From Paracoccaceae bacterium (GTDB taxonomy: Bacteria; Pseudomonadota; Alphaproteobacteria; Rhodobacterales; Rhodobacteraceae), in NCBI GenBank assembly GCA_003605175.1, contig QWDA01000001.1, positions 558,001-622,000 of the forward strand: a stretch of 64,000 nt of DNA, given 5' to 3'. The notes beneath the pieces were generated by a model. That model made no database searches. It saw only the letters and a list, made by a program, of their open reading frames with translations, and was not told where the DNA came from. Position numbers and translations under genes: made by a program. This document shows, piece after piece, positions 1 to 64,000 of the stretch (the stretch's first letter is position 1; every line of letters starts with the position of its first letter).

Positions 1-1
1 G

Positions 2-271
2 GTCTCGGCGCTCGATGTGCGGGTCCGGGCGCAGGTGCTGGACCTGCTGGCCGATCTGCAGGAGGAATACGGGCTGAGTTACCTGTTCATCAGCCATGAC
101 TTGAGCGTGGTGCGGGCCATCGCCGACCGGGTGCTGGTGATGCAGGCGGGGAAGATCGTCGAGGCGGGGGAGACGGCGCGTGTCTTCGAAGCGCCGGAGC
201 ATCCGTATACGCGGCGGCTGATCGCGGCGGTCCCGCGGATTCCGGCGGACTGGCAGGGAGGGGAGGCATGA
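2..271 (+). CDS. ABC transporter ATP-binding protein, C-terminal end (partial)
   Basis: The gene enters from the left edge in frame 2 and ends at 271. What remains begins with VSALDV, the Walker B/D-loop of ABC ATPases, then the H-loop SHDLSVV about 25 residues on. The tail [14 protein letters not shown] is typical of the oligopeptide/dipeptide importer ATPases (OppF/DppF family), whose C-terminal extension carries HPYT.L. It would energise uptake of a peptide-like or polyamine-like solute at the inner membrane. Its TGA overlaps the ATG of the next gene by four bases (ATGA), so the aldehyde dehydrogenase is probably translationally coupled. Substrate cannot be told from this fragment. Confidence 0.85.
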
Positions 272-1722
272 GTTTGGACGCGCTCTGGTTCGATCCGGCG
301 AAGATCTATGTGGACGGGGTCTGGCGGGCGCCCGAGGGCGGCAGGCTTCTGACGCTGGAAGATCCCTCGACGGGGCTCGCCATCGGCGAGATCGCGAGCG
401 GGGAAGCGGCGGATATCGATGCGGGCGTGGCGGCGGCGCGGGGCGCTTTGGCCGGGGAATGGGGACGGGCCACGGCGGCGGAGCGGGGGCGGGTGCTGGC
501 GCGGCTCGGGCAGCTGGTGCTGGCGCGGGCCGACGATCTTGCGCGGATCGAGGCGGCGGATGTGGGCAAGCCGCTGAAGCAGGCCAAGGCGGATGCGCTG
601 GCGCTGGCGCGGTATTGCGAATTCTACGGCGGGGCCGCCGACAAGGTGATGGGCGAGACGATTCCCTATCAGGGTGGCTACACGGTCTACACGCTGCGCG
701 AGCCGCACGGGGTGACGGGGCATATCGTGCCCTGGAACTACCCGATGCAGATCATCGGCCGCTCGGTCGGCGCGGCGCTGGCGATGGGCAATGCCTGCGT
801 GCTGAAGCCAGCCGAGGAGGCTTGCCTGACGGCCCTGGCCTTTGCGGCGTTGGCCGATGAGGCGGGGCTGCCCAAGGGGGCGCTGAACGTGGTGCCGGGG
901 CTGGGTGAGGCGGCGGGGGCGGCCCTGGCCGGGCATCCGGGCGTGAACCATGTGTCGTTTACCGGGTCGGTGGCGGTGGGCGCGCTGGTGCAGGCGGCCG
1001 CCGCGCGGAACGTGGTGCCGGTGACGCTGGAGCTGGGCGGGAAATCCCCGCAGGTGGTGTTCCGCGATGTCGATCTCGACGCGGCGCTTCCGTTCCTCGT
1101 GAACGCGGGGATCCAGAACGCGGGCCAGACCTGTTCGGCGTCGTCGCGGATCCTCGTGGAGCGGGGGCGTCTGGACGAGGTGACCGAGCGGATGGCGGCG
1201 CGCTATCGGGACCTGAGGGTCGGGCCGGCGCTGGCGGATCTGGATGTGGGGCCGCTGGTGTCGGGTCGGCAGAAGGAGATCGTCCTGGGCATGCTGGCGC
1301 GGGCCGGCGGCGCGGATGTGGCGGCGCGGGGCGAGATCGTCGGCAATGCGCCTTCGGGCGGGCATTACGTGGCGCCGGTGCTGCTGACCGGGCTCGCGCC
1401 GGACGATCCGCTTGCGCAGGACGAGATCTTCGGGCCGGTGCAGGTGGTGATCCCGTTCGAGGACGAGGCGGAGGCGGTGGCGATCGCCAATGGCACCGAT
1501 TACGGGCTGGTGGCCTCGGTGTGGTCGCGCGATGGCGGGCGGCAGATGCGGATGGCGAAGGCGATCCGGGCGGGGCAGGTGTTCCTGAACAATTACGGCG
1601 CGGGGGGCGGCGTGGAACTGCCCTTCGGCGGCGTGGGCCGGTCAGGCCATGGCCGCGAGAAGGGGTTCGAGGCGCTTTACGGGTTCTCGGCGCTGAAGAC
1701 GGTTGCGGCCTATCACGGCTGA
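268..1722 (+). CDS. NAD(P)-dependent aldehyde dehydrogenase
   Basis: A full-length ALDH superfamily protein of 484 residues. Visible landmarks are the PWNYP cofactor-site motif around residue 155, FTGS near 231, the general base in LELGGKSP (Glu255) and the catalytic cysteine in GQTCSASS (Cys289), followed by EIFGPV and the C-terminal PFGG motif. The family oxidises an aldehyde to the acid using NAD(P)+. The sequence is of the betaine-aldehyde/gamma-aminobutyraldehyde type in overall feel, but I cannot fix the substrate. The start overlaps the stop of the upstream ABC ATPase gene, so it probably acts on a product of the solute imported by that transporter; that link is inference. Confidence 0.9.
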
Positions 1723-1825
1723 GGGCGCCCCGGATCGGGGCCGAGGCGGGTTCGAGCGTGACCTTGCGGGGCGCGCGCCCGGCGGCGCTTCGGGCGTTGT
1801 TCCGGGCGGGGCATTTTGCGCGGGG

Positions 1826-2698
1826 TCAGTCGAGGGCGCGGAGGCGCTTGATCAGGCTCGAGGTGTCCCAGCGGCCGCCGCCGAGTTTCTGGACGTCCTT
1901 GTAGAATTGGTCGACGAGCGCGGTGACCGGCAGGGAGGCGCCGTTCTCGTTGGCGGTGCGCAGGCAGATGTCGAGATCCTTGCGCATCCAGTCCACCGCG
2001 AAACCGTGGTCGAAATGGTCGTCGGCCATGGTCTCGTAGCGGTTCGACATCTGCCAGGAGCCGGCCGCGCCCTGGCTGATGACGCTGACCACTTCCTTGA
2101 TGTCGAGCCCGGCCCTCTCGGCGAAATGCAGGCCCTCCGAGAGCCCCTGGACGAGGCCGGCGATGCAGATCTGGTTCACCATCTTGGTGAGCTGCCCGGC
2201 GCCGCTCTCGCCGAGGCGGCGGCAGGCCTTGGCATAGGCGGCCATCACCGGTTCGGCGCGGGCGTACTGGTCGGCGTCGCCGCCGCACATGATGCCGAGC
2301 TGGCCGTTCTCGGCCCCGGCCTGGCCGCCCGAGACCGGCGCGTCGACGAAGCCGATGCCCTTGTCCTTCGCGGCGGCGTGGAGTTCGCGGGTCACCGCCG
2401 CCGAGACGGTGGTGTGGTCGATGAAGATGCTGCCCGGCGCCATGCCGGCGAGTGCGCCGTCCTCGCCCGTGACCACGGCGCGCAGGTCGTCGTCATTGCC
2501 GACGCAGGCCAGCACGAATTCGGCGCCCCGGGCGGCTTCGCGCGGGGTCGCGGCGAAGGCTCCGCCATGCTCATCGGCCCAGGCCGCGGCCTTGGCGGCG
2601 GTGCGGTTGTAGACGGTCACGTCGTGCCCGGCGGCCTGGAGATGCCCGGCCATCGGGTAGCCCATGACCCCGAGACCGAGAAATGCGAGCTTCGCCAT
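1826..2698 (-). CDS. 3-hydroxyisobutyrate dehydrogenase / beta-hydroxyacid dehydrogenase family
   Basis: A 290-residue NAD(P)-binding beta-hydroxyacid dehydrogenase. It opens with the Rossmann motif FLGLGVMG (residues 6-13), has the substrate-binding DAPVSGGQAGAE stretch near residue 120 and the catalytic lysine in GAGQLTKMVNQI near 170. Family members reduce or oxidise 3-hydroxyisobutyrate, tartronate semialdehyde or similar acids. I chose the ATG at 2698 because GGAGGAAA lies just upstream; a GTG 15 bases earlier is less likely. It converges on the aldehyde dehydrogenase and is divergent from the acylase gene, with no obvious operon partner. Confidence 0.88.
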   Translation of the reverse strand: MAKLAFLGLGVMGYPMAGHLQAAGHDVTVYNRTAAKAAAWADEHGGAFAATPREAARGAEFVLACVGNDDDLRAVVTGEDGALAGMAPGSIFIDHTTVSAAVTRELHAAAKDKGIGFVDAPVSGGQAGAENGQLGIMCGGDADQYARAEPVMAAYAKACRRLGESGAGQLTKMVNQICIAGLVQGLSEGLHFAERAGLDIKEVVSVISQGAAGSWQMSNRYETMADDHFDHGFAVDWMRKDLDICLRTANENGASLPVTALVDQFYKDVQKLGGGRWDTSSLIKRLRALD

Positions 2699-2776
2699 GG
2701 CTTTCCTCCCCACCGGTTTTGGCGTATTTCCCGTTTAACTAAAGAACCTACGGCCCCCGTCAACTCGAGCAGGACG

Positions 2777-5248
2777 ATGGCACTGATCTTTCGCTGGCTT
2801 CTCCGCGCCGTGACGGCGCTCATTGTGCTGTCGCTCGGCACGGTGCTCCTGCTGTACTGGTTCGCCTCGCGCTCGATCCCCGACTACACCGACACGATGA
2901 CGGTGGCGGGTCTTGACGGCCCGGTGGAGATCGTGCGCGACAACGCCAATGTGCCGCATATCTTCGGCGGCAGCGACGAGGACGTGTTCTTCGGCCTCGG
3001 CTTCGCCCATGCCCAGGACCGGCTCTGGCAGATGATGCTGATGCGGCGCACCGCGCAGGGGCGGCTGAGCGAGCTGTTCGGCCCGCGGACGCTGAAGATC
3101 GACGATCTGGTGCGGCGGCTCGATCTCTATCCGCTGTCGGTGGAATCGGCCAGGGCGCAGGATCCCTACACCGCCGCCGCGCTCGAGGCCTATTCGCAAG
3201 GGGTCAATGCCTGGCTCGCGCAGGTGAATGTGGGCGCGCGGGGCCGGGGGGCGCCGGAATTCTGGCTGTTCGAACCGCAGATCGCGCCGTGGCAGCCCGC
3301 CGACAGCATCGCGATCGTCAAGCTGATGGCGCTACGCCTGAGCGACCAGGCGGCGAACGAGGTGATGCGCGCAAGGCTGTCGCTGGTGCTGAACGACGCG
3401 GCGCGGCTTTCCGATATCCTGCCCGACGCGCCGGGGCCGGGGGTCGCGGCCCTGCCGGAATACGCGATGCTGGTGCCGGGCACACGGCGGCTCGCGGGGG
3501 CGTTCACCGACGATGCGCCGCGCGATCCGCTCGATCCCCTGCCCGAGCGGGGGATGGGCGGAGCGTCGAATTCCTGGGCGGCGGCGCCGTCGCGCTCGGC
3601 CTCGGAAGCGACACTCCTGGCGAACGATCCGCATCTCGGCTTCACCGCGCCGTCGATCTGGTATCTCGCGCGGATGGAATTGCAGTCGGGCGGCGTGATC
3701 GGCGGCACGATCCCGGGCATTCCGGCGGTGCTTCTGGGTCGGTCCGACCGGCTCGCCTGGGGGCTGACCTCGACCTATCTCGACGATCAGGACCTGTTTC
3801 TCGAGGAGCTGAACCCCGAGGACCCGTCGCAGGTCCGGACGGCGGAGGGCTGGGCGCCGCTCCGGACGCGACAATCGATCATCCAGGTCAAGGACGCGCC
3901 GCCGCAGACGATCACCCTGCGCTGGTCGGAGAACGGGCCGATCCTGCCCTCGACCCAGCTCGACCTCTCCACGATCACGCCGCAGGGCGATGTGGTGGCG
4001 CTGTCCTGGACCGGGCTCTCGCCGGCCGACACCTCGGTTGGCGCGGCGATCCAGCTTATGCGGGCCGGGAATGTGGACGAGGCGCTGGCGGCGGGCGAAA
4101 AATTCGTCGCGCCGGCGCAGAACCTGATCCTGGCCGACCGCGAGCGGATTGCGATGAAGGTGATCGGCCAGATGCCGCGCCGGGCCGCGCGGAGCCAGTC
4201 GCGGGGCCGGCTGCCGAGCCTGGGCGCGTTGCCCGAGAACCGCTGGCAGGGGATGCTGGGCTATGACGCGAACCCGGAATTCATCGACCCGCCGGGCGGC
4301 ATCCTGGGCAATTCGAACAACAAGATCACCGACCGCCCGTTTCCGTTCCACGTCTCCTACAACTGGGGCGACACGCAGCGGGTGGAGCGCTGGCGCCGGC
4401 TGATGCAGAGCCGCGAGGTGCATACCCGCGACAGCTTCATCGAGGCGCAGCTCGACACGGTCTCCTTCACCGCGCGCTCGCTTCTGCCGCTGATCGGCAA
4501 GAACCTGTTCAACACCGGCGATCCGGCGCCCGAGGGCACGTCCGAGCGGCAGCGGCAGAAGGCGCTGGCGCTTCTGGCCGACTGGAACGGCGAGATGAAC
4601 GAGCACCTGCCGGAGCCCCTGATCTACGCCGCCTGGCTCCGGGCGCTGCAGGACCGGCTGATCCGCGACGAACTGGGCGGGCCGCTGGCGGCCGAGTTCA
4701 CCCATCCCGAGCCGGTGTTCATCGAGAGGGTGTTCCGCAACGTGGATGGCGCCTCGGTCTGGTGCGACGTGGTGCAGTCGGACGAGCGGGAGAGTTGCAC
4801 CGAGATCGCGCGGCTTGCGCTCGACGACGCGCTCCTGTGGATCGGCGAGCGTTACGGAACCGCGCTCGAAAGCCTGCGCTGGGGCGATGCGCATGAGGCG
4901 CATCACGACCACGAGGTGCTGGGCGACGTGCCGGTGCTGAACTGGATCGTGAACATCCGCCAGTCCACCTCGGGGGGCGACAACACGCTGATGCGGGGAA
5001 TGACCTCGGGGCGGGGGCCGGCCCCGTTCATCAACGTGCATGGCGCCGGCTATCGCGGGGTCTACGACCTGGCGGATCCGGATAGCTCGGTCTTCATCAT
5101 CTCCACCGGGCAGTCGGGCCACCCGCTGTCGCGGCATTACGACGACCTCGGCGAGCTGTGGCGGCGCGGCGAGTACATCCCGATGTCGCTCGACCCGGAA
5201 CTGGCCCGGGCGGCGGCGGTAGGAATTACCACACTTATGCCGCAATAA
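2777..5248 (+). CDS. penicillin acylase family (Ntn-hydrolase) amidase, membrane anchored
   Basis: An 823-residue member of the penicillin amidase (S45) family. An N-terminal hydrophobic segment (residues about 9-30) is probably an uncleaved anchor or signal. The alpha region contains VEIVRDNANVPHIFG and GFAHAQDRLWQM. Precursor autoprocessing would expose Ser264 in GGA/SNSWA, the N-terminal nucleophile. GNSNNKITD and VHGAGYRGVYDL fit the beta subunit. Such enzymes hydrolyse amides in the periplasm, including N-acyl-homoserine lactones in some cases; the substrate here is unknown. The open frame extends about 1 kb further upstream, but that part is antisense to the dehydrogenase gene, so I start at ATG 2777. 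Confidence 0.88.
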   Translation: MALIFRWLLRAVTALIVLSLGTVLLLYWFASRSIPDYTDTMTVAGLDGPVEIVRDNANVPHIFGGSDEDVFFGLGFAHAQDRLWQMMLMRRTAQGRLSELFGPRTLKIDDLVRRLDLYPLSVESARAQDPYTAAALEAYSQGVNAWLAQVNVGARGRGAPEFWLFEPQIAPWQPADSIAIVKLMALRLSDQAANEVMRARLSLVLNDAARLSDILPDAPGPGVAALPEYAMLVPGTRRLAGAFTDDAPRDPLDPLPERGMGGASNSWAAAPSRSASEATLLANDPHLGFTAPSIWYLARMELQSGGVIGGTIPGIPAVLLGRSDRLAWGLTSTYLDDQDLFLEELNPEDPSQVRTAEGWAPLRTRQSIIQVKDAPPQTITLRWSENGPILPSTQLDLSTITPQGDVVALSWTGLSPADTSVGAAIQLMRAGNVDEALAAGEKFVAPAQNLILADRERIAMKVIGQMPRRAARSQSRGRLPSLGALPENRWQGMLGYDANPEFIDPPGGILGNSNNKITDRPFPFHVSYNWGDTQRVERWRRLMQSREVHTRDSFIEAQLDTVSFTARSLLPLIGKNLFNTGDPAPEGTSERQRQKALALLADWNGEMNEHLPEPLIYAAWLRALQDRLIRDELGGPLAAEFTHPEPVFIERVFRNVDGASVWCDVVQSDERESCTEIARLALDDALLWIGERYGTALESLRWGDAHEAHHDHEVLGDVPVLNWIVNIRQSTSGGDNTLMRGMTSGRGPAPFINVHGAGYRGVYDLADPDSSVFIISTGQSGHPLSRHYDDLGELWRRGEYIPMSLDPELARAAAVGITTLMPQ

Positions 5249-5348
5249 GGGGCTAAAACCCGCGCTTTGTATCGTTTTGCTTGCCTGAGAGGTGGAAATT
5301 CACCCGAGGCAAGACGTGTGTCGTGAGGTTGAGCAGAAGGAAATGTAC

Positions 5349-5951
5349 ATGCAACGCCGCAAGATCTTGCTGGGGGCGCCGCTGGTTCTGGCGGCCTGCG
5401 CCGGGAACTGGTCGACAGATTTCGAGGCGCCGGTCACGGTGGAGGCCACGAAGGACTGGAAGCTCGGGCTGATCCGGGTCGATATTCCCGAAGAGCTGAC
5501 CGTGTCGAACGTCAACGGCGTGGCGCCGAATGCCGATATCGTCTGGCATGGCGACCCGGAGGGCGACCGGCGCGCGCAGGTGGCGAAGATCCTGCATGAC
5601 GGGATCGCCATGGGGGCGTCCGACCTCAAGGGCGACCGGTTGGTGAGCTTCTCGGTCCGGCTGCAGCAATTCCATGCGGTCACGCCCGCCGCGGTGGCCT
5701 TTGCGCCCTCGGCGGTGCACAATATCGTCTACTACATCCAGGCTTTCGACGCGGTGACGCTCGAACCCCTGACCGAGCCGGTGTTCATCAAGGCCGATCT
5801 CGACGCCTATACCGGCGCGGCGGCTGTGGTGGCGGCGCAGGAGGGGCAGACCCAGAAGGTACGGATCGAGAACCACCTGGCGCGGGTGACGCGCGGCTGG
5901 CTGAACATTGGCGAGGATCCGCGGCGGCATTTCACGGGGCTCGGCCGCTAG
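5349..5951 (+). CDS. predicted lipoprotein of unknown function
   Basis: A 200-residue protein starting MQRRKILLGAPLVLAACAG: a positively charged start, a hydrophobic stretch and a lipobox LAAC, so it should be lipidated on Cys17 and sit in the envelope. AAGGA precedes this ATG at good distance; an ATG six bases upstream would be too close. I recognise it only as one of the small conserved envelope lipoproteins seen in Rhodobacteraceae and can assign no activity. It follows the acylase gene by about 100 bases on the same strand, so the two may be co-transcribed. Confidence 0.72.
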   Translation: MQRRKILLGAPLVLAACAGNWSTDFEAPVTVEATKDWKLGLIRVDIPEELTVSNVNGVAPNADIVWHGDPEGDRRAQVAKILHDGIAMGASDLKGDRLVSFSVRLQQFHAVTPAAVAFAPSAVHNIVYYIQAFDAVTLEPLTEPVFIKADLDAYTGAAAVVAAQEGQTQKVRIENHLARVTRGWLNIGEDPRRHFTGLGR

Positions 5952-6005
5952 GGCGGGAGCAGGTTCCTTTCGAGGAATTTGCGCGCGCCAGACCGGCTGC
6001 GAGGC

Positions 6006-7091
6006 TCAGTCGCCGAGCGGCGGGAGCCCGGGGATATCGGGCAGACCGCCCGGTTCGGGAAGGTCCGGCAGGGCGCCGAGCGGTTCGGGTTCGGGAAGAT
6101 CGGGGAGGTCGGGAAGGTCTCCCAGCGGGGGCAGGTCCGGGAGCTCCGGCAGCGCCTCTGGCTCGGCACCGGGAAGCGCGGGGAGGCCGCCGCCCTTCAC
6201 GCCCATGCCCTCCAGCCCACCCGACCCGGCCGGCGGCGTGCTGTCGGGGGCGTCCTCCTCGAGGATCCGCACCGCGCGCTTGCCGCCAAGCTGGCCGAGC
6301 CGCGCGCGGGTGATCCGCTTGCCCTCGAGCGTCTTCACCTCGACATGGTCGATCGCCCGGCGCGGGATCTCCAGGATCGCGCCCGGCTTCAGCGAACTCA
6401 GCCAGTCATAGGGCACCTTGGTTTGGTAGAGCACCGCCTCGATCTCGGCCTCGAGCGCGAGGAAGCCGGCGAGCTTGCCGCCCGCGGCCGGCCCCGAGGA
6501 ATGCGTCCGGCCGAGGGCGCCGACCGGCTTCAGGATCCGGAGGGTGCCGAGCCGCGCGCCTTCGCCGAGCGAGATGCCGATCTCGGTCGCCTGGTATTCG
6601 CCTTCCTCCAGCGCCACCTTGGCGGCGCGGGGATCCTTCATGATCCGGAGCATCTCCCAATCGTTCACCCAGTCGCCGGCCTCGGCGGCGCCCTGCATCC
6701 AGGCGTTCACCACATGGTCGCAGAGCGCGGCGTCGATCGGCGTGCCGGGCCGTTCGGAGAGCGGTGTGTTCTGGACACGGCCCATGGTCTGCGCCTCGAT
6801 CAGGCCGGTTCGGAGCGCATCGTCGAGCTGGACCAGGCCCTGCACCTCGTCGGGGCCCTTGGTCAGGAGCGCGAGCGCGAACCGGTCCCAGCCGGAGAGG
6901 ATCGCCTCGAGATAGGTGGTGGTGACGTCGAAGCCGATCACCGTGGCGACGAGGCTGATGGTTCTTTCGGAGACCCGGGGGAGCGAGATGCGCCAGGCCT
7001 TGGCCTCGGCCATGCGCGAGCCCGAGGTGACGGGCTTCGCCGGTTTCAGCATGCGCCGGAGGGCGGGGTTTTCGATCGCGGTCGCGCTCAT
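6006..7091 (-). CDS. FliM/FliN-like (SpoA domain) protein with Pro/Leu/Asp-rich tail
   Basis: A 361-residue protein. Residues about 225-275 (LKPGAILEIPRRAIDHVEV then GGKRAVRIL) look like a FliMN_C/SpoA domain, the fold of flagellar switch and type III secretion C-ring proteins. The preceding 200 residues resemble a shortened FliM middle domain. The last 60 residues are a low-complexity tail built from LPDLP/LPELP units with GGLP and PPLGD, unusual for FliM. No other flagellar gene is nearby. It may be an accessory switch component or an adapted orphan. It lies downstream of the kinase operon on the same strand, 56 bases after the kinase start region end, and could be read through. Confidence 0.7.
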   Translation of the reverse strand: MSATAIENPALRRMLKPAKPVTSGSRMAEAKAWRISLPRVSERTISLVATVIGFDVTTTYLEAILSGWDRFALALLTKGPDEVQGLVQLDDALRTGLIEAQTMGRVQNTPLSERPGTPIDAALCDHVVNAWMQGAAEAGDWVNDWEMLRIMKDPRAAKVALEEGEYQATEIGISLGEGARLGTLRILKPVGALGRTHSSGPAAGGKLAGFLALEAEIEAVLYQTKVPYDWLSSLKPGAILEIPRRAIDHVEVKTLEGKRITRARLGQLGGKRAVRILEEDAPDSTPPAGSGGLEGMGVKGGGLPALPGAEPEALPELPDLPPLGDLPDLPDLPEPEPLGALPDLPEPGGLPDIPGLPPLGD

Positions 7092-7147
7092 GATGCCTGT
7101 CGTGTTCTGCCGGACGGGTCTTGGCGCCGGATAAGACAGGAGCGAGG

Positions 7148-9838
7148 TTAGGAAATCGTTGCCGTGGCCCGGGGCGCCTCGGCGCCGGCGAGCGGAAGGG
7201 TGACCCGGAAGGCGGCGCCGCCCTGGCCGGGCAGGTAGGCGATGTCACCGCCGAGGCGCAGCATGATCTCGCGGCAGATCGCGAGGCCGAGCCCGGCGCC
7301 GCCGGCGGCGCGGGTGTCGGAAAGGCGGGCGAATTTCTCGAAGATCAGCGACTGGTGCTCGGACGGGATGCCGGCGCCGTTGTCGATGAAATCCACCTCG
7401 ACGCGCCGTTCGTACCGGGTGACCGCGATCCGCAGCGTGGGCTGCGGCGCGGTGCAGTATTTCTGGGCGTTCGACAGGATGTTGATGAAGACCTGCGCGA
7501 GCCGGTCGGAATCGGTCATCAGCGCGATGTCCTCGTCGCCCAGCCGCCGGAGGATGCGGAGCGCGCCGGGGCCATCCTGGCGTTCCATCGTCGCGAGCGC
7601 GCGGTCGAGCACGCCGCGCAGCCGGGCGGGGCCGATATTGAGCGTGCCGTGGCCGTTCTCGAGCACGCTGAGGTCGAGGAGGTCGTCGAGGAGGCGGGTG
7701 AGGCGCAGGGTCTCGTCGTGGATGATCGTCGAATAGCGCTTGCGGTCGGCGGCGGAAAAGCCGGCGCCGTCGCGGAGGATCTCGGAAAACGAGCGGATCG
7801 AGGTCATCGGCGTGCGCAGCTCGTGGCTGATCTGGCTCAGGAAGGCGTCCTTCTGGACCGAGAGCTGGGTGAGCTTCTCGTTGGCCTCGCGCAACTGCCG
7901 GGCGGTGCGTTCGAGCTCGCGCGATTTCGTCTCGAGCGCGGATTGCTGCTCCATCATCTGCGCGGTCTCGTCGGCGACGCGCATCAAGTCCTCGACCGAG
8001 ACGGTCACGCCGCCGGTGATCTGGCCGATCATCGCATGCGCGGTGGCGGCGCCCACCGAACCCGAGAGCTTCCGTTCGAGCCGTTCGAGGAAATCGGGCG
8101 TCACGTCGGGCAGGTAGCCGCGCTTGCCCTGGCTGGCGGCGGCCGCGACGAAGAGCGCCTGGGCCTCGCCGGGGCCGATGATGCGCTGGGCCATGACGAG
8201 GAGGTCCTCGGCCTCGGCGATGCTGTGGCCCCAGCCGCGAACGCCGCCGGAATAGCGGTAGATATTGACGAAGGTCGCGCCCTGGAGCCGTTCGAGCGGG
8301 TTCGGAAAGCTCAGGAGCGAGCCGAGGAAGAAGGCGGCGAGATTGGCGGTGAGCGACCAGAACACCGCGTGGACCAGGGGGTCGAGCCCGGTCACGCCGA
8401 ACAGCGCCTGAGGCCGGAGCGCTGCAATGCCCCAGGGGCCGTCGCGGAGCGTGGCGGCGCTGAGCAGGGCGTCGGCGCCGAAGCTGGGCAGGAACAGGGT
8501 GTAGAGCCAGACCGTGAAGCCGAGCGCGATGCCGCTGCCGGCGCCGACCCGGGTCGCGCCGCGCCAGAAGATGCCGCCGATCAGCGCCGGCAGGAGCTGG
8601 GCCACGCCGGCGAAGGCGATGAGGCCCATGGCCGCCAGCGCCTCGCCGCCGCCCGAGGAGCGGTAGTAGAGATAGCCGAGTGCGAGAACGCCGGCGATGG
8701 AGATCCGGCGCGAGACCAGCACGACGTTGCGCACATCGCCCGAGACGGTCGCGCCGCCCTCGGCGAAGCGCAGCCAGAGCGGCATGACGAGGTGGTTCGA
8801 CACCATGGTCGAGAGCGCGATGGAGGCCACCACCACCATCGAGGTCGCCGCCGAGAAACCGCCGAGGAAGGAGAGCATGGCGAGCCCCTCGCGGCCGTAC
8901 TGGAGCGGTACGGTAATGACGAACAGATCGGGGTTCTGGCCGGGCATCGCCGAGAGCCCGACGGCGGCGATCGGCACCACGAAGAGCGAGATCAGGAGGA
9001 GATAGACCGGGAAGGCCCAGGAGGCGACGCCGAGATGCCTTTCGTCGGTGTTCTCGACCACCAGGACGTGGAACATCCGGGGCAGGCAGATGAAGGCCGC
9101 GCCGGCGAGGAAGGTGAGCGTCACCCAGCGGTCGGGCGCCATGTTCCAGGCCGCGATCGGCGAGGCGTCGATGATCCGCAGCGCCTCGGCCGGGCCGCCG
9201 GCCACGCCCCAGACCACGAAGATCCCGACCGCGAGGAGTGCGATGAGCTTGACCACCGCCTCGACCGCGATGGCGATGACCACGCCGTGGTGGCGCTCGT
9301 CGACATCGAGATTGCGGGTGCCGAAGATCACCGTGAAGAGGGCGAGCCCGGCGGCAACCCAGAAGCCGGTGCTGATCCCGTCGTCGGAGGCCGGCGCGAA
9401 GACCTGGAAGGAGAGCGTCACCGACTGGAGCTGGAGCGCGATATAGGGCGTGGTGCCGACCACCACGAGCACGGTCACGAGCCCGCCGATGAAGGCGGAT
9501 TTGCCGTAGCGAGAGGAGAGCAGGTCGGCGATGGAGGTGATCCGCTGGGTCTTGCCGATCCGCACGAGTTTCCTGAGCAGCGACCACCAGCCGATCATCA
9601 CGATGGTGGGGCCGAGATAGATGGTGAGATATTCGAGCCCCGAGCGGGCGGCGTATCCGACCGCGCCGAAGAAGGTCCAGCCGGTGCAGTAGATCGAGAG
9701 CGAGAGCGTGTAGACCGTGGGCGAGCGGAGCCAGTTGGCCTGGCCCCTCAGCGCCCGGCGCTCGGTCGCGAAGGCGACGAGGAAGAGGAAGCTCGCATAG
9801 CCGATCGAGACGGCGAGCAGCAGGTTGAACGAGAGCAT
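7148..9838 (-). CDS. sensor histidine kinase with N-terminal SSSF-like (PutP/CbrA-type) membrane domain
   Basis: An 896-residue protein. Residues 1 to about 500 contain a dozen or so hydrophobic helices of the sodium/solute symporter family (NWLRSPTVYTLSLSIYCTGWT at the start), as in CbrA-type kinases. A linker and coiled coil (residues about 610-660) lead to the HisKA box SHELRTPMTS with His near 672, and the HATPase N, G1 and G2 boxes (NAQKY, DNGAGIP, GGAGLGLAI). It should sense or transport a solute at the inner membrane and signal to a response regulator. Its ATG shares one base with the stop of the 95-residue membrane protein gene upstream (TGATG), placing it third in the operon. Confidence 0.92.
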   Translation of the reverse strand: MLSFNLLLAVSIGYASFLFLVAFATERRALRGQANWLRSPTVYTLSLSIYCTGWTFFGAVGYAARSGLEYLTIYLGPTIVMIGWWSLLRKLVRIGKTQRITSIADLLSSRYGKSAFIGGLVTVLVVVGTTPYIALQLQSVTLSFQVFAPASDDGISTGFWVAAGLALFTVIFGTRNLDVDERHHGVVIAIAVEAVVKLIALLAVGIFVVWGVAGGPAEALRIIDASPIAAWNMAPDRWVTLTFLAGAAFICLPRMFHVLVVENTDERHLGVASWAFPVYLLLISLFVVPIAAVGLSAMPGQNPDLFVITVPLQYGREGLAMLSFLGGFSAATSMVVVASIALSTMVSNHLVMPLWLRFAEGGATVSGDVRNVVLVSRRISIAGVLALGYLYYRSSGGGEALAAMGLIAFAGVAQLLPALIGGIFWRGATRVGAGSGIALGFTVWLYTLFLPSFGADALLSAATLRDGPWGIAALRPQALFGVTGLDPLVHAVFWSLTANLAAFFLGSLLSFPNPLERLQGATFVNIYRYSGGVRGWGHSIAEAEDLLVMAQRIIGPGEAQALFVAAAASQGKRGYLPDVTPDFLERLERKLSGSVGAATAHAMIGQITGGVTVSVEDLMRVADETAQMMEQQSALETKSRELERTARQLREANEKLTQLSVQKDAFLSQISHELRTPMTSIRSFSEILRDGAGFSAADRKRYSTIIHDETLRLTRLLDDLLDLSVLENGHGTLNIGPARLRGVLDRALATMERQDGPGALRILRRLGDEDIALMTDSDRLAQVFINILSNAQKYCTAPQPTLRIAVTRYERRVEVDFIDNGAGIPSEHQSLIFEKFARLSDTRAAGGAGLGLAICREIMLRLGGDIAYLPGQGGAAFRVTLPLAGAEAPRATATIS

Positions 9839-10125
9839 CAGCCGGTCCCGCCGTCTCCCGGCGGCGGCGCGGGCGCGTCGTCGGGGTCGGTCCCTGGCAG
9901 GTAGGGCAGGGCGCGGGCGATGGCGCCGGCAGCGAGGATCAGGAGGAACCAGGCGCCGAAGAGGTAGAGCAGCCCGGCGGCCGTGCCCGTGGTCCGCGCC
10001 CAGAGCACCGGGACGGTGAAGAGGAACATCGCCGCCACCGGCAGGAAGCGGGCGGCGTCCATGATCCGGCGGCGCCGGTAGGTGTCGCGCGCGAGGAACA
10101 GGGGTTCGGAGCGCGGCCCCCTCAC
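9838..10125 (-). CDS. small membrane protein coupled to the sensor kinase
   Basis: A 95-residue protein with a basic, cytosolic N-terminus, two hydrophobic helices (about residues 29-44 and 50-70) and a Pro/Asp-rich C-terminus. I start it at GTG 10125, which overlaps the stop of the response regulator gene in GTGA; an internal ATG at 10062 would give 74 residues. Its stop overlaps the kinase start. This double overlap suggests stoichiometric synthesis with the kinase. In transporter operons such as yjcH-actP a small two-helix protein precedes an SSSF permease, so it may be an assembly partner of the SSSF part; that is inference. Confidence 0.75.
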   Translation of the reverse strand: MRGPRSEPLFLARDTYRRRRIMDAARFLPVAAMFLFTVPVLWARTTGTAAGLLYLFGAWFLLILAAGAIARALPYLPGTDPDDAPAPPPGDGGTG

Positions 10126-10490
10126 CGGCCGGCGAGCTCGCGGACCGAGGCGAGCACCTCGGCATTCGAGAACGGCTTGGTCATGAAGCGGCTGGCGCCG
10201 ATGCGCTCGGCCATCTCGCGGTCCTTCGACTGGCCGCGCGCGGTGAGCATCAGGACGGGCAGGGCGGCGGTGCCGGCGCCGGCGCGGAGATCGGCGAGGA
10301 TGTCGTAGCCCGAGCGGTTCGGCAGCATGACGTCGAGGATCACCAGATCGGGCGATTTCCGGGCCACCGCGTCGAGCGCCGTCGCGCCGTCGGAATGCAC
10401 GTCGACCTCCCAGCCGTCGCGGGCCAGGATGAAGCGGATCGCCTCGATAATGTTCGGTTCGTCCTCGATCAGCAGGACTTTTCCCGCCAT
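10122..10490 (-). CDS. single-domain response regulator
   Basis: A 122-residue CheY-like receiver with no output domain. The acidic pair is in LLIEDEPN (Glu9-Asp10), the phosphorylated residue is Asp53 in ILDVMLP, with Thr in LTARG and Lys in MTKPF. It opens the three-gene operon and is the obvious partner of the SSSF histidine kinase. The ATG at 10490 follows a long G-rich GGGGGGAGG ribosome binding site at 7 bases. Without a DNA-binding domain it must act through protein contact or as a phosphate relay. Confidence 0.93.
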   Translation of the reverse strand: MAGKVLLIEDEPNIIEAIRFILARDGWEVDVHSDGATALDAVARKSPDLVILDVMLPNRSGYDILADLRAGAGTAALPVLMLTARGQSKDREMAERIGASRFMTKPFSNAEVLASVRELAGR

Positions 10491-10854
10491 GACCGATCCT
10501 CCCCCCCGCAGCGCGTTTCGCGTCGGCGCTTGTTTTGCGGAAACTATCGCCGGTCCTGACGGGTCTGTCAAAGACGAAGGGCGCGCTGCGGCACGGCGGA
10601 TTGTTCCGGCCGTTCACGCTGCCGGGGAGATTTCAGGCGGCCGTTTTCGCGAAACGCGCGTTTCGTCGCGGCCCCGGCCCGATCCTCGCCCTGGTGTCCG
10701 AAGGGCCGGGTGCGGCAGGCCGGTCGCCGTCGCCCGCCTTCAGGTGCTTTGTGCGGTCGCCCGGGCCGGCCTTCCCGAGCGCCCGACTGGGCGGCTGTCA
10801 TGCACGCGGCCGTGCGCGAGGTCCGGCACCCGGGCGAAGGCGGCGAGCTCGAAC
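10491..10854. other. 364-base intergenic stretch, no convincing gene
   Basis: Upstream of the response regulator operon and downstream of the DUF1428 gene. A minus-strand open frame of about 108 codons exists but is rich in Arg/Gly/Pro of the kind GC-rich antisense frames give, has no clear ribosome site and no family. The notable element is a 16-bp perfect palindrome at 10650-10665; its half (GCGTTTCG) recurs at 10513-10520 near the operon start. Confidence 0.5.
10650..10665. promoter_or_regulatory. 16-bp perfect palindrome CGAAACGCGCGTTTCG
   Basis: The 16 bases read identically on both strands. They lie 160 bases upstream of the response regulator start, and the half-site GCGTTTCG occurs again at 10513-10520. 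This could be an operator or a short hairpin of an RNA leader; there is no T-run to make it a terminator. Confidence 0.3.
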
Positions 10855-11217
10855 TCAGGCGCTGACATTGACCAGTTCCTCGAACCCGCCCCACATCATC
10901 CGCATGCCGTCGAAGGGGATCGTCTCGGGCGACATGTCCTTCATGCGCGGATCCTCCATCATCGTCGCGAAACCCTTGTCGGCGGTCGCCTTGTCAGGCC
11001 ATTCGATCCAGGAGAACACGACCGTCTCGTCCGCCGTCTTCTTCACCGACATCGGAAACGACGTCACCTTGCCGTCCGGCACGTCGACGCCCCAGTTCTC
11101 GCGCATCGACAGCGCGCCGTATTCCTCGAAGAGCGGCCAGACCTTTTCGGCCATTTCCTTGTAGGCCTGCTTGTTTGCGGTCGGGACCGCGAGAAGAAAT
11201 CCGCTGACGAAAGACAT
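10855..11217 (-). CDS. DUF1428 domain protein
   Basis: A 120-residue protein matching the DUF1428 pattern (YVDGFLLAVP-like start, ENWGVDVPDG, FSWIEWPDKATAD, PFDGMRMMWGGFE at the end). The family has a ferredoxin-like dimeric fold with no established activity. ATG 11217 is preceded by AGGGAG at 8 bases; a GTG nine bases earlier is possible. It is divergent from the MarR regulator gene with only about 70 bases between, so that regulator is the likely controller. Confidence 0.85.
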   Translation of the reverse strand: MSFVSGFLLAVPTANKQAYKEMAEKVWPLFEEYGALSMRENWGVDVPDGKVTSFPMSVKKTADETVVFSWIEWPDKATADKGFATMMEDPRMKDMSPETIPFDGMRMMWGGFEELVNVSA

Positions 11218-11267
11218 TTCGGACACTCCCTGTTCGGATTCGCCGGATCAGCTTGACAGCGATTCAG

Positions 11268-11279
11268 GTTGATATCAAC
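11268..11279. promoter_or_regulatory. 12-bp palindrome GTTGATATCAAC, candidate MarR operator
   Basis: A perfect palindrome 9 bases before the marR-type start and just downstream of TTGACA (11253-11258), so a bound dimer would cover the promoter. Length and TTGATATCAA core fit MarR-family operators, suggesting autoregulation and control of the divergent DUF1428 gene. Confidence 0.5.
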
Positions 11280-11288
11280 ATAAATCTC

Positions 11289-11729
11289 ATGGATGCCGAA
11301 CTGCCCCTTTCCACGACCCGAGAGGTCCGCGACCGTTGCCTCTGCCTGCATGCCCAGCGGGCGGCGCGGGCGCTGGCGCGGATCTTCGACGAGGCGTTGC
11401 GGCCACATGGGCTGACCAACGGGCAGTTCTCGCTGATGATGGCGCTGAACCGGCCCGAGCCGCCGCGGCTGGGGGAGCTGGCGCCGTTTCTCTCGATGGA
11501 CCGGACGACGCTGACGGCGGCGCTGAAGCCGTTGGAGCGGAAGGGGTTCGTGGCGGGCGCGCCGGACCGGAAGGACGCCCGCGCCCGGCGGATCGCGCTG
11601 ACCGATACCGGGCGCACGGCGCTGATCGGGGCGCTGCCGGTCTGGCGGGCGACGCACGATCTTGTCGATGCCCGCCTGGTCGCGCTGACGCCCGAGGCGC
11701 TGCGGGCAGGGCTGCGGGAGCTCGGCTGA
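11289..11729 (+). CDS. MarR family transcriptional regulator
   Basis: A 146-residue winged-helix repressor. The recognition region is LGELAPFLSMDRTTLTAALKPLERKGFV (split here into the HTH and wing) followed by the wing DRKDARARRIALTDTG, the classical MarR signature. I place the start at ATG 11289 rather than an upstream TTG at 11253, because the latter falls in a probable -35 element. Two cysteines close to the N-terminus (CLCLH) might be redox-sensitive. Its targets are probably itself and the DUF1428 gene; ligand unknown. Confidence 0.88.
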   Translation: MDAELPLSTTREVRDRCLCLHAQRAARALARIFDEALRPHGLTNGQFSLMMALNRPEPPRLGELAPFLSMDRTTLTAALKPLERKGFVAGAPDRKDARARRIALTDTGRTALIGALPVWRATHDLVDARLVALTPEALRAGLRELG

Positions 11730-11817
11730 GGGCGGGCCGCGCTTTGCGTCCCTTTACGCCCCCCGGCGCAATCCTTATATATTGAGTCAACAAATCCTCC
11801 GACGGGAAGGCTCCCGC

Positions 11818-12183
11818 ATGACCGCCGAACCGAAAGACAAGCTGGAAGGCGCGCCACTGATCCGGCCGTCGACCACCGATCACCCGCTCTACGACCCCGT
11901 GGTCGAGGCGTGCCGCACCGTGTTCGACCCGGAGATCCCGGTGAACATCTACGACCTGGGCCTGGTCTACACTATCGACATCACCCAAGAGGGCGATGTG
12001 GGTGTGGTGATGACGCTCACCGCGCCGGGCTGCCCGGTGGCGGGCGAGATGCCGGGCTGGCTGGCTGACGCGATCGAACCCCTGCCGGGGGTGAAGACGG
12101 TGGATGTGGAGATCACCTGGGATCCGCCCTGGGGCATGGACATGATGTCGGACGAGGCGCGGCTGGAGCTCGGCTTCATGTAG
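11818..12183 (+). CDS. sufT: SufT-like MIP18/DUF59 iron-sulfur assembly protein
   Basis: A 121-residue protein of the MIP18 (DUF59) family. It has DPEIPVNIYDLGLVY and the invariant TLTAPGCPVAGEMP cysteine motif, and ends with WDPPWGMDMMSDEARLELGFM, typical of bacterial SufT. Family members help mature iron-sulfur proteins. No other suf gene adjoins it here; the sufT symbol rests on similarity to the stand-alone SufT form. It starts at ATG 11818 after GGGAAGG. Confidence 0.85.
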   Translation: MTAEPKDKLEGAPLIRPSTTDHPLYDPVVEACRTVFDPEIPVNIYDLGLVYTIDITQEGDVGVVMTLTAPGCPVAGEMPGWLADAIEPLPGVKTVDVEITWDPPWGMDMMSDEARLELGFM

Positions 12184-12270
12184 GCGTGTCACGCCGCCGT
12201 TGCGCAACCGTCGCGTGTATGTGACACTCGCTCCCTATAGCTGCACATGTGCAACCTACAGGGGGATTTC

Positions 12271-13497
12271 ATGCACCGTATCATTCTTGCCGGCGCGGCC
12301 GCCGCGCTGGTCCTGCCTGCCGCGAATGCCCGGGCCGACGGGCTTTCCTATGGCGACCGCCCGTTCCATCTGATCGACCAGATGGAAGACGGCCCGCTCA
12401 AGGAGAAGCTGGCCTCCTGCGCCGGGCAGGTGCCGCAGCGCACCAGGTTCTCGATCAGCCATCGCGGCGCGCCCTTGATGTATCCCGAGCATACCGCCGA
12501 GGGCTATCGCGCAGGCGCGCGGCAGGGCGCGGGGATCATGGAATGCGACGTGACCTTCACCGCCGACAAGCAGCTCGTGTGCCGCCACGCCCAGGACGAC
12601 CTGGCGACGACGACGAATATCGTGGTCTCGGATCTGGCGGGGAAATGCACCAAGGGGTTCAGCCCGGCGTCGGGCGATGCCGAGGCGTCCGCCGACTGCC
12701 GCACCTCCGACCTGACGCTGGCCGAGTTCAAGACCCTCGCGCCGAAGATGGACGCGGCCTTGAAGACCGCCGCGACGCCCGAGGAATTCGTGGGCGGCAC
12801 CGCGCCCTGGCGGACCGATCTCTATGCCGATGGCGCCACGATCGTGACGCACAGGGAGTCGATCGCGCTGTTCGACAGCTTCGGCGCGGATTTCACGCCG
12901 GAACTCAAGGCGCCGGCGGTGGAGATGCCCCATGAGGGCTTCACCCAGGCCGATTACGCGCAGGCGATGATCGACGAGTACAAGGCCGCCGGGATCGATC
13001 CGGGCCGGGTCTGGGCGCAGTCGTTCAATCTCGACGACATCAGGTACTGGATAGAGAACGAACCCGAATTCGGCGCGCAGGCGGTCTATCTCGACGACCG
13101 TTATGAGGCCTGGGGCGACGACGAGGGGCAGATCGACCCGATGGATGCGGCGACGTTCAAGCCCACCATGGCGGAGCTGGCGGGGATGGGGGTGAACTAC
13201 ATCGCGCCGCCGATCTGGATGCTGGTGACGCTGGACGATGCCGGCGAGATCGTACCCTCGGTCTATGCCGAGGAGGCGAAGGCGGCGGGGCTCGGGATCA
13301 TCACCTGGTCGCTGGAGCGGTCGGGGCCGCTGAAGACCGGCGGCGGCTGGTATTTCCAGTCGGTCACGGACGCGGTGGACAATGACGGGGATTACTACGA
13401 GGTGCTCGACGTGCTGGCGCAGGATGTGGGCATTGTCGGGATCTTCTCGGACTGGCCGGCGACGGTGACCTATTACGCGAACTGCATGGGGCTTTGA
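12271..13497 (+). CDS. periplasmic glycerophosphodiester phosphodiesterase family protein
   Basis: A 408-residue GDPD-type TIM barrel. A signal peptide (about residues 1-21, ending AANARA) indicates export. The catalytic region has [13 protein letters not shown] and the metal-binding [17 protein letters not shown] pair that define GDPD enzymes. It would cleave glycerophosphodiesters to glycerol 3-phosphate and an alcohol, supplying phosphate or glycerol. Start ATG 12271 has GGGGGA before it. A long insertion of about 100 residues after the first motifs is larger than in GlpQ and fits the larger periplasmic/eukaryote-like class. Confidence 0.87.
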
Positions 13498-13515
13498 GCC
13501 TTACGGCGCGGGCGG

Positions 13516-13615
13516 CCCGGGAGGGCGCCTTCGAAACGCCCGTGGTCAGCGGTTTGTCTCGAAAGCCCCGGACTCGCTCGGAGCGGCGTGCGACATCGCC
13601 ATGCGCCCTCCCGGG
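13516..13615. repeat. inverted repeat, 13-bp perfect arms
   Basis: CCCGGGAGGGCGC at 13516-13528 is the exact reverse complement of 13603-13615, separated by 74 bases, between the convergent GDPD and tadA genes. It looks like a REP-type palindromic unit and may end transcription from both sides, although no T-run follows. Confidence 0.55.
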
Positions 13616-13664
13616 GGGAGGGTCGGGCGCGGCCCGGGCTGGTCGCCCGGGCCAAGCAATTGCG

Positions 13665-14114
13665 CTACCGCCGCCCCTGAAAGAACTCCCTGAGAAGCGC
13701 GGCGGCGTCCTCGGCGCCGATCCCGTCCACCACTTCCGGGCGGTGGTGGCATTGCGAATGTGAGTACACCCGCGGCCCCTGCGCCACCCCGCCCGATTTC
13801 GGGTCCGCGGCGCCGTAGACCAGCCGGGCGATCCGCGCCTGGGCGATGGCCGAGGCGCACATCGGGCAGGGCTCGAGCGTGACGTAGAGCGCATGGCCGG
13901 GCAGGCGTTCGGAGCCGGCGGCGGCGCAGGCGGCACGGAGCGCCAGGATCTCGGCATGGGCGGTGGGGTCGGAAAGCTCGAGCACCCGGTTCCCGGCCCG
14001 GGCCACGGGCGTGCCGTCGGGGGCGACCATGACGGCGCCCACCGGCACCTCGCCCCGCGCCGCCGCCGCCCGCGCCTCGTCGAGCGCCGCCGCCATATGG
14101 TCCTGAAATCCCAT
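13665..14114 (-). CDS. tadA: tRNA(Arg) adenosine-34 deaminase
   Basis: A 149-residue zinc deaminase. The zinc site is PTAHAEILAL (His and catalytic Glu) plus LEPCPMCASAI (two Cys), and the family pattern GEVPVGAV and DPKSGG are present. TadA converts A34 to inosine in the anticodon of tRNA-Arg(ACG) and is normally essential. Start ATG 14114 gives MGFQDHM. It is divergent from uvrB. Confidence 0.95.
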   Translation of the reverse strand: MGFQDHMAAALDEARAAAARGEVPVGAVMVAPDGTPVARAGNRVLELSDPTAHAEILALRAACAAAGSERLPGHALYVTLEPCPMCASAIAQARIARLVYGAADPKSGGVAQGPRVYSHSQCHHRPEVVDGIGAEDAAALLREFFQGRR

Positions 14115-14188
14115 GCGCGCCACCTGACCCGCGTGCCTCGGCCGGGTCAAGGCCACCGCCTGCTTGCCGGGTGCCGTCCCTACCGTTT

Positions 14189-14231
14189 GCGCCTCCCCCT
14201 CCCCCCGGGAGGGGGATCGAGGGGGAGGCGC
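14189..14231. repeat. G/C hairpin, 13-bp perfect inverted repeat
   Basis: GCGCCTCCCCCTC (14189-14201) pairs with 14219-14231; the 17-base loop itself contains CCCCC..GGGGG. It lies between the divergent tadA and uvrB genes and belongs to the kind of GC-rich palindromes scattered in this genome. Function unknown. Confidence 0.55.
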
Positions 14232-14322
14232 CCGCCATCGCTCCTGACAGCCTTTGTCAGGATGGGCTCTTGAACCCCGGCGCCGGACGCACAATTCTGG
14301 AGGCAACTCCCGGAGCCCGCCC

Positions 14323-16505
<2,183 letters not shown>

Positions 16506-16509
<4 letters not shown>

Positions 16510-17618
16510 CTTCCCACGATATTTCGAAATTCTTCCATTTCTTGTAGGATTGCTCGCATCGTCGTTGCCAATTCCTTATGCCGAACGGAAAAGTCCAATT
16601 CACTAAACGATTTTCTTGCGCATGATAGCGCTGGGTGCCACTGCCTAAGCGGAAGTGTGATTGGCCAAAATATTGGTTTATCGCCATCAATAATCTCTGT
16701 TACCGTCACTAGTATGCCGTCGAGGGTGTCGTAGATTTTCATAGACGGCTCGTCCCAATCCAGATCTGGGCGTGTAATCTTCCAATGGTATTTCCTTCTT
16801 TGCTCGCCGAATCCGTAGTAGGCAAATAGATCACTCTGGTTCCTGTTGCTCGGATGCGGAGCGTGGAAAACCACTTTGGGATGAGGGGTTGCTTGTTTTA
16901 GTGAGCTATCGGAGAAGGCTACCGCAAGATGATACCATGGCCCAGACCTGACCCACCTTCCAAGATGTGAGAAGTACATTGCGTCCTGAAGATAGCCTCC
17001 CCAACTAGCGAAATATTTTTCATCCGACTTTTGAAATAGCTTTTCTGAATTCAGGGCGCCAACGATAATCGCGTATCCTGCCAGATCGGATTGATCTTGG
17101 TCCCGGATTCCGGTCCTCCGATCAACCTCACGTATTCTATTTTCCAAATATTGCGCTCCGCTTCCGATTGAAAAGCAGGTACCAAAGTTTTTCGTATCGA
17201 ATTTCCAGCTGTCGTTAAGGCTGGCGTAGTTATTAACTTGACAGCCACCCTCTAAATCTCCAAGGACCGACGCCCCCAAAATCGAGCAATTCCATCCAGG
17301 CCGTGTCTCGGATAGGCTGTAGTCGACGTCGCGAAGATACTCCATAGGTCTAAGGTGGCTGGGGCGGCTTGCCCAAATTTCAGGAAAATTCTTCATAAAC
17401 TCCATGATGTTTTCGGATGACCCGGCGAAGGAGAGTACGGTCTTGTTGTCAAGGAACATGAGTTTCGAGCAAAGTATGGAAGTTCTTTCGGCATCACCAT
17501 TTGGGGCTTCCTCAATGTCCGACGGTGAAAACTCGCGTTCCTCTAGGTTTCGCTTTGTAACAAGGCAATCAGAAATTATCGTTGGGAATGGGGTTTGAAG
17601 GTATATGCCAACGGTCAT
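16506..17618 (-). CDS. unfamiliar 370-residue protein, possible proteasome-like Ntn hydrolase, AT-richer than surroundings
   Basis: I do not recognise this gene with confidence. Base composition is clearly foreign (16561-16620 holds only 26 G/C of 60, against roughly two thirds nearby). The protein starts MTVGIYLQ, with ISDCLVT near 15 and [16 protein letters not shown] near 51-66, then [14 protein letters not shown] near 150. This order (Thr after Met, SD..VT, a lysine before an FAG turn, and an IGSG motif) resembles proteasome-beta/HslV/Anbu proteins, in which Met removal exposes a Thr nucleophile. The rest (about 200 residues) is unlike them. ATG 17618, with GAGG ahead, preserves Met-Thr and is preferred over a TTG at 17630. 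No partner gene is beside it. Confidence 0.6.
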
Positions 17619-17723
17619 TGTCTGCCTCAATTTCAGCGCTGGCGTTGTCTTTGATGGTTCAAGCTAGGCCGGTGGTCGATAGGCGGGCAAGCGAAATATG
17701 GTTTCCTTTACTGTTCTGTCGCA

Positions 17724-17894
17724 AGCCGGGCGAGCGTCTGCCCGTGGGATGGCGCTGCAACCTCTGGCCAGCGCGCTTTATCCCGTCACCCCGCCGAACA
17801 CCCGTCCGGCGCGGGACCGCACTTCAGCGCCAGCCCGCCGGGACGGGCAGGCGCTCGCCCGGCGGCCCTGCGGGCCTTGATTCCGGGCGGGGGC
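17724..17894. repeat. dispersed palindromic repeat, copy 1
   Basis: About 171 bases closely similar along their length to 62909-63080. Each copy has 21-bp inverted arms: 17725-17745 and 17843-17863 here, with one mismatch. After the right arm both copies continue GGCGGCCC..GGGCCTTGATTCCGGGCGGGGG in two short blocks. It sits directly beyond the AT-rich gene. No open frame with coding character lies inside. It is a MITE-like or REP-like element; a fragment resembling its tail is seen near 1776-1812. Confidence 0.75.
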
Positions 17895-17979
17895 GCAGTT
17901 CGAGCGTAGCAGGACGGGCGGGAACCGGTGGTGGTTCGGAGCCGTTGACTGGGCAACAGCCACTTTTGGGAGACCCGCC

Positions 17980-18165
17980 ATGGAATATGGCCTTCTGGGA
18001 CTGCTTGTCCTCGTCATCGATATCTACGCGATCATCCAGATTCTCGGGTCCGGGGCTTCGACCGGGGCAAAGCTCCTTTGGGTTCTGGTGATCCTGCTCC
18101 TGCCGGTGCTCGGGGCCATCGTCTGGCTTCTGGCCGGGCCGCGCGGCGGCCGGGTGGGGATCTGA
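17980..18165 (+). CDS. PLDc_N-type small membrane protein
   Basis: A 61-residue protein with two hydrophobic helices: MEYGLLGLLVLVIDIYAIIQIL, then a short polar turn with GAKLLWVLVILLLPVLGAIVWLLAGPR. This is the PLDc_N pattern, the N-terminal membrane unit of cardiolipin synthases, here alone. Stand-alone copies are common and of unknown role. GGGAGACCCGCC precedes the ATG. Confidence 0.8.
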   Translation: MEYGLLGLLVLVIDIYAIIQILGSGASTGAKLLWVLVILLLPVLGAIVWLLAGPRGGRVGI

Positions 18166-18195
18166 GCGGCGGGTGCCGGCCCGCCTCATCGCGGT

Positions 18196-18624
18196 TCAGG
18201 CCGTGGTGAGGGCGTCGAGGCGGCGGCGGAGCGGCGGCGCGGCGCGCATGCCGGCGAGCATGGCGGCGAGGAACACCGCGCCCGGGGTGCCGCCATAGGT
18301 GATCGAGGCCATCGACGGGCCGGGGCAGAGGCCCATGAGGCCCCAGCCGATGCCGAAGAGGATCGAGCCGGCGACGAGCGGCCAGCCGATGCGCGCCTCG
18401 GCCGGGGCAGGGAAGCTGCCGCCGACGAGTGGCCTGCGCGCATGGGTGAGGCGCCAGGCCACCGCCATGGGCAGGATCGCGCCGGCGAGGACGAAGGCGA
18501 GGGTCGGGTCCCAGTCGCCGAACACGTCGAGCCAGCCCTGCACCTTGCGGGTGTCGGTCATCCCCGAGACATAGAGCCCCGCGCCGAACAGGCCGCCGGA
18601 GAGGAAGGCGTAGAGGCTGCGCAT
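18196..18624 (-). CDS. YeeE/YedE family membrane protein, second half (DUF6691-type)
   Basis: A 142-residue, four-helix protein starting MRSLYAFLSGGLFGAGLYVSGM, with GWGLMGLCPGPS near residue 105, the conserved GxCPGP element of YeeE-type thiosulfate/sulfur-compound channels. Its ATG overlaps the stop of the first-half gene (TGATG), so the two are translated together and should form one two-part transporter in the inner membrane. Confidence 0.87.
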   Translation of the reverse strand: MRSLYAFLSGGLFGAGLYVSGMTDTRKVQGWLDVFGDWDPTLAFVLAGAILPMAVAWRLTHARRPLVGGSFPAPAEARIGWPLVAGSILFGIGWGLMGLCPGPSMASITYGGTPGAVFLAAMLAGMRAAPPLRRRLDALTTA

Positions 18625-19046
18625 CAGATCGCCCCCAGAAGGTGCTTGAAGAGGAGAACGGAGAGGCCGCCCGCGAGGATGTAGAACACCGTCGCGACGA
18701 TGCCGCGAAGCGAGAGGCGGGAGATGCCGCAAACGCCGTGGCCGGAGGTGCAGCCATTGGCGATCCGCGTGCCGATGCCGACGAGGAGACCGGCGGCGAC
18801 CGCAACGGCGAGGTTGGTGCTCGCATGGGTGTCGCCGCCGAAGAGGGCGGCGAGGAAGCCCGGCACCGCGACGAGGCCGGCGAGGAAGGCGGCGCGCTCG
18901 ACCCGGTTGCCGCGGCCCGAGCCATCGACGAGGCCGCCGACGATGCCCGAGGCACCCATGATGCGGCCATTGGCCAGGAGAAACAGCGCCGCGGCGGCGC
19001 CGATCATCAGGCCCCCGACGAGGCCGGATATCCACTCGGTCGGCAT
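18624..19046 (-). CDS. YeeE/YedE family membrane protein, first half
   Basis: A 140-residue membrane protein with the GCTSGHGVCG motif near residue 100; the paired cysteines are those implicated in passing sulfur compounds in YeeE/TsuA-type channels. ATG 19046 is preceded by AGGAAAAG. It is divergent from the ArsR-type regulator gene, whose persulfide-sensor cysteines imply that the pair is induced by reactive sulfur species. Confidence 0.87.
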   Translation of the reverse strand: MPTEWISGLVGGLMIGAAAALFLLANGRIMGASGIVGGLVDGSGRGNRVERAAFLAGLVAVPGFLAALFGGDTHASTNLAVAVAAGLLVGIGTRIANGCTSGHGVCGISRLSLRGIVATVFYILAGGLSVLLFKHLLGAI

Positions 19047-19194
19047 GTCTTTTCCTTTGGTCCCATCGCATTGCCCCGCGCCGGGTTGCATCCCGAAAAC
19101 GGGAAGGTCTATCACTGTGCCGGCATTGTGCGCCGCCCCCGGGAAGCGCGCGATGCGGACAAGCTAGTGCCCGTTCAAACACATTTCAATATCG

Positions 19195-19204
19195 CTATAT
19201 ATAG
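19195..19204. promoter_or_regulatory. palindrome CTATATATAG in the yeeE/arsR divergent promoter
   Basis: A 10-bp perfect palindrome inside an AT-rich block (19180-19212) that stands out in the GC-rich surroundings. It is 18 bases before the regulator start. BigR-type regulators use AT-rich palindromes at this position, so it is a candidate operator, but it could equally be the -10 region. Confidence 0.4.
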
Positions 19205-19222
19205 ATTTTCGGAGAGCGTCGA

Positions 19223-19585
19223 ATGGCTGTCGCAGGGGAAACGGAGATCAGGCCGTCGGAGATGGCCGCGGCGGCGGCGGAGGCCGCTTCGGTCCTGCGG
19301 GCGCTGTCGAACCCCGCGCGGCTGATGCTGCTTTGCTCGCTGGTCGGCGCGGAGCGGACGGTGGGCGAGCTGGAGGTGGCCCTGGATCTCGGCCAGGCCT
19401 ATGTGAGCCAGCAGCTCGCGCGACTGCGGGAGGAGGGGCTGGTCACGGCGACGCGCGACGGACGGATGATGCGCTACCGCCTGTCGGACCAGCGGGTCGC
19501 GCCGGTGATCGCGGTGCTTTACGAGCAGTTTTGCCGGCGGCCCGGGCAGGCTGCCCAAAATCCGGGCAGGAATCCGCCAAGGTGA
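19223..19585 (+). CDS. ArsR-family regulator of the SqrR/BigR persulfide-sensing type
   Basis: A 120-residue winged-helix repressor: RALSNPARLMLLCSLV at the start, DLGQAYVSQQLARLREEGLV as HTH and a RDGRMMRYRLSD wing. Cys38 and Cys104 are 66 residues apart, the same separation as the Cys41/Cys107 pair of R. capsulatus SqrR, which forms a polysulfide bridge and releases DNA. No metal-site pattern of other ArsR proteins is seen. It should repress the divergent YeeE pair until sulfane sulfur appears. Confidence 0.85.
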   Translation: MAVAGETEIRPSEMAAAAAEAASVLRALSNPARLMLLCSLVGAERTVGELEVALDLGQAYVSQQLARLREEGLVTATRDGRMMRYRLSDQRVAPVIAVLYEQFCRRPGQAAQNPGRNPPR

Positions 19586-19688
19586 GTGAAAATTTCGGCT
19601 GATCGCCCAATGGTTGTGGCGTCCCTGTCACAATTCGCGTTAAGACTAACGTCTGTATAGGAGCCGATGGTTGAGGGAGGAATGCATC

Positions 19689-19871
19689 GTGGACAGAAGC
19701 ACCAGCGTATCCGTGGCGGCGGTATCGGGGCGTGAGGCCGCGAATGAACGGTCTGCCTACCCGCGCGAGTCGGTCGTCGAGCGCGTCGTGACCCTGAGCG
19801 GAGAGCCGCAGGGACACCGAGCGGAGGAGCCGGCGGAGGCCGACGATCTGTGGAACAACGTGCCCGTCTAG
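19689..19871 (+). CDS. possible 60-residue protein of unknown function
   Basis: A GTG start at 19689 has GGAGG eight bases upstream, better than most in this window. The product is hydrophilic, rich in Glu/Ala/Ser, without membrane segments or a recognisable motif, and ends EADDLWNNVPV. It could be a real small protein or chance. The next 500 bases contain no gene. Confidence 0.35.
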   Translation: MDRSTSVSVAAVSGREAANERSAYPRESVVERVVTLSGEPQGHRAEEPAEADDLWNNVPV

Positions 19872-20416
19872 CACCGCCGCGCGCAAACACCCGCTGTTGA
19901 CCCGGAACAAGGCGCCGCCCGCGCGCCCGGCCTGCGGCTGATATCCGTCAAGAAGGATATGGGCGCATGGGCGGGAACGATCTCGAAGACAGGGCCCCGG
20001 CGCCGATGAAGCGGCTGCGTTTCGAATGGCGCGTGTCGCGACACGGCCGCTTGCGCCTTGCGCGGAGAGAACGTTCCGGTGAACGGTGGCCGGAAGCGGG
20101 GCGCCCGCGGCACCGTCCGGTACGGCGTCGGAAGCGGCCGAATCCAGACCATGCCGGTGAAGCGGGGCAGCGCGTGAGCGTCCGGTCTTGTGAAACGTGA
20201 CCCCGCGGTGCCCGCGGCCGCCCTGGCCGGTCGCTTCCGGAACTCCGGTTCCGGCGGTTTCCCGCGATGCCCCGCCGCTCCGGAGCTGTCCGGCCCCCGA
20301 TCCCCGGGCGCCGGCTTGCCATTTGCGGCGGGACAGATAGAACCGGAACGGGGGATCACGCCCCGTGTCCGGTCGCCCCTGGCGCTCATGATGCGGGGAT
20401 TGGCGACTAGGGAATC
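19872..20416. other. 545-base stretch with no supported gene
   Basis: Open frames here are short and of Arg/Pro-rich composition. A short inverted repeat ATATCC-N8-GGATAT lies at 19941-19960. The promoter of the FadB-like gene is presumably near its right end, but I see no clear box. Confidence 0.5.
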
Positions 20417-22486
20417 ATGCACCAGCCGGTCTCGGTTCAGATTACCGGCGGCGTCGCCGTTCTGACGGTGGATCAGCCGCCGAACAACGCGCTTTCGGGC
20501 GCCGTCCGAGCGGCGCTTTCGCGGGCGCTCGCGCATGTGGCGCAGGAGGCCGAGGTGCGGGCCGTGGTGCTGGCGGCGCGCGGCCGTGGCTATGCGTCGG
20601 GGCCGGATCCCGACGATACGGAGGATTCCGCCGCCGAGCCGGGGTTGCCGGCATTGGCCGACCGGATCGAAGCCTGCCGGAAACCGGTGATCGCGGCGCT
20701 GCATGGGCCGGTGGCCGGGCCGGGTCTGGAGCTGGCGCTGGCGGCGCATTACCGGATCGCCGACCGGCGGGCGCAGTTCGGATTCCCGGCGGTGCGGCTG
20801 GGGCTGACGCCGGGCGCGGGCGGCACGCAGCGGCTGCCGCGGCTGATCGGTGCCGAGCATGCGGTGGATCTCCTGACGTCGGGGCGCATGGTCTCGGCCG
20901 GCGATGCCGAGACGATGCATCTGGTCGATGCGGTGGCGAAGGGGCCATTGCCGGATTTCGTGCTGGGCTGGATCCGCGCGCGGCTTGAGGCCGGGCTGGC
21001 GCCGCGTCCGACGCGGGCGCTGGAGGCGGGGTTGCAGCCGGTCGACCACCATCTCGAAGTGGTCAAGAGCGTTCGCGCGGCCCTGGGTGGCGGCAAGTCC
21101 ACGGCGCGCGGCGCGATGCTCGACTGCCTGGAGGCGAGCCTGATCCTGCCCTATGAGGTGGCCATCGAGAAAGAGAAGGCGGCCTACGAGGATTGCCTCG
21201 CCGCGCCGCAATCGCGCGCGCTGCGCCATGTGGCGCGGGCCGAGCTGCGGACCCAGGTGCCGCCGCTGGACCACCCGGCGAAACCGCGCAAGATCGACCG
21301 GATCGGCGTGGTTGGCGCGGGCCGGATCGGTCGCGGCGTGGTGGCGGCCTGCCTGGACTCGGGGATCCCCGTGACGCTGATCGAGAGCGATATCGAGCGG
21401 CTCGAGGAGGGCGTCGAGGCGGTGATCGACCTCTACGACCAGGAGATCGAGGCCAAGCGGATGGACGAGTTGACCCGCGACCGGCGGATCGGCCTGCTGA
21501 ACGGCACCACCGACCCCGCGATGCTTGCGGGCGCCGACCTGGTGATCGAGGCGGTGCCCGACGATCCGGCGATCAAGCGCCGGGTCTTCGCCACGCTCGA
21601 CGCGGTGATGAAGCGCGATGCGATCCTGGCGAGCACCACCTCGACGCTGGATCTCGACGGGCTCGCCGCCGCAACTGGGCGCGTGCGGCATGTGGTGGGG
21701 CTGCATTTCTTTCCGCCGGCCTACCGGATGCGGGCGGTGGAGGTGGTTGTGGGCGCCGCTACCGCCGACCCGGTAGTGGCGACGGCGTTCGACCTGGTGC
21801 GGCGCCTGGGCAAGATCCCGGTCGCCAGCGCGGTGAGCAGCGGCCATGTGGCGCTTCGGATGGCGGCGACGCTGGTGGATGCGGCGCTGTTCCTGATGTC
21901 GCGCGGCGCGACGGTGGAGCGGATCGACGCGGCGCTCACCGGCTACGGCTTCGCCATGGGCCCCCTGATGCTGGCCGACGCGATCGGGATCGACATGCTC
22001 CGGGCGATCGAGCGCGGCCCGGAGAGCGCGACCGCCGCCCTGGCGGAGGATGTGTTCGGGCGCATGATGAAGGCGGGCCGGACCGGGCGCCGCGCGGGTA
22101 GGGGGTTCTACCGCTACGGCGCGAAGACTCCCGTGCCGGATCCGAAGATCGCGACCCTGTTCGGGCGCCTGCCGCGGGGCGCGACGCCGCCTTCCGACGA
22201 GGAGATCCTGCGCCGCACGCTCGCCGCGCTGGCAAATCGCGGCGCGCACCTGGTGCAGGACGGTGTGGCGCAGCGGCCGTCGGATATCGACGTGCTGATG
22301 GTGCAGGTCTTCGGCTTTCCCCGGACGCGGGGCGGGCCGATGATGGCGGCCGAGCTCGCCGGATTGCTGCGGGTCAAGCGCGATCTCGACGGGTTCGCGG
22401 CCGACGCGCCCGAGCTCTGGCAGCCGGCGGGGCTCTGGACCGATCTCCTGAACCGGGGCGAGGGGTTCGAGGCGGTGAACGGCTGA
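20417..22486 (+). CDS. FadB/FadJ-like enoyl-CoA hydratase/3-hydroxyacyl-CoA dehydrogenase with altered hydratase site
   Basis: A 689-residue two-domain protein. Residues 1-190 are crotonase-like and about 295-580 are 3-hydroxyacyl-CoA dehydrogenase: VGAGRIGRG (NAD site), TSTLDL, GLHFFPPA (catalytic His) and AVEVVVG (Glu), with a C-terminal 3HCDH repeat. The hydratase half departs from FadB: GPGLELAL carries Glu105, but the second catalytic glutamate, normally in LPEV.LG.PGAGG, is Ala125 (FPAVRLGLTPGAGG), and the GGG and GAD oxyanion elements read GPG and GPD. The dehydrogenase loop SSGHVALRM also differs from the usual DGF.GNR. No thiolase partner adjoins it. It may act mainly as a dehydrogenase or isomerase. 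Confidence 0.85.
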   Translation: MHQPVSVQITGGVAVLTVDQPPNNALSGAVRAALSRALAHVAQEAEVRAVVLAARGRGYASGPDPDDTEDSAAEPGLPALADRIEACRKPVIAALHGPVAGPGLELALAAHYRIADRRAQFGFPAVRLGLTPGAGGTQRLPRLIGAEHAVDLLTSGRMVSAGDAETMHLVDAVAKGPLPDFVLGWIRARLEAGLAPRPTRALEAGLQPVDHHLEVVKSVRAALGGGKSTARGAMLDCLEASLILPYEVAIEKEKAAYEDCLAAPQSRALRHVARAELRTQVPPLDHPAKPRKIDRIGVVGAGRIGRGVVAACLDSGIPVTLIESDIERLEEGVEAVIDLYDQEIEAKRMDELTRDRRIGLLNGTTDPAMLAGADLVIEAVPDDPAIKRRVFATLDAVMKRDAILASTTSTLDLDGLAAATGRVRHVVGLHFFPPAYRMRAVEVVVGAATADPVVATAFDLVRRLGKIPVASAVSSGHVALRMAATLVDAALFLMSRGATVERIDAALTGYGFAMGPLMLADAIGIDMLRAIERGPESATAALAEDVFGRMMKAGRTGRRAGRGFYRYGAKTPVPDPKIATLFGRLPRGATPPSDEEILRRTLAALANRGAHLVQDGVAQRPSDIDVLMVQVFGFPRTRGGPMMAAELAGLLRVKRDLDGFAADAPELWQPAGLWTDLLNRGEGFEAVNG

Positions 22487-22489
22487 GGC

Positions 22490-22705
22490 TCAGCCGAGGA
22501 TCGCGCCCGTCACCACGAGCATGAGGCCGATGGCCGACACGCCGAGGGCGCCCAGATTCCAGGCGACGACCTTCTGGAGCCGGGCCTTCAGCGCGGCGTC
22601 CTCGGTCTCCTCGCGTCTGGCGCGGGCGGCCTCGCGGATGCAGAGCCCGAGCCCGGCGATGCCGAGGAGCGTGAAGCCGGTGCCGATCCAGATGAGCGCG
22701 TCCAT
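22490..22705 (-). CDS. small two-helix membrane protein
   Basis: A 71-residue protein with hydrophobic helices at about 5-24 and 47-69, separated by a charged, probably cytoplasmic helix (REAARARREETEDAALKARLQ). I know no function; such genes next to fatty-acid genes are common in Rhodobacteraceae. It converges with the FadB-like gene, three bases apart. Confidence 0.65.
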   Translation of the reverse strand: MDALIWIGTGFTLLGIAGLGLCIREAARARREETEDAALKARLQKVVAWNLGALGVSAIGLMLVVTGAILG

Positions 22706-22813
22706 GGGGCCGAGCGGTTAGCCGTCCGGGCGCGCGGGCACAAGCCCTTGCGGAAGCCCGGCGGCATGGGTAGGCAGGCGCCTCGACCTTCCCTTCCGAT
22801 CTGCGAGGCCCCG

Positions 22814-23083
22814 ATGTCGGACATGAGCGTTGTTGACGAAAAGCCCGAAACCTACCGTGTCGCGGCGGATGAGCTGAGGCAGTTCATCGAGCGCTACGAG
22901 CGGCTCGAGGCCGAGAAGAAGGACATCGCCGAGCAGCAGAAGGAGGTGATGGCCGAGGCGAAGGGGCGCGGCTACGACACCAAGGTGATGCGCAAGGTGA
23001 TCGCGCTGAGGAAGCGCGACAAGGACGATATCGCCGAAGAAGAGGCGGTGCTGGAGATGTACAAGGCCGCGCTGGGGATGTAA
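22814..23083 (+). CDS. gapR: GapR-type nucleoid-associated protein (DUF2312)
   Basis: An 89-residue, largely helical and highly charged protein. ELRQFIERYERLEAEKKDI, then EVMAEAKGRGYDTKVMRKV and EEEAVLEMYKAALGM follow the DUF2312 pattern. GapR of Caulobacter tetramerises around overtwisted DNA ahead of replication and transcription machinery and stimulates gyrase and topoisomerase IV. The size equals the Caulobacter protein. Start ATG 22814; an ATG three codons later is possible. Confidence 0.92.
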   Translation: MSDMSVVDEKPETYRVAADELRQFIERYERLEAEKKDIAEQQKEVMAEAKGRGYDTKVMRKVIALRKRDKDDIAEEEAVLEMYKAALGM

Positions 23084-23141
23084 GGTTTCGGCCGGCTTCC
23101 GGATGGGTAGATCGCGCCCGATCGGAGGCAGGCAGACGCTG

Positions 23142-23211
23142 CCCCGGCCTTGAGCCGGGGCCTCTCGGTTGCGCGGCCCTCGAAGGCGAGGCCCCGGGTC
23201 AAGCCCGGGGC
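23142..23211. repeat. two GC-rich hairpins between convergent genes
   Basis: CCCCGGCCTTGAGCCGGGG (23142-23160) and the near-palindrome at 23191-23211 (GCCCCGGGT/CAAGCCCGGGGC) are separated by 30 bases. Both have the form G/C arms around CTTGA or TCAAG, the common REP unit of alphaproteobacteria, in opposite orientation. They lie between convergent gapR and pncC and may act as a two-way terminator. Confidence 0.6.
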
Positions 23212-23247
23212 GTCGGCCGGAAGGATCGACGCTGTTCCCGCAGGTTT

Positions 23248-23724
23248 CTACGGTGATCTCGTCGCCGCCTTGAGGAGCAGGGCGATCGCGTGGTTGCGCG
23301 CGGCGGCGCGCACTTGTGCCCGGCCCGGGGCGCCGAATTCGACGGTCTCGGTGAACGTGTCCCGGCCCTTTGCGGCGAGGCCGAAGCAGACCCGGCCCTC
23401 GGGCTTGAACTCGGAGCCGCCGGGGCCGGCGATGCCGGTGACCGAGACCGCGAGACCGGCGGCGGAGCGGGCCAGCGCGCCCTCGGCCATTTCACGCGCG
23501 ACTTCTTCGGAGACCGCGCCATGGGCGGCGAGGGTGACCGCGGAGACGCCAAGCATGTCCTGCTTCGCGCCGTTCGAATAGGTCACGAAGCCGCGGTCGA
23601 ACACGTCGGATGACCCCGCGATATCGGTGAGCGCGGCGGCGATCATGCCGCCGGTGCAGCTTTCGGCGGTGGCGATGCGGAGCCCGGCCCTGCGGGCGGC
23701 GTCGAGGAGCGCTTCGGCGCTCAC
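23248..23724 (-). CDS. pncC: CinA-family nicotinamide-nucleotide amidohydrolase (PncC-type)
   Basis: A 158-residue C-terminal-CinA protein, with [49 protein letters not shown]: the PncC signature including the Ser/Lys-type catalytic region. It deamidates NMN to nicotinate mononucleotide in pyridine nucleotide recycling. It starts with GTG 23724 and overlaps the stop of pgpA (GTGA), so it is the last gene of ispDF-pgpA-pncC. Confidence 0.9.
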
Positions 23725-24212
23725 AGGCCGAGGATTCCATGCGCGACGAAGGCCGCGACGGCGACGCAGAGGCAAGCGATCCAGCCCGCGGCGACGTCGT
23801 CGAGCATCACGCCCAGGGCGTTGTCCATGCGGTCGGCGAGGCCGACGGGGCCGGGTTTCCAGATGTCGAACAGCCGGAAGAACAGGAAGGCGGCGAGCAC
23901 GCCGGGCCAGAGCTGGGTGACGGCGGCGCCGGCATGGGCGGCGCCGAGCGAGACGGGGAGGAGCGCGATCCACTGGCCGACCACCTCGTCGATGACGATC
24001 TCGGAGGGGTCGTGGTCGTCGGCCCCAGCGATGTAGCGCTCTGTCGCCCAGAGGCCGGAGAGGAAGGCGAGGATCGTGGCCGAGACGAGGAGCAGCGGGC
24101 CGCCGATGAGGTGCAGCGCCCAGGCGGCGGGGATGGCAGCGAGGGAGCCCCAGGTGCCGGGGGCGGGGCGGAGATGGCCGGCGTAGAAAAAGGTGACGAT
24201 GAGGCGGATCAT
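23721..24212 (-). CDS. pgpA: phosphatidylglycerophosphatase A
   Basis: A 163-residue inner-membrane enzyme with [25 protein letters not shown] and [27 protein letters not shown], all PgpA motifs; the acidic residues bind magnesium. It removes phosphate from phosphatidylglycerophosphate in phosphatidylglycerol synthesis. Start ATG overlaps the ispDF stop in ATGA. Confidence 0.95.
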
Positions 24213-25360
24213 GGGCGGACCAGGGTGGTTGTGGCCATGGCGGCGATGCCCTCTTCGCGGCCGGTGAAGCCGAGCCGCTCGGTGGTGGTGGCCTTGACCG
24301 AGACACGGGAGGGCTCGAGGCGGAGGAGTTCGGCGAGGCGCGCGGTCATGGCGGCGGCATGGGGGCCGATCTTCGGGCGCTCGCAGAGGAAGGTGAGGTC
24401 GACATTCGAGATCGCGAAGCCGCGTGCGGTGACGAGGGCGACGGCGTGGTCGAGGAAGATGGCGCTGTCGGCGCCTTTCCATTTCGGGTCCGAGGGCGGG
24501 AAGTGGCGGCCGATATCGCCTTCCGCGAGCGCGCCGTAGAGCGCGTCGGTGACGGTGTGGAGGCCCACATCGGCGTCGGAATGGCCCTGGAGGCCCCTGT
24601 CATGCGGGATCTTGACGCCGCAGAGGATCACGTGGCCGCCCGGGCCGAAGCGGTGGACGTCGAAGCCGTTGCCGATGCGGATATCCGGGGTCATGCGGGC
24701 CCTGAGCTGGCGTTCGGCACGGGCGAAGTCGCCGGGGCCGGTGATCTTGAGGTTGCCTTCGTCGCCCGGGACGATGCGGACCGCAAGCCCGGCGGCGCGG
24801 GCGATCTCCACATCGTCGGCGGCGTCGCCCGCATGCGCGCGGTGGGCGGCGAGGATCGCGTAGAAGCGGAAGCCCTGGGGGGTCTGGGCGCGGTAGAGGC
24901 CATCGCGCGGGTGCGGGCCGGCGACGGTGTCGCCCTCGGCCCGCCAGAGAGCGTCGGTGACGGGCAGGCCGGGGGCGGCGGCATCGCAGCTATCGAGCGC
25001 GCGGACGATCCCGGCGATCGTCGCGGGCGTGACGCAGGCTCGGGCGGCGTCGTGGATGAGCACGCGGGCGACGCCGGTGCCTGCGAGCGCCTCGAGCCCG
25101 GCGCGGACCGAGTCGGCCCGCGTCGCGCCACCCGCGACGCGGATCAGATCAAGGTCGGGGAGGCGGTCCATCTCGTCTTCGTGCAGGACCACGACGAGGG
25201 GCCCGATTTCCGGCGCGGCGCGGAAGGCGTCGAGCGTCCATTCGATCACCCTGCGACCCGCAAGCGCTTGCCATTGCTTGGGAATACCGCCGCCCGCCCG
25301 GACGCCGCGGCCGGCGGCGACGATCACGGCGGCGGTGACGGGGTGGGCGGGATCGGACAT
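24209..25360 (-). CDS. ispDF: bifunctional IspD/IspF (MEP cytidylyltransferase / MECDP synthase)
   Basis: A 383-residue fusion, usual for alphaproteobacteria. The IspD half (1 to about 220) has [19 protein letters not shown], a CTP-binding loop, and HDAARACV. The IspF half (about 228-383) has [11 protein letters not shown] and [20 protein letters not shown] with zinc-binding His residues. The two halves carry out steps 2 and 4 of the methylerythritol phosphate route to isoprenoids. First gene of a three-gene overlapping operon. Confidence 0.97.
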
Positions 25361-25550
25361 GCGGCACAGCTTTCCTCGGGCGCCTCTCTCTAGGCAAAGC
25401 GGCGGGTCATGACAATCGGTGACATTTTGTCGGCATGTCTGCTTAAAAAAGTGGCAGCATGCCGCCGGACGGCTCTCTGCGACAGGCGCCAAATTGCGTT
25501 CGCCGCGAGGGAGGGATACCCCGGATCGGGTATGCACAAGGATTGAGCAT

Positions 25551-26540
25551 TTGTCAGTCAGTGGGGCGGTTTTTCCAGATCGGATGCCGGTGCTGCTTGC
25601 GCCGATGGCCGGAATTACCGATTTGCCCTTCCGCCGGCTGGTCGGCCGGTTCGGCGCCGGCCTGGTCGTCAGCGAAATGGTGGCGAGTCAGGAGATGGTG
25701 CAGGCGAAGCCCGGCGTGCGCGAACGCGCCGAGCTGGGGTTCGGCGAGGCGCGGACGGCGGTACAGCTGGCGGGGCGCGATCCGCACTGGATGGCCGAGG
25801 CGGCGCGGATGGTCGCGGCGAATGGTGCGGAGATCATCGACATCAACATGGGCTGCCCGGCGAAGAATGTGACGGGCGGGCTTTCGGGCTCGGCGCTCCT
25901 GCGCGATCTCGACCACGCGGTTTCGCTGATCGAGGCGGTGGTGGGCGCGGTGGACGTGCCGGTGACGCTGAAGACCCGGCTGGGCTGGGACGATCACACC
26001 GCCGCGCCGGCGCTGGCGGCGCGGGCCGAGGCGGCAGGCGTGCGGATGATCACGATCCATGGCCGCACGCGGTGCCAGTTCTACAAGGGGCGGGCCGACT
26101 GGGCGGCGATCCGGGCGATCAGGGAGGCGGTGTCGGTGCCGGTGGTGGCGAATGGCGATATCGTTTGCGGTACGACGGCTCGGGCGGCGCTGGAGGCCTC
26201 GGGCGCGGATGGCGTGATGGTCGGGCGCGGGATCCAGGGGCGGCCCTGGCAGATCGCGCAGATCGCGGCGGAACTTGCGGGGGAAGAGGCTCCGGAGCCG
26301 CCCAAGGGCGCGGCGCTCGCGGAGATGGTGGCCGTGCATTACGAGGACACGCTGGGCTTCTACGGCGCGGCGCTCGGCGCGCGCGTGGTCCGCAAGCATC
26401 TGGGCTGGTACATGGACGCGGCCGGCACGCCCGGGGCGCTGCGCCGCGAGGTGCTGACCGGGACGCCCTCCGAGGTGCTGCGGCTGCTGCCCGATGCGCT
26501 GACCCCCGTGCCGGCGCCCGACATGGTGGAGGCAGCATGA
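25551..26540 (+). CDS. dusB: tRNA-dihydrouridine synthase B (nifR3)
   Basis: A 329-residue TIM-barrel flavoenzyme. [16 protein letters not shown] binds [16 protein letters not shown] carries the catalytic cysteine, and [18 protein letters not shown] and ANGDI complete the family. It reduces uridines in tRNA D-loops. I choose TTG 25551 with AAGGA eight bases upstream, which gives the usual length; an ATG at 25584 would remove the first strand. Known as nifR3, it heads the ntr operon in this group and its TGA overlaps the ntrB start. Confidence 0.93.
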
Positions 26541-27610
26541 TCTCGGCCGGTTTCGGAGACGTTCTGTGGAATTCCATGCCGATCCCGGCATTCCTGCTCG
26601 ATCCGGGTGACATGATCGCCGAGGTCAACCTCGCCGCCGAGCAGTTCCTGAACCTCTCGGCGCGCTCGCTGAAGGGGTCGCCGGTCTTCGACAAGCTGAT
26701 GATCGACGCGCCGATCGACGACGCGTTCCGCCGGGTCCGGACCGACCAGGCTTCGCTCTCGATCAACGATGTCTTCGTGGGCTCGGGAGACCGCAAGCCG
26801 GAGCAGTGCAATGTCCAAGTCGCGCCGATGATCGCGATGCCGGGTTTCGTGCTGATCCTGATGGAGCCCAGGCAACTCGCCGACCGGCTCGGGCGGCAGA
26901 TGTCGGTGAAGGCGGCGGCGAAATCGGCGATCGGCATGTCGGAGATGCTGGCGCACGAAATCAAGAACCCGCTCGCGGGCATCACCGGGGCGGCGCAGCT
27001 TCTGTCGATGAACCTCACCGGCGAGGACCAGGAGATGACCGACCTCATCGTGAACGAGGCGCGGCGGATCCTGGCATTGCTCGAGCAGGTGGAGCAGTTC
27101 GGCAACCTGCGCCCGCCGCAGAAGCGGGTCTGGAACGTGCACGATCTGCTGGAGCGGGCGCGAAAGGTCGCGGCGGTTGGATTCGCCGCCTCGATGAAGT
27201 TCGTCGAGGATTACGACCCCTCGCTGCCGCCGACCTTCGTCGACGGCGACCAGATGATCCAGGTGTTCCAGAACCTGATGAAGAATGCCGCCGAGGCCTG
27301 CGGCAAGGGCGGCACGATCCGGCTCCGGACCTTCTACGACCTGTCGCTCCGGCTCCGGAAGAGGGGCGCCACGGCGGCGCTGCCCTTGCAGATCGAGATC
27401 ATTGACGACGGTCCGGGCATTCCGCCCGAGATCGCGGAAGACATTTTCGAGCCCTTCGTTTCGGGCCGCGAGAACGGCACCGGCCTGGGGCTGGCGCTGG
27501 TCTCGAAGATCGTCTCCGACCATGACGGTTGGATTTCGCTCGACAGCGTGCCGGGGCGGACGGTGTTCCGTATCTCGTTGCCCGTCGCCCCGAAAGAAAG
27601 TGGAGATTGA
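26537..27610 (+). CDS. ntrB: nitrogen regulation sensor histidine kinase NtrB
   Basis: A 357-residue cytoplasmic kinase: PAS domain (residues about 8-110), HisKA with His140 in [12 protein letters not shown], and HATPase boxes [16 protein letters not shown] and [12 protein letters not shown]. It phosphorylates or dephosphorylates NtrC according to PII/glutamine status. ATGA overlap with dusB. Followed four bases later by ntrC. Confidence 0.97.
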
Positions 27611-27614
27611 GAGC

Positions 27615-29000
27615 ATGGACGGAACTGTCCTCGTTGCCGATGACGACCGCACGATCCGGACGGTGCTGACCCAGGCGCTGACCCGGGCGGGGTGCAAGGT
27701 GCATGCGACCTCGTCGATCGTGACGCTGATGCGCTGGGTCGAGGAGGGCAAGGGCGACCTGGTGATCTCGGACGTGATCATGCCGGACGGGAACGGGCTC
27801 GATCAGCTGCCGAAGATCGCCGAGCAGCGGCCGGGGATGCCGGTGATCGTGATCTCGGCGCAGAACACGATCATGACCGCGATCCAGGCCGCCGAGGCGG
27901 ATGCGTTCGACTACCTGCCGAAGCCGTTCGACCTGCCGGACCTGATGAAGCGGGCGGCCCGCGCGCTTGAGGTGAAGCGGCGGGTGCAGCCGGCGCGCGA
28001 GGCGCCGGCCGAGGCCAAGGCGCCGGGCGCTGGCGGCGGGAGCGACCTGCCGCTCGTGGGGCGGACGCCGGCGATGCAGGCGCTCTACCGGCTGGTTGCG
28101 CGGGTGATGAATACCGACATGCCGGTGCTGATCACCGGGGAGTCGGGCACCGGAAAGTCGCTGATCGCCAGGGCGATCCACGATCTGAGCGACCGGCGCA
28201 CCCTGCCGTTCGTGCTGGCCGGCGCTTCGGACCTGGCGACGATGGAAGGGCCGGCCACGGTCATCAGCCGGGCCAAGAACGGCACGATCCTGTTCGACGA
28301 GGTGGGCGATCTCGATGATGACGCGCAGGCGCGGATCGTGCGGATGCTCGACAGCTTCACCGACAATGCGCCGCGTGTGATCGCCTCGACGCAATCCGAC
28401 CTCAGCCGGAAGATGGAGACGGATTCGTTCCGCAAGGACCTGTTCTACCGGCTGGGCGGGGTCACGCTGACGGTGCCGTCGCTGCGTGAGCGGGTCGATG
28501 ACATCCCGCTTCTGGCCGAACATTTCCTGGCCCGGGCCGAGCGCGACGGGCTGCCGGTGCGGCGCTTCGATTCGGGCGCGATGGAGCTGATCCGGGCCTA
28601 TAGCTGGCCGGGCAATGTGCGGCAGCTCGAGAACACGATCCGGCGGCTGATCATCACCGGCGGCGAGGACGACATCACGCGCGGGGAGGTCGAGCTGGTG
28701 CTGGGCAACCAGCCGGCGATGGAGCCCTTGTCGGAGGGCGGGGAGGTCGAGAAGCTCTCGGTCGCGGTGGGCAAGCATCTCAGGCGCTATTTCGACCTCC
28801 ATGGCGGGGTGTTGCCGCCGCCGGGGCTCTACCAGCGGATCCTGCGCGAGGTGGAGATGCCCCTGATCGAGATCGCGCTGGATGCGACGGGGGGCAACCA
28901 GGCGAAATGCGCCGACCTTCTCGGGATCAACCGGAATACCCTTCGGAAGAAAATCACCGATCTCGACATTAGGGTTACACGCCGCCGAAAATTGATGTAA
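27615..29000 (+). CDS. ntrC: nitrogen regulation response regulator NtrC lacking the GAFTGA loop
   Basis: A 461-residue regulator with a receiver (Asp53 in ISDVIMPD), AAA+ core (Walker A GESGTGKS near 175, Walker B ILFDEVGD) and a Fis-type HTH at the end ([19 protein letters not shown]). Between Walker A and Walker B, the segment containing GAFTGA is missing and the chain is shortened. R. capsulatus NtrC lacks it too and activates the ordinary sigma-70 polymerase instead of sigma-54. This protein is expected to work the same way on nitrogen-assimilation genes. Confidence 0.96.
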
Positions 29001-29063
29001 AACCGCAACAGCAGAGTTGCCGATCTGCCTTGGGGCGGGGAACGGCATCCAGATATGGCGGAC

Positions 29064-29078
29064 GCCGCCTTAGGCGGC
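29064..29078. promoter_or_regulatory. small hairpin between ntrC and ntrY
   Basis: GCCGCC-TTA-GGCGGC is a perfect 6-bp stem. There is no T-run, so it is not a standard terminator; it may attenuate or stabilise the mRNA between the ntrBC and ntrYX parts of the cluster. Confidence 0.35.
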
Positions 29079-29099
29079 ACATCGGGTTGAGGTATCGTC

Positions 29100-31337
29100 G
29101 TGGCGAGTGCCGCGCGCAGGATCACGCAGGACTGGCTGTTCCGGCCGCGTATTTCGCGCCGTCTGCAGAGCATGGGCACGTTCGGGCTCGTGGTTCTGGG
29201 GCCGGTGCTGGCGTTCTTCACCTTCCTGGTGCTCGGGCCGCTCGACCAGGGCGCTTCGGCGCTGGGGCTTCGGCTCGTGCTTCTCGCCGACCTCGTCTAT
29301 GTCCTCGTCATCGCCACGCTGATCCTCGGCACCATCGCCCGGATGATCGCCGCACGGCGGGCGCGCTCGGCCGGGTCGCGGCTGCACCTGCGCCTGACGG
29401 GCGTCTTCGCGCTGATCGCGCTGATCCCGACGGTGACCGTGGCGATCTTCGCCGGGCTCACCGTGAATGTCGGCCTCGAGGGCTGGTTCTCCGACCGGGT
29501 GCGCAGCGCGGTTGGCGCCTCGCTCGCGGCGGCGGAGGCCTATCGCGAGGACCAGCGGCGCGATCTGGAGACCGACACGCGCTCGCTCGCGCGCTATCTG
29601 GAGAGCGCACGGGAAGCGGATTTCTTTATTGCCGACAGCGAGTTGCGGCAGCTTCTTACACAGGGTCAGGCGCTTATCCAGCGGGGCCTCCAGGAGGCCT
29701 ATGTGATCGACGGCGCCCGGGCGATCCGGGCCCGGGGCGAACGGTCGTACCTGTTCGATTTCGAGGATCCCGGGACCGACCGGATCGAGGCGGCGCTGAC
29801 CGGCGGGGTGGAGATCGTCGAGGATCTCGACCACAACGAGTTCCGCGCGCTGATCGCGCTTTCCAACTACACCGACCGCTATCTCTATGTGAGCCGCGAG
29901 GTCGACGGGCGGATCCTGAAGCTTCTGGACGATGCCGAGGAAACCTCGCGGCTCTACACCCAGCTCGAAAGCGAGCGCGGGCGGCTCGTCTTCGAGTTCG
30001 GGCTTCTCTATCTGGGCTTCGCGCTGATCCTGGTGCTTGCGGCGATCTGGCTGGGGCTGTGGTTCGCCGAGCGGCTGTCGCGTCCGGTGGGGCGGCTTGC
30101 GGGCGCGGCGCAGCGGGTGGGCGCGGGCGATCTCGACGTGCAGGTCTACGAGGAGCCGGGCGATGACGAGATCGCCATGCTGGGGCGGGTCTTCAACCAG
30201 ATGACACGGCAGCTGAAGGGCCAGCGCGAGACGCTGCTCGACACCAATGAACGGGTGGAGCGGCGGCGGCGGCTGTTCGATTCGGTGCTGTCCTCGGTGA
30301 CCTCCGGCGTGATCGGGCTCGACGAAGGCGGCCGGGTGACCTTTGCAAACCGCTCGGCGGCGCGGATCCTGGACGAGGAGCATATCGATTCCGCCGGCAC
30401 GCCCGTCGCGGTGGCGGTGCCGGAATTCGCCGGGCTCTTCGAGAAGCTCACCACTGCGCGGGGCGAGGTGGCGCAGGAGGAGATCCGGCTGAGCCGGGGC
30501 GGCAAGATCGAGAACCTGTTGGTGCGGATGGCGACCCGGCGGGGCGAGGATGGCGGGCTCGAAGGCTATGTGGTGGCCTTCGACGACGTGACCGACCTGG
30601 TGAGCGCGCAGCGGATGGCGGCCTGGGGCGACGTGGCGCGGCGGATAGCGCATGAGATCAAGAACCCGCTGACGCCGATCCAGCTTTCGGCCGAGCGGAT
30701 AAGGCGCAAGCTCGCGCCGCTTGCGGGCGAGGACGCGGGGACGGTCGAGCAGCTCACCGACGTGATCGTGCGGCAGACCGGCGATCTCAGGCGGATCGTC
30801 GACGAGTTCTCGGAGTTCGCGCGGATGCCCGAGCCGGTGCGGCGCGCGCACGATCTCGTGCCACTGGTGCGCGACGCGGTGCTTTTGCAGGACGCAGCCT
30901 TCGAGGATATCGAGGTCTCCGCCGAGCTTCCCGACGCGCCCTTCGTGGCGGAATTCGACGCGACGATGATCGGGCAGGCCCTGACCAACATGATCAAGAA
31001 TGCCTGCGAGGCGATTGAATCCCTGCGGGAAAAGGGCGCGCCGGAAGGACATGCGGCGCGGGTCAGGGTGCGGCTGGAGATCCAGCCCGACGGCGCGCTG
31101 GTGCGGATTACCGATAACGGGATCGGCCTGCCCGAAGACCGGGCGCGACTGTTCGAGCCCTACGTGACGACGCGGGAGAAAGGCACCGGGCTGGGCCTTC
31201 CCATCGTGAAGAAGATCGTGGAGGAGCATGGCGGCAGCCTGATGCTCCGCGACGGAAAGCCCCTGGATGAGACAGGACAGGTCGGGGCCGAAGCCGAGAT
31301 CCGCATACCGGCTCTCGCGGCACCGGAGAAGGAATAG
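29100..31337 (+). CDS. ntrY: membrane sensor histidine kinase NtrY
   Basis: A 745-residue kinase with three or four N-terminal transmembrane helices (about 20-110 and 300-325) around a periplasmic region, then HAMP (RLSRPVGRLAGAAQRVG), PAS, HisKA ([19 protein letters not shown]) and HATPase (NMIKNACEAI, DNGIGLP, GTGLGLPIVKKI). Starts with GTG 29100 preceded by GAGG. It pairs with NtrX to sense nitrogen and redox state. The 99-base gap after ntrC contains a hairpin at 29064-29078. Confidence 0.96.
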   Translation: MASAARRITQDWLFRPRISRRLQSMGTFGLVVLGPVLAFFTFLVLGPLDQGASALGLRLVLLADLVYVLVIATLILGTIARMIAARRARSAGSRLHLRLTGVFALIALIPTVTVAIFAGLTVNVGLEGWFSDRVRSAVGASLAAAEAYREDQRRDLETDTRSLARYLESAREADFFIADSELRQLLTQGQALIQRGLQEAYVIDGARAIRARGERSYLFDFEDPGTDRIEAALTGGVEIVEDLDHNEFRALIALSNYTDRYLYVSREVDGRILKLLDDAEETSRLYTQLESERGRLVFEFGLLYLGFALILVLAAIWLGLWFAERLSRPVGRLAGAAQRVGAGDLDVQVYEEPGDDEIAMLGRVFNQMTRQLKGQRETLLDTNERVERRRRLFDSVLSSVTSGVIGLDEGGRVTFANRSAARILDEEHIDSAGTPVAVAVPEFAGLFEKLTTARGEVAQEEIRLSRGGKIENLLVRMATRRGEDGGLEGYVVAFDDVTDLVSAQRMAAWGDVARRIAHEIKNPLTPIQLSAERIRRKLAPLAGEDAGTVEQLTDVIVRQTGDLRRIVDEFSEFARMPEPVRRAHDLVPLVRDAVLLQDAAFEDIEVSAELPDAPFVAEFDATMIGQALTNMIKNACEAIESLREKGAPEGHAARVRVRLEIQPDGALVRITDNGIGLPEDRARLFEPYVTTREKGTGLGLPIVKKIVEEHGGSLMLRDGKPLDETGQVGAEAEIRIPALAAPEKE

Positions 31338-31349
31338 AGGGAGAGCGAC

Positions 31350-32756
31350 ATGGGCGACATTCTTATCGTCGACGACGAACGCGACATTCGAGAGCTGATC
31401 GGGGACATCCTGCGCGACGAGGGCCACACCGCGCGGCTGGCCGGGAACTCGGACGACGCGATGGCGGAGATCAACCGCGAGCCGCCGGAGCTGCTGATCC
31501 TGGATATCTGGCTGAAGGACAGCCACATGGACGGGATCGACATCCTGAAGACGGTGAAGCGCGACAATCCGGGCGTACCAATCGTGATCATCTCGGGGCA
31601 CGGCAATATCGAGATCGCCGTCGCCGCGATCAAGCAGGGCGCCTACGATTTCATCGAGAAGCCCTTCAATATCGACCAGCTCCTGGTGGTGATCACGCGC
31701 GCGCTCGAGGCCTCGCGGCTGCGGCGGGAGAATTCGGCGCTGAAGCGCAAGGACGTGGCGGCGGCCGAGATGATCGGCAGTTCGGCTTCGTTCAAGGCGC
31801 TCAAGGCGCAGCTTGACAAGGTGACGAATTCGAACGGGCGGGTGATGTTCACCGGCCCGGCGGGGGCCGGCAAGGAGGTGGCGGCACGCTATGTCCATGC
31901 CCATTCGCCCCGGGCGGCGGCGCCCTTCGTCTCGGTCTCGTCGGCCTCGATCGCGCCGGAACGGATGGAGGAGGTGCTGTTCGGCCGGGAATCGCCCGAG
32001 CGCGGCATCGAGTCGGGGCTTCTCGAGCAGGCCCATGGCGGCTTCCTCTATCTCGACGAGGTGGCGGACATGCCGCTCGGCACCCAGTCGAAGCTGTTGC
32101 GCGTGTTGACCGAGCAGCAGTTCACCCGCGTCGGCGGGGTCGACAAGGTGCGCGTGGATATCCGGGTATTGTCGAGCACGAACAAGGACCTGTCGGCCGA
32201 GGTCGAGTCCGGCACCTTCCGCCAGGAGCTCTATCACCGGCTGAACGTTGTGCCGATCTCGGTGCCTTCGCTTGAGGAGCGGCGCGAGGACATTCCGGAC
32301 CTCGCCGCGCATTTCATCAAGGTCCTGAACAAGGAGCAGGGCTTGCCGCTCAGGGCGCTTTCGGACGAGGCCAGGACGATGCTCCAGACGATGCCCTGGC
32401 CCGGCAATGTCCGGCAGCTCCGGAACGTGATCGAACGGGTGCTGATCCTTGGGGGCGACCGCGAGGAGATCGCGGCCGACGAATTGCCCAATTCCGAGCC
32501 CGAGACGCGGGACGAGGGGCGGATGGTGCTCACCGGCGCGCTGGCGACGCTGCCCCTGCGCGAGGCGCGGGAGCTGTTCGAGCGGGAGTATCTTCTCACC
32601 CAGATCAACCGCTTCGGCGGCAATATCAGCCGGACGGCGAACTTCGTCGGGATGGAGCGCTCGGCGCTGCACCGCAAGCTGAAGAGCCTGAACGTGGTGA
32701 CCTCGAACAAGTCCGGCGCCCGGGTCGCCCATGTGGACGAGCAGCAGGACGCGTGA
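31350..32756 (+). CDS. ntrX: response regulator NtrX
   Basis: A 468-residue NtrC-family regulator: receiver with Asp52 in LILDIWLKDS, AAA+ core ([39 protein letters not shown]) and C-terminal HTH (GNISRTANFVGMERSALHRKLKSL). As is usual for NtrX, GAFTGA is absent; the corresponding place reads FGRESPERGIES. It follows ntrY by 12 bases with GGGAG ahead of the ATG. Confidence 0.96.
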   Translation: MGDILIVDDERDIRELIGDILRDEGHTARLAGNSDDAMAEINREPPELLILDIWLKDSHMDGIDILKTVKRDNPGVPIVIISGHGNIEIAVAAIKQGAYDFIEKPFNIDQLLVVITRALEASRLRRENSALKRKDVAAAEMIGSSASFKALKAQLDKVTNSNGRVMFTGPAGAGKEVAARYVHAHSPRAAAPFVSVSSASIAPERMEEVLFGRESPERGIESGLLEQAHGGFLYLDEVADMPLGTQSKLLRVLTEQQFTRVGGVDKVRVDIRVLSSTNKDLSAEVESGTFRQELYHRLNVVPISVPSLEERREDIPDLAAHFIKVLNKEQGLPLRALSDEARTMLQTMPWPGNVRQLRNVIERVLILGGDREEIAADELPNSEPETRDEGRMVLTGALATLPLREARELFEREYLLTQINRFGGNISRTANFVGMERSALHRKLKSLNVVTSNKSGARVAHVDEQQDA

Positions 32757-32812
32757 TTGACGCTCCCCGGCCCATCTGCCAAGCCTCGGTCTGACATATC
32801 CGGGGAGACCGC

Positions 32813-34189
32813 ATGAAGGTCATCATCTGCGGTGCGGGCCAGGTGGGCTGGCAGATCGCGCGCCATTTGTCGGGCGAGAACAACGACGTGACCGTCGTCG
32901 ACAGCAATCCCGACCTGGTGCGCCGGGCGACGGACACGCTGGACGTGCAGGGTATCGCGGGCTTCGCGAGCCACCCTGACGTGCTGGATCGGGCGGGCGC
33001 GCGCGATGCCGATATGCTGATCGCCGCGACCTTTTCGGACGAGGTGAACATGGTCACCTGCCAGGTGGCCCATTCGGTGTTCGGGATCACGCGGAAGATC
33101 GCGCGGATCCGGTCGCAGAACTATCTCGATCCGGAATATTCCGATCTCTACCGCCGCGATCACATGCCGATCGACGTGATCATCTCGCCCGAGCGCGAGG
33201 TGGCCGAGGCGGCGCTGCGGCGGCTTTCGGCGCCGGCGGCCTTCGACACGCAGAGCTTCATGGACGGCAAGGCGCAACTCCTGGGCCTGTCGCTCGACGA
33301 GGATTGCCCGGTGCTCGACACGCCGCTCCGGCAGCTCACCGACCTCTTTTCGACGCTCCGCGCGGTGGTGGTGGGGGTGCGGCGCGGCAAGCGGCTGTTC
33401 GCGCCCGAGGCCGGCGACCAGCTTTTCGCCGAGGACCAGATCTATGTCCTGTCCCATGTGGACGACGTGGAGCGCACGGTCGAGATCTTCGGCAAGACCG
33501 TGAGCAAGCAGAGCCGGATCGTCATCGTCGGCGGCGGCAATGTCGGACTCGCGGTGGCGAAATCGCTGGAATCGCGCGTCGAGCGGATGCGGGTGAAGGT
33601 GATCGAGAAAAGCCGCGCCTCGGCCGAACGTGCCGCGGATGCGCTGGAGCGGACCATCGTGCTCAATGGCGACGGGCTTTCGATCGAGCTTCTGCGCGAG
33701 GCGGGGATCGAGCGGGCCGACGCGGTGCTGGCGGTGACCGACGACGACAAGACCAACCTTCTTGCGGCTGTGCGGGCCAAGTCGGCCGGCTGCCCCTACA
33801 CGATCTGTCTCGTGAACGATCCGACGTTGGTGCCCCTGATGACGCCGCTGAAGATCGACGCCTATATCAACCCGCGCGCCACCACGGTCTCGTCGATCCT
33901 GCGCCATATCCGGCACGGACGGGTGCGGACGGTCTATTCCATCGGCGATGCCGAGGCCGAGGTGATCGAGGCGCAGGTGCTTTCGACCTCGCCCATCGCG
34001 GGCAAGACGATCCGCGATATCGACTTCCCCGAGGGCGTGCTCGTGGGCGCGGTGATGAAGGACGGCAAGGTGATCCGGCCCCTCGCCGAGACCCGGGTCG
34101 ACGAGGGCGACGTGATCGTCGTCTTCGCCATGGCCGCCGACGTTCCCGAGGTCGAGCGCCTGTTCCAGGTCTCGATCGACTTCTTCTGA
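32813..34189 (+). CDS. trkA: Trk potassium uptake regulatory subunit TrkA
   Basis: A 458-residue peripheral protein made of two TrkA-N/TrkA-C repeats: ICGAGQVGWQIARHL and, from about residue 235, IVGGGNVGLAVAKSL are the two nucleotide-binding glycine motifs. It gates TrkH in response to NAD(H)/ATP. The stop shares a base with the trkH start (TGATG). Confidence 0.97.
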   Translation: MKVIICGAGQVGWQIARHLSGENNDVTVVDSNPDLVRRATDTLDVQGIAGFASHPDVLDRAGARDADMLIAATFSDEVNMVTCQVAHSVFGITRKIARIRSQNYLDPEYSDLYRRDHMPIDVIISPEREVAEAALRRLSAPAAFDTQSFMDGKAQLLGLSLDEDCPVLDTPLRQLTDLFSTLRAVVVGVRRGKRLFAPEAGDQLFAEDQIYVLSHVDDVERTVEIFGKTVSKQSRIVIVGGGNVGLAVAKSLESRVERMRVKVIEKSRASAERAADALERTIVLNGDGLSIELLREAGIERADAVLAVTDDDKTNLLAAVRAKSAGCPYTICLVNDPTLVPLMTPLKIDAYINPRATTVSSILRHIRHGRVRTVYSIGDAEAEVIEAQVLSTSPIAGKTIRDIDFPEGVLVGAVMKDGKVIRPLAETRVDEGDVIVVFAMAADVPEVERLFQVSIDFF

Positions 34190-35700
34190 TGGTCGCCCGG
34201 CTCACCGGGCAGCCGCTCATCGTCCTGGTCATGGGGATCGGGGCGGCGGCGATGTTCCTGCCGGCGACCCATGCGCTCCTGGTCAACGATCACCGGACGG
34301 CGCGGGCGTTCTTCTATTCGGGCGTCTTGTTCCTGACGCTGTTCGGCATGATCGCGGTGGCGACCTCGAACATGCGGATCCGGCGGCAGGCGCGCAGCCA
34401 CCTGATCTCGCTGGTGGCGACCTTCACGGTGATCCCGGTGATGCTGGCGGTGCCCTTCGCCGAGGTGGTGAAGGACACGAGCTTCCTCAATGCCTATTTC
34501 GAGATGGTCTCGAGCCTGACCACCACCGGGGCCACGCTGTTCCGGCCCGAAAGGCTGCCGCCGTCGCTGCATCTCTGGCGGGCGGAGGTGGGCTGGCTCG
34601 GCGGGTTCTTCGTCTGGCTGACCGCGGTGGCGGTGCTGGCGCCGATGAACCTGGGCGGGTTCGAGGTGCGCGGCGACAGTGCCGAGATCGCCCGCGCGCC
34701 CTCCGGCATGTCGCAGATCACCAGGGTCGCGGACACGTCCGAACGGCTGGTGCGCTATGCGGTCCGGCTGGCGCCGATCTATGTCGGGCTGACCCTGATG
34801 CTCTGGATGCTGCTCTACATCGCGGGCGAGCCGGCGCTTGTCGCGGTCAGCCATGCCATGTCGGTGATGGCCACCTCTGGGATCTCGCCGGTGGGCGGTG
34901 GCGTCTCGGGCGTGCCGGGCGAGGCGATCATGGCGCTGTTCATGGTCTTCGCGCTGTCGCGGCTGACCTTCGCCGCCGACGAGCGGCCCGAAGGCTGGGG
35001 CTCGCTCCTGCGTGACCCCGAGCTTCGGATCGGGCTGCTTTTCGTCGTGGTGCTGCCGGTCCTGCTGGCGGCGCGGCACTGGGTGGGCGCCATCGAGCAG
35101 CGGACCGAGACCGATTTCGCCTCGTTCCTGCAGACACTCTGGGGCGCGGCCTTCACGACGATCTCCTTCCTCACAACGACCGGGTTCGAGAGCGACCACT
35201 GGGCCACCGCGCGGGGCTGGTCGGGGCTGGAGGCGCCGGGGCTGATCCTGATGGGGCTCGCGGTGTTCGGCGGCGGCGTGGCGACCACGGCGGGGGGCGT
35301 GAAGCTCCTGCGGGTCTATGCGCTCTACAAGCACGGGCTGAGGGAACTGGAGCGGCTGGTGCACCCGCATTCCATCGGCGGTTCGGGGCCGATCATGCGC
35401 AAGATCCGCCGGCAGGGCGCCTATCTGGCCTGGATCTTCTTCATGCTCTTCGCGATCTCGATTGCGGGTTTCATGCTGCTTCTTTCCACCACCGGGCTCG
35501 ATTTCGACGCAGTGCTGCTCCTGACCATCGCGGGGCTCACCACCACCGGACCGTTGACCCATGTGGTCGGATCCGCACCGGTCGATCCGGCCCAGATCGG
35601 CGATGCCGCGCGGATGATCTACGCCGCCTCGATGGTGGTCGGACGCCTTGAAACACTGGCCATTATCGCGCTTCTGAACCCCGATTTCTGGCGCCGCTGA
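34189..35700 (+). CDS. trkH: Trk potassium transporter membrane subunit TrkH
   Basis: A 503-residue inner-membrane protein with about ten helices and four pore-loop selectivity elements: TTTGATLF, MATSGISPVGG, TTTGFESDHW and TTTGPLTHV. It takes up K+ with TrkA bound on the inside. The one-base overlap with trkA indicates coupling. Confidence 0.96.
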   Translation: MVARLTGQPLIVLVMGIGAAAMFLPATHALLVNDHRTARAFFYSGVLFLTLFGMIAVATSNMRIRRQARSHLISLVATFTVIPVMLAVPFAEVVKDTSFLNAYFEMVSSLTTTGATLFRPERLPPSLHLWRAEVGWLGGFFVWLTAVAVLAPMNLGGFEVRGDSAEIARAPSGMSQITRVADTSERLVRYAVRLAPIYVGLTLMLWMLLYIAGEPALVAVSHAMSVMATSGISPVGGGVSGVPGEAIMALFMVFALSRLTFAADERPEGWGSLLRDPELRIGLLFVVVLPVLLAARHWVGAIEQRTETDFASFLQTLWGAAFTTISFLTTTGFESDHWATARGWSGLEAPGLILMGLAVFGGGVATTAGGVKLLRVYALYKHGLRELERLVHPHSIGGSGPIMRKIRRQGAYLAWIFFMLFAISIAGFMLLLSTTGLDFDAVLLLTIAGLTTTGPLTHVVGSAPVDPAQIGDAARMIYAASMVVGRLETLAIIALLNPDFWRR

Positions 35701-35726
35701 CAGCCCTCTCCCGACCAAGGTTGCAT

Positions 35727-35781
35727 GTTGCGCATTTGGGGTGGAATCCGGAGGAATCTGTCTTCATAGTGGGTTGCGCAT
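35727..35781. repeat. direct repeat GTTGCGCAT upstream of hfq
   Basis: The 9-mer occurs at 35727-35735 and 35773-35781, 46 bases apart, within the 126 bases before hfq. These may flank or form a promoter element; no more than that can be said. Confidence 0.3.
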
Positions 35782-35826
35782 GCTTCCCAGAAGGGGGGCC
35801 AAGAGAAAAACAAGGCTGACTAGACC

Positions 35827-36060
35827 ATGGCGTCGGACAGACAGAATTTACAAGATGCATTCCTGAATCATGTCAGGAAGACAAAGGTTCCGGTTACGAT
35901 ATTCCTCATCAACGGCGTGAAGCTGCAGGGCGTGATTACCTGGTTCGACAATTTCTGTGTGCTCTTGCGTCGCGACGGCCAGTCGCAGCTTGTGTACAAG
36001 CATGCGATCTCGACGATCATGCCGTCGCAGCCGATCAGCCTCTACGAGGGCGAAGATTGA
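35827..36060 (+). CDS. hfq: RNA chaperone Hfq
   Basis: A 77-residue Sm-like protein: [29 protein letters not shown] (Sm1, split here) and the Sm2 sequence [10 protein letters not shown]. The size matches alphaproteobacterial Hfq, which has almost no C-terminal tail. It forms a hexamer that pairs small RNAs with mRNAs. hflX follows four bases later, the conserved hfq-hflX arrangement. Confidence 0.98.
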
Positions 36061-36064
36061 GCAC

Positions 36065-37348
36065 ATGACGGAAGCCCGGCCGGAGGCCCTGCGCGCCTTC
36101 GTCCTGCATCCCGATATCCACAGCGAGTCCGGCCGGCGCGAGCCGCGCGCGGCGCTTGAAGAGGCCATGTCGCTGGCCGCCGCCCTGCCGGGGCTCGAAC
36201 TGGCGGGCGGCGAGGTGGTTCGGCTTCCGAGGGCCCAGCCCGGGATGCTGTTCGGATCGGGAAAGGTCGAGACGCTGAAGACGCGGTTCGAGGCCGAGGA
36301 GATCGGCCTCGTGTTCATCGACGGGCCGGTGAGCCCGGTGCAGCAACGCAACCTGGAGCGGGAATGGGGGCTGAAGATCCTCGACCGGACCGGGCTGATC
36401 CTGGAGATCTTCGCCGACCGGGCGCGGACCCGGGAGGGCGTGTTGCAGGTCGAGCTGGCGGCGCTCAGCTACCAGCGGACGCGGCTGGTGCGGGCCTGGA
36501 CCCACCTGGAGCGCCAGCGCGGCGGGCTCGGCTTCGTCGGCGGCCCCGGCGAGACCCAGATCGAGGCGGACCGCCGCGCCATCGACGAGCAGATCGTCAA
36601 GCTGAAGCGGCAGCTTTCGAAGGTTGTGAAGACCCGCGGCTTGCACCGGGCGGCGCGGGCCAAGGTGCCCTTTCCCGTGGTCGCGCTGGTGGGCTACACC
36701 AACGCGGGCAAGTCGACGCTGTTCAACCGGCTCACCGGGGCGGGCGTGATGGCCGAGGACATGCTTTTCGCGACGCTCGACCCGACGATGCGGGCGGTCA
36801 CGCTGCCGGGCGGGACCGAGATCATCCTGTCGGACACGGTGGGGTTCATCTCGGACCTGCCGACCCAGCTTGTCGCGGCATTCCGGGCGACGCTGGAGGA
36901 GGTTCTGGCGGCCGACCTGATCTGCCATGTGCGCGACATCTCGCATCCCGGCACCGAGGCGCAGGCCGAGGACGTGCGGGGGATCCTCGAGGAGCTTGGC
37001 GTCGGCCGCGAGGTGCCGATGATCGAGGTCTGGAACAAGGCCGACGCGTTGGGTGAGGAGGCCCGGGCGGTGGTCGAGGCGCAGGCGGCGCGGACCGAAG
37101 GGGCGCTGATCCTCTCGGCGCTGACCGGTGAGGGCCTTCCGGCGCTGGTGGCGCGGGTTTCCGAGCGGCTCGACGGGGCGCGGAGCGAGGAGGCGCTGGA
37201 GCTGCCCTTTGCCGAGGGGCGGCTCAGGGCCTGGTTGCACGAGCAGGGCATCGTCTCGGGCGAGGAGCAGGGCGAGGAGGGCTGGCGGCTGACGGTGCGC
37301 TGGACGCCGCGGCAGCGGGCGCGGTTCCGCGAGATGCGGGGCGGGTAG
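36065..37348 (+). CDS. hflX: ribosome-splitting GTPase HflX
   Basis: A 427-residue GTPase: N-terminal HflX domain (FIDGPVSPVQQRNLEREWG), a coiled-coil with GGPGETQIEADRRAI, then the G domain GYTNAGKSTLFN (G1), DTVGF (G3) and WNKAD (G4). It rescues stalled 70S ribosomes under heat or antibiotic stress. ATG 36065 is four bases after the hfq stop. Confidence 0.96.
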   Translation: MTEARPEALRAFVLHPDIHSESGRREPRAALEEAMSLAAALPGLELAGGEVVRLPRAQPGMLFGSGKVETLKTRFEAEEIGLVFIDGPVSPVQQRNLEREWGLKILDRTGLILEIFADRARTREGVLQVELAALSYQRTRLVRAWTHLERQRGGLGFVGGPGETQIEADRRAIDEQIVKLKRQLSKVVKTRGLHRAARAKVPFPVVALVGYTNAGKSTLFNRLTGAGVMAEDMLFATLDPTMRAVTLPGGTEIILSDTVGFISDLPTQLVAAFRATLEEVLAADLICHVRDISHPGTEAQAEDVRGILEELGVGREVPMIEVWNKADALGEEARAVVEAQAARTEGALILSALTGEGLPALVARVSERLDGARSEEALELPFAEGRLRAWLHEQGIVSGEEQGEEGWRLTVRWTPRQRARFREMRGG

Positions 37349-37558
37349 GGGCAGTCGGCCCCTTGCGCGGCGATTTCCCCGGTTCCGGTCCGCCCGGCGG
37401 GGCTTGCCAATCCTCCCGGCTTCGCGTATGGGGCGCTCTCACTTCACAGGCGTGGTCTGGGCCGATGGGGGAGACATCCCCAAAGGTCCGCCGGTTGCCC
37501 CCGACGGGGCTGCATGACCGCGCCGAGGACATGAAACCGGAAAAGGATAGACGTGCAC

Positions 37559-38350
37559 ATGGCACTGCCTGATTTCTCTTTGCGCCAGCTTCTGGAAGCC
37601 GGCGTTCACTTCGGCCACCAGACCCAGCGTTGGAACCCCCGGATGGGCGAGTTCATCTATGGGGACCGGAACGGCATCCACATCATCGACCTGACCCAGA
37701 CCGTGCCGATGCTCGACGCGGCGCTCAACGTGATCCGCGAGACCGTCGCCAAGGGCGGCCGGATCCTGTTCGTGGGGACCAAGCGGCAGGCGCAGAAGCC
37801 GATCGCCGATGCGGCCGAGAAATGCGCCCAGTACTACATGAACCACCGCTGGCTGGGCGGCACGCTGACCAACTGGAAGACCGTGTCGCAGTCGATCCAG
37901 CGCCTGAAGGCGATCGACGAGCACATGGCCGATGGCGCCGAGGGCCTGACCAAGAAGGAACGGCTCGGCATGGAACGCGACCAGGCGAAGCTTCAGGCCT
38001 CGCTGGGCGGGATCCGTGACATGGGGGGTGTTCCCGACCTCCTCTTCGTGATCGACGTGAACAAGGAGGATCTGGCGATCCTCGAGGCCAAGAAGCTGGG
38101 CATCCCGGTCGTGGCGGTGGTCGATACCAACTGCTCGCCCGCGGGCGTGGATTACATCATCCCGGGCAATGACGACGCCGCCCGCGCGATCGCGCTCTAT
38201 TGCGATCTCGCCGCGCGGGCCGCGCTTGACGGGATGAGCGCCCAGCTCGGCGCCGCCGGCGTCGATATCGGCGCGCTGGAAGAGGCGGCCGTGGAAGAGG
38301 CGCTGACGGAAGCGGCGGCGGAGCCCGAGGCCGAGACCGCCGACAGCTGA
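37559..38350 (+). CDS. rpsB: 30S ribosomal protein S2
   Basis: A 263-residue S2 protein beginning [21 protein letters not shown], with RWNPRM and a typical acidic C-terminal extension rich in Ala/Glu. AGGA lies 12 bases before ATG 37559; an in-frame GTG at 37553 would add two residues. First gene of rpsB-tsf. The leader (37440-37555) contains a small hairpin GGGGGAGACATCCCC that might take part in autoregulation. Confidence 0.97.
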
Positions 38351-38427
38351 GCCTGTCACGGAGCAGATACATGGCGCGGGCAGGGCCCGCGCCAGACCCT
38401 TTTCGAAGATTCTCAAGGAGAGCCACA

Positions 38428-39309
38428 ATGGCCGTTACTGCCGCCCTCGTGAAAGAACTCCGCGACAAGACCGGCGCGGGCATGATGGACGCCAAGAAGG
38501 CGCTGACCGAAACCGATGGCGACATGGAAGCCGCGGTCGACTGGCTGCGCACCAAGGGCCTTGCCAAGGCCGCCAAGAAATCCGGCCGGACCGCGGCCGA
38601 GGGCCTCGTGGCCGTCAAGGTCGCGGGTGGTGCCGGCGTGGCGGTCGAGGTGAACTCGGAGACCGACTTCGTGGCGAAGAACGCCGAGTTCCAGTCGATG
38701 GTGGCCGGGATTGCCGAGGTTGCGCTCGGCGTGGCGGATGTCGAGGCGCTGAAAGCGGCCGACATGGGCGGCAAGCCGGTGTCGGAAGTGCTGACCGACG
38801 CGGTCGCCAAGATCGGCGAGAACATGACGCTGCGCCGGATGGTAAAGCTCGGGGGCCAGAATGTCGTCGCCTATGTCCACAACGCGGCGGGCGACAGCAT
38901 GGGTCAGATCGGCGTGCTGGTGGCCTTCACCGGCGCCGATGCGGAAACCGCGCGCGGCATCGCGATGCATATCGCGGCGATCAATCCGGCATCGCTCAGC
39001 GAGGCGGATCTCGATCCCGCGATCCTCGAGCGCGAGAAGAACATCCTTGCCGAGCAGGCCCGCGAATCGGGCAAGCCCGAGGCGGTGATCGAGAAGATGA
39101 TCGGCGGCCGCATCCAGAAATTCCTGTCGGAGGTGACGCTTCTCAGCCAGCCCTATGTGCGCAGCGAGGACGGCAAGCAGACCGTCGGCGATGCCGCGAA
39201 GGCGGCCGGAATCGAGATCACCGGGTTCGTGCGTCTCGCCAGGGGCGAGGGCATCGAGAAAGAGGAAGAGGATTTCGCGGCCGAGGTGGCGAAAGTCGCC
39301 CAGGGCTGA
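38428..39309 (+). CDS. tsf: translation elongation factor Ts
   Basis: A 293-residue EF-Ts. The N-terminal module [21 protein letters not shown] and the core TDFVAKN (residues that displace Mg-GDP from EF-Tu) are intact. ATG 38428 follows AAGGAG. Located 77 bases after rpsB, the usual pair. Confidence 0.98.
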
Positions 39310-39496
39310 ATCCCTCCCTGAAGCACCGGGTCCGGGGCGTCCGCGCCCCGGGCCTCCGCGCCATCCTCCCGCCGGACGGGCGCATGACACTGCGGGCCTT
39401 GCGGCACCGGGCGGGAAATTCGCCAGAAGCGTCCTGCCCGCGGGCCTTGCCGCCGGCTTCACGGTGCTAGCCGAAAAGTTCCGACGCCAAGAGAAA

Positions 39497-39525
39497 AAAC
39501 GACGCACCCGAGGGTGCGCCGTTTC
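39497..39525. terminator. bidirectional hairpin terminator between tsf and luxR-type gene
   Basis: AAACG.CGCACCC and GGGTGCG.CGTTT pair around a GA loop (one internal mismatch). On the plus strand TTTCC follows; on the minus strand the stem is followed by TTTTTTCTC, so it can stop both rpsB-tsf and the convergent regulator transcript. Confidence 0.7.
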
Positions 39526-39751
39526 CGTCTCTCTCTCAGCGCCCTGGGACAGTTGGGATGAGACTGGGCGCCTCGACACTGACTAATTTTCGCCTAACCC
39601 CGAATCCCCAATACGACCCCGAGTCGGCCCGGTTTCCCGGTTCCGCCCATAGTGCCCTAGTATCACGGGCCTAACCGACGAATGTTCCATAGCGAAATTG
39701 CCACCACTCACGGAACACTTCTACGATGATACGCTCGGAGGGAGAATTCTA

Positions 39752-39767
39752 GTATGGATTTCCATAC
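39752..39767. promoter_or_regulatory. palindrome GTATGGATTTCCATAC
   Basis: Seven-base perfect arms around TT, 35 bases beyond the stop of the LuxR-type gene. It could be a lux-box-like site or a stem in the 3' end of that mRNA. Confidence 0.3.
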
Positions 39768-39801
39768 CCGCTGAAATTACGGCGCATGTTGCAGTTCAAC
39801 G

Positions 39802-40566
39802 TCAGGTTGCGCCTTCTTCCGCGGTGCTGCGCGGCAGAAAGATCTGGCTCTGCACCGCAGCTTTCAACAGCGCCTGGGCCGATGTTTCGGCGCCGAGCTG
39901 TTCACGGGCAAGTCGGAGGTGTTTTTCGATGGTCACCTGGCTCACGCCCATGAGGATGGCGATTTCGGCCGAGGTCTTGCCCGCACCCACGAGTTGCAGC
40001 ACCTCGCGCTGCCGGGGGGTGAGCTGGCGCGCGAAATGGGTGCGGGGCAGGGTGGCGATCTTCAGATTCGCGACCTGGTTCAGCAGCTCGATCTGGCGTC
40101 CCTCGCGCTCCCAGAGGGAATCGACGGCCTCCTGGTCCATGTCGGGCTTCGCGGTCAGCGCGATCAGCGAGCGCCCGCAGGGTGGCGCCACGCCGAAGCT
40201 GATCGTGACGCCGGCGGTGACCCCCATCTTGCGGTTGAAGGCGATCACCTCGCGCTCTCTTGGCGTCAGCGTGGACGCCACCAGATGCACGCGCCGCCAG
40301 GTGCAGGCGCCGGTATGGGACTGCGCCCAGCGGAGCATGGGGGCATCCCGGAAGAGTCCTTCGCCAAGGAACTTGTCGAGATAGGCGGCGCCGTGGTTCG
40401 AGAGGATCAGCATGTCCTCGAGCGTTCCGAGCCCGATGGTGCCGGCTTCGTAGCTGAGCCCATAGATCAGCCGGTCGAAGCCGAACCCGGCCATGCTCCG
40501 GACGTGCAAGTCCCATACGGAGTCGATGGTTTCGGCGCGTATCAGCTTCTCGAGGTTTTCCAGCAC
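39802..40566 (-). CDS. LuxR-family autoinducer-binding type regulator (solo)
   Basis: A 254-residue protein with an N-terminal Autoind_bind-like domain and a C-terminal LuxR HTH (LTPRQREVLQLVGAGKTSAEIAILMGVSQVTIEKH in two parts). No luxI-type synthase is in the window. The conserved ligand-pocket pattern W...Y........DP reads Y...F........DA here (AAYLDKFL, then RDAP), so the aromatic cage differs from AHL-binding LuxR proteins. Start is GTG 40566 with no good ribosome site; a later start is possible. Ligand and targets unknown. Confidence 0.8.
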   Translation of the reverse strand: MLENLEKLIRAETIDSVWDLHVRSMAGFGFDRLIYGLSYEAGTIGLGTLEDMLILSNHGAAYLDKFLGEGLFRDAPMLRWAQSHTGACTWRRVHLVASTLTPREREVIAFNRKMGVTAGVTISFGVAPPCGRSLIALTAKPDMDQEAVDSLWEREGRQIELLNQVANLKIATLPRTHFARQLTPRQREVLQLVGAGKTSAEIAILMGVSQVTIEKHLRLAREQLGAETSAQALLKAAVQSQIFLPRSTAEEGAT

Positions 40567-40713
40567 CAGCCCGTTCCCGCAGCGGCGCCCCCATGGCCGA
40601 AACGGATGTTCTTCCCGCCCGGCTCGCCTGACTGAAAGTTAGCGTCCTTCGCGCGGATTGTCGATGATACGGGAGTAGGGGGCGGAAGCCACGCTTCGAG
40701 ATCCGCCCGCGGG

Positions 40714-42939
40714 TCAGAATCTCCGCTGGAACAGGATCTGGAGCCCTGCGCGTTCGGTGCTCCCGATACGGTCGAAACTGACCCGGGCGCTGAGTTCGGC
40801 CATGCCGTCCGCAGAGGCTCCGGCGAAGCCGATCTCGGCGCCGGCGCCGCAATCCTCGGTGGTTTCGCTGGTCACCACCCGTTCGCAAAGCAGGCGGGGC
40901 GAGAAGGTGAGAAGCGCGTTGCTGGCATCCTCGTCGCGGCCGTCGACCGGCACACGAACCTCGGGGCGCAGCGTCAGGTTGAGGATCGAGACGTTGCCAG
41001 CGTCGAGACTCAGATTGTTGTCGACGAGGCCGTAGGCGGTTCCGGTGAAATCCACGTTGCCGATGAAGGTTTTGCCGTAGGTGAGCGCCAGCTCCGGCCA
41101 GATCGCATAGCCGCTCCGCTCGATCACCCCGGTCAGCGCGGCGCCGACGGTGGCGGTGCGGGTGCGGTAATCGCTCTCGAGTTCGAGTGTGCCGTTGCCC
41201 ATCTCGAGAGCGTTCTGTCCGATCCCGAACGACACGAACCCGTCGGCATAGAGCCGGTCGCGCAGCTGGCTGGTGAAATAGCCGCCGACCGAGACCCCGA
41301 AGCTGTTCTGGTCGCCCTCGAAGCTGCCGGAGACGTTCGAATGGGCGAGTTCGCCGCCGATGAAATAACCAAGCATGGTCCGGTCGGAGGCCATCCGTTC
41401 CCAGGCGAGCTTGCCGGTCAATGTGGCGGTCGTGGCGTCTTCGTCGCTCTGCACGTCGAAATCGCCGAAGAACAGGCGGCGGGTGCCGCCATCGGCGGTA
41501 CCGTGCTGCTGGAAGAAGGTTCCCACGCTGCGGATGGCGTCCTGGTCGACCTCCACCACGCCGTGGATGTCGAAGGGGATATCGGCCCGGGTGGCGAACT
41601 CCCGTGCCTCGCCCGAAGCCGCGAAGCGGCCCAGGATGAAGCGGGTACGCGCCTCGCGCGACAGGCGCCGGTTGGTTTCCATCGTGCTGCGCAGCGACCG
41701 CTCGGCGGCCCCGACGATCACGGCGCGGATCTCTTCTTCGTGTTCCTCGAATTCCGTGGCGGGCGACCCGGTGGTCAGATCGAGGCTGTCACCCGATCCG
41801 TTGTTGCCGACGGTGTCGGTATAACTGTCGTCCGCAACCGAGATCGTCACGGTTCCGCCCCCTGTCCCGGCGGTATAGGTGGCGGTGTAGACCTTGTCGT
41901 CGGTGCCCGAGACGGCGAAAGCCGAAAGCGATCCGTCCGAAACCGAGATGTCGCCGGAGGTGAAGCCGACCGGGGTCTCGCTGAAGGTGAAGGTCACCGT
42001 CGTCGTGCCGCCCGGCACCAGCGTCGTCGAGGCGGCGGAGATCGCGAGCGTCGGCGCGACGGTCTCGGCGGTGATGCTGCGGGTTTCCTGCGCCGCCGAG
42101 CCGCCACTCGTGGGCGTGTACTCGACGATGTAGCCCAGTGTCGAGCTGCTGTCCGGCAGGTCGTTCCAGCATCCGGCCGCATTGATCTGCAGCGCGTCCT
42201 CGGCGCCGCCGGAATCGTTCGGTTCGCCGCTGCACCAGAAATCCGCGGCGTCGTCGGCAGTGGCGTTGTTGGTGAAGAACACCGCGTCACGTTCCGCGGC
42301 CGGCACGCCGGCACTGTTGACCCAGCGCCAGGTGTCTTCGACGGCGCCGTCGGTGCCGCCCAGCCAGACCTGGGTTCCGACCCCCACCTTGGCGAGCAGG
42401 AAGTTCAGCTCGGCAGAGGTGGTGACGGTGGCGAGGTAGCCCGAAGCGCCGTCGAAGCTCATGCCTTCGGCCGCGGTCTTCGCCGCCGCCCAGGTCAGTG
42501 GCGTGCTGACATATTCGTAGTAGCTGCCGGTATCCGGGTTGTAGGCGCTTCCACCGGGGACGACGTCCACCGTGAGCGTGGCCGAGGCGCCCTTGTAGGC
42601 GAGGGTCGCGAGCGCCGTGTCCACATCCGCCGTGGATCCCTCGAAGCCGATTTCCGCCGCGCCGGTCGTCCAGTCGCTGCTCGAATAGCCGGTGGGGGCG
42701 GTGAGGCCGGTCGTGGTGGAGATCTTCGCGGCGCCGGAAGTCACCGTGACGATCGCCCGGACGGTGCCGGTGAAGCCTGAGATGCCCGGGGCGGAGCCGA
42801 AATCGGAGAGCGCGACGAAACTGACGCCGTCGCCCTCGATGCCGCTGGGCAGGCTGATCGTGCCGGCCGTGGCGGGTGTGGCGAGGATCTGGAAAAAGGC
42901 GAGGAGGATCGCGGGGACCCATGTTTCGAAGGGTGGCAA
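40714..42939 (-). CDS. outer-membrane autotransporter-like protein with C-type lectin and Ig-like domains
   Basis: A 741-residue surface protein. Residues 1-25 form a signal peptide; about 140-275 are a C-type lectin fold with WLGGTDG, EPN at 239-241 and WND at 258-260, the calcium/mannose-type ligand triplets; about 295-385 is a bacterial Ig-like domain (FSETPVGFTSGDISVSDG); after a charged linker (396-440) residues about 470-741 alternate as beta strands and end in LQILFQRRF, a classical outer-membrane terminal Phe. It is probably an adhesin displayed by its own barrel. Start is TTG 42939 with GGAG seven bases ahead. No other gene of its operon is visible. Confidence 0.82.
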   Translation of the reverse strand: MPPFETWVPAILLAFFQILATPATAGTISLPSGIEGDGVSFVALSDFGSAPGISGFTGTVRAIVTVTSGAAKISTTTGLTAPTGYSSSDWTTGAAEIGFEGSTADVDTALATLAYKGASATLTVDVVPGGSAYNPDTGSYYEYVSTPLTWAAAKTAAEGMSFDGASGYLATVTTSAELNFLLAKVGVGTQVWLGGTDGAVEDTWRWVNSAGVPAAERDAVFFTNNATADDAADFWCSGEPNDSGGAEDALQINAAGCWNDLPDSSSTLGYIVEYTPTSGGSAAQETRSITAETVAPTLAISAASTTLVPGGTTTVTFTFSETPVGFTSGDISVSDGSLSAFAVSGTDDKVYTATYTAGTGGGTVTISVADDSYTDTVGNNGSGDSLDLTTGSPATEFEEHEEEIRAVIVGAAERSLRSTMETNRRLSREARTRFILGRFAASGEAREFATRADIPFDIHGVVEVDQDAIRSVGTFFQQHGTADGGTRRLFFGDFDVQSDEDATTATLTGKLAWERMASDRTMLGYFIGGELAHSNVSGSFEGDQNSFGVSVGGYFTSQLRDRLYADGFVSFGIGQNALEMGNGTLELESDYRTRTATVGAALTGVIERSGYAIWPELALTYGKTFIGNVDFTGTAYGLVDNNLSLDAGNVSILNLTLRPEVRVPVDGRDEDASNALLTFSPRLLCERVVTSETTEDCGAGAEIGFAGASADGMAELSARVSFDRIGSTERAGLQILFQRRF

Positions 42940-43261
42940 GTCTTCGCTCCGTACTTTCCCTGGCCGTCCGGTGCCGGCACCACCCCTTTGGGAAGGTTCC
43001 GCGCGCGCGTCGAACGACAGGCGGTTGCGGCCGGTGAAATGCTTTCGGGAAAGGTCCGGCGCCCCCCTTCCGGCGAGGACGCTACCCCGCGCAGTTTAAT
43101 GGGCGATTAACGAAGGTTTGTCGGGCAGTTCGCCGGGGGAAACGGCGGCCTCGCACTTCGGTTGCGGGGCAACAACCGAGCTGCCATGAAAATGCCCCCG
43201 TCTCGGAGAGGCGGGGGCGAGGCCGACGGCGCCGGCAGGGAGAAAGGTGTCTGGCCGGCCG
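42940..43261. other. 322-base intergenic stretch
   Basis: Holds the presumed promoter of the lectin/barrel gene on its left and the tct terminator on its right. I see no gene or repeat besides these. Confidence 0.5.
43186..43218 (-). terminator. terminator of the tctCBA operon
   Basis: On the minus strand GCCCCCG and CGGGGGC pair around an 11-base loop with an inner TCTC/GAGA, followed by ATTTTCAT. It stands 44 bases after the tctA stop and fits a factor-independent terminator. Confidence 0.75.
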
Positions 43262-44773
43262 TTATTCGGCCGGGGCCGGCTTGCCCTTGCGGAAGAACTT
43301 CAGCGCGGGCAGCAGGATCAGGACAATCGCGATCACCGTGATGGGACCGGCGACGGGCCGCGTCACGAAGATCGTCGGATCGCCCGAGGAGAGCAGCAAC
43401 GACTGGCGCAATGTGGGCTCGGCGATGGGGCCGAGAACGATTGCCAGAACCGCGGGTGCCAGCGGATAGTCGAAGCGGCGGAGGAAGAAGGCGCCCGCGC
43501 CGAAGGCCACCATCAGCCATAGGTCGTGCATGTCGCGCATCGCCGCGTAGCCGCCGATCACCGAGAGCACGAAGATCAGGGGGGCCAGCACCGTGAACGG
43601 CATCCGGAGCATCCAGATGAAGAGCGGGATGAAGGCGAGGTTGATGATCACCGCGGCGAGGTTCGAGACATAGAACGACCCGATCAGGCCCCAGACGAAG
43701 TCGCTTTGCTCGACGAAAAGGCGCGGGCCGGGGGTCAGGCCCCAGATCACCATGCCGCCCAGCAGGACCGCGGTGGTGGGCGAGCCGGGGATGCCGAGGG
43801 TCAGCATCGGCAGCATGGCACCCGTGGAGGCCGAGTTGTTCGCCGCTTCCGGCGCGCAGACCCCTGCGGGGTGGCCCTTGCCGAATTCCTTCGGGTTCTT
43901 CGACAGCATCTTGGTGACGCCGTAGGACATCAGCGAGCCCGGGGTGGCGCCGGCCGCGGGCAGGACGCCCACGAAGAAGCCGAGAAGCGAGCCGATCGTG
44001 GTCCCCTTCCATCCGCGCTGCATGCATTCCTTTGCGTCGCGTCCGATCTGGGCGGCGGAGATCTCCGCCTTGGTCGAGGTGATCTCCCCGCGGGTCGAGT
44101 AGATCGTCCAGAGCATCTCGCCGATGCCGTAGACGCCGATCGCGAGCACGAGGAAGTTGATGCCGTGCAGGAAGCCGTTGATGTTGAAGAGGATCAGGCG
44201 GGGCGCGCCGGAAACCTGGTCGAAGCCGACCGCCGCGAAGACGAGGCCCATGCAGATCGAGAGGATCGTCTTCGGGATGTCGTCGCCGCCGAGGCCCACG
44301 AAGGTCGCGAAGGCGAGGAGCATCAGCGCGAAGATCTCCGGCGGGCCGAAGGAGAGCGCGACAGAGGCGAGAAGCGGCGCGAAGAGCGTGAAGAGGATGT
44401 TCGCGACCGTACCGCCGATGAAGGAGGCGATGGCGGCGCAGACCAGCGCCAGGCCCGCGCGGCCCTGGAGCGCGAGCGGCCGCCCGTCGAAGGTCGTCGC
44501 GACCGCGGTCGAGGCGCCCGGGATGCCGAGCGTGACCGAGGAGATCGCGCCGCCGTACATCGCGCCGTAGTAGATGGCGGCGAGGAAGATGATCGCCGAG
44601 CCGGGCGGGACGAGGAAGGTGACCGGCAGGAGGATCGCCACCCCGTTGACCGAGCCGAGGCCGGGCATTGCGCCGATGAACAGGCCGACCGTCACACCGA
44701 TCGTGATCAGAAGCAGGTTCAGCGGCTGGATCGACAACAGCATGCCGTCTGCGAGGTGCCCGAGGATATCCAT
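43262..44773 (-). CDS. tctA: tripartite tricarboxylate transporter, large membrane subunit TctA
   Basis: A 503-residue permease of about 12 helices. It has the TctA signature GAMPGLGSVNGVAILLPVTF near residue 33 and the internal repeat GVLPAAGATPGSLMSYG near 270. It forms the inner-membrane channel of a TTT carrier driven by ion gradients. It ends the operon tctC-tctB-tctA. Its place beside oxc, frc and formate dehydrogenase suggests oxalate (or formate) rather than citrate as substrate; this is inference from context. Confidence 0.93.
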   Translation of the reverse strand: MDILGHLADGMLLSIQPLNLLLITIGVTVGLFIGAMPGLGSVNGVAILLPVTFLVPPGSAIIFLAAIYYGAMYGGAISSVTLGIPGASTAVATTFDGRPLALQGRAGLALVCAAIASFIGGTVANILFTLFAPLLASVALSFGPPEIFALMLLAFATFVGLGGDDIPKTILSICMGLVFAAVGFDQVSGAPRLILFNINGFLHGINFLVLAIGVYGIGEMLWTIYSTRGEITSTKAEISAAQIGRDAKECMQRGWKGTTIGSLLGFFVGVLPAAGATPGSLMSYGVTKMLSKNPKEFGKGHPAGVCAPEAANNSASTGAMLPMLTLGIPGSPTTAVLLGGMVIWGLTPGPRLFVEQSDFVWGLIGSFYVSNLAAVIINLAFIPLFIWMLRMPFTVLAPLIFVLSVIGGYAAMRDMHDLWLMVAFGAGAFFLRRFDYPLAPAVLAIVLGPIAEPTLRQSLLLSSGDPTIFVTRPVAGPITVIAIVLILLPALKFFRKGKPAPAE

Positions 44774-44808
44774 GTCTTACTCCGTGCCTGGTTCGCGACC
44801 GCGACGGC

Positions 44809-45312
44809 CTAGTAGATGATGTCGTAGAGCACGTTGAAGAACGGCTCGGTGAAAGACAGGCCCTTGGGCATTGTGATCCGCATCACCCCTTCGAAGAAGA
44901 AGAAGAAGCCGATGGGAAGGCCGATCGCCAGGACCAGCGTGAGGGGCCACGAGTGCCGTCCGAGGAATTTCAGGTAGTAGATCAGGAACACGGCGATGGC
45001 GCCGTACATCGAGATCACCGGGATCAGGCCGACGAACACGAGAATGCTGCCTCCGACGAGGAACAGCATCTTCCAGCCGTACTCGTCGAGTACCGGCTCG
45101 TCCGACTGCGACGGCGGGCTGGTACGCCGGTACCAGTTGAACGCGATCCAGCCGGTCGAGATGAGCATGAGCGCCGAGAGCCAGAAGGGCCAGAAGCCGC
45201 CGCCGGGGCCCTCGCCCCGGACATAGCCGATGTTGAGCTCGGTGCTCTTGAACATCATGTAGATTGAAAGGAGGGCCAGAACGCCCGCAGTGATGATTTC
45301 TCCAAGCCGCAT
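44809..45312 (-). CDS. tctB: tripartite tricarboxylate transporter, small membrane subunit TctB
   Basis: A 167-residue protein with four hydrophobic helices, beginning MRLGEIITAGVLALLSIYMM, with GEGPGGGFWPFWLS typical of TctB. It pairs with TctA. GGAGG precedes the start; gaps to tctC and tctA are 43 and 35 bases. Confidence 0.9.
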   Translation of the reverse strand: MRLGEIITAGVLALLSIYMMFKSTELNIGYVRGEGPGGGFWPFWLSALMLISTGWIAFNWYRRTSPPSQSDEPVLDEYGWKMLFLVGGSILVFVGLIPVISMYGAIAVFLIYYLKFLGRHSWPLTLVLAIGLPIGFFFFFEGVMRITMPKGLSFTEPFFNVLYDIIY

Positions 45313-45355
45313 CCGGCCCTCCCAAGCTTCGTTTTCAGCTACGCGGTGTTAGGGC

Positions 45356-46324
45356 TCACTCGCCCATGGCAACCAGCAGTTCCTGGTGGCGTGCGACCTG
45401 GACCTTCCAGAACTCGCGCGTTTCTTCCGGGGTCATCCACAGGGGCGCGAGGCTTTCGGACGCCATGTAGCCCTGCCATTCCTCGGTGTCGTAGATGTCC
45501 TTGAAGAGCGTCTGGTAGTAGGCCGCGGCTTCTTCCGACATCCCCGGCGCGCCGACGACGGCCCGCTGGTTGTTGTAGCTGAAATCGTGGCCCTTTTCCT
45601 TGAGCGTCGGCACGTCCGGGAAGTTTTCCGAACGCTCGTCCGAGAACGACAGGAGCGGCACGAAGTCGCCGTTGGCATAGAAGCCCTTGGCCTCGGCCGG
45701 GTTGTTCACCGTCGCCATGATCTGCTGGCCCGCGAGATCCTTGGCCACGGCGCCGCCGCCGTCATAGGGGATGTACTTGATCTTGAGATCGTAGGCCCCC
45801 GAGAGGTACGCGATCACGATCGAGTCTTCCTGGCCCTTGCCGGTGCCACCCATGACGTATTCGCCGTCCATCCCCTTCACCGTGTCGACCCACTCTTCGA
45901 AGGTCGTGATGCCGGAGTCCTTGTGGACCCAGAGCACGAACGGGTCGACGGCCATCATCGCAATCGGCGTGAAGGTCTGGATGTCGATCCCGAGGTTCGA
46001 CTGCCGCAGGGGCGTGGTGAAGAACGAGTTCAGCGTGACGAGGATCGTGTGATCCGGGTCGTTCGTGGTCGCCAGCGCGATCAGCGCCTCGGCACCCGAG
46101 CCGCCGCCCTTGTTGTTCGGGACGAGCGGACGGTTCGTCATGTCCTTCTTCTCGGCCACCGATTGCAGGAAGCGGGCAATCTGGTCGGCACCGCCGCCCG
46201 GACCTGCCATGATCACGAAATCGATCGGCTTCTTGGGTTCCCAGGCCATCGCGGCCGCGGGGATCATGGTCGTCGCCATGGCTGCGCCAGCGAGACCGAT
46301 AAACATACGCTTCGAAAGTTCCAT
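45356..46324 (-). CDS. tctC: TTT-type solute-binding protein TctC (BUG family)
   Basis: A 322-residue periplasmic binding protein. Signal peptide about 1-27 (cleavage after AMA, before WEPKKP). The BUG-family ligand loops are MAGPGGGADQIARF and NNKGGGSGAEAL; the first normally holds a carboxylate through main-chain amides and waters. GGAGG before ATG 46324. First of tctCBA, 150 bases after the stress-protein gene. Likely captures oxalate or a related dicarboxylate by context. Confidence 0.9.
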   Translation of the reverse strand: MELSKRMFIGLAGAAMATTMIPAAAMAWEPKKPIDFVIMAGPGGGADQIARFLQSVAEKKDMTNRPLVPNNKGGGSGAEALIALATTNDPDHTILVTLNSFFTTPLRQSNLGIDIQTFTPIAMMAVDPFVLWVHKDSGITTFEEWVDTVKGMDGEYVMGGTGKGQEDSIVIAYLSGAYDLKIKYIPYDGGGAVAKDLAGQQIMATVNNPAEAKGFYANGDFVPLLSFSDERSENFPDVPTLKEKGHDFSYNNQRAVVGAPGMSEEAAAYYQTLFKDIYDTEEWQGYMASESLAPLWMTPEETREFWKVQVARHQELLVAMGE

Positions 46325-46474
46325 TTGTTTTCCTCCAGGTCGAGTTCTTCGACGTTCTGTTGGTGATCGGCATTGGCAATGCGCCGTTCTTTGCTGCGGC
46401 ACTTCTGGCGCGATCACGTCGGTAAGATTTGCGGTAGTCCCTTCGTCTCCTCCGTTGCTTTTTCCCTGTTACCC

Positions 46475-47326
46475 CTAGTGGACCAGAACCACCGGTACGG
46501 TGGAATGGTCCACGACGGTCTGCGTGTTGCCCCCGAACAGCGTTTCGCGTTCGTGGCTGTCGCCGTATGCGCCCATGATCAGGAGATTGGCGCCGGCGGC
46601 CTGGGTTTCGGACAGAAGCCCGCGGCCGATATCCTTGCCGCTGAAGCTCCGGACCTTCGCTTCCACGCCACGGAGCCTGTAATAGGCGACGAGTTCCTGC
46701 GTCGTGGCGCCATCCGGTTCGCTGCCGCCGCCGGTCAGGATCGTCACCTCCTGGGCATCCGCGACCAGTCCGGTGGTCGCGGCCACGGCACGTGCTGCCT
46801 CCATCGAACCGTTCCAGCCGATCGCGATCCGCGCGCCCAGATCGGCGGGCGGTTCGGAGGGCGGCGTCATCAGCACGGGACGGCCGGTGCGGAACAGGGC
46901 CGCCTTCAGCGTGTTGGTGCCGACATTGCGGTCCCGGTCCGGTTTCGGCACCGCGATCAGGTCGGCGAGTCGGCCGTGATGTTTCACGATGTCGACCATC
47001 CGCCCCTGTTCTTCGATGAACTCGATCGTCGCGGTGTCGCCGTGCGGCGGATCGGTTTCGGACAGGCCGAGCTTGCCGGCCAGTCCGTGCAGTTCCTTGC
47101 GGATGCTTTCTTCCTCCTGGTCGGCCAGTTCCCTGGCCTGCTTGAGAAAGGTCTCACGCGCGAAGGCGGGGAGGGGGACGCCAAATGGCATCATGTCCTC
47201 GGGCCGGGCCCTGCAATGGGCCACGACCACATGCGCGGCTGAACGCCGGGCGAGGGCGGCTGCGTGAGCAAGGACGAGATCGCCCTTGCCGTCGCCGCGT
47301 ACCGGAACGAGGATCTTGCTAAGCAC
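46475..47326 (-). CDS. universal stress protein (tandem UspA domains)
   Basis: A 283-residue protein with two Usp domains: ILVPVRGDGKGDLVLAHAAALA (about 4-25) and from about 165 RIAIGWNGSMEAARAVAAT, closing with GAYGDSHERETLFGGNTQTVVDHSTVPVVLVH, which includes the ATP-binding G..G.........G..S motif in the second domain. Starts with GTG 47326, 17 bases after fhs, so it belongs to the formate operon. Role there unknown; Usp proteins often attend transporters or acid stress. Confidence 0.9.
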   Translation of the reverse strand: MLSKILVPVRGDGKGDLVLAHAAALARRSAAHVVVAHCRARPEDMMPFGVPLPAFARETFLKQARELADQEEESIRKELHGLAGKLGLSETDPPHGDTATIEFIEEQGRMVDIVKHHGRLADLIAVPKPDRDRNVGTNTLKAALFRTGRPVLMTPPSEPPADLGARIAIGWNGSMEAARAVAATTGLVADAQEVTILTGGGSEPDGATTQELVAYYRLRGVEAKVRSFSGKDIGRGLLSETQAAGANLLIMGAYGDSHERETLFGGNTQTVVDHSTVPVVLVH

Positions 47327-47343
47327 TTGGCGTCCCTTTCCCG

Positions 47344-49011
47344 TCAGAACAGGCCTTCGATCTGGCCTTCGGCGTTGAGTCTGATGGCTTCCGCCGACGG
47401 CTTCCGCGGCAGGCCGGGCATGGTCATGATCTCACCGCAGATTGCCACCACGAAGCCGGCGCCGGCCGAAAGCCGCACTTCGCGGACCGGCAGGCTGTGG
47501 CCCGTCGGCGCGCCGCGCCGGTTCGGGTCGGTGGTGAAGCTGTACTGGGTCTTGGCCATGCAGACCGGAAGATTGCCGTAGCCCTGATCTTCCCATTCCT
47601 TGAGCTGGCTGCGGATCTTCTGGTCCGCAAGCACCTCGTCGGCGCGGTAGATGCCCTTGGCGATGGTCTCGATCTTCTGGAACAGCGACATGTCGTCTTC
47701 GTAGAGCGGCGCGAACTGCGCAGTGCCGGCTTCGCAGAGTTCGACCACCTTCTTCGCGGTCTCCTTGATGCCTTCGCCGCCATTGGCCCAATGCGTGTTG
47801 AGGATCGCCTCGACGCCCATCGTGGCGCAGTAGTCCTTGATCGCCTGCACTTCGGCATCGGTGTCGGTGACGAAGTGGTTGATGCCCACGACGAGCGGCA
47901 CGCCGAACTTCTTGAGGTTCTCGATGTGCCGGCCGAGGTTGGCGCAACCCTTCTGGACCGCTTCGACGTTTTCCGCGCCGAGATCGTCCTTCTTCACGCC
48001 GCCGTTCATCTTCATCGCGCGCACCGTGGCGACCAGCACCACCGCGTCGGGCTTGAGGCCCGCCTTGCGGCACTTGATGTCGAAGAACTTCTCGGCGCCC
48101 AGGTCGGCCCCGAAGCCGGCCTCGGTCACCACGTAGTCGGCGAGCTTCAGGGCGGTGGTGGTGGCGATCACGGTGTTGCAGCCATGGGCGATGTTCGCGA
48201 ACGGGCCGCCATGGACGAAGGCGGGGTTGTTCTCGAGCGTCTGCACCAGGTTCGGCTGCATCGCGTCCTTGAGGAGCACCGTCATCGCGCCGTCGGCCTT
48301 GATGTCACGGGCATAGACCGGGGTCCGGTCGCGGCGATAGGCGACGATCATGTCGCCGAGGCGCTTCTCGAGGTCCTTCAGGTCGGTGGCGAGGCAGAGG
48401 ATCGCCATGACCTCGGAGGCCACGGTGATGTCGAAGCCGGTCTCGCGCGGGAAGCCGTTGGCGACGCCGCCGAGGTTGCAGACGATCGAGCGCAGCGCCC
48501 GGTCGTTCATGTCCAGGACCCGGCGCCAGGCGACGCGGCGGATGTCGATCTCGCACTCGTTGCCCCAGTAGATGTGGTTGTCGATCATCGCGGACAAGAG
48601 GTTGTGGGCCGAGGTGATCGCGTGGAAGTCGCCGGTGAAGTGGAGGTTCATCTCCTCCATCGGCACGACCTGGGCATAGCCGCCGCCCGCGGCGCCGCCC
48701 TTCATGCCGAAGTTCGGGCCGAGCGAGGCCTCGCGGATGCAGATCATCGCCTTCTTGCCGATCGCGTTCAGGCCGTCGCCGAGGCCGACCGTCGTGGTCG
48801 TCTTGCCTTCGCCGGCGGGCGTCGGGTTGATCGCGGTGACCAGGATCAGCTTGCCGTTCGGCCGGTCTTTCAGGGAGGCGATGAAATCCTGGCCGATCTT
48901 CGCCTTGTCGTGGCCGTAGGGCAGGAGTGCTTCGGTCGGGATGCCAAGCTTCTCACCGATCTCCTGGATCGGCTTCTTGTTGGCTTTGCGGGCGATTTCA
49001 ATGTCGGACAT
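47344..49011 (-). CDS. fhs: formate-tetrahydrofolate ligase
   Basis: A 555-residue FTHFS. The nucleotide-binding motif is [14 protein letters not shown] near 63-76, with [23 protein letters not shown] and [13 protein letters not shown] also present. It makes 10-formyl-THF from formate, ATP and THF. In this cluster it would feed formate from oxalate into one-carbon assimilation. ATG 49011 is 16 bases after the formyltransferase-type gene; GGAAA lies upstream. Confidence 0.97.
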
Positions 49012-49027
49012 TCGGGTTTCCTGAGAT

Positions 49028-49945
49028 TTAGAGTCCAAATTCGTCGCCGGGCTTAAGCCCGACGGAAGATGCCCACTCGGCGGCGGGGATCTTGGCGCCA
49101 CCTTCCGGCTTCACGCGTTTCACGAGTATCCGCCCGCCGACGCACTGGACCTCGAAACCGTCATCGGTGACGGCACGGACGCGCGACGAGATTCCGTCAC
49201 CGGGAACGCGGGTGCAATCGAAGATGCCGAGTTCGGCGCCGTTGAACCGGGTCCAGGCCCCGGGCGAGGGATTCGTGCCGCGGATCAGGTCGTGGACCTG
49301 GCCGACGGGCTTGTTCCAGTCGATCCCGGAATGCCGCCTGGTGCAGCGCCGCTCGTAGGTCGCGTCGTCCTCGTTCGCGACGATGCGGGGCGGGTTTCCG
49401 CCGCGGAAGTGGTCGACCACTTCGAGCACGCTGTCGACGGCCACCGGGTAGATCTTCTTGAAATAGAGGTCGATCACCGTGTCGTCGGGGCCGATCTCGC
49501 ATTCCCATTGCATCAGGCTGTCGCCCTCGTCGAGCCCGTCGGACGGGTAGAACCAGGAGAAGCCGGACTTCTTCGAGCCCATGATGATCGGCCAGTTCAC
49601 CGCGGAGGGACCGCGGTGCAGCGGCAGGAGCGACGGGTGGAAGCAGATCGATCCGTGCGTGGGCGTGTCGCGGGCGGCTTCGGGGACGAAGACGTTGACG
49701 AAGGCCATCACCATCAGGTCGGCCTTGAAGCCGGCCAGGGTCTCGAGTGTCGCCGGGTCGTCGAAATTCGCCGGCTGCTCGACGGGGAGCCCCTTTTCGA
49801 GGGCGTATTCCTTGATCGGGTCAACCGGCTTGCCGTCCCGGTCGGGCTCGCAATAGACGGCCACGACTTCATCGGTTCCGGTGTCCAGAAGCTTTGCAAG
49901 CACATCCTTACCGAAGGCTTGCTGCCCCATCACGATCAAACGCAT
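49028..49945 (-). CDS. stand-alone formyltransferase/10-formyl-THF hydrolase, ALDH1L1 N-terminal type
   Basis: A 305-residue protein with the formyl-transfer fold: [19 protein letters not shown] (catalytic His and folate loop), the Asp in [12 protein letters not shown] and a C-terminal FMT-type domain. [14 protein letters not shown] at the start and [15 protein letters not shown] agree better with the hydrolase half of eukaryotic 10-formyl-THF dehydrogenase than with Met-tRNA formyltransferase. No ACT domain, so it is not PurU. It may hydrolyse 10-formyl-THF to THF and formate, or transfer a formyl group between THF and another acceptor. GGGAGGAATG precedes the start. It heads the fhs-usp unit. 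Confidence 0.8.
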
Positions 49946-50021
49946 TCATTCCTCCCACGGCGGCGCCGGCTCCGTTCCGGCTTGCCGCCTCCCCGTGTTT
50001 CGACAGTTCTGATGGATTAAC

Positions 50022-50048
50022 GTAACTCCAACTTCACCCCTAAGTTAC
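50022..50048. promoter_or_regulatory. inverted repeat GTAACT-N15-AGTTAC upstream of the formyltransferase-fhs unit
   Basis: Perfect 6-bp arms in the 116-base, AT-richer gap between frc and the next gene downstream. The gap is the only one between gntR and usp large enough for a promoter, so this could be an activator or repressor site for the C1 genes. Confidence 0.35.
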
Positions 50049-50061
50049 TGAAACACAACAC

Positions 50062-51336
50062 TTACTCTGCTGCAAGCGTATTCGGCTCGCCGACCGCGCC
50101 CGACTTCACGACCCGGTCGAGATCTTCTCCGGAATAGCCCAGGACCCGTTCGAGGATCTCCAGGGTGTGCTCGCCCAGAAGCGGTGAACGGGTCACTTCC
50201 ACAGGTGAGTCCGACAGCTTGATCGGGCAGCCGACGGATACGTACTTGCCGCGCTTCGGATGATCGACATCGACGATGGTACCGGTCGCCCGGAGGCCGT
50301 CGTCTTCCATGATTTCCTTGGTCGACAGGATCGGGCCGACCGGGATGTCGAGCGGGTTGCAGATGTCCATGACCTCGAACTTGGTCTTGGTCATGGTCCA
50401 TTCCTCGATCCGGCCGAAGATCTCGTTCAGCTTGTCGAGCCGCTCGGGCGGGGTCGCGTAGCCCGGCTTGGTCTTCCACTCGGGCTCGCCGATCACGTCG
50501 CACACCTTCTCCCACGCCGCGGCCTGGGTGATGAAGTAGGTGTAGGCGTTCGGATCGGTCTCCCAGCCCTTGCACTTGAGGATCCGGCCCGGCTGGCCGC
50601 CGCCCGAGTCGTTGCCCGCGCGCGGTGTCGCATCGCCGAACGGGATGCCTTCGCCGAACTGCGAATATTCCTTCAGGGGCCCCGCGGCGAGGCGCTGCTG
50701 GTCGCGCAGCTTCACCCGGCAGAGGTTGATGACCCCGTCCTGCATCGGCGCGAGCACCTTCTGGCCGCGGCCGGATTTCTCCCGCTGGAAGAGCGCGGTG
50801 ACGATCCCGAGGGCGAGGTGCAGGCCGGTGCCCGAGTCGCCGATCTGCGCGCCGGTCACCAGCGGCGGGCCGTCGAGGAAGCCGGTGGTCGAAGCCGCGC
50901 CGCCGGCGCATTGGGCGACGTTCTCGTAGACCTTGCAGTCCTCGTACTTGCCCGGGCCGAAGCCCTTGACCGAGGCCATGATCATCCGGGGGTTAAGTTC
51001 CTGGATCTTCTCCCAGCCGAACCCCATGCGGTCAAGCGCGCCCGGCGCGAAGTTCTCGACCATCACGTCGCACTCCTTGATGAGGCGCGTGAGCACTTCC
51101 TTGCCGGTCTCGTTCTTCGAGTTGAGCTCGATCGAGCGCTTGTTGTGATTCAGCATCGTGAAATAGAGGCTGTCCGCCCCGGGCACGTCCACGAGCTGCT
51201 TGCGCGTCGCGTCGCCCACGCCCGGACGTTCCACCTTGATCACGTCGGCGCCAAACCAGGCGAGGAGCTGCGTGCAGGTCGGTCCCGACTGGACATGGGT
51301 GAAGTCGAGGATCTTGACGCCTTCAAGAGCTTTCAT
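50062..51336 (-). CDS. frc: formyl-CoA:oxalate CoA-transferase
   Basis: A 424-residue class III CoA-transferase: [27 protein letters not shown] (two parts) binds CoA, Asp167 in AQIGDSGTG is the catalytic aspartate that carries acyl and CoA intermediates, and SGGGQPGR provides the glycine loop of Frc. It moves CoA from formyl-CoA to oxalate, giving oxalyl-CoA and formate. 16 bases after oxc, so co-transcribed with its partner. Confidence 0.96.
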
Positions 51337-51352
51337 CGTAACGCTTCCTAGA

Positions 51353-53125
51353 TCAGATTTTCTTTGCCTGCGGGTAGCGCGCCTGCGCCACGACCGAGGA
51401 TGGGTTCAGATTGCCGATATTGCCGCTTTCCCTGCCGGCGTCCTCGGCGATGACCGCGTTGATCAGCGTGGGCTTGCGGCTCGCGAAGGCGTCCTTGACG
51501 GCCTGGCGCAGCGCGTCCGGGTTGTCGACGGTCACGCCTTCGCCGCCGAAGGCCTGCATCATCAGGTCGTAGCGCGACCCCTTGACAAAGACGGTGGTCG
51601 CCGGGTCTTCGCCGCCCGACCAGTTCTCGCCGTCGCCGCGATAGATGCCGTTGTTGTTCATGATGACGATGCAGACCGGCAGGTTGTAGCGGCAGACCGT
51701 CTCGATCTCCATGCCGCAGAACCCGAAGGCGCTGTCGCCCTCGACCGCGAGGACCTGGTTGCCGGTCTCGACCGCGGCGGCGACCGCCGAGCCCATGCCG
51801 ACCCCCATGATCCCCCAGGTGCCGACGTCGAGCCGCTTGCGGGGCTTGTGGATGTCGACGATCGAGCGGCACTGGTCGAGCGCGTTGGCGCCCTCGTTCA
51901 CCAGCACCACATCGGGGTTTTCGGCGATCAGGTCCTTCAGCACGCCGAGCGAGCCCTGGTAGTCCATCGGCGAGTTGTTGTTCTTCAGGCGCGGCGCCAT
52001 TTTCGCGACATTGGTCTCGACCTTGCTGCGGACCGCGCCGGTCCAGTCCTCGGATGGTTTCTTCCAGTCGGACCCGATGGCGTCGAGCAGCGCGGTGGCG
52101 CAGCTTTCGATATCGCCGATCAGCGGGGCCGAGATCTTCTGGTTCGAATCCATCTCGGTCGGCTCGATGTCGATCTGCACGAATTTCTTGGCGCCTTTCT
52201 CGCCCCAGGCCTTGCCCTGGCCATGGGAGAGGAGCCAGTTCAGCCGGGCGCCGATCAGGAACACGCAATCGCTTTCCTTCAGCACCAGGGAGCGGGCGGC
52301 GGAGGCGCATTGCGGATGGGTGTCGGGCAGGAGGCCCTTGGCCATCGACATCGGCAGGTAGGGGAAGCCGAGGGTCTCGACCAGTTCCCGGACCTTGTCG
52401 TCGCACTGGGCATAGGCTGCGCCCTTGCCGATGATGATGAGCGGCTTTTCGGCCGATTTCATCACCTCGACCGCGCGCGAGATCGCTTCGGGCGAGGGGA
52501 CGGATTTCGGGTTGGGATCAACCACTTCGATGAGCGATTTCGCGCCCTCCGCGGCATCCATGACCTGGCCCAGCAGCGCGCCGGGCACGTCGAGATAGAC
52601 CCCTCCCGGACGGCCGGTCAGCGCCGCGCGGATCGCGCGGGCGACGCCCAGGCCGATATCCTCGGCATGGAGGATCCGGTAGGCGGCCTTGGCATGGGGA
52701 CGGGCGATGGCGAGCTGGTCCATCTCCTCGTAGTCGCCGCGCTGGAGATCGACGATCTCGCGTTCGGACGAGCCGGAAATCAGGATCATCGGCCAGCAAT
52801 TGGTGGTGGCATGGGCCAGCGCGGTCAGGCCGTTCAGGAAGCCCGGCGCGGAGACCGTCATGCAGATACCCGGCTTCTTTGTCAGGAAACCGGCGGCGGC
52901 GGCGGCATAACCGGCATGCTGCTCGTGGCGGAACGACAGAACCCGCATCCCCTGCGCCTGCGCGTAGCGGCCGAGATCGGTGATCGGGATGCCCGGGACG
53001 TTGTAGATCGTCTCGACCCCGTTCAGCTTGAGGGCGTCGATCAGGAGGTGAAACCCGTCCGTCAGGGTCTCCGGTGCGGTTTCTGCCCGCGCCTTCAGAT
53101 CGTCATCCGCTTCGATCACTCCCAT
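51353..53125 (-). CDS. oxc: oxalyl-CoA decarboxylase
   Basis: A 590-residue thiamine-diphosphate enzyme. The activating glutamate is in [14 protein letters not shown] near residue 56, the TPP/Mg motif is [15 protein letters not shown]...NNNG near 475-505, and [17 protein letters not shown] precedes it. It decarboxylates oxalyl-CoA to formyl-CoA and CO2. AGGAGG is an ideal ribosome site before ATG 53125. The gene is 50 bases after gntR. Confidence 0.97.
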
Positions 53126-53175
53126 CGTATCCTCCTAAGGCAGGTGCGTTGCCTGCGTCGTTCAATCGGTCTCGT

Positions 53176-53874
53176 TCAGTTCGCCGCGGCCGCGCTCAAC
53201 CCGTCGAGGCGGGTCCAGAGGCGCCGCACATGTGCGTGCAGTTTCATCGTGTGCTCGCGGACCAGCCGCGAGGCGAGATCGGCATCGCGCGCCTCGAGCG
53301 CCTCGATGATCGCCATGTGATCGACGACCGAGCGCACGGCACGGCCATCTTCGGTCAGCGCCCGGCGCCGGACCGCGTACATGTGCACGAAGAGCCCCTC
53401 GGCAAGCCGCTGCAGCATTGGCGAGCCGGACATCTCGAGGATCATCTGGTGGAACTTGAGGTTCGCCTCGGAATACTCGTGCAGATCGGCGCGGGCGGCG
53501 CTTTCGGAATGAGACATCGCGTGCTTGCGGAGCGCTTCGAGCTGGCCCTCGCTCGCCGAGATCGCGGCGAGACTTGCGGCCATGCTCTCCAGCGCGGCCC
53601 AGGCAACGATCAGGTCGAGCACTTCCTCAAGCGTCATCCGCCGCACGAAGACGCCGCGGCGCGGACGGATCTCGACGAAGCCTTCCTGTTCCAGGCGGGC
53701 CAGGGCCTCGCGCAGAGGAGTTCGGGAGATTCCGAGTTGCTCGGCGAGCGAACGTTCATCCAGTCTCAGGTCGGTTGCCTGATCGTAGATGTTCATCCCT
53801 ACGATGGCCTCGCGAAGCATGTCGTAGACATGGTCCTTCAGCGTGAAGCTCGTATCGATCGGTCGCAGTTTCAA
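53176..53874 (-). CDS. GntR-family (FCD) transcriptional regulator
   Basis: A 232-residue regulator: N-terminal winged helix LDERSLAEQLGISRTPLREALARL and RRGVFVRR, then an all-helical FCD domain whose His residues (KFHQM, VDHMAIIE, REHTMKLHAHV) can bind metal and a small carboxylate. It starts at TTG 53874 with GGGGGAGGA nine bases ahead. It leads the oxc-frc operon, and a TGGTATACCA palindrome lies 42 bases upstream; similar ones precede the formate dehydrogenase and ligase genes. Probably the oxalate/formate regulator. Confidence 0.9.
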   Translation of the reverse strand: MKLRPIDTSFTLKDHVYDMLREAIVGMNIYDQATDLRLDERSLAEQLGISRTPLREALARLEQEGFVEIRPRRGVFVRRMTLEEVLDLIVAWAALESMAASLAAISASEGQLEALRKHAMSHSESAARADLHEYSEANLKFHQMILEMSGSPMLQRLAEGLFVHMYAVRRRALTEDGRAVRSVVDHMAIIEALEARDADLASRLVREHTMKLHAHVRRLWTRLDGLSAAAAN

Positions 53875-53915
53875 ACCGCGTGGTCCTCCCCCTGGGGCAT
53901 CGTAATGCCACCGAC

Positions 53916-53925
53916 TGGTATACCA
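53916..53925. promoter_or_regulatory. palindrome TGGTATACCA upstream of gntR-oxc-frc
   Basis: A perfect 10-bp palindrome 42 bases before the gntR start. The half TGGTAT fits operators of FCD-type GntR proteins and reappears at 58625-58641 and 59686-59695, suggesting autoregulation and a shared regulon. Confidence 0.6.
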
Positions 53926-54054
53926 TAGACCAGGGGGTACGGATTCGCCAAGCGTTAATCTCGGGTGGAAATGACATTTCCGGCGCGAAATCCGCGCATG
54001 CCCGGGCAGACGGCGAGCAGCCGCCTGCCGCGCGTCGGCAAGGGGTTCTGATAG

Positions 54055-54087
54055 AAAAAAAGCCCGGCCGCGCGGAGGCGGCCGGGG
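54055..54087 (-). terminator. strong terminator of the formate dehydrogenase operon
   Basis: On the minus strand GCGGCCGGG... reads as a 9-bp G/C stem (arms 54063-54071 and 54078-54086, 6-base loop) followed by seven T residues (54055-54061). It is 21 bases after the fdsA stop, so the operon ends here without further fds genes. Confidence 0.9.
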
Positions 54088-54107
54088 ACCCGAGGGACAG
54101 GGAAGCG

Positions 54108-56906
54108 TTACTCGGCGGCGACCGCCGTGCCGTCGCCCGCGGCTTCGACGCGGACGGCGGAGAACTTGAACTCCGGGATCTTGCCGAACGGGTCGAGCGC
54201 CGCGTTCGTCAGGATATTCGCGGCCGCCTCGACATAGGCGAAGGGCAGGAACACGTTATCCTCGGCGACCGCCCGGTCGGCCCGCGCCATGACCGTGACG
54301 CTGCCGCGCCGGGTGGTCAGCCGGATCATGCCGCCGGGTTCGACCCCCAGGCGCCGGAGCGTCTTGGGGTTGAGCGAGCAGTTCGCTTCCGGCTCGACGG
54401 CGTCGAGCACCGTGGCGCGGCGGGTCATCGAGCCGGTATGCCAGTGCTCCAACTGCCGGCCGGTGATCAGGATCATCGGGTATTCGGCATCCGGGCTCTC
54501 GTCGGGCGCGATGACATTCGCGGGCGTAAAGCGCGCGCGTCCGTCGGGGCGCGGGAAGCCGTCGCCGAACACGATCGGCTGGCCCGGATCCTCGGGCGAA
54601 AGCGACGGGTAGGTGACCGCCGCGCCCTCGAGCCGCTCCCAGGTGATGTTGTCGAGCGACTTCATGTTGCGCTTCATCTCGGCGAAGACCTCGCGCGGAT
54701 GGGTGTATTCCCAGGCGAGGCCCAGCCGCTTGGCGAGTTCCACCTCGATCCACCAGTCTTCCTTGGCCTCGCCGGGCGGCGGCACCGCGGGCCGGCCCAT
54801 CTGCACCTGCCGGTTGGTGTTGGTCACCGTCCCGGTCTTTTCGGCAAAGGCCGAGGAGGGCAGGATCACGTCGGCATAGTTCGCGGTCTCGGTCAGGAAG
54901 ATGTCCTGCACCACCAGATGGTCGAGCTTGGCGAGCGCGTCACGGGCATGGTCGACATCCGGGTCGGACATCGCCGGGTTTTCGCCCAGGATATACATGC
55001 CCTTGATCTCGCCGTCATGGATCGCGTCCATGATCTCGACCACGGTCAGGCCCTTCTGGTTCGAGAAATCCTCCGAGCCCCAGACCTCGGTGAAGGCCGA
55101 GCGCACGCCGTCATCGGTGACCGGCTGATAGTCGGGCAGGAACATCGGGATCAGGCCGGCATCGGAAGCGCCCTGCACGTTGTTCTGGCCGCGGAGCGGG
55201 TGCAGGCCCGAGCCCGGGCGGCCGACCTGGCCGGCCATCAGGGCGAGCGAGATCAGGCAGCGCGAGTTGTCGGTGCCGTGGATGTGCTGGCTGATGCCCA
55301 TGCCCCAGAAGATCATCCCGGCCTTCGCGGTGGCAAAGGTGCGGGCGACGTCGCGCAGGACTTCCGGTTCGATGCCGCAGATCTTCGACATCTTCTCGGG
55401 CGTGAAATCGGCGAGATGCGCCTTCATTCCCGCCCAGTTCTCGGTGAAGGCCTGGATGTACTGCTCGTCGTAGAGCCCTTCCTCGACGATCACGTTCATG
55501 ATCGCGTTCAGCATCGACACGTCGGCGCCGGGGCGGAACTGGAGCATGTGCGAGGCGAAACGCTTGAGGCCCACGCCGCGCGGATCCATCACGATCAGCT
55601 TGCCGCCGCGCTTGGCGAACTGCTTGAAATAGGTCGCGGCGACGGGATGGTTCTCGATCGGGTTGCAGCCGATGACGATGGCGACGTCGGCATTCTCGAT
55701 CTCGTTGAAGGTCGCGGTCACCGCGCCCGAGCCGACATTCTCCATCAGCGCGGCCACGGACGAGGCGTGGCACAGGCGGGTGCAGTGGTCGACGTTGTTG
55801 TGGCCGAAGCCCTGCCGGATCAGCTTCTGGAAAAGATAGGCTTCCTCGTTCGAGCACTTGGCCGAGCCGAAGCCCGCCACACGGGTGCCCTTGTCGGCGC
55901 GGAGATCGGCGAGGCCCCTGGCGGCGAAGTCGAGAGCCTCATCCCAGCTGGCTTCGCGGAAATGGGTGTAGACGTTCGACGGATCGACGTTCAGCCCTTT
56001 CTCCGGCGCATCCTCGCGGCGGATCAGCGGCTTCGTCAGCCGGTGCGGGTGAGCGATGTAGTCGAAGCCGAAGCGGCCCTTGACGCAGAGCCGGTTCTCG
56101 TTCGCCGGCCCGTCGATGCCCTCGACATACTTGATCTTGCCGTCCTTGATCTTCAGCGAGATCTGGCAGCCGACGCCGCAATAGGGGCAGACGCTCTCTA
56201 CCTCGCGGTCGTAATCCTTCGAGTCGCCCACCTGGGCCTCGTCGACCACGCTCGCTTCCATCAGTGCGCCGGTGGGGCAGGCCTGCACGCATTCGCCGCA
56301 GGCGACGCAGGTGGATTGGCCCATCGGGTCGGACATGTCGAAGACCGGGAAGCTGTCATGCCCCCGCCCGGCCATGCCGATCACGTCATTGACCTGCACT
56401 TCGCGGCAGGCGCGGACGCAGAGATTGCACTGGATGCAGGCGTCGAGATTGACGCGCATCGCCACGTGGCTGTCGTCGAGCAGCGGCACGCGGGCCCTGT
56501 CCATCGCCGGGAAGCGGCTCTCGGAAACGCCCTGCGCCTCGGCCATGTCCCAGAAATGCGAGGACTTGTCGTGCGCTTCCGCGCGCTTCGGCTGGTCGGC
56601 CACCAGCATCTCGACCACCATCTTGCGCGCCTTGGCCTCGCGGTCGCCCTCGGTGGTGACCTTCATGCCATCCGTGACCGGGCGGATGCAGGACGCCACC
56701 AGCGTCCGCTCGCCCTCCACCGCGACCATGCAGGCCCGGCAGTTCCCGTCCGAGCGGTAGCCCGGCGCATCCTTGTGGCAGAGATGCGGGATCGTGGTGC
56801 CTTCGCGCTTCGCCACCTGCCAGATGGTTTCGCCCTCGAAGGCCTGCACATCCTTCCCGTCGAGCGAGAAGGTGATGGTCTTGATCTGTCCGCCATCGGC
56901 CGCCAT
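54108..56906 (-). CDS. fdsA: NAD-dependent formate dehydrogenase, catalytic alpha subunit
   Basis: A 932-residue molybdenum/tungsten bis-MGD enzyme. Cys43, 56, 59 and 73 hold an N-terminal [2Fe-2S]; CIQCNLCVRAC (157-167) and CVACGECVQAC (200-210) hold [4Fe-4S]; CPYCGVGC (240-247) plus Cys274 bind the cluster near the active site. Cys379-His380 in TRLCHASSV are the metal ligand and neighbour (Cys386/His387 in R. capsulatus FdsA). No selenocysteine. It oxidises formate to CO2 in the cytoplasm and passes electrons to the NADH subunit. Separated from the upstream subunit gene by one base. fdsC and fdsD do not follow. Confidence 0.97.
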   Translation of the reverse strand: MAADGGQIKTITFSLDGKDVQAFEGETIWQVAKREGTTIPHLCHKDAPGYRSDGNCRACMVAVEGERTLVASCIRPVTDGMKVTTEGDREAKARKMVVEMLVADQPKRAEAHDKSSHFWDMAEAQGVSESRFPAMDRARVPLLDDSHVAMRVNLDACIQCNLCVRACREVQVNDVIGMAGRGHDSFPVFDMSDPMGQSTCVACGECVQACPTGALMEASVVDEAQVGDSKDYDREVESVCPYCGVGCQISLKIKDGKIKYVEGIDGPANENRLCVKGRFGFDYIAHPHRLTKPLIRREDAPEKGLNVDPSNVYTHFREASWDEALDFAARGLADLRADKGTRVAGFGSAKCSNEEAYLFQKLIRQGFGHNNVDHCTRLCHASSVAALMENVGSGAVTATFNEIENADVAIVIGCNPIENHPVAATYFKQFAKRGGKLIVMDPRGVGLKRFASHMLQFRPGADVSMLNAIMNVIVEEGLYDEQYIQAFTENWAGMKAHLADFTPEKMSKICGIEPEVLRDVARTFATAKAGMIFWGMGISQHIHGTDNSRCLISLALMAGQVGRPGSGLHPLRGQNNVQGASDAGLIPMFLPDYQPVTDDGVRSAFTEVWGSEDFSNQKGLTVVEIMDAIHDGEIKGMYILGENPAMSDPDVDHARDALAKLDHLVVQDIFLTETANYADVILPSSAFAEKTGTVTNTNRQVQMGRPAVPPPGEAKEDWWIEVELAKRLGLAWEYTHPREVFAEMKRNMKSLDNITWERLEGAAVTYPSLSPEDPGQPIVFGDGFPRPDGRARFTPANVIAPDESPDAEYPMILITGRQLEHWHTGSMTRRATVLDAVEPEANCSLNPKTLRRLGVEPGGMIRLTTRRGSVTVMARADRAVAEDNVFLPFAYVEAAANILTNAALDPFGKIPEFKFSAVRVEAAGDGTAVAAE

Positions 56907-56907
56907 G

Positions 56908-58608
56908 TCAGATCTCCTCCGGGAAATGTTTCATTGTCAGCCGGATCGGGTTCGGCGCCGCCTGTCCGAGGCCGCAGATCGAGGCATCGGCCATCGTGGT
57001 GCACAGCTCTTCCAGGAGCCCCTGATCCCAGCGATCCGCTTCCATCAGCTTGACCGCCTTCTCGCAGCCCACCCGGCAAGGGGTGCACTGGCCGCAGCTT
57101 TCGTCCTCGAAGAACCGCAGCATGTTGAGCGCGGCCTGTTTTGCGCTGTCCTTGTCGGACAGCACAACCACCGCCGCCGAACCGATGAAGGTCCCGTGCG
57201 GTTGCAGCGTGTCGAAATCCAGCGGGATGTCGTCCATCGAGGCGGGCAGGAGGCCCGAGGAGGGGCCGCCGGGCTGGTAGGCCTTGAAGGCATGGCCCTC
57301 GGCCATGCCGCCGCAGGCCTCGATGATGTCGAGGATCGTCGAGCCGGCAGGCAGCAGGTAGACCCCGGGATTGGCCACGCGGCCCGATACCGAGTAGCTG
57401 CGCAGGCCCTTGCGGCCGTTCTTTTCCGTCGCGTTCAGGCATTCAGGCCCTTCGCGGCAGATCTTCGCGACCCAGTAGAGCGTCTCGACATTGTGGACGA
57501 GGGTGGGGCGGTCGAAGATGCCGACCTGCGCCACGAAGGGCGGGCGGTGGCGGGGCAGGCCGCGCTTGCCCTCGATCGATTCGATCATCGCGCTTTCTTC
57601 GCCGCAGATATAGGCGCCCGCGCCGCGGCGGAGGTCGATATAGCCGGGTTCCACGATCCCGGCCTTTTCCAGCGCGGCGATCTCGGTGCGGAGGATCTTC
57701 AGCACGGCGGGGTATTCGTCGCGCATGTAGATGAAGGCCTTCTCGGCCTCGACGGCCCAGGCGGCGATCAGCATGCCTTCGAGGAAGAGATGCGGCTGGC
57801 GTTCGAGGTAGAAGCGGTCCTTGAAGGTGCCGGGCTCGCCCTCGTCGCCGTTCACCGCCAGGTAGCGCGGGCCTTCGTTGGCGCGCACGAAGCCCCATTT
57901 CCGGCCCGAGGGGAAGCCCGCGCCGCCGAGGCCGCGAAGGCCGGAAGCCAGGATCGTTTCCTGCACCTCTTCCCAGTTGCCGCCGGTGCGGAGCGCCTTC
58001 AGCGCCTCGTAGCCGCCGGCGCCGACATAGGCGTCGAGGGCCTCATAGGCGGGGATGTGCGGATGGGTATCGTCCGAAGCGATGGCGGCCTGCACCTTTT
58101 CGGGCGTCGCGTTGTCGATGTGGTTGTGTCCGATCTCGAGAACCGGCGCGGTGTCGCAGCGGCCCATGCAGGGCGCGCGCAGCACGCGGACCTCGCTCGG
58201 GTCGAGCCCGTCCTCCAGCGCCGCCTTGAGCTGCTGCGCGCCGGCGAGTTCGCAGGACAGCGAATCGCAGACCCGGATCGTCAGGGCAGGGGGCGGGGTC
58301 TCGCCTTCCTTGACCAGGTCGAAATGGGCATAGAACGTGGCGACTTCCCAGATCTCCGCCTGCGCGAGGCGCATTTCCTCGGCCAGCGCACGCATATGCG
58401 CCGCCGACAGGTGGCCGTACTTGTCCTGGATGAGATGCAGGAATTCGATCAGAAGATCGCGCCGGCGGGGTCTGTCGCCAAGGAGCGCGCGTACCTCTTC
58501 CCAGGCCTGATCCTCGACCTGGCGGCCCTTCGGCGTCTTGCGGCCCCGGCCCTTGCCGGACTTCCAGACGCCCTTTCCCTGATCCAGCGGTGCCATTTCG
58601 CCTCCCAT
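56908..58608 (-). CDS. fdsB: formate dehydrogenase diaphorase subunit, FdsG-FdsB fusion
   Basis: A 566-residue protein joining a NuoE-like and a NuoF-like part. Cys114, 119, 147 and 151 (VCDSLSC, CMGRC) hold a [2Fe-2S] cluster. From about residue 185, GLRGLGGAGFPSGRKW and NGDEGEPGTFKDR bind FMN and NADH and ESCGQCTPCRVGC holds a [4Fe-4S]. In Rhodobacter and Cupriavidus these are separate FdsG and FdsB; a fused beta subunit is known from Methylorubrum FDH1. The N-terminal 30 residues are basic and poorly conserved. ATG 58608 and 58596 both have G-rich ribosome sites. Confidence 0.94.
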   Translation of the reverse strand: MGGEMAPLDQGKGVWKSGKGRGRKTPKGRQVEDQAWEEVRALLGDRPRRRDLLIEFLHLIQDKYGHLSAAHMRALAEEMRLAQAEIWEVATFYAHFDLVKEGETPPPALTIRVCDSLSCELAGAQQLKAALEDGLDPSEVRVLRAPCMGRCDTAPVLEIGHNHIDNATPEKVQAAIASDDTHPHIPAYEALDAYVGAGGYEALKALRTGGNWEEVQETILASGLRGLGGAGFPSGRKWGFVRANEGPRYLAVNGDEGEPGTFKDRFYLERQPHLFLEGMLIAAWAVEAEKAFIYMRDEYPAVLKILRTEIAALEKAGIVEPGYIDLRRGAGAYICGEESAMIESIEGKRGLPRHRPPFVAQVGIFDRPTLVHNVETLYWVAKICREGPECLNATEKNGRKGLRSYSVSGRVANPGVYLLPAGSTILDIIEACGGMAEGHAFKAYQPGGPSSGLLPASMDDIPLDFDTLQPHGTFIGSAAVVVLSDKDSAKQAALNMLRFFEDESCGQCTPCRVGCEKAVKLMEADRWDQGLLEELCTTMADASICGLGQAAPNPIRLTMKHFPEEI

Positions 58609-58624
58609 GTATACTCCCGCACAC

Positions 58625-58641
58625 TGGTATTAAGAATACCA
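58625..58641. promoter_or_regulatory. palindrome TGGTATT-AAG-AATACCA upstream of the formate dehydrogenase operon
   Basis: Seven-base perfect arms, 17 bases before the start of the fused subunit. The outer TGGTAT/ATACCA halves match the site upstream of gntR, though with wider spacing. Confidence 0.55.
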
Positions 58642-58674
58642 ATCGTCAAATCGAGATTGGTGAAGGCACGATAA

Positions 58675-59568
58675 TCAACGCTTATCGAACGCCAGCACCG
58701 CACAGCGCCGCAATGCCTCGACGGCGGGCAGCGGCGTGCCTCGGTTCTGTGTCACCAAAACCATCGAATGTTCAAGTGTCGGTTTCACCAGAGGCAGGGC
58801 AATCGTGCCCGGCGGCTGGCCGAGATCGCTGACCAGGACCTCGGGCAGGATCGTCGCGCCAAGGCCGTGGGCGGCGGTCAGCATGGCGCTGCCCAGCTCG
58901 TCGGTTTCGGCCACGAGTTCGGGGTTGCAGCCGATCTCGCGGAACACCCGGTCGATGATCTGGCGGTTCTGCATGCCGGGCTCCAGAAGGCAGAGCGGCA
59001 GCGCGGCGGCTTCCTCCCAGGTCGCCACGCCGCTTTGTCGCGGCGCGATCGCCAGGGGCGCGAGCAGGACGTAGTGCTCGTCATAAAGGCGGTTGATCAC
59101 CTGGGTCTCGCCGCGTGCCGCATCGCTGTAGGTCAGGCCCGCATCGAGACTGCCATCCTCCAGCCGCTTGCCGATCTCCTGCGCGGTGGTGGTCTCGACC
59201 CGTACCCGTACCCGCGGATGGTGGTTGTGCAGATCGCTTGCCAGCCGTGCGGCAGCGGCGACGGCGGTTGGGACGGTGCCGAGCCGCAGCGGGCCGGAGA
59301 TATCGGATTTCGCCGCGCGGATGATTTCCTCGAGCGAGCGCACCTCCTCGAGGATCTCGCGGGCATGGCGCACGATCGCCTCGCCTTCCTCGGTCAGGCC
59401 CTGGAAACGGTTGCCGCGCAAGACGATCGGCGTGTCGAGCCGTTCCTCCAGCTTGCGGATGCGCATCGAGAACGCCGGCTGCGAAACGCCGCACTCGTCG
59501 GCGGCCCGCGCGAAATGCCGGTGCCGGGCGAGGGCCGAGAGGAATTTCAGGTCGCGCAGCTCAAGCAT
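58675..59568 (-). CDS. LysR-family regulator (FdsR-like position)
   Basis: A 297-residue LysR protein: HTH LKFLSALARHRHFARAADECGVSQPAFSMRI (two parts) and a periplasmic-binding-like sensor domain with GTIALPLV near the end. Located immediately upstream of the formate dehydrogenase genes on the same strand, the place where fdsR is found in other bacteria; FdsR responds to formate. It is divergent from the CoA-ligase genes, so it may act on both sides. Confidence 0.9.
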   Translation of the reverse strand: MLELRDLKFLSALARHRHFARAADECGVSQPAFSMRIRKLEERLDTPIVLRGNRFQGLTEEGEAIVRHAREILEEVRSLEEIIRAAKSDISGPLRLGTVPTAVAAAARLASDLHNHHPRVRVRVETTTAQEIGKRLEDGSLDAGLTYSDAARGETQVINRLYDEHYVLLAPLAIAPRQSGVATWEEAAALPLCLLEPGMQNRQIIDRVFREIGCNPELVAETDELGSAMLTAAHGLGATILPEVLVSDLGQPPGTIALPLVKPTLEHSMVLVTQNRGTPLPAVEALRRCAVLAFDKR

Positions 59569-59685
59569 GGGTCCGTGGTCCGGCTGGGGCGTCTCTCTTA
59601 TCGCCCGCTGCGGCGTGGGGTGCAATTCCGCGCTGCCGGAACGGTCAACCCGCCCGAAGGTTGCGTTGACGAACCGGGCAAATTC

Positions 59686-59695
59686 TGGCATACCA
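59686..59695. promoter_or_regulatory. TGGCATACCA, near-palindrome upstream of the CoA-ligase operon
   Basis: Differs from the perfect TGGTATACCA by one base and is followed by a further half, GATACCA (59696-59702). It lies 39 bases before the ligase beta start, in the divergent lysR/ligase promoter region. Confidence 0.5.
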
Positions 59696-59734
59696 GATAC
59701 CAAACGGCGCAGGTCCGGACCAGGGGGGAAGCGG

Positions 59735-60898
59735 ATGCTCTTGTCGGAGTACAAGTCGAAGGAACTCGTGGCCCAGTACGGGATGCCGATTCCCGAAGGC
59801 CGGATCGCCGCCACGCCGGAAGAGGCGGAGGCCCGCTGCCGTGAGATCAGGGCCGAGAAATACGTGGTCAAGGCGCAGATCGCGGCCGGCGGGCGGGGTC
59901 TTGGCGGTGGCATCCGCTTTGCCGCGACGCCGTCTTCGGTGGCCGAGGAGGCGCGGCGGCTTCTGGGCTCGAAGCTGGTGACGGCACAGACCGGTCCGGA
60001 CGGCGAGGAAATCGCCTCGGTCTATGTCGAGGCGGCGATGACCCTGAAGGAAAGTTTCTATATCGGTTTCGCGCTCGACCCGCGTTCGGGCGCGCCGCTC
60101 CTCCTCGCCTCCGACCAGGGCGGTGTGGAGTTCGAGGAGCGCGCACGGATGGACCCGGAGGCCGTCCGCACGCTGGCGCTGGACGGGGCGGGCGACGCCG
60201 ACAGGGCGGCGCTCGCCGAGTTCCTCGCCGGCATCGGCATCGCCGACGTCGCGGCGGTCGATGCGGTGATGGCCGCGCGCCGCGCCTTCGTCGAGACGGA
60301 CATGCTGCTCCTCGAGATCAACCCCTTCGCCCGGACCGACAAGGGGGACTGGCTCGCCATCGACGCCAAGATCTCGCTCGACAAGAACGCGGCCTTCCGC
60401 CACCCGGAATACGAGACCCTCGCCTCGGACGACGAACTGGTGGGCATCGAGCGCGAGGCACAGAAGAGCGACATCAACCTCGTGAAGCTCGACGGCGATA
60501 TCGGCGTCGTGGTGAACGGCGCGGGGCTCGGCCTTGCCACCAACGACATGATCGTCGATGCCGGCGGCGAACCGGCGAACTTCATGGACCTCCGCACCAC
60601 GGCGACCAGTTTCGACATCGCCAAGGGGGTTGACCTGATCCTCAAGGATCCGAATGTGAAAGTGGTGCTCCTGAACGTTCATGGCGGCGGCATGACGGTC
60701 TGCGACACGGTGGCCGAGGGCGTGGCCTTCGCCTATGCCCGGGCTCAGAAGAAGCCGCCCGTGGTGGCGCGGCTGGCCGGACAGAACGCCGATTGGGGGC
60801 ACCGGATCCTGAAGGACCGGAAAGTGCCGGTCGAGACTTACGGCACGATGGGCGAGGCGGTGAAGCGCGCGGTCGAGCTTGCCAGGGGAGGGCGCTGA
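59735..60898 (+). CDS. ADP-forming acyl-CoA ligase beta subunit, SucC-like
   Basis: A 387-residue ATP-grasp/CoA-ligase protein. MLLSEYKSKELVAQYGMPIPEG and VVKAQIAAGGRGLGGG give the ATP-grasp part; LLEINPFA binds Mg-ATP; NGAGLGLATNDMI and NVHGGGM near the end are as in SucC and malate-CoA ligase. The main sucCD genes normally sit with the 2-oxoglutarate dehydrogenase genes; this copy stands in an oxalate/formate cluster and is divergent from lysR, so a non-succinate substrate is likely. GGGGGGAA precedes ATG 59735. Confidence 0.88.
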   Translation: MLLSEYKSKELVAQYGMPIPEGRIAATPEEAEARCREIRAEKYVVKAQIAAGGRGLGGGIRFAATPSSVAEEARRLLGSKLVTAQTGPDGEEIASVYVEAAMTLKESFYIGFALDPRSGAPLLLASDQGGVEFEERARMDPEAVRTLALDGAGDADRAALAEFLAGIGIADVAAVDAVMAARRAFVETDMLLLEINPFARTDKGDWLAIDAKISLDKNAAFRHPEYETLASDDELVGIEREAQKSDINLVKLDGDIGVVVNGAGLGLATNDMIVDAGGEPANFMDLRTTATSFDIAKGVDLILKDPNVKVVLLNVHGGGMTVCDTVAEGVAFAYARAQKKPPVVARLAGQNADWGHRILKDRKVPVETYGTMGEAVKRAVELARGGR

Positions 60899-60899
60899 G

Positions 60900-61808
60900 A
60901 TGGCGATCTACGTGGACAGCGGCACTAGGGTGCTCGTGCAGGGCATGACCGGCCGCGCCGGAACCTTCTACACCGACCAGGCGATGCGCTATGCGCCGAC
61001 CTATGTGGCCGGCGTCCGGCCCGGCAAGGGCGGGTCGAAACATCTGGGCCTGCCGGTCTTCCACGGTGTCGCCGAGGCGAAGGCCGAGACCGGCGCCACC
61101 GCGAGCCTCGTCGTGGCGCCGGCCGACAAGGCCGCGGCCGCCATGATCGAGGCGATCGAGGCCGAACTCGACGTTGTGGTCTGCGTGACCGAACGGGTGC
61201 CGCAGCACGACATGAGCCGGGTGAAGGCGGCGCTCGCCGGATCGAAGACCGCGCTTATCGGGCCGAATTCGCAGGGCATCCTGACGCCGGGCCAGTGCAA
61301 GATCGGTGTCATGCCCACGCGCGACGCGAAACCCGGCCCGGTGGGCATCGCCTCGCGTTCGGCCTCGCTCACTTCCGAGGTGCTGGCGCGCTGCTCGGCG
61401 GCGGATCTCGGCCAGTCAACCACCGTCGGCGTCGGCGGCGATACGCTCCATGGCATCGGCTTCGTCGATTGCCTGAAACGGTTCCGCGAGGATGACGAGA
61501 CCAGGGTCGTCGTCCTCGTGGGCGAGATCGGCGGCACCGAGGAGGAGGACGCGGCCGAATACCTCTCCTCGCTCGACTACGGCAAGCCCGTGGTGGCGCT
61601 GGTCGTGGGCCGCCATGCGCCCGTGGGGCGCCGGATGGGGCATGCCGGCACCCTCTCGATCTTCGGTCTGCCGAGTGCCAAGGAGAAGATCGCCTGCCTG
61701 ACCCGGTCAGGGGTGCAGATCGCCCAGAGCCCGGACGAGGTCGCCCCGGCGATCCTTTCCGCGCTGGCCGCGCAGAATGCGGTTCAATCCGAGTCCGTTG
61801 CGGGGTAG
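60900..61808 (+). CDS. ADP-forming acyl-CoA ligase alpha subunit, SucD-like
   Basis: A 302-residue SucD relative. VQGMTGRAGTFY binds CoA and His248 in RRMGHAG is the phosphorylated histidine, so it should be active. Substrate-side motifs depart from SucD: GPNSQG instead of GPNCPG, RSASLTSE instead of RSGTLTYE, and GGDTLHGIGF instead of the usual GGDP..GT.F. These suggest another carboxylic acid, such as oxalate or formate. One base separates its ATG from the beta subunit stop. Confidence 0.88.
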   Translation: MAIYVDSGTRVLVQGMTGRAGTFYTDQAMRYAPTYVAGVRPGKGGSKHLGLPVFHGVAEAKAETGATASLVVAPADKAAAAMIEAIEAELDVVVCVTERVPQHDMSRVKAALAGSKTALIGPNSQGILTPGQCKIGVMPTRDAKPGPVGIASRSASLTSEVLARCSAADLGQSTTVGVGGDTLHGIGFVDCLKRFREDDETRVVVLVGEIGGTEEEDAAEYLSSLDYGKPVVALVVGRHAPVGRRMGHAGTLSIFGLPSAKEKIACLTRSGVQIAQSPDEVAPAILSALAAQNAVQSESVAG

Positions 61809-61838
61809 CAAGGCCCGAAGACTGACGGGAGACTTGCG

Positions 61839-62816
61839 ATGACTTCCATGCGGATCGTGGACTGCGCCGAGCCGGGCGGCCCGGAAGTGCTGGTGCCGGG
61901 CGAACGGGAGAAGCCGGCACCGGGGCCGGGCGAAGTGCTGATCGCCGTGGCGGCGGCGGGCGTGAACGGCCCCGACCTCGTGCAGCGGCGCGGGCATTAC
62001 CCGCCGCCCGAGGGCGCCTCCGATCTCCTCGGCCTCGAGGTCTCCGGCACCGTGGCCGAGCTGGGCGAGGGCGTGACCGGCTGGGCGGTGGGCGATCAGG
62101 TCTGCGCGCTGACGAATGGCGGCGGATATGCCGAGTTCGTCGCGGTGGACGCGGGCCATGTGCTGCCGGTCCCCGAAGGCGTCTCGCTCGAGGATGCGGG
62201 CGGGCTTTGCGAAACGTATTTCACGGTCTGGAGCAACGTGTTCCACGGTCATGAGGTGCCCGAGGGCGCGCGGTTCCTCGTTCATGGCGGCGCGGGCGGC
62301 ATCGGCTCGACCGCGGTGCAGCTCGGGGCGGCGCTGGGGCTCGAGGTGCTGACGACGGTGGGGGCTCCGGATGAGGCGGAGTTTGCGGTGGAGCTGGGCG
62401 CGGCGCGGGCGATCAACTTCCGGCGGGAGGATTTCGTCGAGGTGGTGCGCGAGGCCGGCGGCGCCGACATCATTCTCGACATCATCGGCGGCGACTACAT
62501 CGCGCGGAACTTCAAGGCGGCCCGCCACGACGCGCGGATCATCCAGCTGGCCTTCAACGCGGGCAGCAAGGTCGAGATCAACCTCATGCCCATCATGTTG
62601 AAAAGGCTGAACTATACCGGATCGACCCTGCGCTCGCGCGCGCCCGCCTTCAAGGCGGCGGTGGCGGCGGCGCTGCGCAAGAACGTCTGGCCGCTCTTCG
62701 CCGCCGGGCGTCTCCGGCCGGTGACGCACAAGATCCTGTCGCTCGACCAGGCGGCCGAGGCGCATGCGCTGATGGAGGCAGCGACGCATCGCGGGAAGAT
62801 CCTGCTGAAGCCCTGA
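61839..62816 (+). CDS. NAD(P)H:quinone oxidoreductase, PIG3 family
   Basis: A 325-residue zinc-free medium-chain dehydrogenase: AAGVNGPDLVQRRGHYPPP, GLEVSGTV, and the NADPH motif VHGGAGGIGSTAVQL near 148. The PIG3 type reduces quinones or detoxifies carbonyls. It lies 30 bases after the ligase alpha gene with GGGAG before the ATG, so it may be transcribed with it, though it has no obvious role in oxalate use. Confidence 0.9.
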   Translation: MTSMRIVDCAEPGGPEVLVPGEREKPAPGPGEVLIAVAAAGVNGPDLVQRRGHYPPPEGASDLLGLEVSGTVAELGEGVTGWAVGDQVCALTNGGGYAEFVAVDAGHVLPVPEGVSLEDAGGLCETYFTVWSNVFHGHEVPEGARFLVHGGAGGIGSTAVQLGAALGLEVLTTVGAPDEAEFAVELGAARAINFRREDFVEVVREAGGADIILDIIGGDYIARNFKAARHDARIIQLAFNAGSKVEINLMPIMLKRLNYTGSTLRSRAPAFKAAVAAALRKNVWPLFAAGRLRPVTHKILSLDQAAEAHALMEAATHRGKILLKP

Positions 62817-62836
62817 GGGGCCGGAATCCGCGGCGC

Positions 62837-62869
62837 ACAACCCGTACACAACCTGTACACAACCCGTAC
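62837..62869. repeat. three tandem 11-bp repeats (ACAACCYGTAC)
   Basis: Units at 62837-62847, 62848-62858 and 62859-62869; the middle one has T for C at position 7. Eleven bases is one helical turn, so a protein could bind all three on one face. They lie 20 bases after the quinone oxidoreductase stop and just before the second palindromic repeat. Confidence 0.6.
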
Positions 62870-62908
62870 ACCGGCGTGCACGGTTCCTCGGCCCCAACGA
62901 GCAGCGGG

Positions 62909-63080
62909 AGCCGGGCGAGCGCCTGCCCGTGGGATGGCGCCGCAACACTTGAGCGGGGCACTTTATCTCTCAAGTCCGCTGCACAGACGTTCGGCGCGGA
63001 ACGTGACCAAGGCGCCAGCCCGTGGGGACGGGCAGGCGCTCGCCCGGCGGCCCGTGCCGGGCCTTGATTCCGGGCGGGGG
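62909..63080. repeat. dispersed palindromic repeat, copy 2
   Basis: About 172 bases matching 17724-17894. The inverted arms are perfect here: 62910-62930 and 63028-63048 (21 bp). The inner 97 bases are less conserved but alignable, including GGGATGGCGC, CTTTATC and GCGCCAGCCCG. No coding frame inside. Confidence 0.75.
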
Positions 63081-63116
63081 ATCTCTTTCGACGTACTGGA
63101 AGTTGGAGCGCCGCTT

Positions 63117-63689
63117 TCAGCGGTTCGCACCCGGAATCCACAAGACATCCGCGCGGCCGTCGTCATTGGCGATGCGGGCGGCGCAGAAGAACCAGTCGGA
63201 GAGGCGGTTGAGGAAGGTCACCGCGTGCGGGTTGACCTGTTCCGTCGCCGCAAGCTCCACCGCGAGGCGCTCGGCGCGGCGGGCGACGGTGCGGCAATGG
63301 TGGAGATGCGCCGCGAGCGGGCTGCCGGCGGGCAGGATGAAGGAGCGCAAGGGCGCGAGAACGGCGGTCATCGCGTCGATCTCGGTCTCGAGCCGGGCGG
63401 TCTGGCCCCCGGTCATCCTGAGGGGCGGGTATTCGGCCGCCGCGTCGCCCTCGAGATCGGGGCGGCAGAGATCGGCGCCGAGATCGAACAGGTCGTTCTG
63501 GATCACCGAGAGCCGCGAGTCGAGATCGCCCTCGGCATGGAGCCGGGCGAGGCCGACGACCGAGTTCAGCTCGTCCGCGGTGCCGTAGGCGGTGACGCGC
63601 GGACTGTACTTGGCCACCCGGTCGCCATTGCCGAGCGCGGTGTCGCCGGCATCGCCGGTACGGGTATAGATCTTGTTCAGGACAACCAT
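63117..63689 (-). CDS. cob(I)yrinic acid a,c-diamide adenosyltransferase, PduO type
   Basis: A 190-residue ATP:cob(I)alamin adenosyltransferase of the PduO/EutT trimer family: KIYTRTGDAGDTALGNGDRV binds ATP, and CRTVARRAERLAVEL and FLNRLSDWFFCAAR close the site. It makes adenosylcobalamin. ATG 63689 has GGAGG five bases ahead; its first bases overlap the end of the preceding small gene, so they form an operon. Confidence 0.94.
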   Translation of the reverse strand: MVVLNKIYTRTGDAGDTALGNGDRVAKYSPRVTAYGTADELNSVVGLARLHAEGDLDSRLSVIQNDLFDLGADLCRPDLEGDAAAEYPPLRMTGGQTARLETEIDAMTAVLAPLRSFILPAGSPLAAHLHHCRTVARRAERLAVELAATEQVNPHAVTFLNRLSDWFFCAARIANDDGRADVLWIPGANR

Positions 63690-63690
63690 C

Positions 63691-63897
63691 TCAGCCTCCG
63701 CTTCCCCTCCAGGCGACATAGGCGAGGATCAGCATCACCGCAACGAACTGCGCCGCGATCCGGTAGCGCATCAGCCGATTGGCATGTTTGCGGTTGAACT
63801 CGCCGCCCTTGCCGAAGCCGCCGATGCCCAGCATCAGGATCCCCAGCACCACGAGGCAGGCGAGCGTGACGACGATCAGGAACGGGTCGGACATCAT
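63691..63897 (-). CDS. twin transmembrane small protein
   Basis: A 68-residue protein with helices at about 6-26 and 46-62 and GFGKGGEFNRKHANRLMRYRI between them, the Hig1-like twin-transmembrane pattern common upstream of the adenosyltransferase gene in alphaproteobacteria. AAGGAG precedes ATG 63897. Some Hig1 relatives associate with cytochrome oxidase; no role is established here. Confidence 0.8.
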   Translation of the reverse strand: MMSDPFLIVVTLACLVVLGILMLGIGGFGKGGEFNRKHANRLMRYRIAAQFVAVMLILAYVAWRGSGG

Positions 63898-63964
63898 CTT
63901 GTCTCTCCTTTCCGTCCCACCTAGCAGCGCCGGGCGGGAATGCGAACGGTCAAGGCGTCGCGGG

Positions 63965-64000
63965 TCAGCTCCGGCCCAGCACCCGGTCGAGCAGCCGTGT
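63965..64000 (-). CDS. possible C-terminal end of a gene running off the right edge
   Basis: On the minus strand the last 36 bases read in frame TRLLDRVLGRS followed by TGA. Position upstream of the small membrane gene fits the end of another gene, but eleven residues are not enough to identify it. Confidence 0.3.
   Translation of the reverse strand, partial: TRLLDRVLGRS

What the first reader, a model, noticed from the sequence alone, without database searches (positions are those of the whole stretch)
59735..61808. SucCD-like ligase with altered substrate loops: candidate oxalate- or formate-CoA ligase
The alpha subunit keeps the phospho-histidine but changes GPNCPG to GPNSQG, RSGTLTYE to RSASLTSE and the GGDP..GT.F motif to GGDTLHGIGF. 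The gene pair is divergent from the regulator of formate dehydrogenase and carries the island's operator. Frc needs formyl-CoA to start the cycle; a ligase making oxalyl-CoA or formyl-CoA from free CoA would prime it. Known oxalyl-CoA synthetases are AMP-forming, so an ADP-forming one would be new as far as I know.
Basis: partly seen in the sequence, partly recalled or inferred. Interest (0 to 1): 0.68.

Follow-up and report, generated by a model that had tools for sequence, protein, structure and literature searches.

The report
Likely ADP-forming oxalate-CoA ligase pair
Beside this bacterium's oxalate-degradation genes sits a two-subunit enzyme related to the citric-acid-cycle succinyl-CoA synthetase but with a rebuilt substrate site; it most likely uses ATP to attach coenzyme A to oxalate and so starts or feeds oxalate breakdown, an ATP-to-ADP route for this step that I did not find described.

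Summary
Window 59735-60898 (beta) and 60900-61808 (alpha) encode an intact CoA-ligase pair of the succinyl-CoA synthetase fold. The genome has its citric-acid-cycle SucCD and malate-CoA ligase elsewhere. The pair belongs to an alphaproteobacterial clade (support 100/100) that keeps the phospho-histidine and catalytic residues but changes substrate-site loops uniformly: in 72 of 72 rows beta GGG is RTT, beta has an inserted Gly, and alpha Gly99 is Arg. The clade travels with oxalate genes: frc in 43 of 46 genomes examined (the 3 misses are contig breaks), oxc in 39 of 46, and it shares an operator with gntR-oxc-frc. In 5 of 69 loci a PanE2-like gene (oxalyl-CoA reductase family) directly follows alpha. 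Best reading: oxalate + ATP + CoA -> oxalyl-CoA + ADP + Pi, about 0.53. Rivals: formate-CoA ligase, since Frc would turn formyl-CoA into oxalyl-CoA; and a supplier of succinyl-CoA, since five other oxalate islands carry an ordinary SucCD instead. No substrate has been assayed. Novelty: new variant of a known kind.

The parts
59735..60898 (+). beta (SucC-like) subunit, ATP-grasp + CoA-ligase domain, 387 aa
   Evidence: Translation; Pfam PF08442 168 bits and PF00549 60 bits; NCBIfam NF001913 378.3 vs cut-off 370, TIGR01016 334.8 vs 375.55, malate-CoA ligase NF010647 325.2 vs 604; model pLDDT 87.9 matches succinyl-CoA synthetase beta chains
60900..61808 (+). alpha (SucD-like) subunit with phospho-histidine, 302 aa
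   Evidence: Translation; PF02629, PF00549, PF13607; NF004230 333.5 vs 336, TIGR01019 324.7 vs 353.2; model pLDDT 89.1, under 50 only in the histidine loop 239-255 among stretches of 3 or more residues, matches succinyl-CoA synthetase alpha chains
59684..59702 (.). operator TCTGGCATACCAGATACCA upstream of beta
   Evidence: such an element upstream of 45 of 63 beta genes in relatives
53915..53933 (.). operator CTGGTATACCATAGACCAG upstream of gntR-oxc-frc
58625..58641 (.). operator TGGTATTAAGAATACCA between lysR and formate dehydrogenase beta
53176..53874 (-). GntR/FCD regulator, presumed reader of the operator
   Evidence: PF00392 and PF07729; binding is inferred
51353..53125 (-). oxc, oxalyl-CoA decarboxylase
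   Evidence: TIGR03254 949 bits vs 739.4
50062..51336 (-). frc, formyl-CoA:oxalate CoA-transferase
   Evidence: TIGR03253 701 bits vs 504.2
54108..56906 (-). formate dehydrogenase alpha
   Evidence: TIGR01591 742 bits vs 666
56908..58608 (-). formate dehydrogenase beta (NuoE/NuoF-type fusion)
   Evidence: PF01512, PF01257, PF10589
58675..59568 (-). LysR-family regulator divergent from the ligase
   Evidence: PF00126, PF03466
49028..49945 (-). Fmt-like formyltransferase, below the fmt cut-off
   Evidence: TIGR00460 116.4 vs 201.5
47344..49101 (-). fhs, formate-tetrahydrofolate ligase
   Evidence: NF010030 944 bits vs 652
61839..62816 (+). PIG3-type quinone oxidoreductase, common downstream neighbour
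   Evidence: TIGR02824 427 bits vs 296.8; present in 22 of 69 relatives' loci

Best explanation
The pair is an ADP-forming oxalate-CoA ligase: oxalate + ATP + CoA = oxalyl-CoA + ADP + Pi. Inferred mechanism, as in succinyl-CoA synthetase: ATP phosphorylates the alpha histidine (His248 of the window protein), the phosphoryl group moves to an oxalate carboxylate, and CoA attacks oxalyl-phosphate. Arginines introduced by the clade (alpha Arg99, beta Arg287) and the remodelled beta loops would hold the second, adjacent carboxylate. In this organism the enzyme would prime and top up the Frc/Oxc cycle when CoA thioester is lost. In Hyphomicrobiales it would also supply oxalyl-CoA to a PanE2-type reductase, which releases CoA and regenerates no thioester, so an ATP-driven ligase is needed in proportion to flux. 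Shown: fold, conserved catalytic residues, clade, signature, co-occurrence, shared operator. Inferred: substrate, direction, roles of the residues.
For: Catalytic residues kept: alpha His247, Glu209; beta Lys46, Glu99, Glu197, Asp213, Asn264 (E. coli numbering with Met), each 72 of 72. Loop signature: beta RTT 72/72 at each of three positions, inserted Gly 72/72, alpha Arg99 72/72, Ala155 and Ser159 72/72. Clade apart from citric-acid-cycle SucCD and MtkAB, support 100/100; the own genome encodes both elsewhere. In 248 genomes of the family the pair is in 12, oxc in 28, both in 11 (Fisher p 5.5e-11, not corrected for kinship); frc in 33, including all 12. In 46 genomes with the pair, at least four of them also in the family set: oxc in 39, frc in 43; the 3 frc misses have oxc on 3.5-3.7 kb contigs cut off on the frc side. 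Of the 7 without oxc, 6 have another TPP enzyme by frc or in the pair's locus and 1 has an oxc fragment at a contig end. Operator: 1.48 sites per kb upstream of pathway genes vs 0.024 elsewhere. PanE2-like gene by the pair in 16 of 69 loci. One plasmid holds oxlT, frc, the pair, PanE2-like, gcl, hyi and tartronate-semialdehyde reductase together.
Against: No assay exists. frc is nearly always present, so a formate-CoA ligase would give the same net result. 17 of the 28 family genomes with oxc lack the pair at the cut-off used. None of the 17 Rhodobacterales genomes in the 46-genome set has the PanE2-like gene at E<=1e-90, so there only a priming role is proposed. Oxalate islands of Azospirillum (2), Skermanella (1) and Cupriavidus (2) carry instead a SucCD with the ordinary TEGIP/GPNCPG/GGG signature next to oxc-frc or by the PanE2-like gene, and no window-type pair in the stretch read; some islands carry both kinds and an Acd-type ligase. 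NCBIfam's succinate-CoA ligase beta model just accepts the beta chain (378.3 vs 370). The PanE2-like genes were not compared directly with PanE2 of Methylobacterium. No ligand docking or complex model was made.
Confidence: 0.53

Rival explanations
1. ADP-forming formate-CoA ligase: formate + ATP + CoA gives formyl-CoA, which Frc exchanges with oxalate to give oxalyl-CoA.
For: frc in 43 of 46 genomes with the pair and in 12 of 12 in the family survey; formate dehydrogenase genes beside the pair in 26 of 69 loci; shared operator with gntR-oxc-frc.
Against: Operon-like placement with the PanE2-like gene in 5 of 69 loci points to oxalyl-CoA as the product; two uniform new arginines and a beta histidine (70 of 72) suit a dianion better than formate (inference); formyl-CoA hydrolysed faster than oxalyl-CoA (half-lives 1.9 h vs 29 h in quenched reaction mixtures, PMC3720670, passage), a poor primer to store.
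Confidence: 0.17
2. A succinyl-CoA or malyl-CoA synthetase in substrate terms, supplying succinyl-CoA as CoA donor for oxalate activation or malyl-CoA for a serine-cycle-like route.
For: The beta chain passes NF001913; ordinary-signature SucCD pairs sit in oxalate islands of Azospirillum, Skermanella and Cupriavidus, so supplying succinyl-CoA may be a usual job there; PMC12188714 (passage) states that succinyl-CoA from sucAB/sucCD can replace formyl-CoA as donor.
Against: Own genome has separate citric-acid-cycle SucCD and MtkAB (MtkA 701.2 bits vs cut-off 604); the loops GGG and NIF-GGI, whose diagnostic positions are kept in 19 of 19 SucCD rows except one residue in one row, are replaced in the clade; several islands carry both an ordinary SucCD and the window-type pair, which suggests different jobs; a clade of the pair with MtkAB is rejected, p-AU 2.5e-6, in a test that left out three basal rows.
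Confidence: 0.17
3. Same enzyme run backwards: oxalyl-CoA or formyl-CoA + ADP + Pi gives the acid + CoA + ATP, conserving energy when glyoxylate is oxidised through a PanE2-type enzyme.
For: SCS-type reactions are reversible (recalled); in Cupriavidus necator the PanE2 homologue ApbA2 was placed in a glyoxylate-to-oxalyl-CoA-to-formate route (PMC7486775, passages).
Against: Oxalate uptake genes (oxlT in 4 of 69 loci, TctABC-like by eye in 25 of 69) and glyoxylate-consuming gcl/hyi/reductase genes share some islands, which suggests oxalate use; the same Cupriavidus paper found slower growth on oxalate without apbA2 (10 h vs 6.5 h doubling), i.e. the reducing direction on oxalate.
Confidence: 0.08
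4. Ligase for another small acid linked to the pathway (for example glycolate, oxamate or tartronate).
For: The substrate is not fixed by sequence; four basal relatives have RP in place of RTT, hinting at different substrates.
Against: frc, oxc and the shared operator do not point to these acids.
Confidence: 0.05

Closest known systems
Succinyl-CoA synthetase (SucCD, SCS)
   Same: Fold, two-subunit make-up, ATP-grasp beta, CoA-binding alpha, phospho-histidine and its two glutamates; ordinary-signature copies also occur in other oxalate islands
   Different: Substrate loops: alpha TER, GPNSQG, RSA[ST]LTSE; beta RTT and NxHGGGM; separate clade
Malate-CoA ligase MtkAB
   Same: Same superfamily; a paralogue with a narrow job
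   Different: The two MtkAB rows keep GGG and a loop without the insertion, NIFAGI; separate gene pair in this genome with mcl, hpr and glyA; the window beta scores 325.2 vs cut-off 604 on the MtkA model
AMP-forming oxalyl-CoA synthetase (AAE3 / Pcs60; named in titles and abstract starts listed)
   Same: Proposed product oxalyl-CoA
   Different: Unrelated protein family (adenylate-forming, recalled); no AMP-binding domain in the Pfam hits here
Acetyl-CoA:oxalate CoA-transferase YfdE/UctC (PMC3720670, passages)
   Same: Proposed priming role for the Frc/Oxc cycle
   Different: CoA-transferase using acetyl-CoA, no ATP
Acd-type NDP-forming acyl-CoA synthetases and citryl-CoA synthetase / ATP-citrate lyase
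   Same: Distant sequence and fold relatives
   Different: Fused or rearranged domains (recalled), low identity

Membership tests
Succinyl-CoA synthetase superfamily (ADP-forming CoA ligases with phospho-histidine) | ATP-grasp beta subunit plus CoA-binding alpha subunit | tested here: met
   Pfam; folds
Succinyl-CoA synthetase superfamily (ADP-forming CoA ligases with phospho-histidine) | Phospho-histidine and supporting glutamates conserved | tested here: met
   72 of 72 rows for each of alpha His247, alpha Glu209 and beta Glu197
Succinate-CoA ligase (SucCD) proper | Scores over the NCBIfam cut-offs | tested here: inconclusive
   beta NF001913 378.3 vs 370 passes; TIGR01016 334.8 vs 375.55, alpha NF004230 333.5 vs 336 and TIGR01019 324.7 vs 353.2 fail
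Succinate-CoA ligase (SucCD) proper | Substrate-loop residues GGG (beta 290-292) and NIF-GGI | tested here: not met
   RTT 72/72 and an inserted Gly 72/72; F319 is His in 70/72. That these loops contact succinate is recalled
Succinate-CoA ligase (SucCD) proper | Activity with succinate | not testable with these tools
   needs an assay
Malate-CoA ligase (MtkAB) | NF010647 at or above cut-off | tested here: not met
   325.2 vs 604; own true MtkA 701.2
Malate-CoA ligase (MtkAB) | Groups with known MtkAB | tested here: not met
   Separate clade, support 100/100; p-AU 2.5e-6 for the joined clade, in a test that left out three basal rows; whether MtkAB is sister to the clade or to SucCD is unresolved
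AMP-forming oxalate-CoA ligase (AAE3/Pcs60) | AMP-binding (ANL) domain | tested here: not met
   Absent from the Pfam hits
ADP-forming oxalate-CoA ligase (proposed) | Genome co-occurrence and co-regulation with frc/oxc | tested here: met
   not specific to this pair,
ADP-forming oxalate-CoA ligase (proposed) | Oxalate-dependent ADP and oxalyl-CoA formation | not testable with these tools
   needs purified protein

The most novel reading that the evidence does not exclude
An unrecognised alphaproteobacterial subfamily of succinyl-CoA synthetase is a true ADP-forming oxalate-CoA ligase. It makes oxalyl-CoA directly from oxalate and ATP, primes Frc/Oxc, and with a PanE2-type reductase forms an oxalate-to-glyoxylate assimilation route that needs no formyl-CoA.
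Probability: 0.46. Interest if true: 0.72.

Novelty: new variant of a known kind. Interest (0 to 1): 0.6.

Why it matters
How the Frc/Oxc cycle obtains its first CoA thioester is not settled. One answer in print is a CoA-transferase that borrows from acetyl-CoA (YfdE, PMC3720670, passages). An ATP-driven oxalate ligase would be a second answer, would account for the energy cost of assimilating oxalate through oxalyl-CoA reductase, and would correct the succinate-CoA ligase label that annotations put on these genes (seen on two plasmids). It could serve oxalate or one-carbon pathway design. The loop signature (TER, GPNSQG, RTT, HGGGM) makes the subfamily easy to recognise and to mutate, and tells it from the ordinary SucCD that some oxalate islands carry.

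Tried and rejected
Malate-CoA ligase: rejected by model score, tree and a true MtkAB in the genome. Citric-acid-cycle SucCD: rejected, since a separate copy exists. The idea that genomes with the pair plus PanE2 but no oxc would exclude formate: dropped, because those genomes have frc and, in 6 of 7, a second TPP enzyme. A first tree paired some alpha rows with the wrong beta; rebuilt. Rows left out: identical rows entered once and short hits dropped; six alpha rows without a beta partner; six loci (L084, L085, L088, L089, L097, L100) that repeat contigs already present. In one search four basal rows (L049, L066, L071, L077) were kept apart; they share alpha Arg99 and beta Arg287 but have RP in place of RTT. 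The paper on PanE2 as oxalyl-CoA reductase (Schneider et al. 2012) is not held; it is known here through the passages of PMC3720670 and PMC7486775. Which loops contact substrate in succinyl-CoA synthetase is recalled and comes from no call. Literature searches without an ADP-forming oxalate- or formate-CoA ligase in what was listed: 0 papers; 20 of 76 listed; 20 of 122; one term also matched unrelated words; 40 of 113; 12 of 14; 3 of 3; 1 of 1; 1 of 1; 8 of 8; only open-licence PubMed Central papers; titles, abstract starts and term counts seen, and passages of PMC7486775, PMC3720670, PMC12927642 and PMC12188714.
Full report
What is there. The finding's coordinates hold two adjacent genes on the + strand: beta 59735-60898 (387 aa) and alpha 60900-61808 (302 aa). 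Pfam gives ATP-grasp_2 and Ligase_CoA for beta, and CoA_binding, Ligase_CoA and Succ_CoA_lig for alpha. AlphaFold2 models (pLDDT 89.1 alpha, 87.9 beta) match succinyl-CoA synthetase chains. NCBIfam scores straddle the succinate-CoA ligase cut-offs: beta NF001913 378.3 vs 370 passes; TIGR01016 334.8 vs 375.55, alpha NF004230 333.5 vs 336 and TIGR01019 324.7 vs 353.2 fail. The malate-CoA ligase model is far off, 325.2 vs 604.

Surroundings. On the - strand lie fhs 47344-49101, an Fmt-like formyltransferase 49028-49945, frc 50062-51336, oxc 51353-53125, a GntR/FCD regulator 53176-53874, formate dehydrogenase 54108-58608 and a LysR regulator 58675-59568 divergent from the pair; a PIG3-type quinone oxidoreductase follows at 61839-62816.

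It is a third paralogue. The genome has three SucC-like genes. The one on contig C29 has SucD near it and matches E. coli SucCD (54% and 70%). The one on C35 matches annotated malate-CoA ligase (82% and 83%) and lies with mcl, hpr and glyA; its beta passes the malate-CoA ligase model at 701.2 vs 604. The window pair matches neither well (beta 36-38%, alpha 42-47%).

Clade. A scan of named genomes with alpha gave the best 80 of 152 confirmed loci; 69 of the 80 hold an alpha closest to the window's. In a tree of 97 concatenated pairs, all 73 rows labelled as this type lie on one side of a branch against 21 SucCD/MtkAB rows (SH-aLRT 100). In a slower tree of 32 rows the 18 of this type have support 100/100, and with three basal rows 100/100; joining the 18 with MtkAB is rejected (p-AU 2.5e-6), though that constraint left out the three basal rows. 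Whether MtkAB is sister to the clade or to SucCD is not resolved.

Signature. Over 72 clade rows and 19 SucCD rows: alpha Gly99->Arg 72/72, Cys124->Ser 71/72, Pro125->Gln 71/72, Gly155->Ala 72/72, Tyr159->Ser 72/72, Thr238->His 62/72; beta Gly290-292->Arg-Thr-Thr 72/72 at each position, Phe319->His 70/72, and an inserted Gly 72/72 (E. coli numbering with Met). Whole motifs: GPNSQG 65/72, RSA[ST]LTSE 68/72, TER 71/72. Catalytic positions do not change: alpha His247 and Glu209, beta Lys46, Glu99, Glu197, Asn199, Asp213 and Asn264, each 72/72. So the chemistry is kept and another part of the site is rebuilt in one consistent way. In the models, helices begin at alpha 155 and beta 292, at or just after changed residues, and the inserted Gly ends the strand before the helix at beta 323. 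That these loops bind the carboxylate substrate in succinyl-CoA synthetase is recalled, not tested.

Link to oxalate: genomes. In 248 genomes of the window's family the pair (E<=1e-90) is in 12, oxc in 28, both in 11 (Fisher p 5.5e-11, not corrected for kinship). frc is in 33, including all 12 with the pair. The 17 genomes with oxc but without the pair show that it is not indispensable. In the genomes of 46 of the 80 loci, chosen by hand, oxc is in 39, a PanE2-like gene in 24 at E<=1e-90 (21 of them at 62% identity or more; none of the 17 Rhodobacterales), and frc in 43 (10 of 10, 33 of 36). At least four of these genomes are also in the family set, so the two surveys overlap. The three frc misses have oxc on contigs of 3.5-3.7 kb that end on the frc side. 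Of the seven without oxc, six carry a different TPP enzyme next to frc or in the pair's locus and one has an oxc fragment at a contig end.

Link to oxalate: neighbourhoods. Within the fetched flanks (up to 10 kb), 59 of 69 loci show frc, oxc, the second TPP enzyme, formate dehydrogenase, a PanE2-like gene or oxlT. Of the ten others, eight start close to a contig end; the other two (L045, L063) are in genomes that have oxc. The PanE2-like gene is near the pair in 16 of 69, and in five (L046, L052, L056, L060, L069; two pairs of these are close kin) it follows alpha by 61-99 bases on the same strand. In four loci (L047, L054, L055, L074; Afipia, Bosea and kin) the pair lies by glyoxylate carboligase, hydroxypyruvate isomerase, tartronate-semialdehyde reductase and the PanE2-like gene. 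A Phyllobacterium plasmid has oxlT, a TPP enzyme, frc, the pair, the PanE2-like gene, gcl and hyi in one island, the pair annotated as sucC and sucD. The PanE2-like genes belong to a subfamily model named 2-dehydropantoate 2-reductase (479.7 vs 223 bits); they were not compared with Methylobacterium PanE2 itself. Counterparts at 58-60% identity lie near frc in Cupriavidus metallidurans and C. campinensis; in C. necator such a gene, apbA2, 51% identical to PanE2 and near frc-oxc, slowed growth on oxalate when deleted (10 h vs 6.5 h doubling) and was taken to be CoA-acylating glyoxylate dehydrogenase, i.e. oxalyl-CoA reductase (PMC7486775, passages). There, deletion of frc-oxc abolished growth on oxalate.

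A result against a simple reading of linkage. Some islands of the window's clade carry both kinds. So oxalate islands attract SucCD-type ligases in general, perhaps to supply succinyl-CoA as CoA donor, and the case for oxalate as substrate of this pair rests on its changed loops and on the PanE2 link more than on location.

Link to oxalate: regulation. TGGYATACCA occurs in the window only before gntR-oxc-frc (53916) and before beta (59686): 3 matches counting both strands of the palindrome, expected 0.03. The spaced form adds 58625 before formate dehydrogenase. In the named relatives such sites lie upstream of 45 of 63 beta genes and 25 of 37 GntR genes, but of only 4 of 27 formate dehydrogenase beta genes; density is 1.48 per kb in upstream stretches of pathway genes and 0.024 per kb elsewhere (94 vs 29 sites). 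Where gntR and beta share one intergenic stretch the site counts for both, but in the 14 loci where a LysR gene is divergent from beta, all 14 have a site before beta. The whole genome has the motif at 11 places (17 matches on two strands; the reversed pattern 4), two of them beside one GntR-type gene by eye, so the motif alone is not specific.

How it most likely works. ATP phosphorylates the alpha histidine; the phosphoryl group passes to oxalate; CoA takes the oxalyl group. The product feeds Oxc. Frc then swaps CoA between formyl-CoA and oxalate, so in Rhodobacterales the ligase need act only to start and top up the cycle; formyl-CoA hydrolysed faster than oxalyl-CoA in quenched mixtures (1.9 h vs 29 h; PMC3720670, passage). 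Where a PanE2-type reductase drains oxalyl-CoA to glyoxylate and free CoA, each turn needs a new activation. Fold, catalytic residues, clade, signature and linkage are shown; substrate and direction are inferred. A formate-CoA ligase together with Frc gives the same net reaction; the operon-like link with the PanE2-like gene and the two new arginines favour oxalate, but do not prove it.

Known or new. The oxalyl-CoA synthetases in the titles and abstract starts listed are of the plant/fungal AAE3/Pcs60 kind. The searches listed no ADP-forming oxalate- or formate-CoA ligase; the library holds open-licence papers only and several lists were cut. [quoted passage not shown] I rate this a new variant of a known kind: a succinyl-CoA synthetase subfamily with a new, probably oxalate, substrate.

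Noticed in passing
L048:741-2486, L049:3049-4791, L053:6117-7973, L107:10492-12246, L111:10637-12382, L113, L114, L115, L133:13368-15119: A TPP enzyme of about 580 aa, 22-25% identical to oxc where measured, takes the place of oxc next to frc. The L107 copy is below the cut-offs of the 25 NCBIfam models shown (closest an acetolactate-synthase-type model, then 2-hydroxyacyl-CoA lyase). It may be a second, non-orthologous oxalyl-CoA decarboxylase or a formyl-CoA carboligase.
   Followed up: partly
window 49028-49945: An Fmt-like formyltransferase (fmt model 116 vs cut-off 201.5) sits between frc and fhs in this island; relatives of it are in 15 of 69 loci. It might move the formyl group between formyl-CoA and tetrahydrofolate.
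   Followed up: no
L107:3774-5890, L006, L035, L063, L074, L086, L087, L091, L095, L133-L137: An ordinary-signature SucCD pair lies in or beside many oxalate islands, in two annotated cases beside ppc, with or without the window-type pair; it may supply succinyl-CoA or malyl-CoA.
   Followed up: partly
L058, L059, L063, L065, L066, L072, L107, L111, L117, L118, L133, L134, L136: An Acd-type NDP-forming acyl-CoA ligase, 67-90% identical to the L107 copy, recurs in oxalate islands by oxlT, frc or the ordinary SucCD; its substrate is unknown and could be oxalate or formate.
   Followed up: no
window 53915-53933, 58625-58641, 59684-59702: Three copies of a GntR/FCD-type operator mark the oxalate regulon; the same palindrome also lies at four places on contig C34 of the same genome, two beside a GntR-type gene and a TRAP-like binding protein by eye.
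   Followed up: partly
L105:5964-6569 and relatives: An isochorismatase-family gene (as annotated) with no NCBIfam match at E<=1e-20 recurs in oxalate islands, 6 of 69 loci.
   Followed up: no
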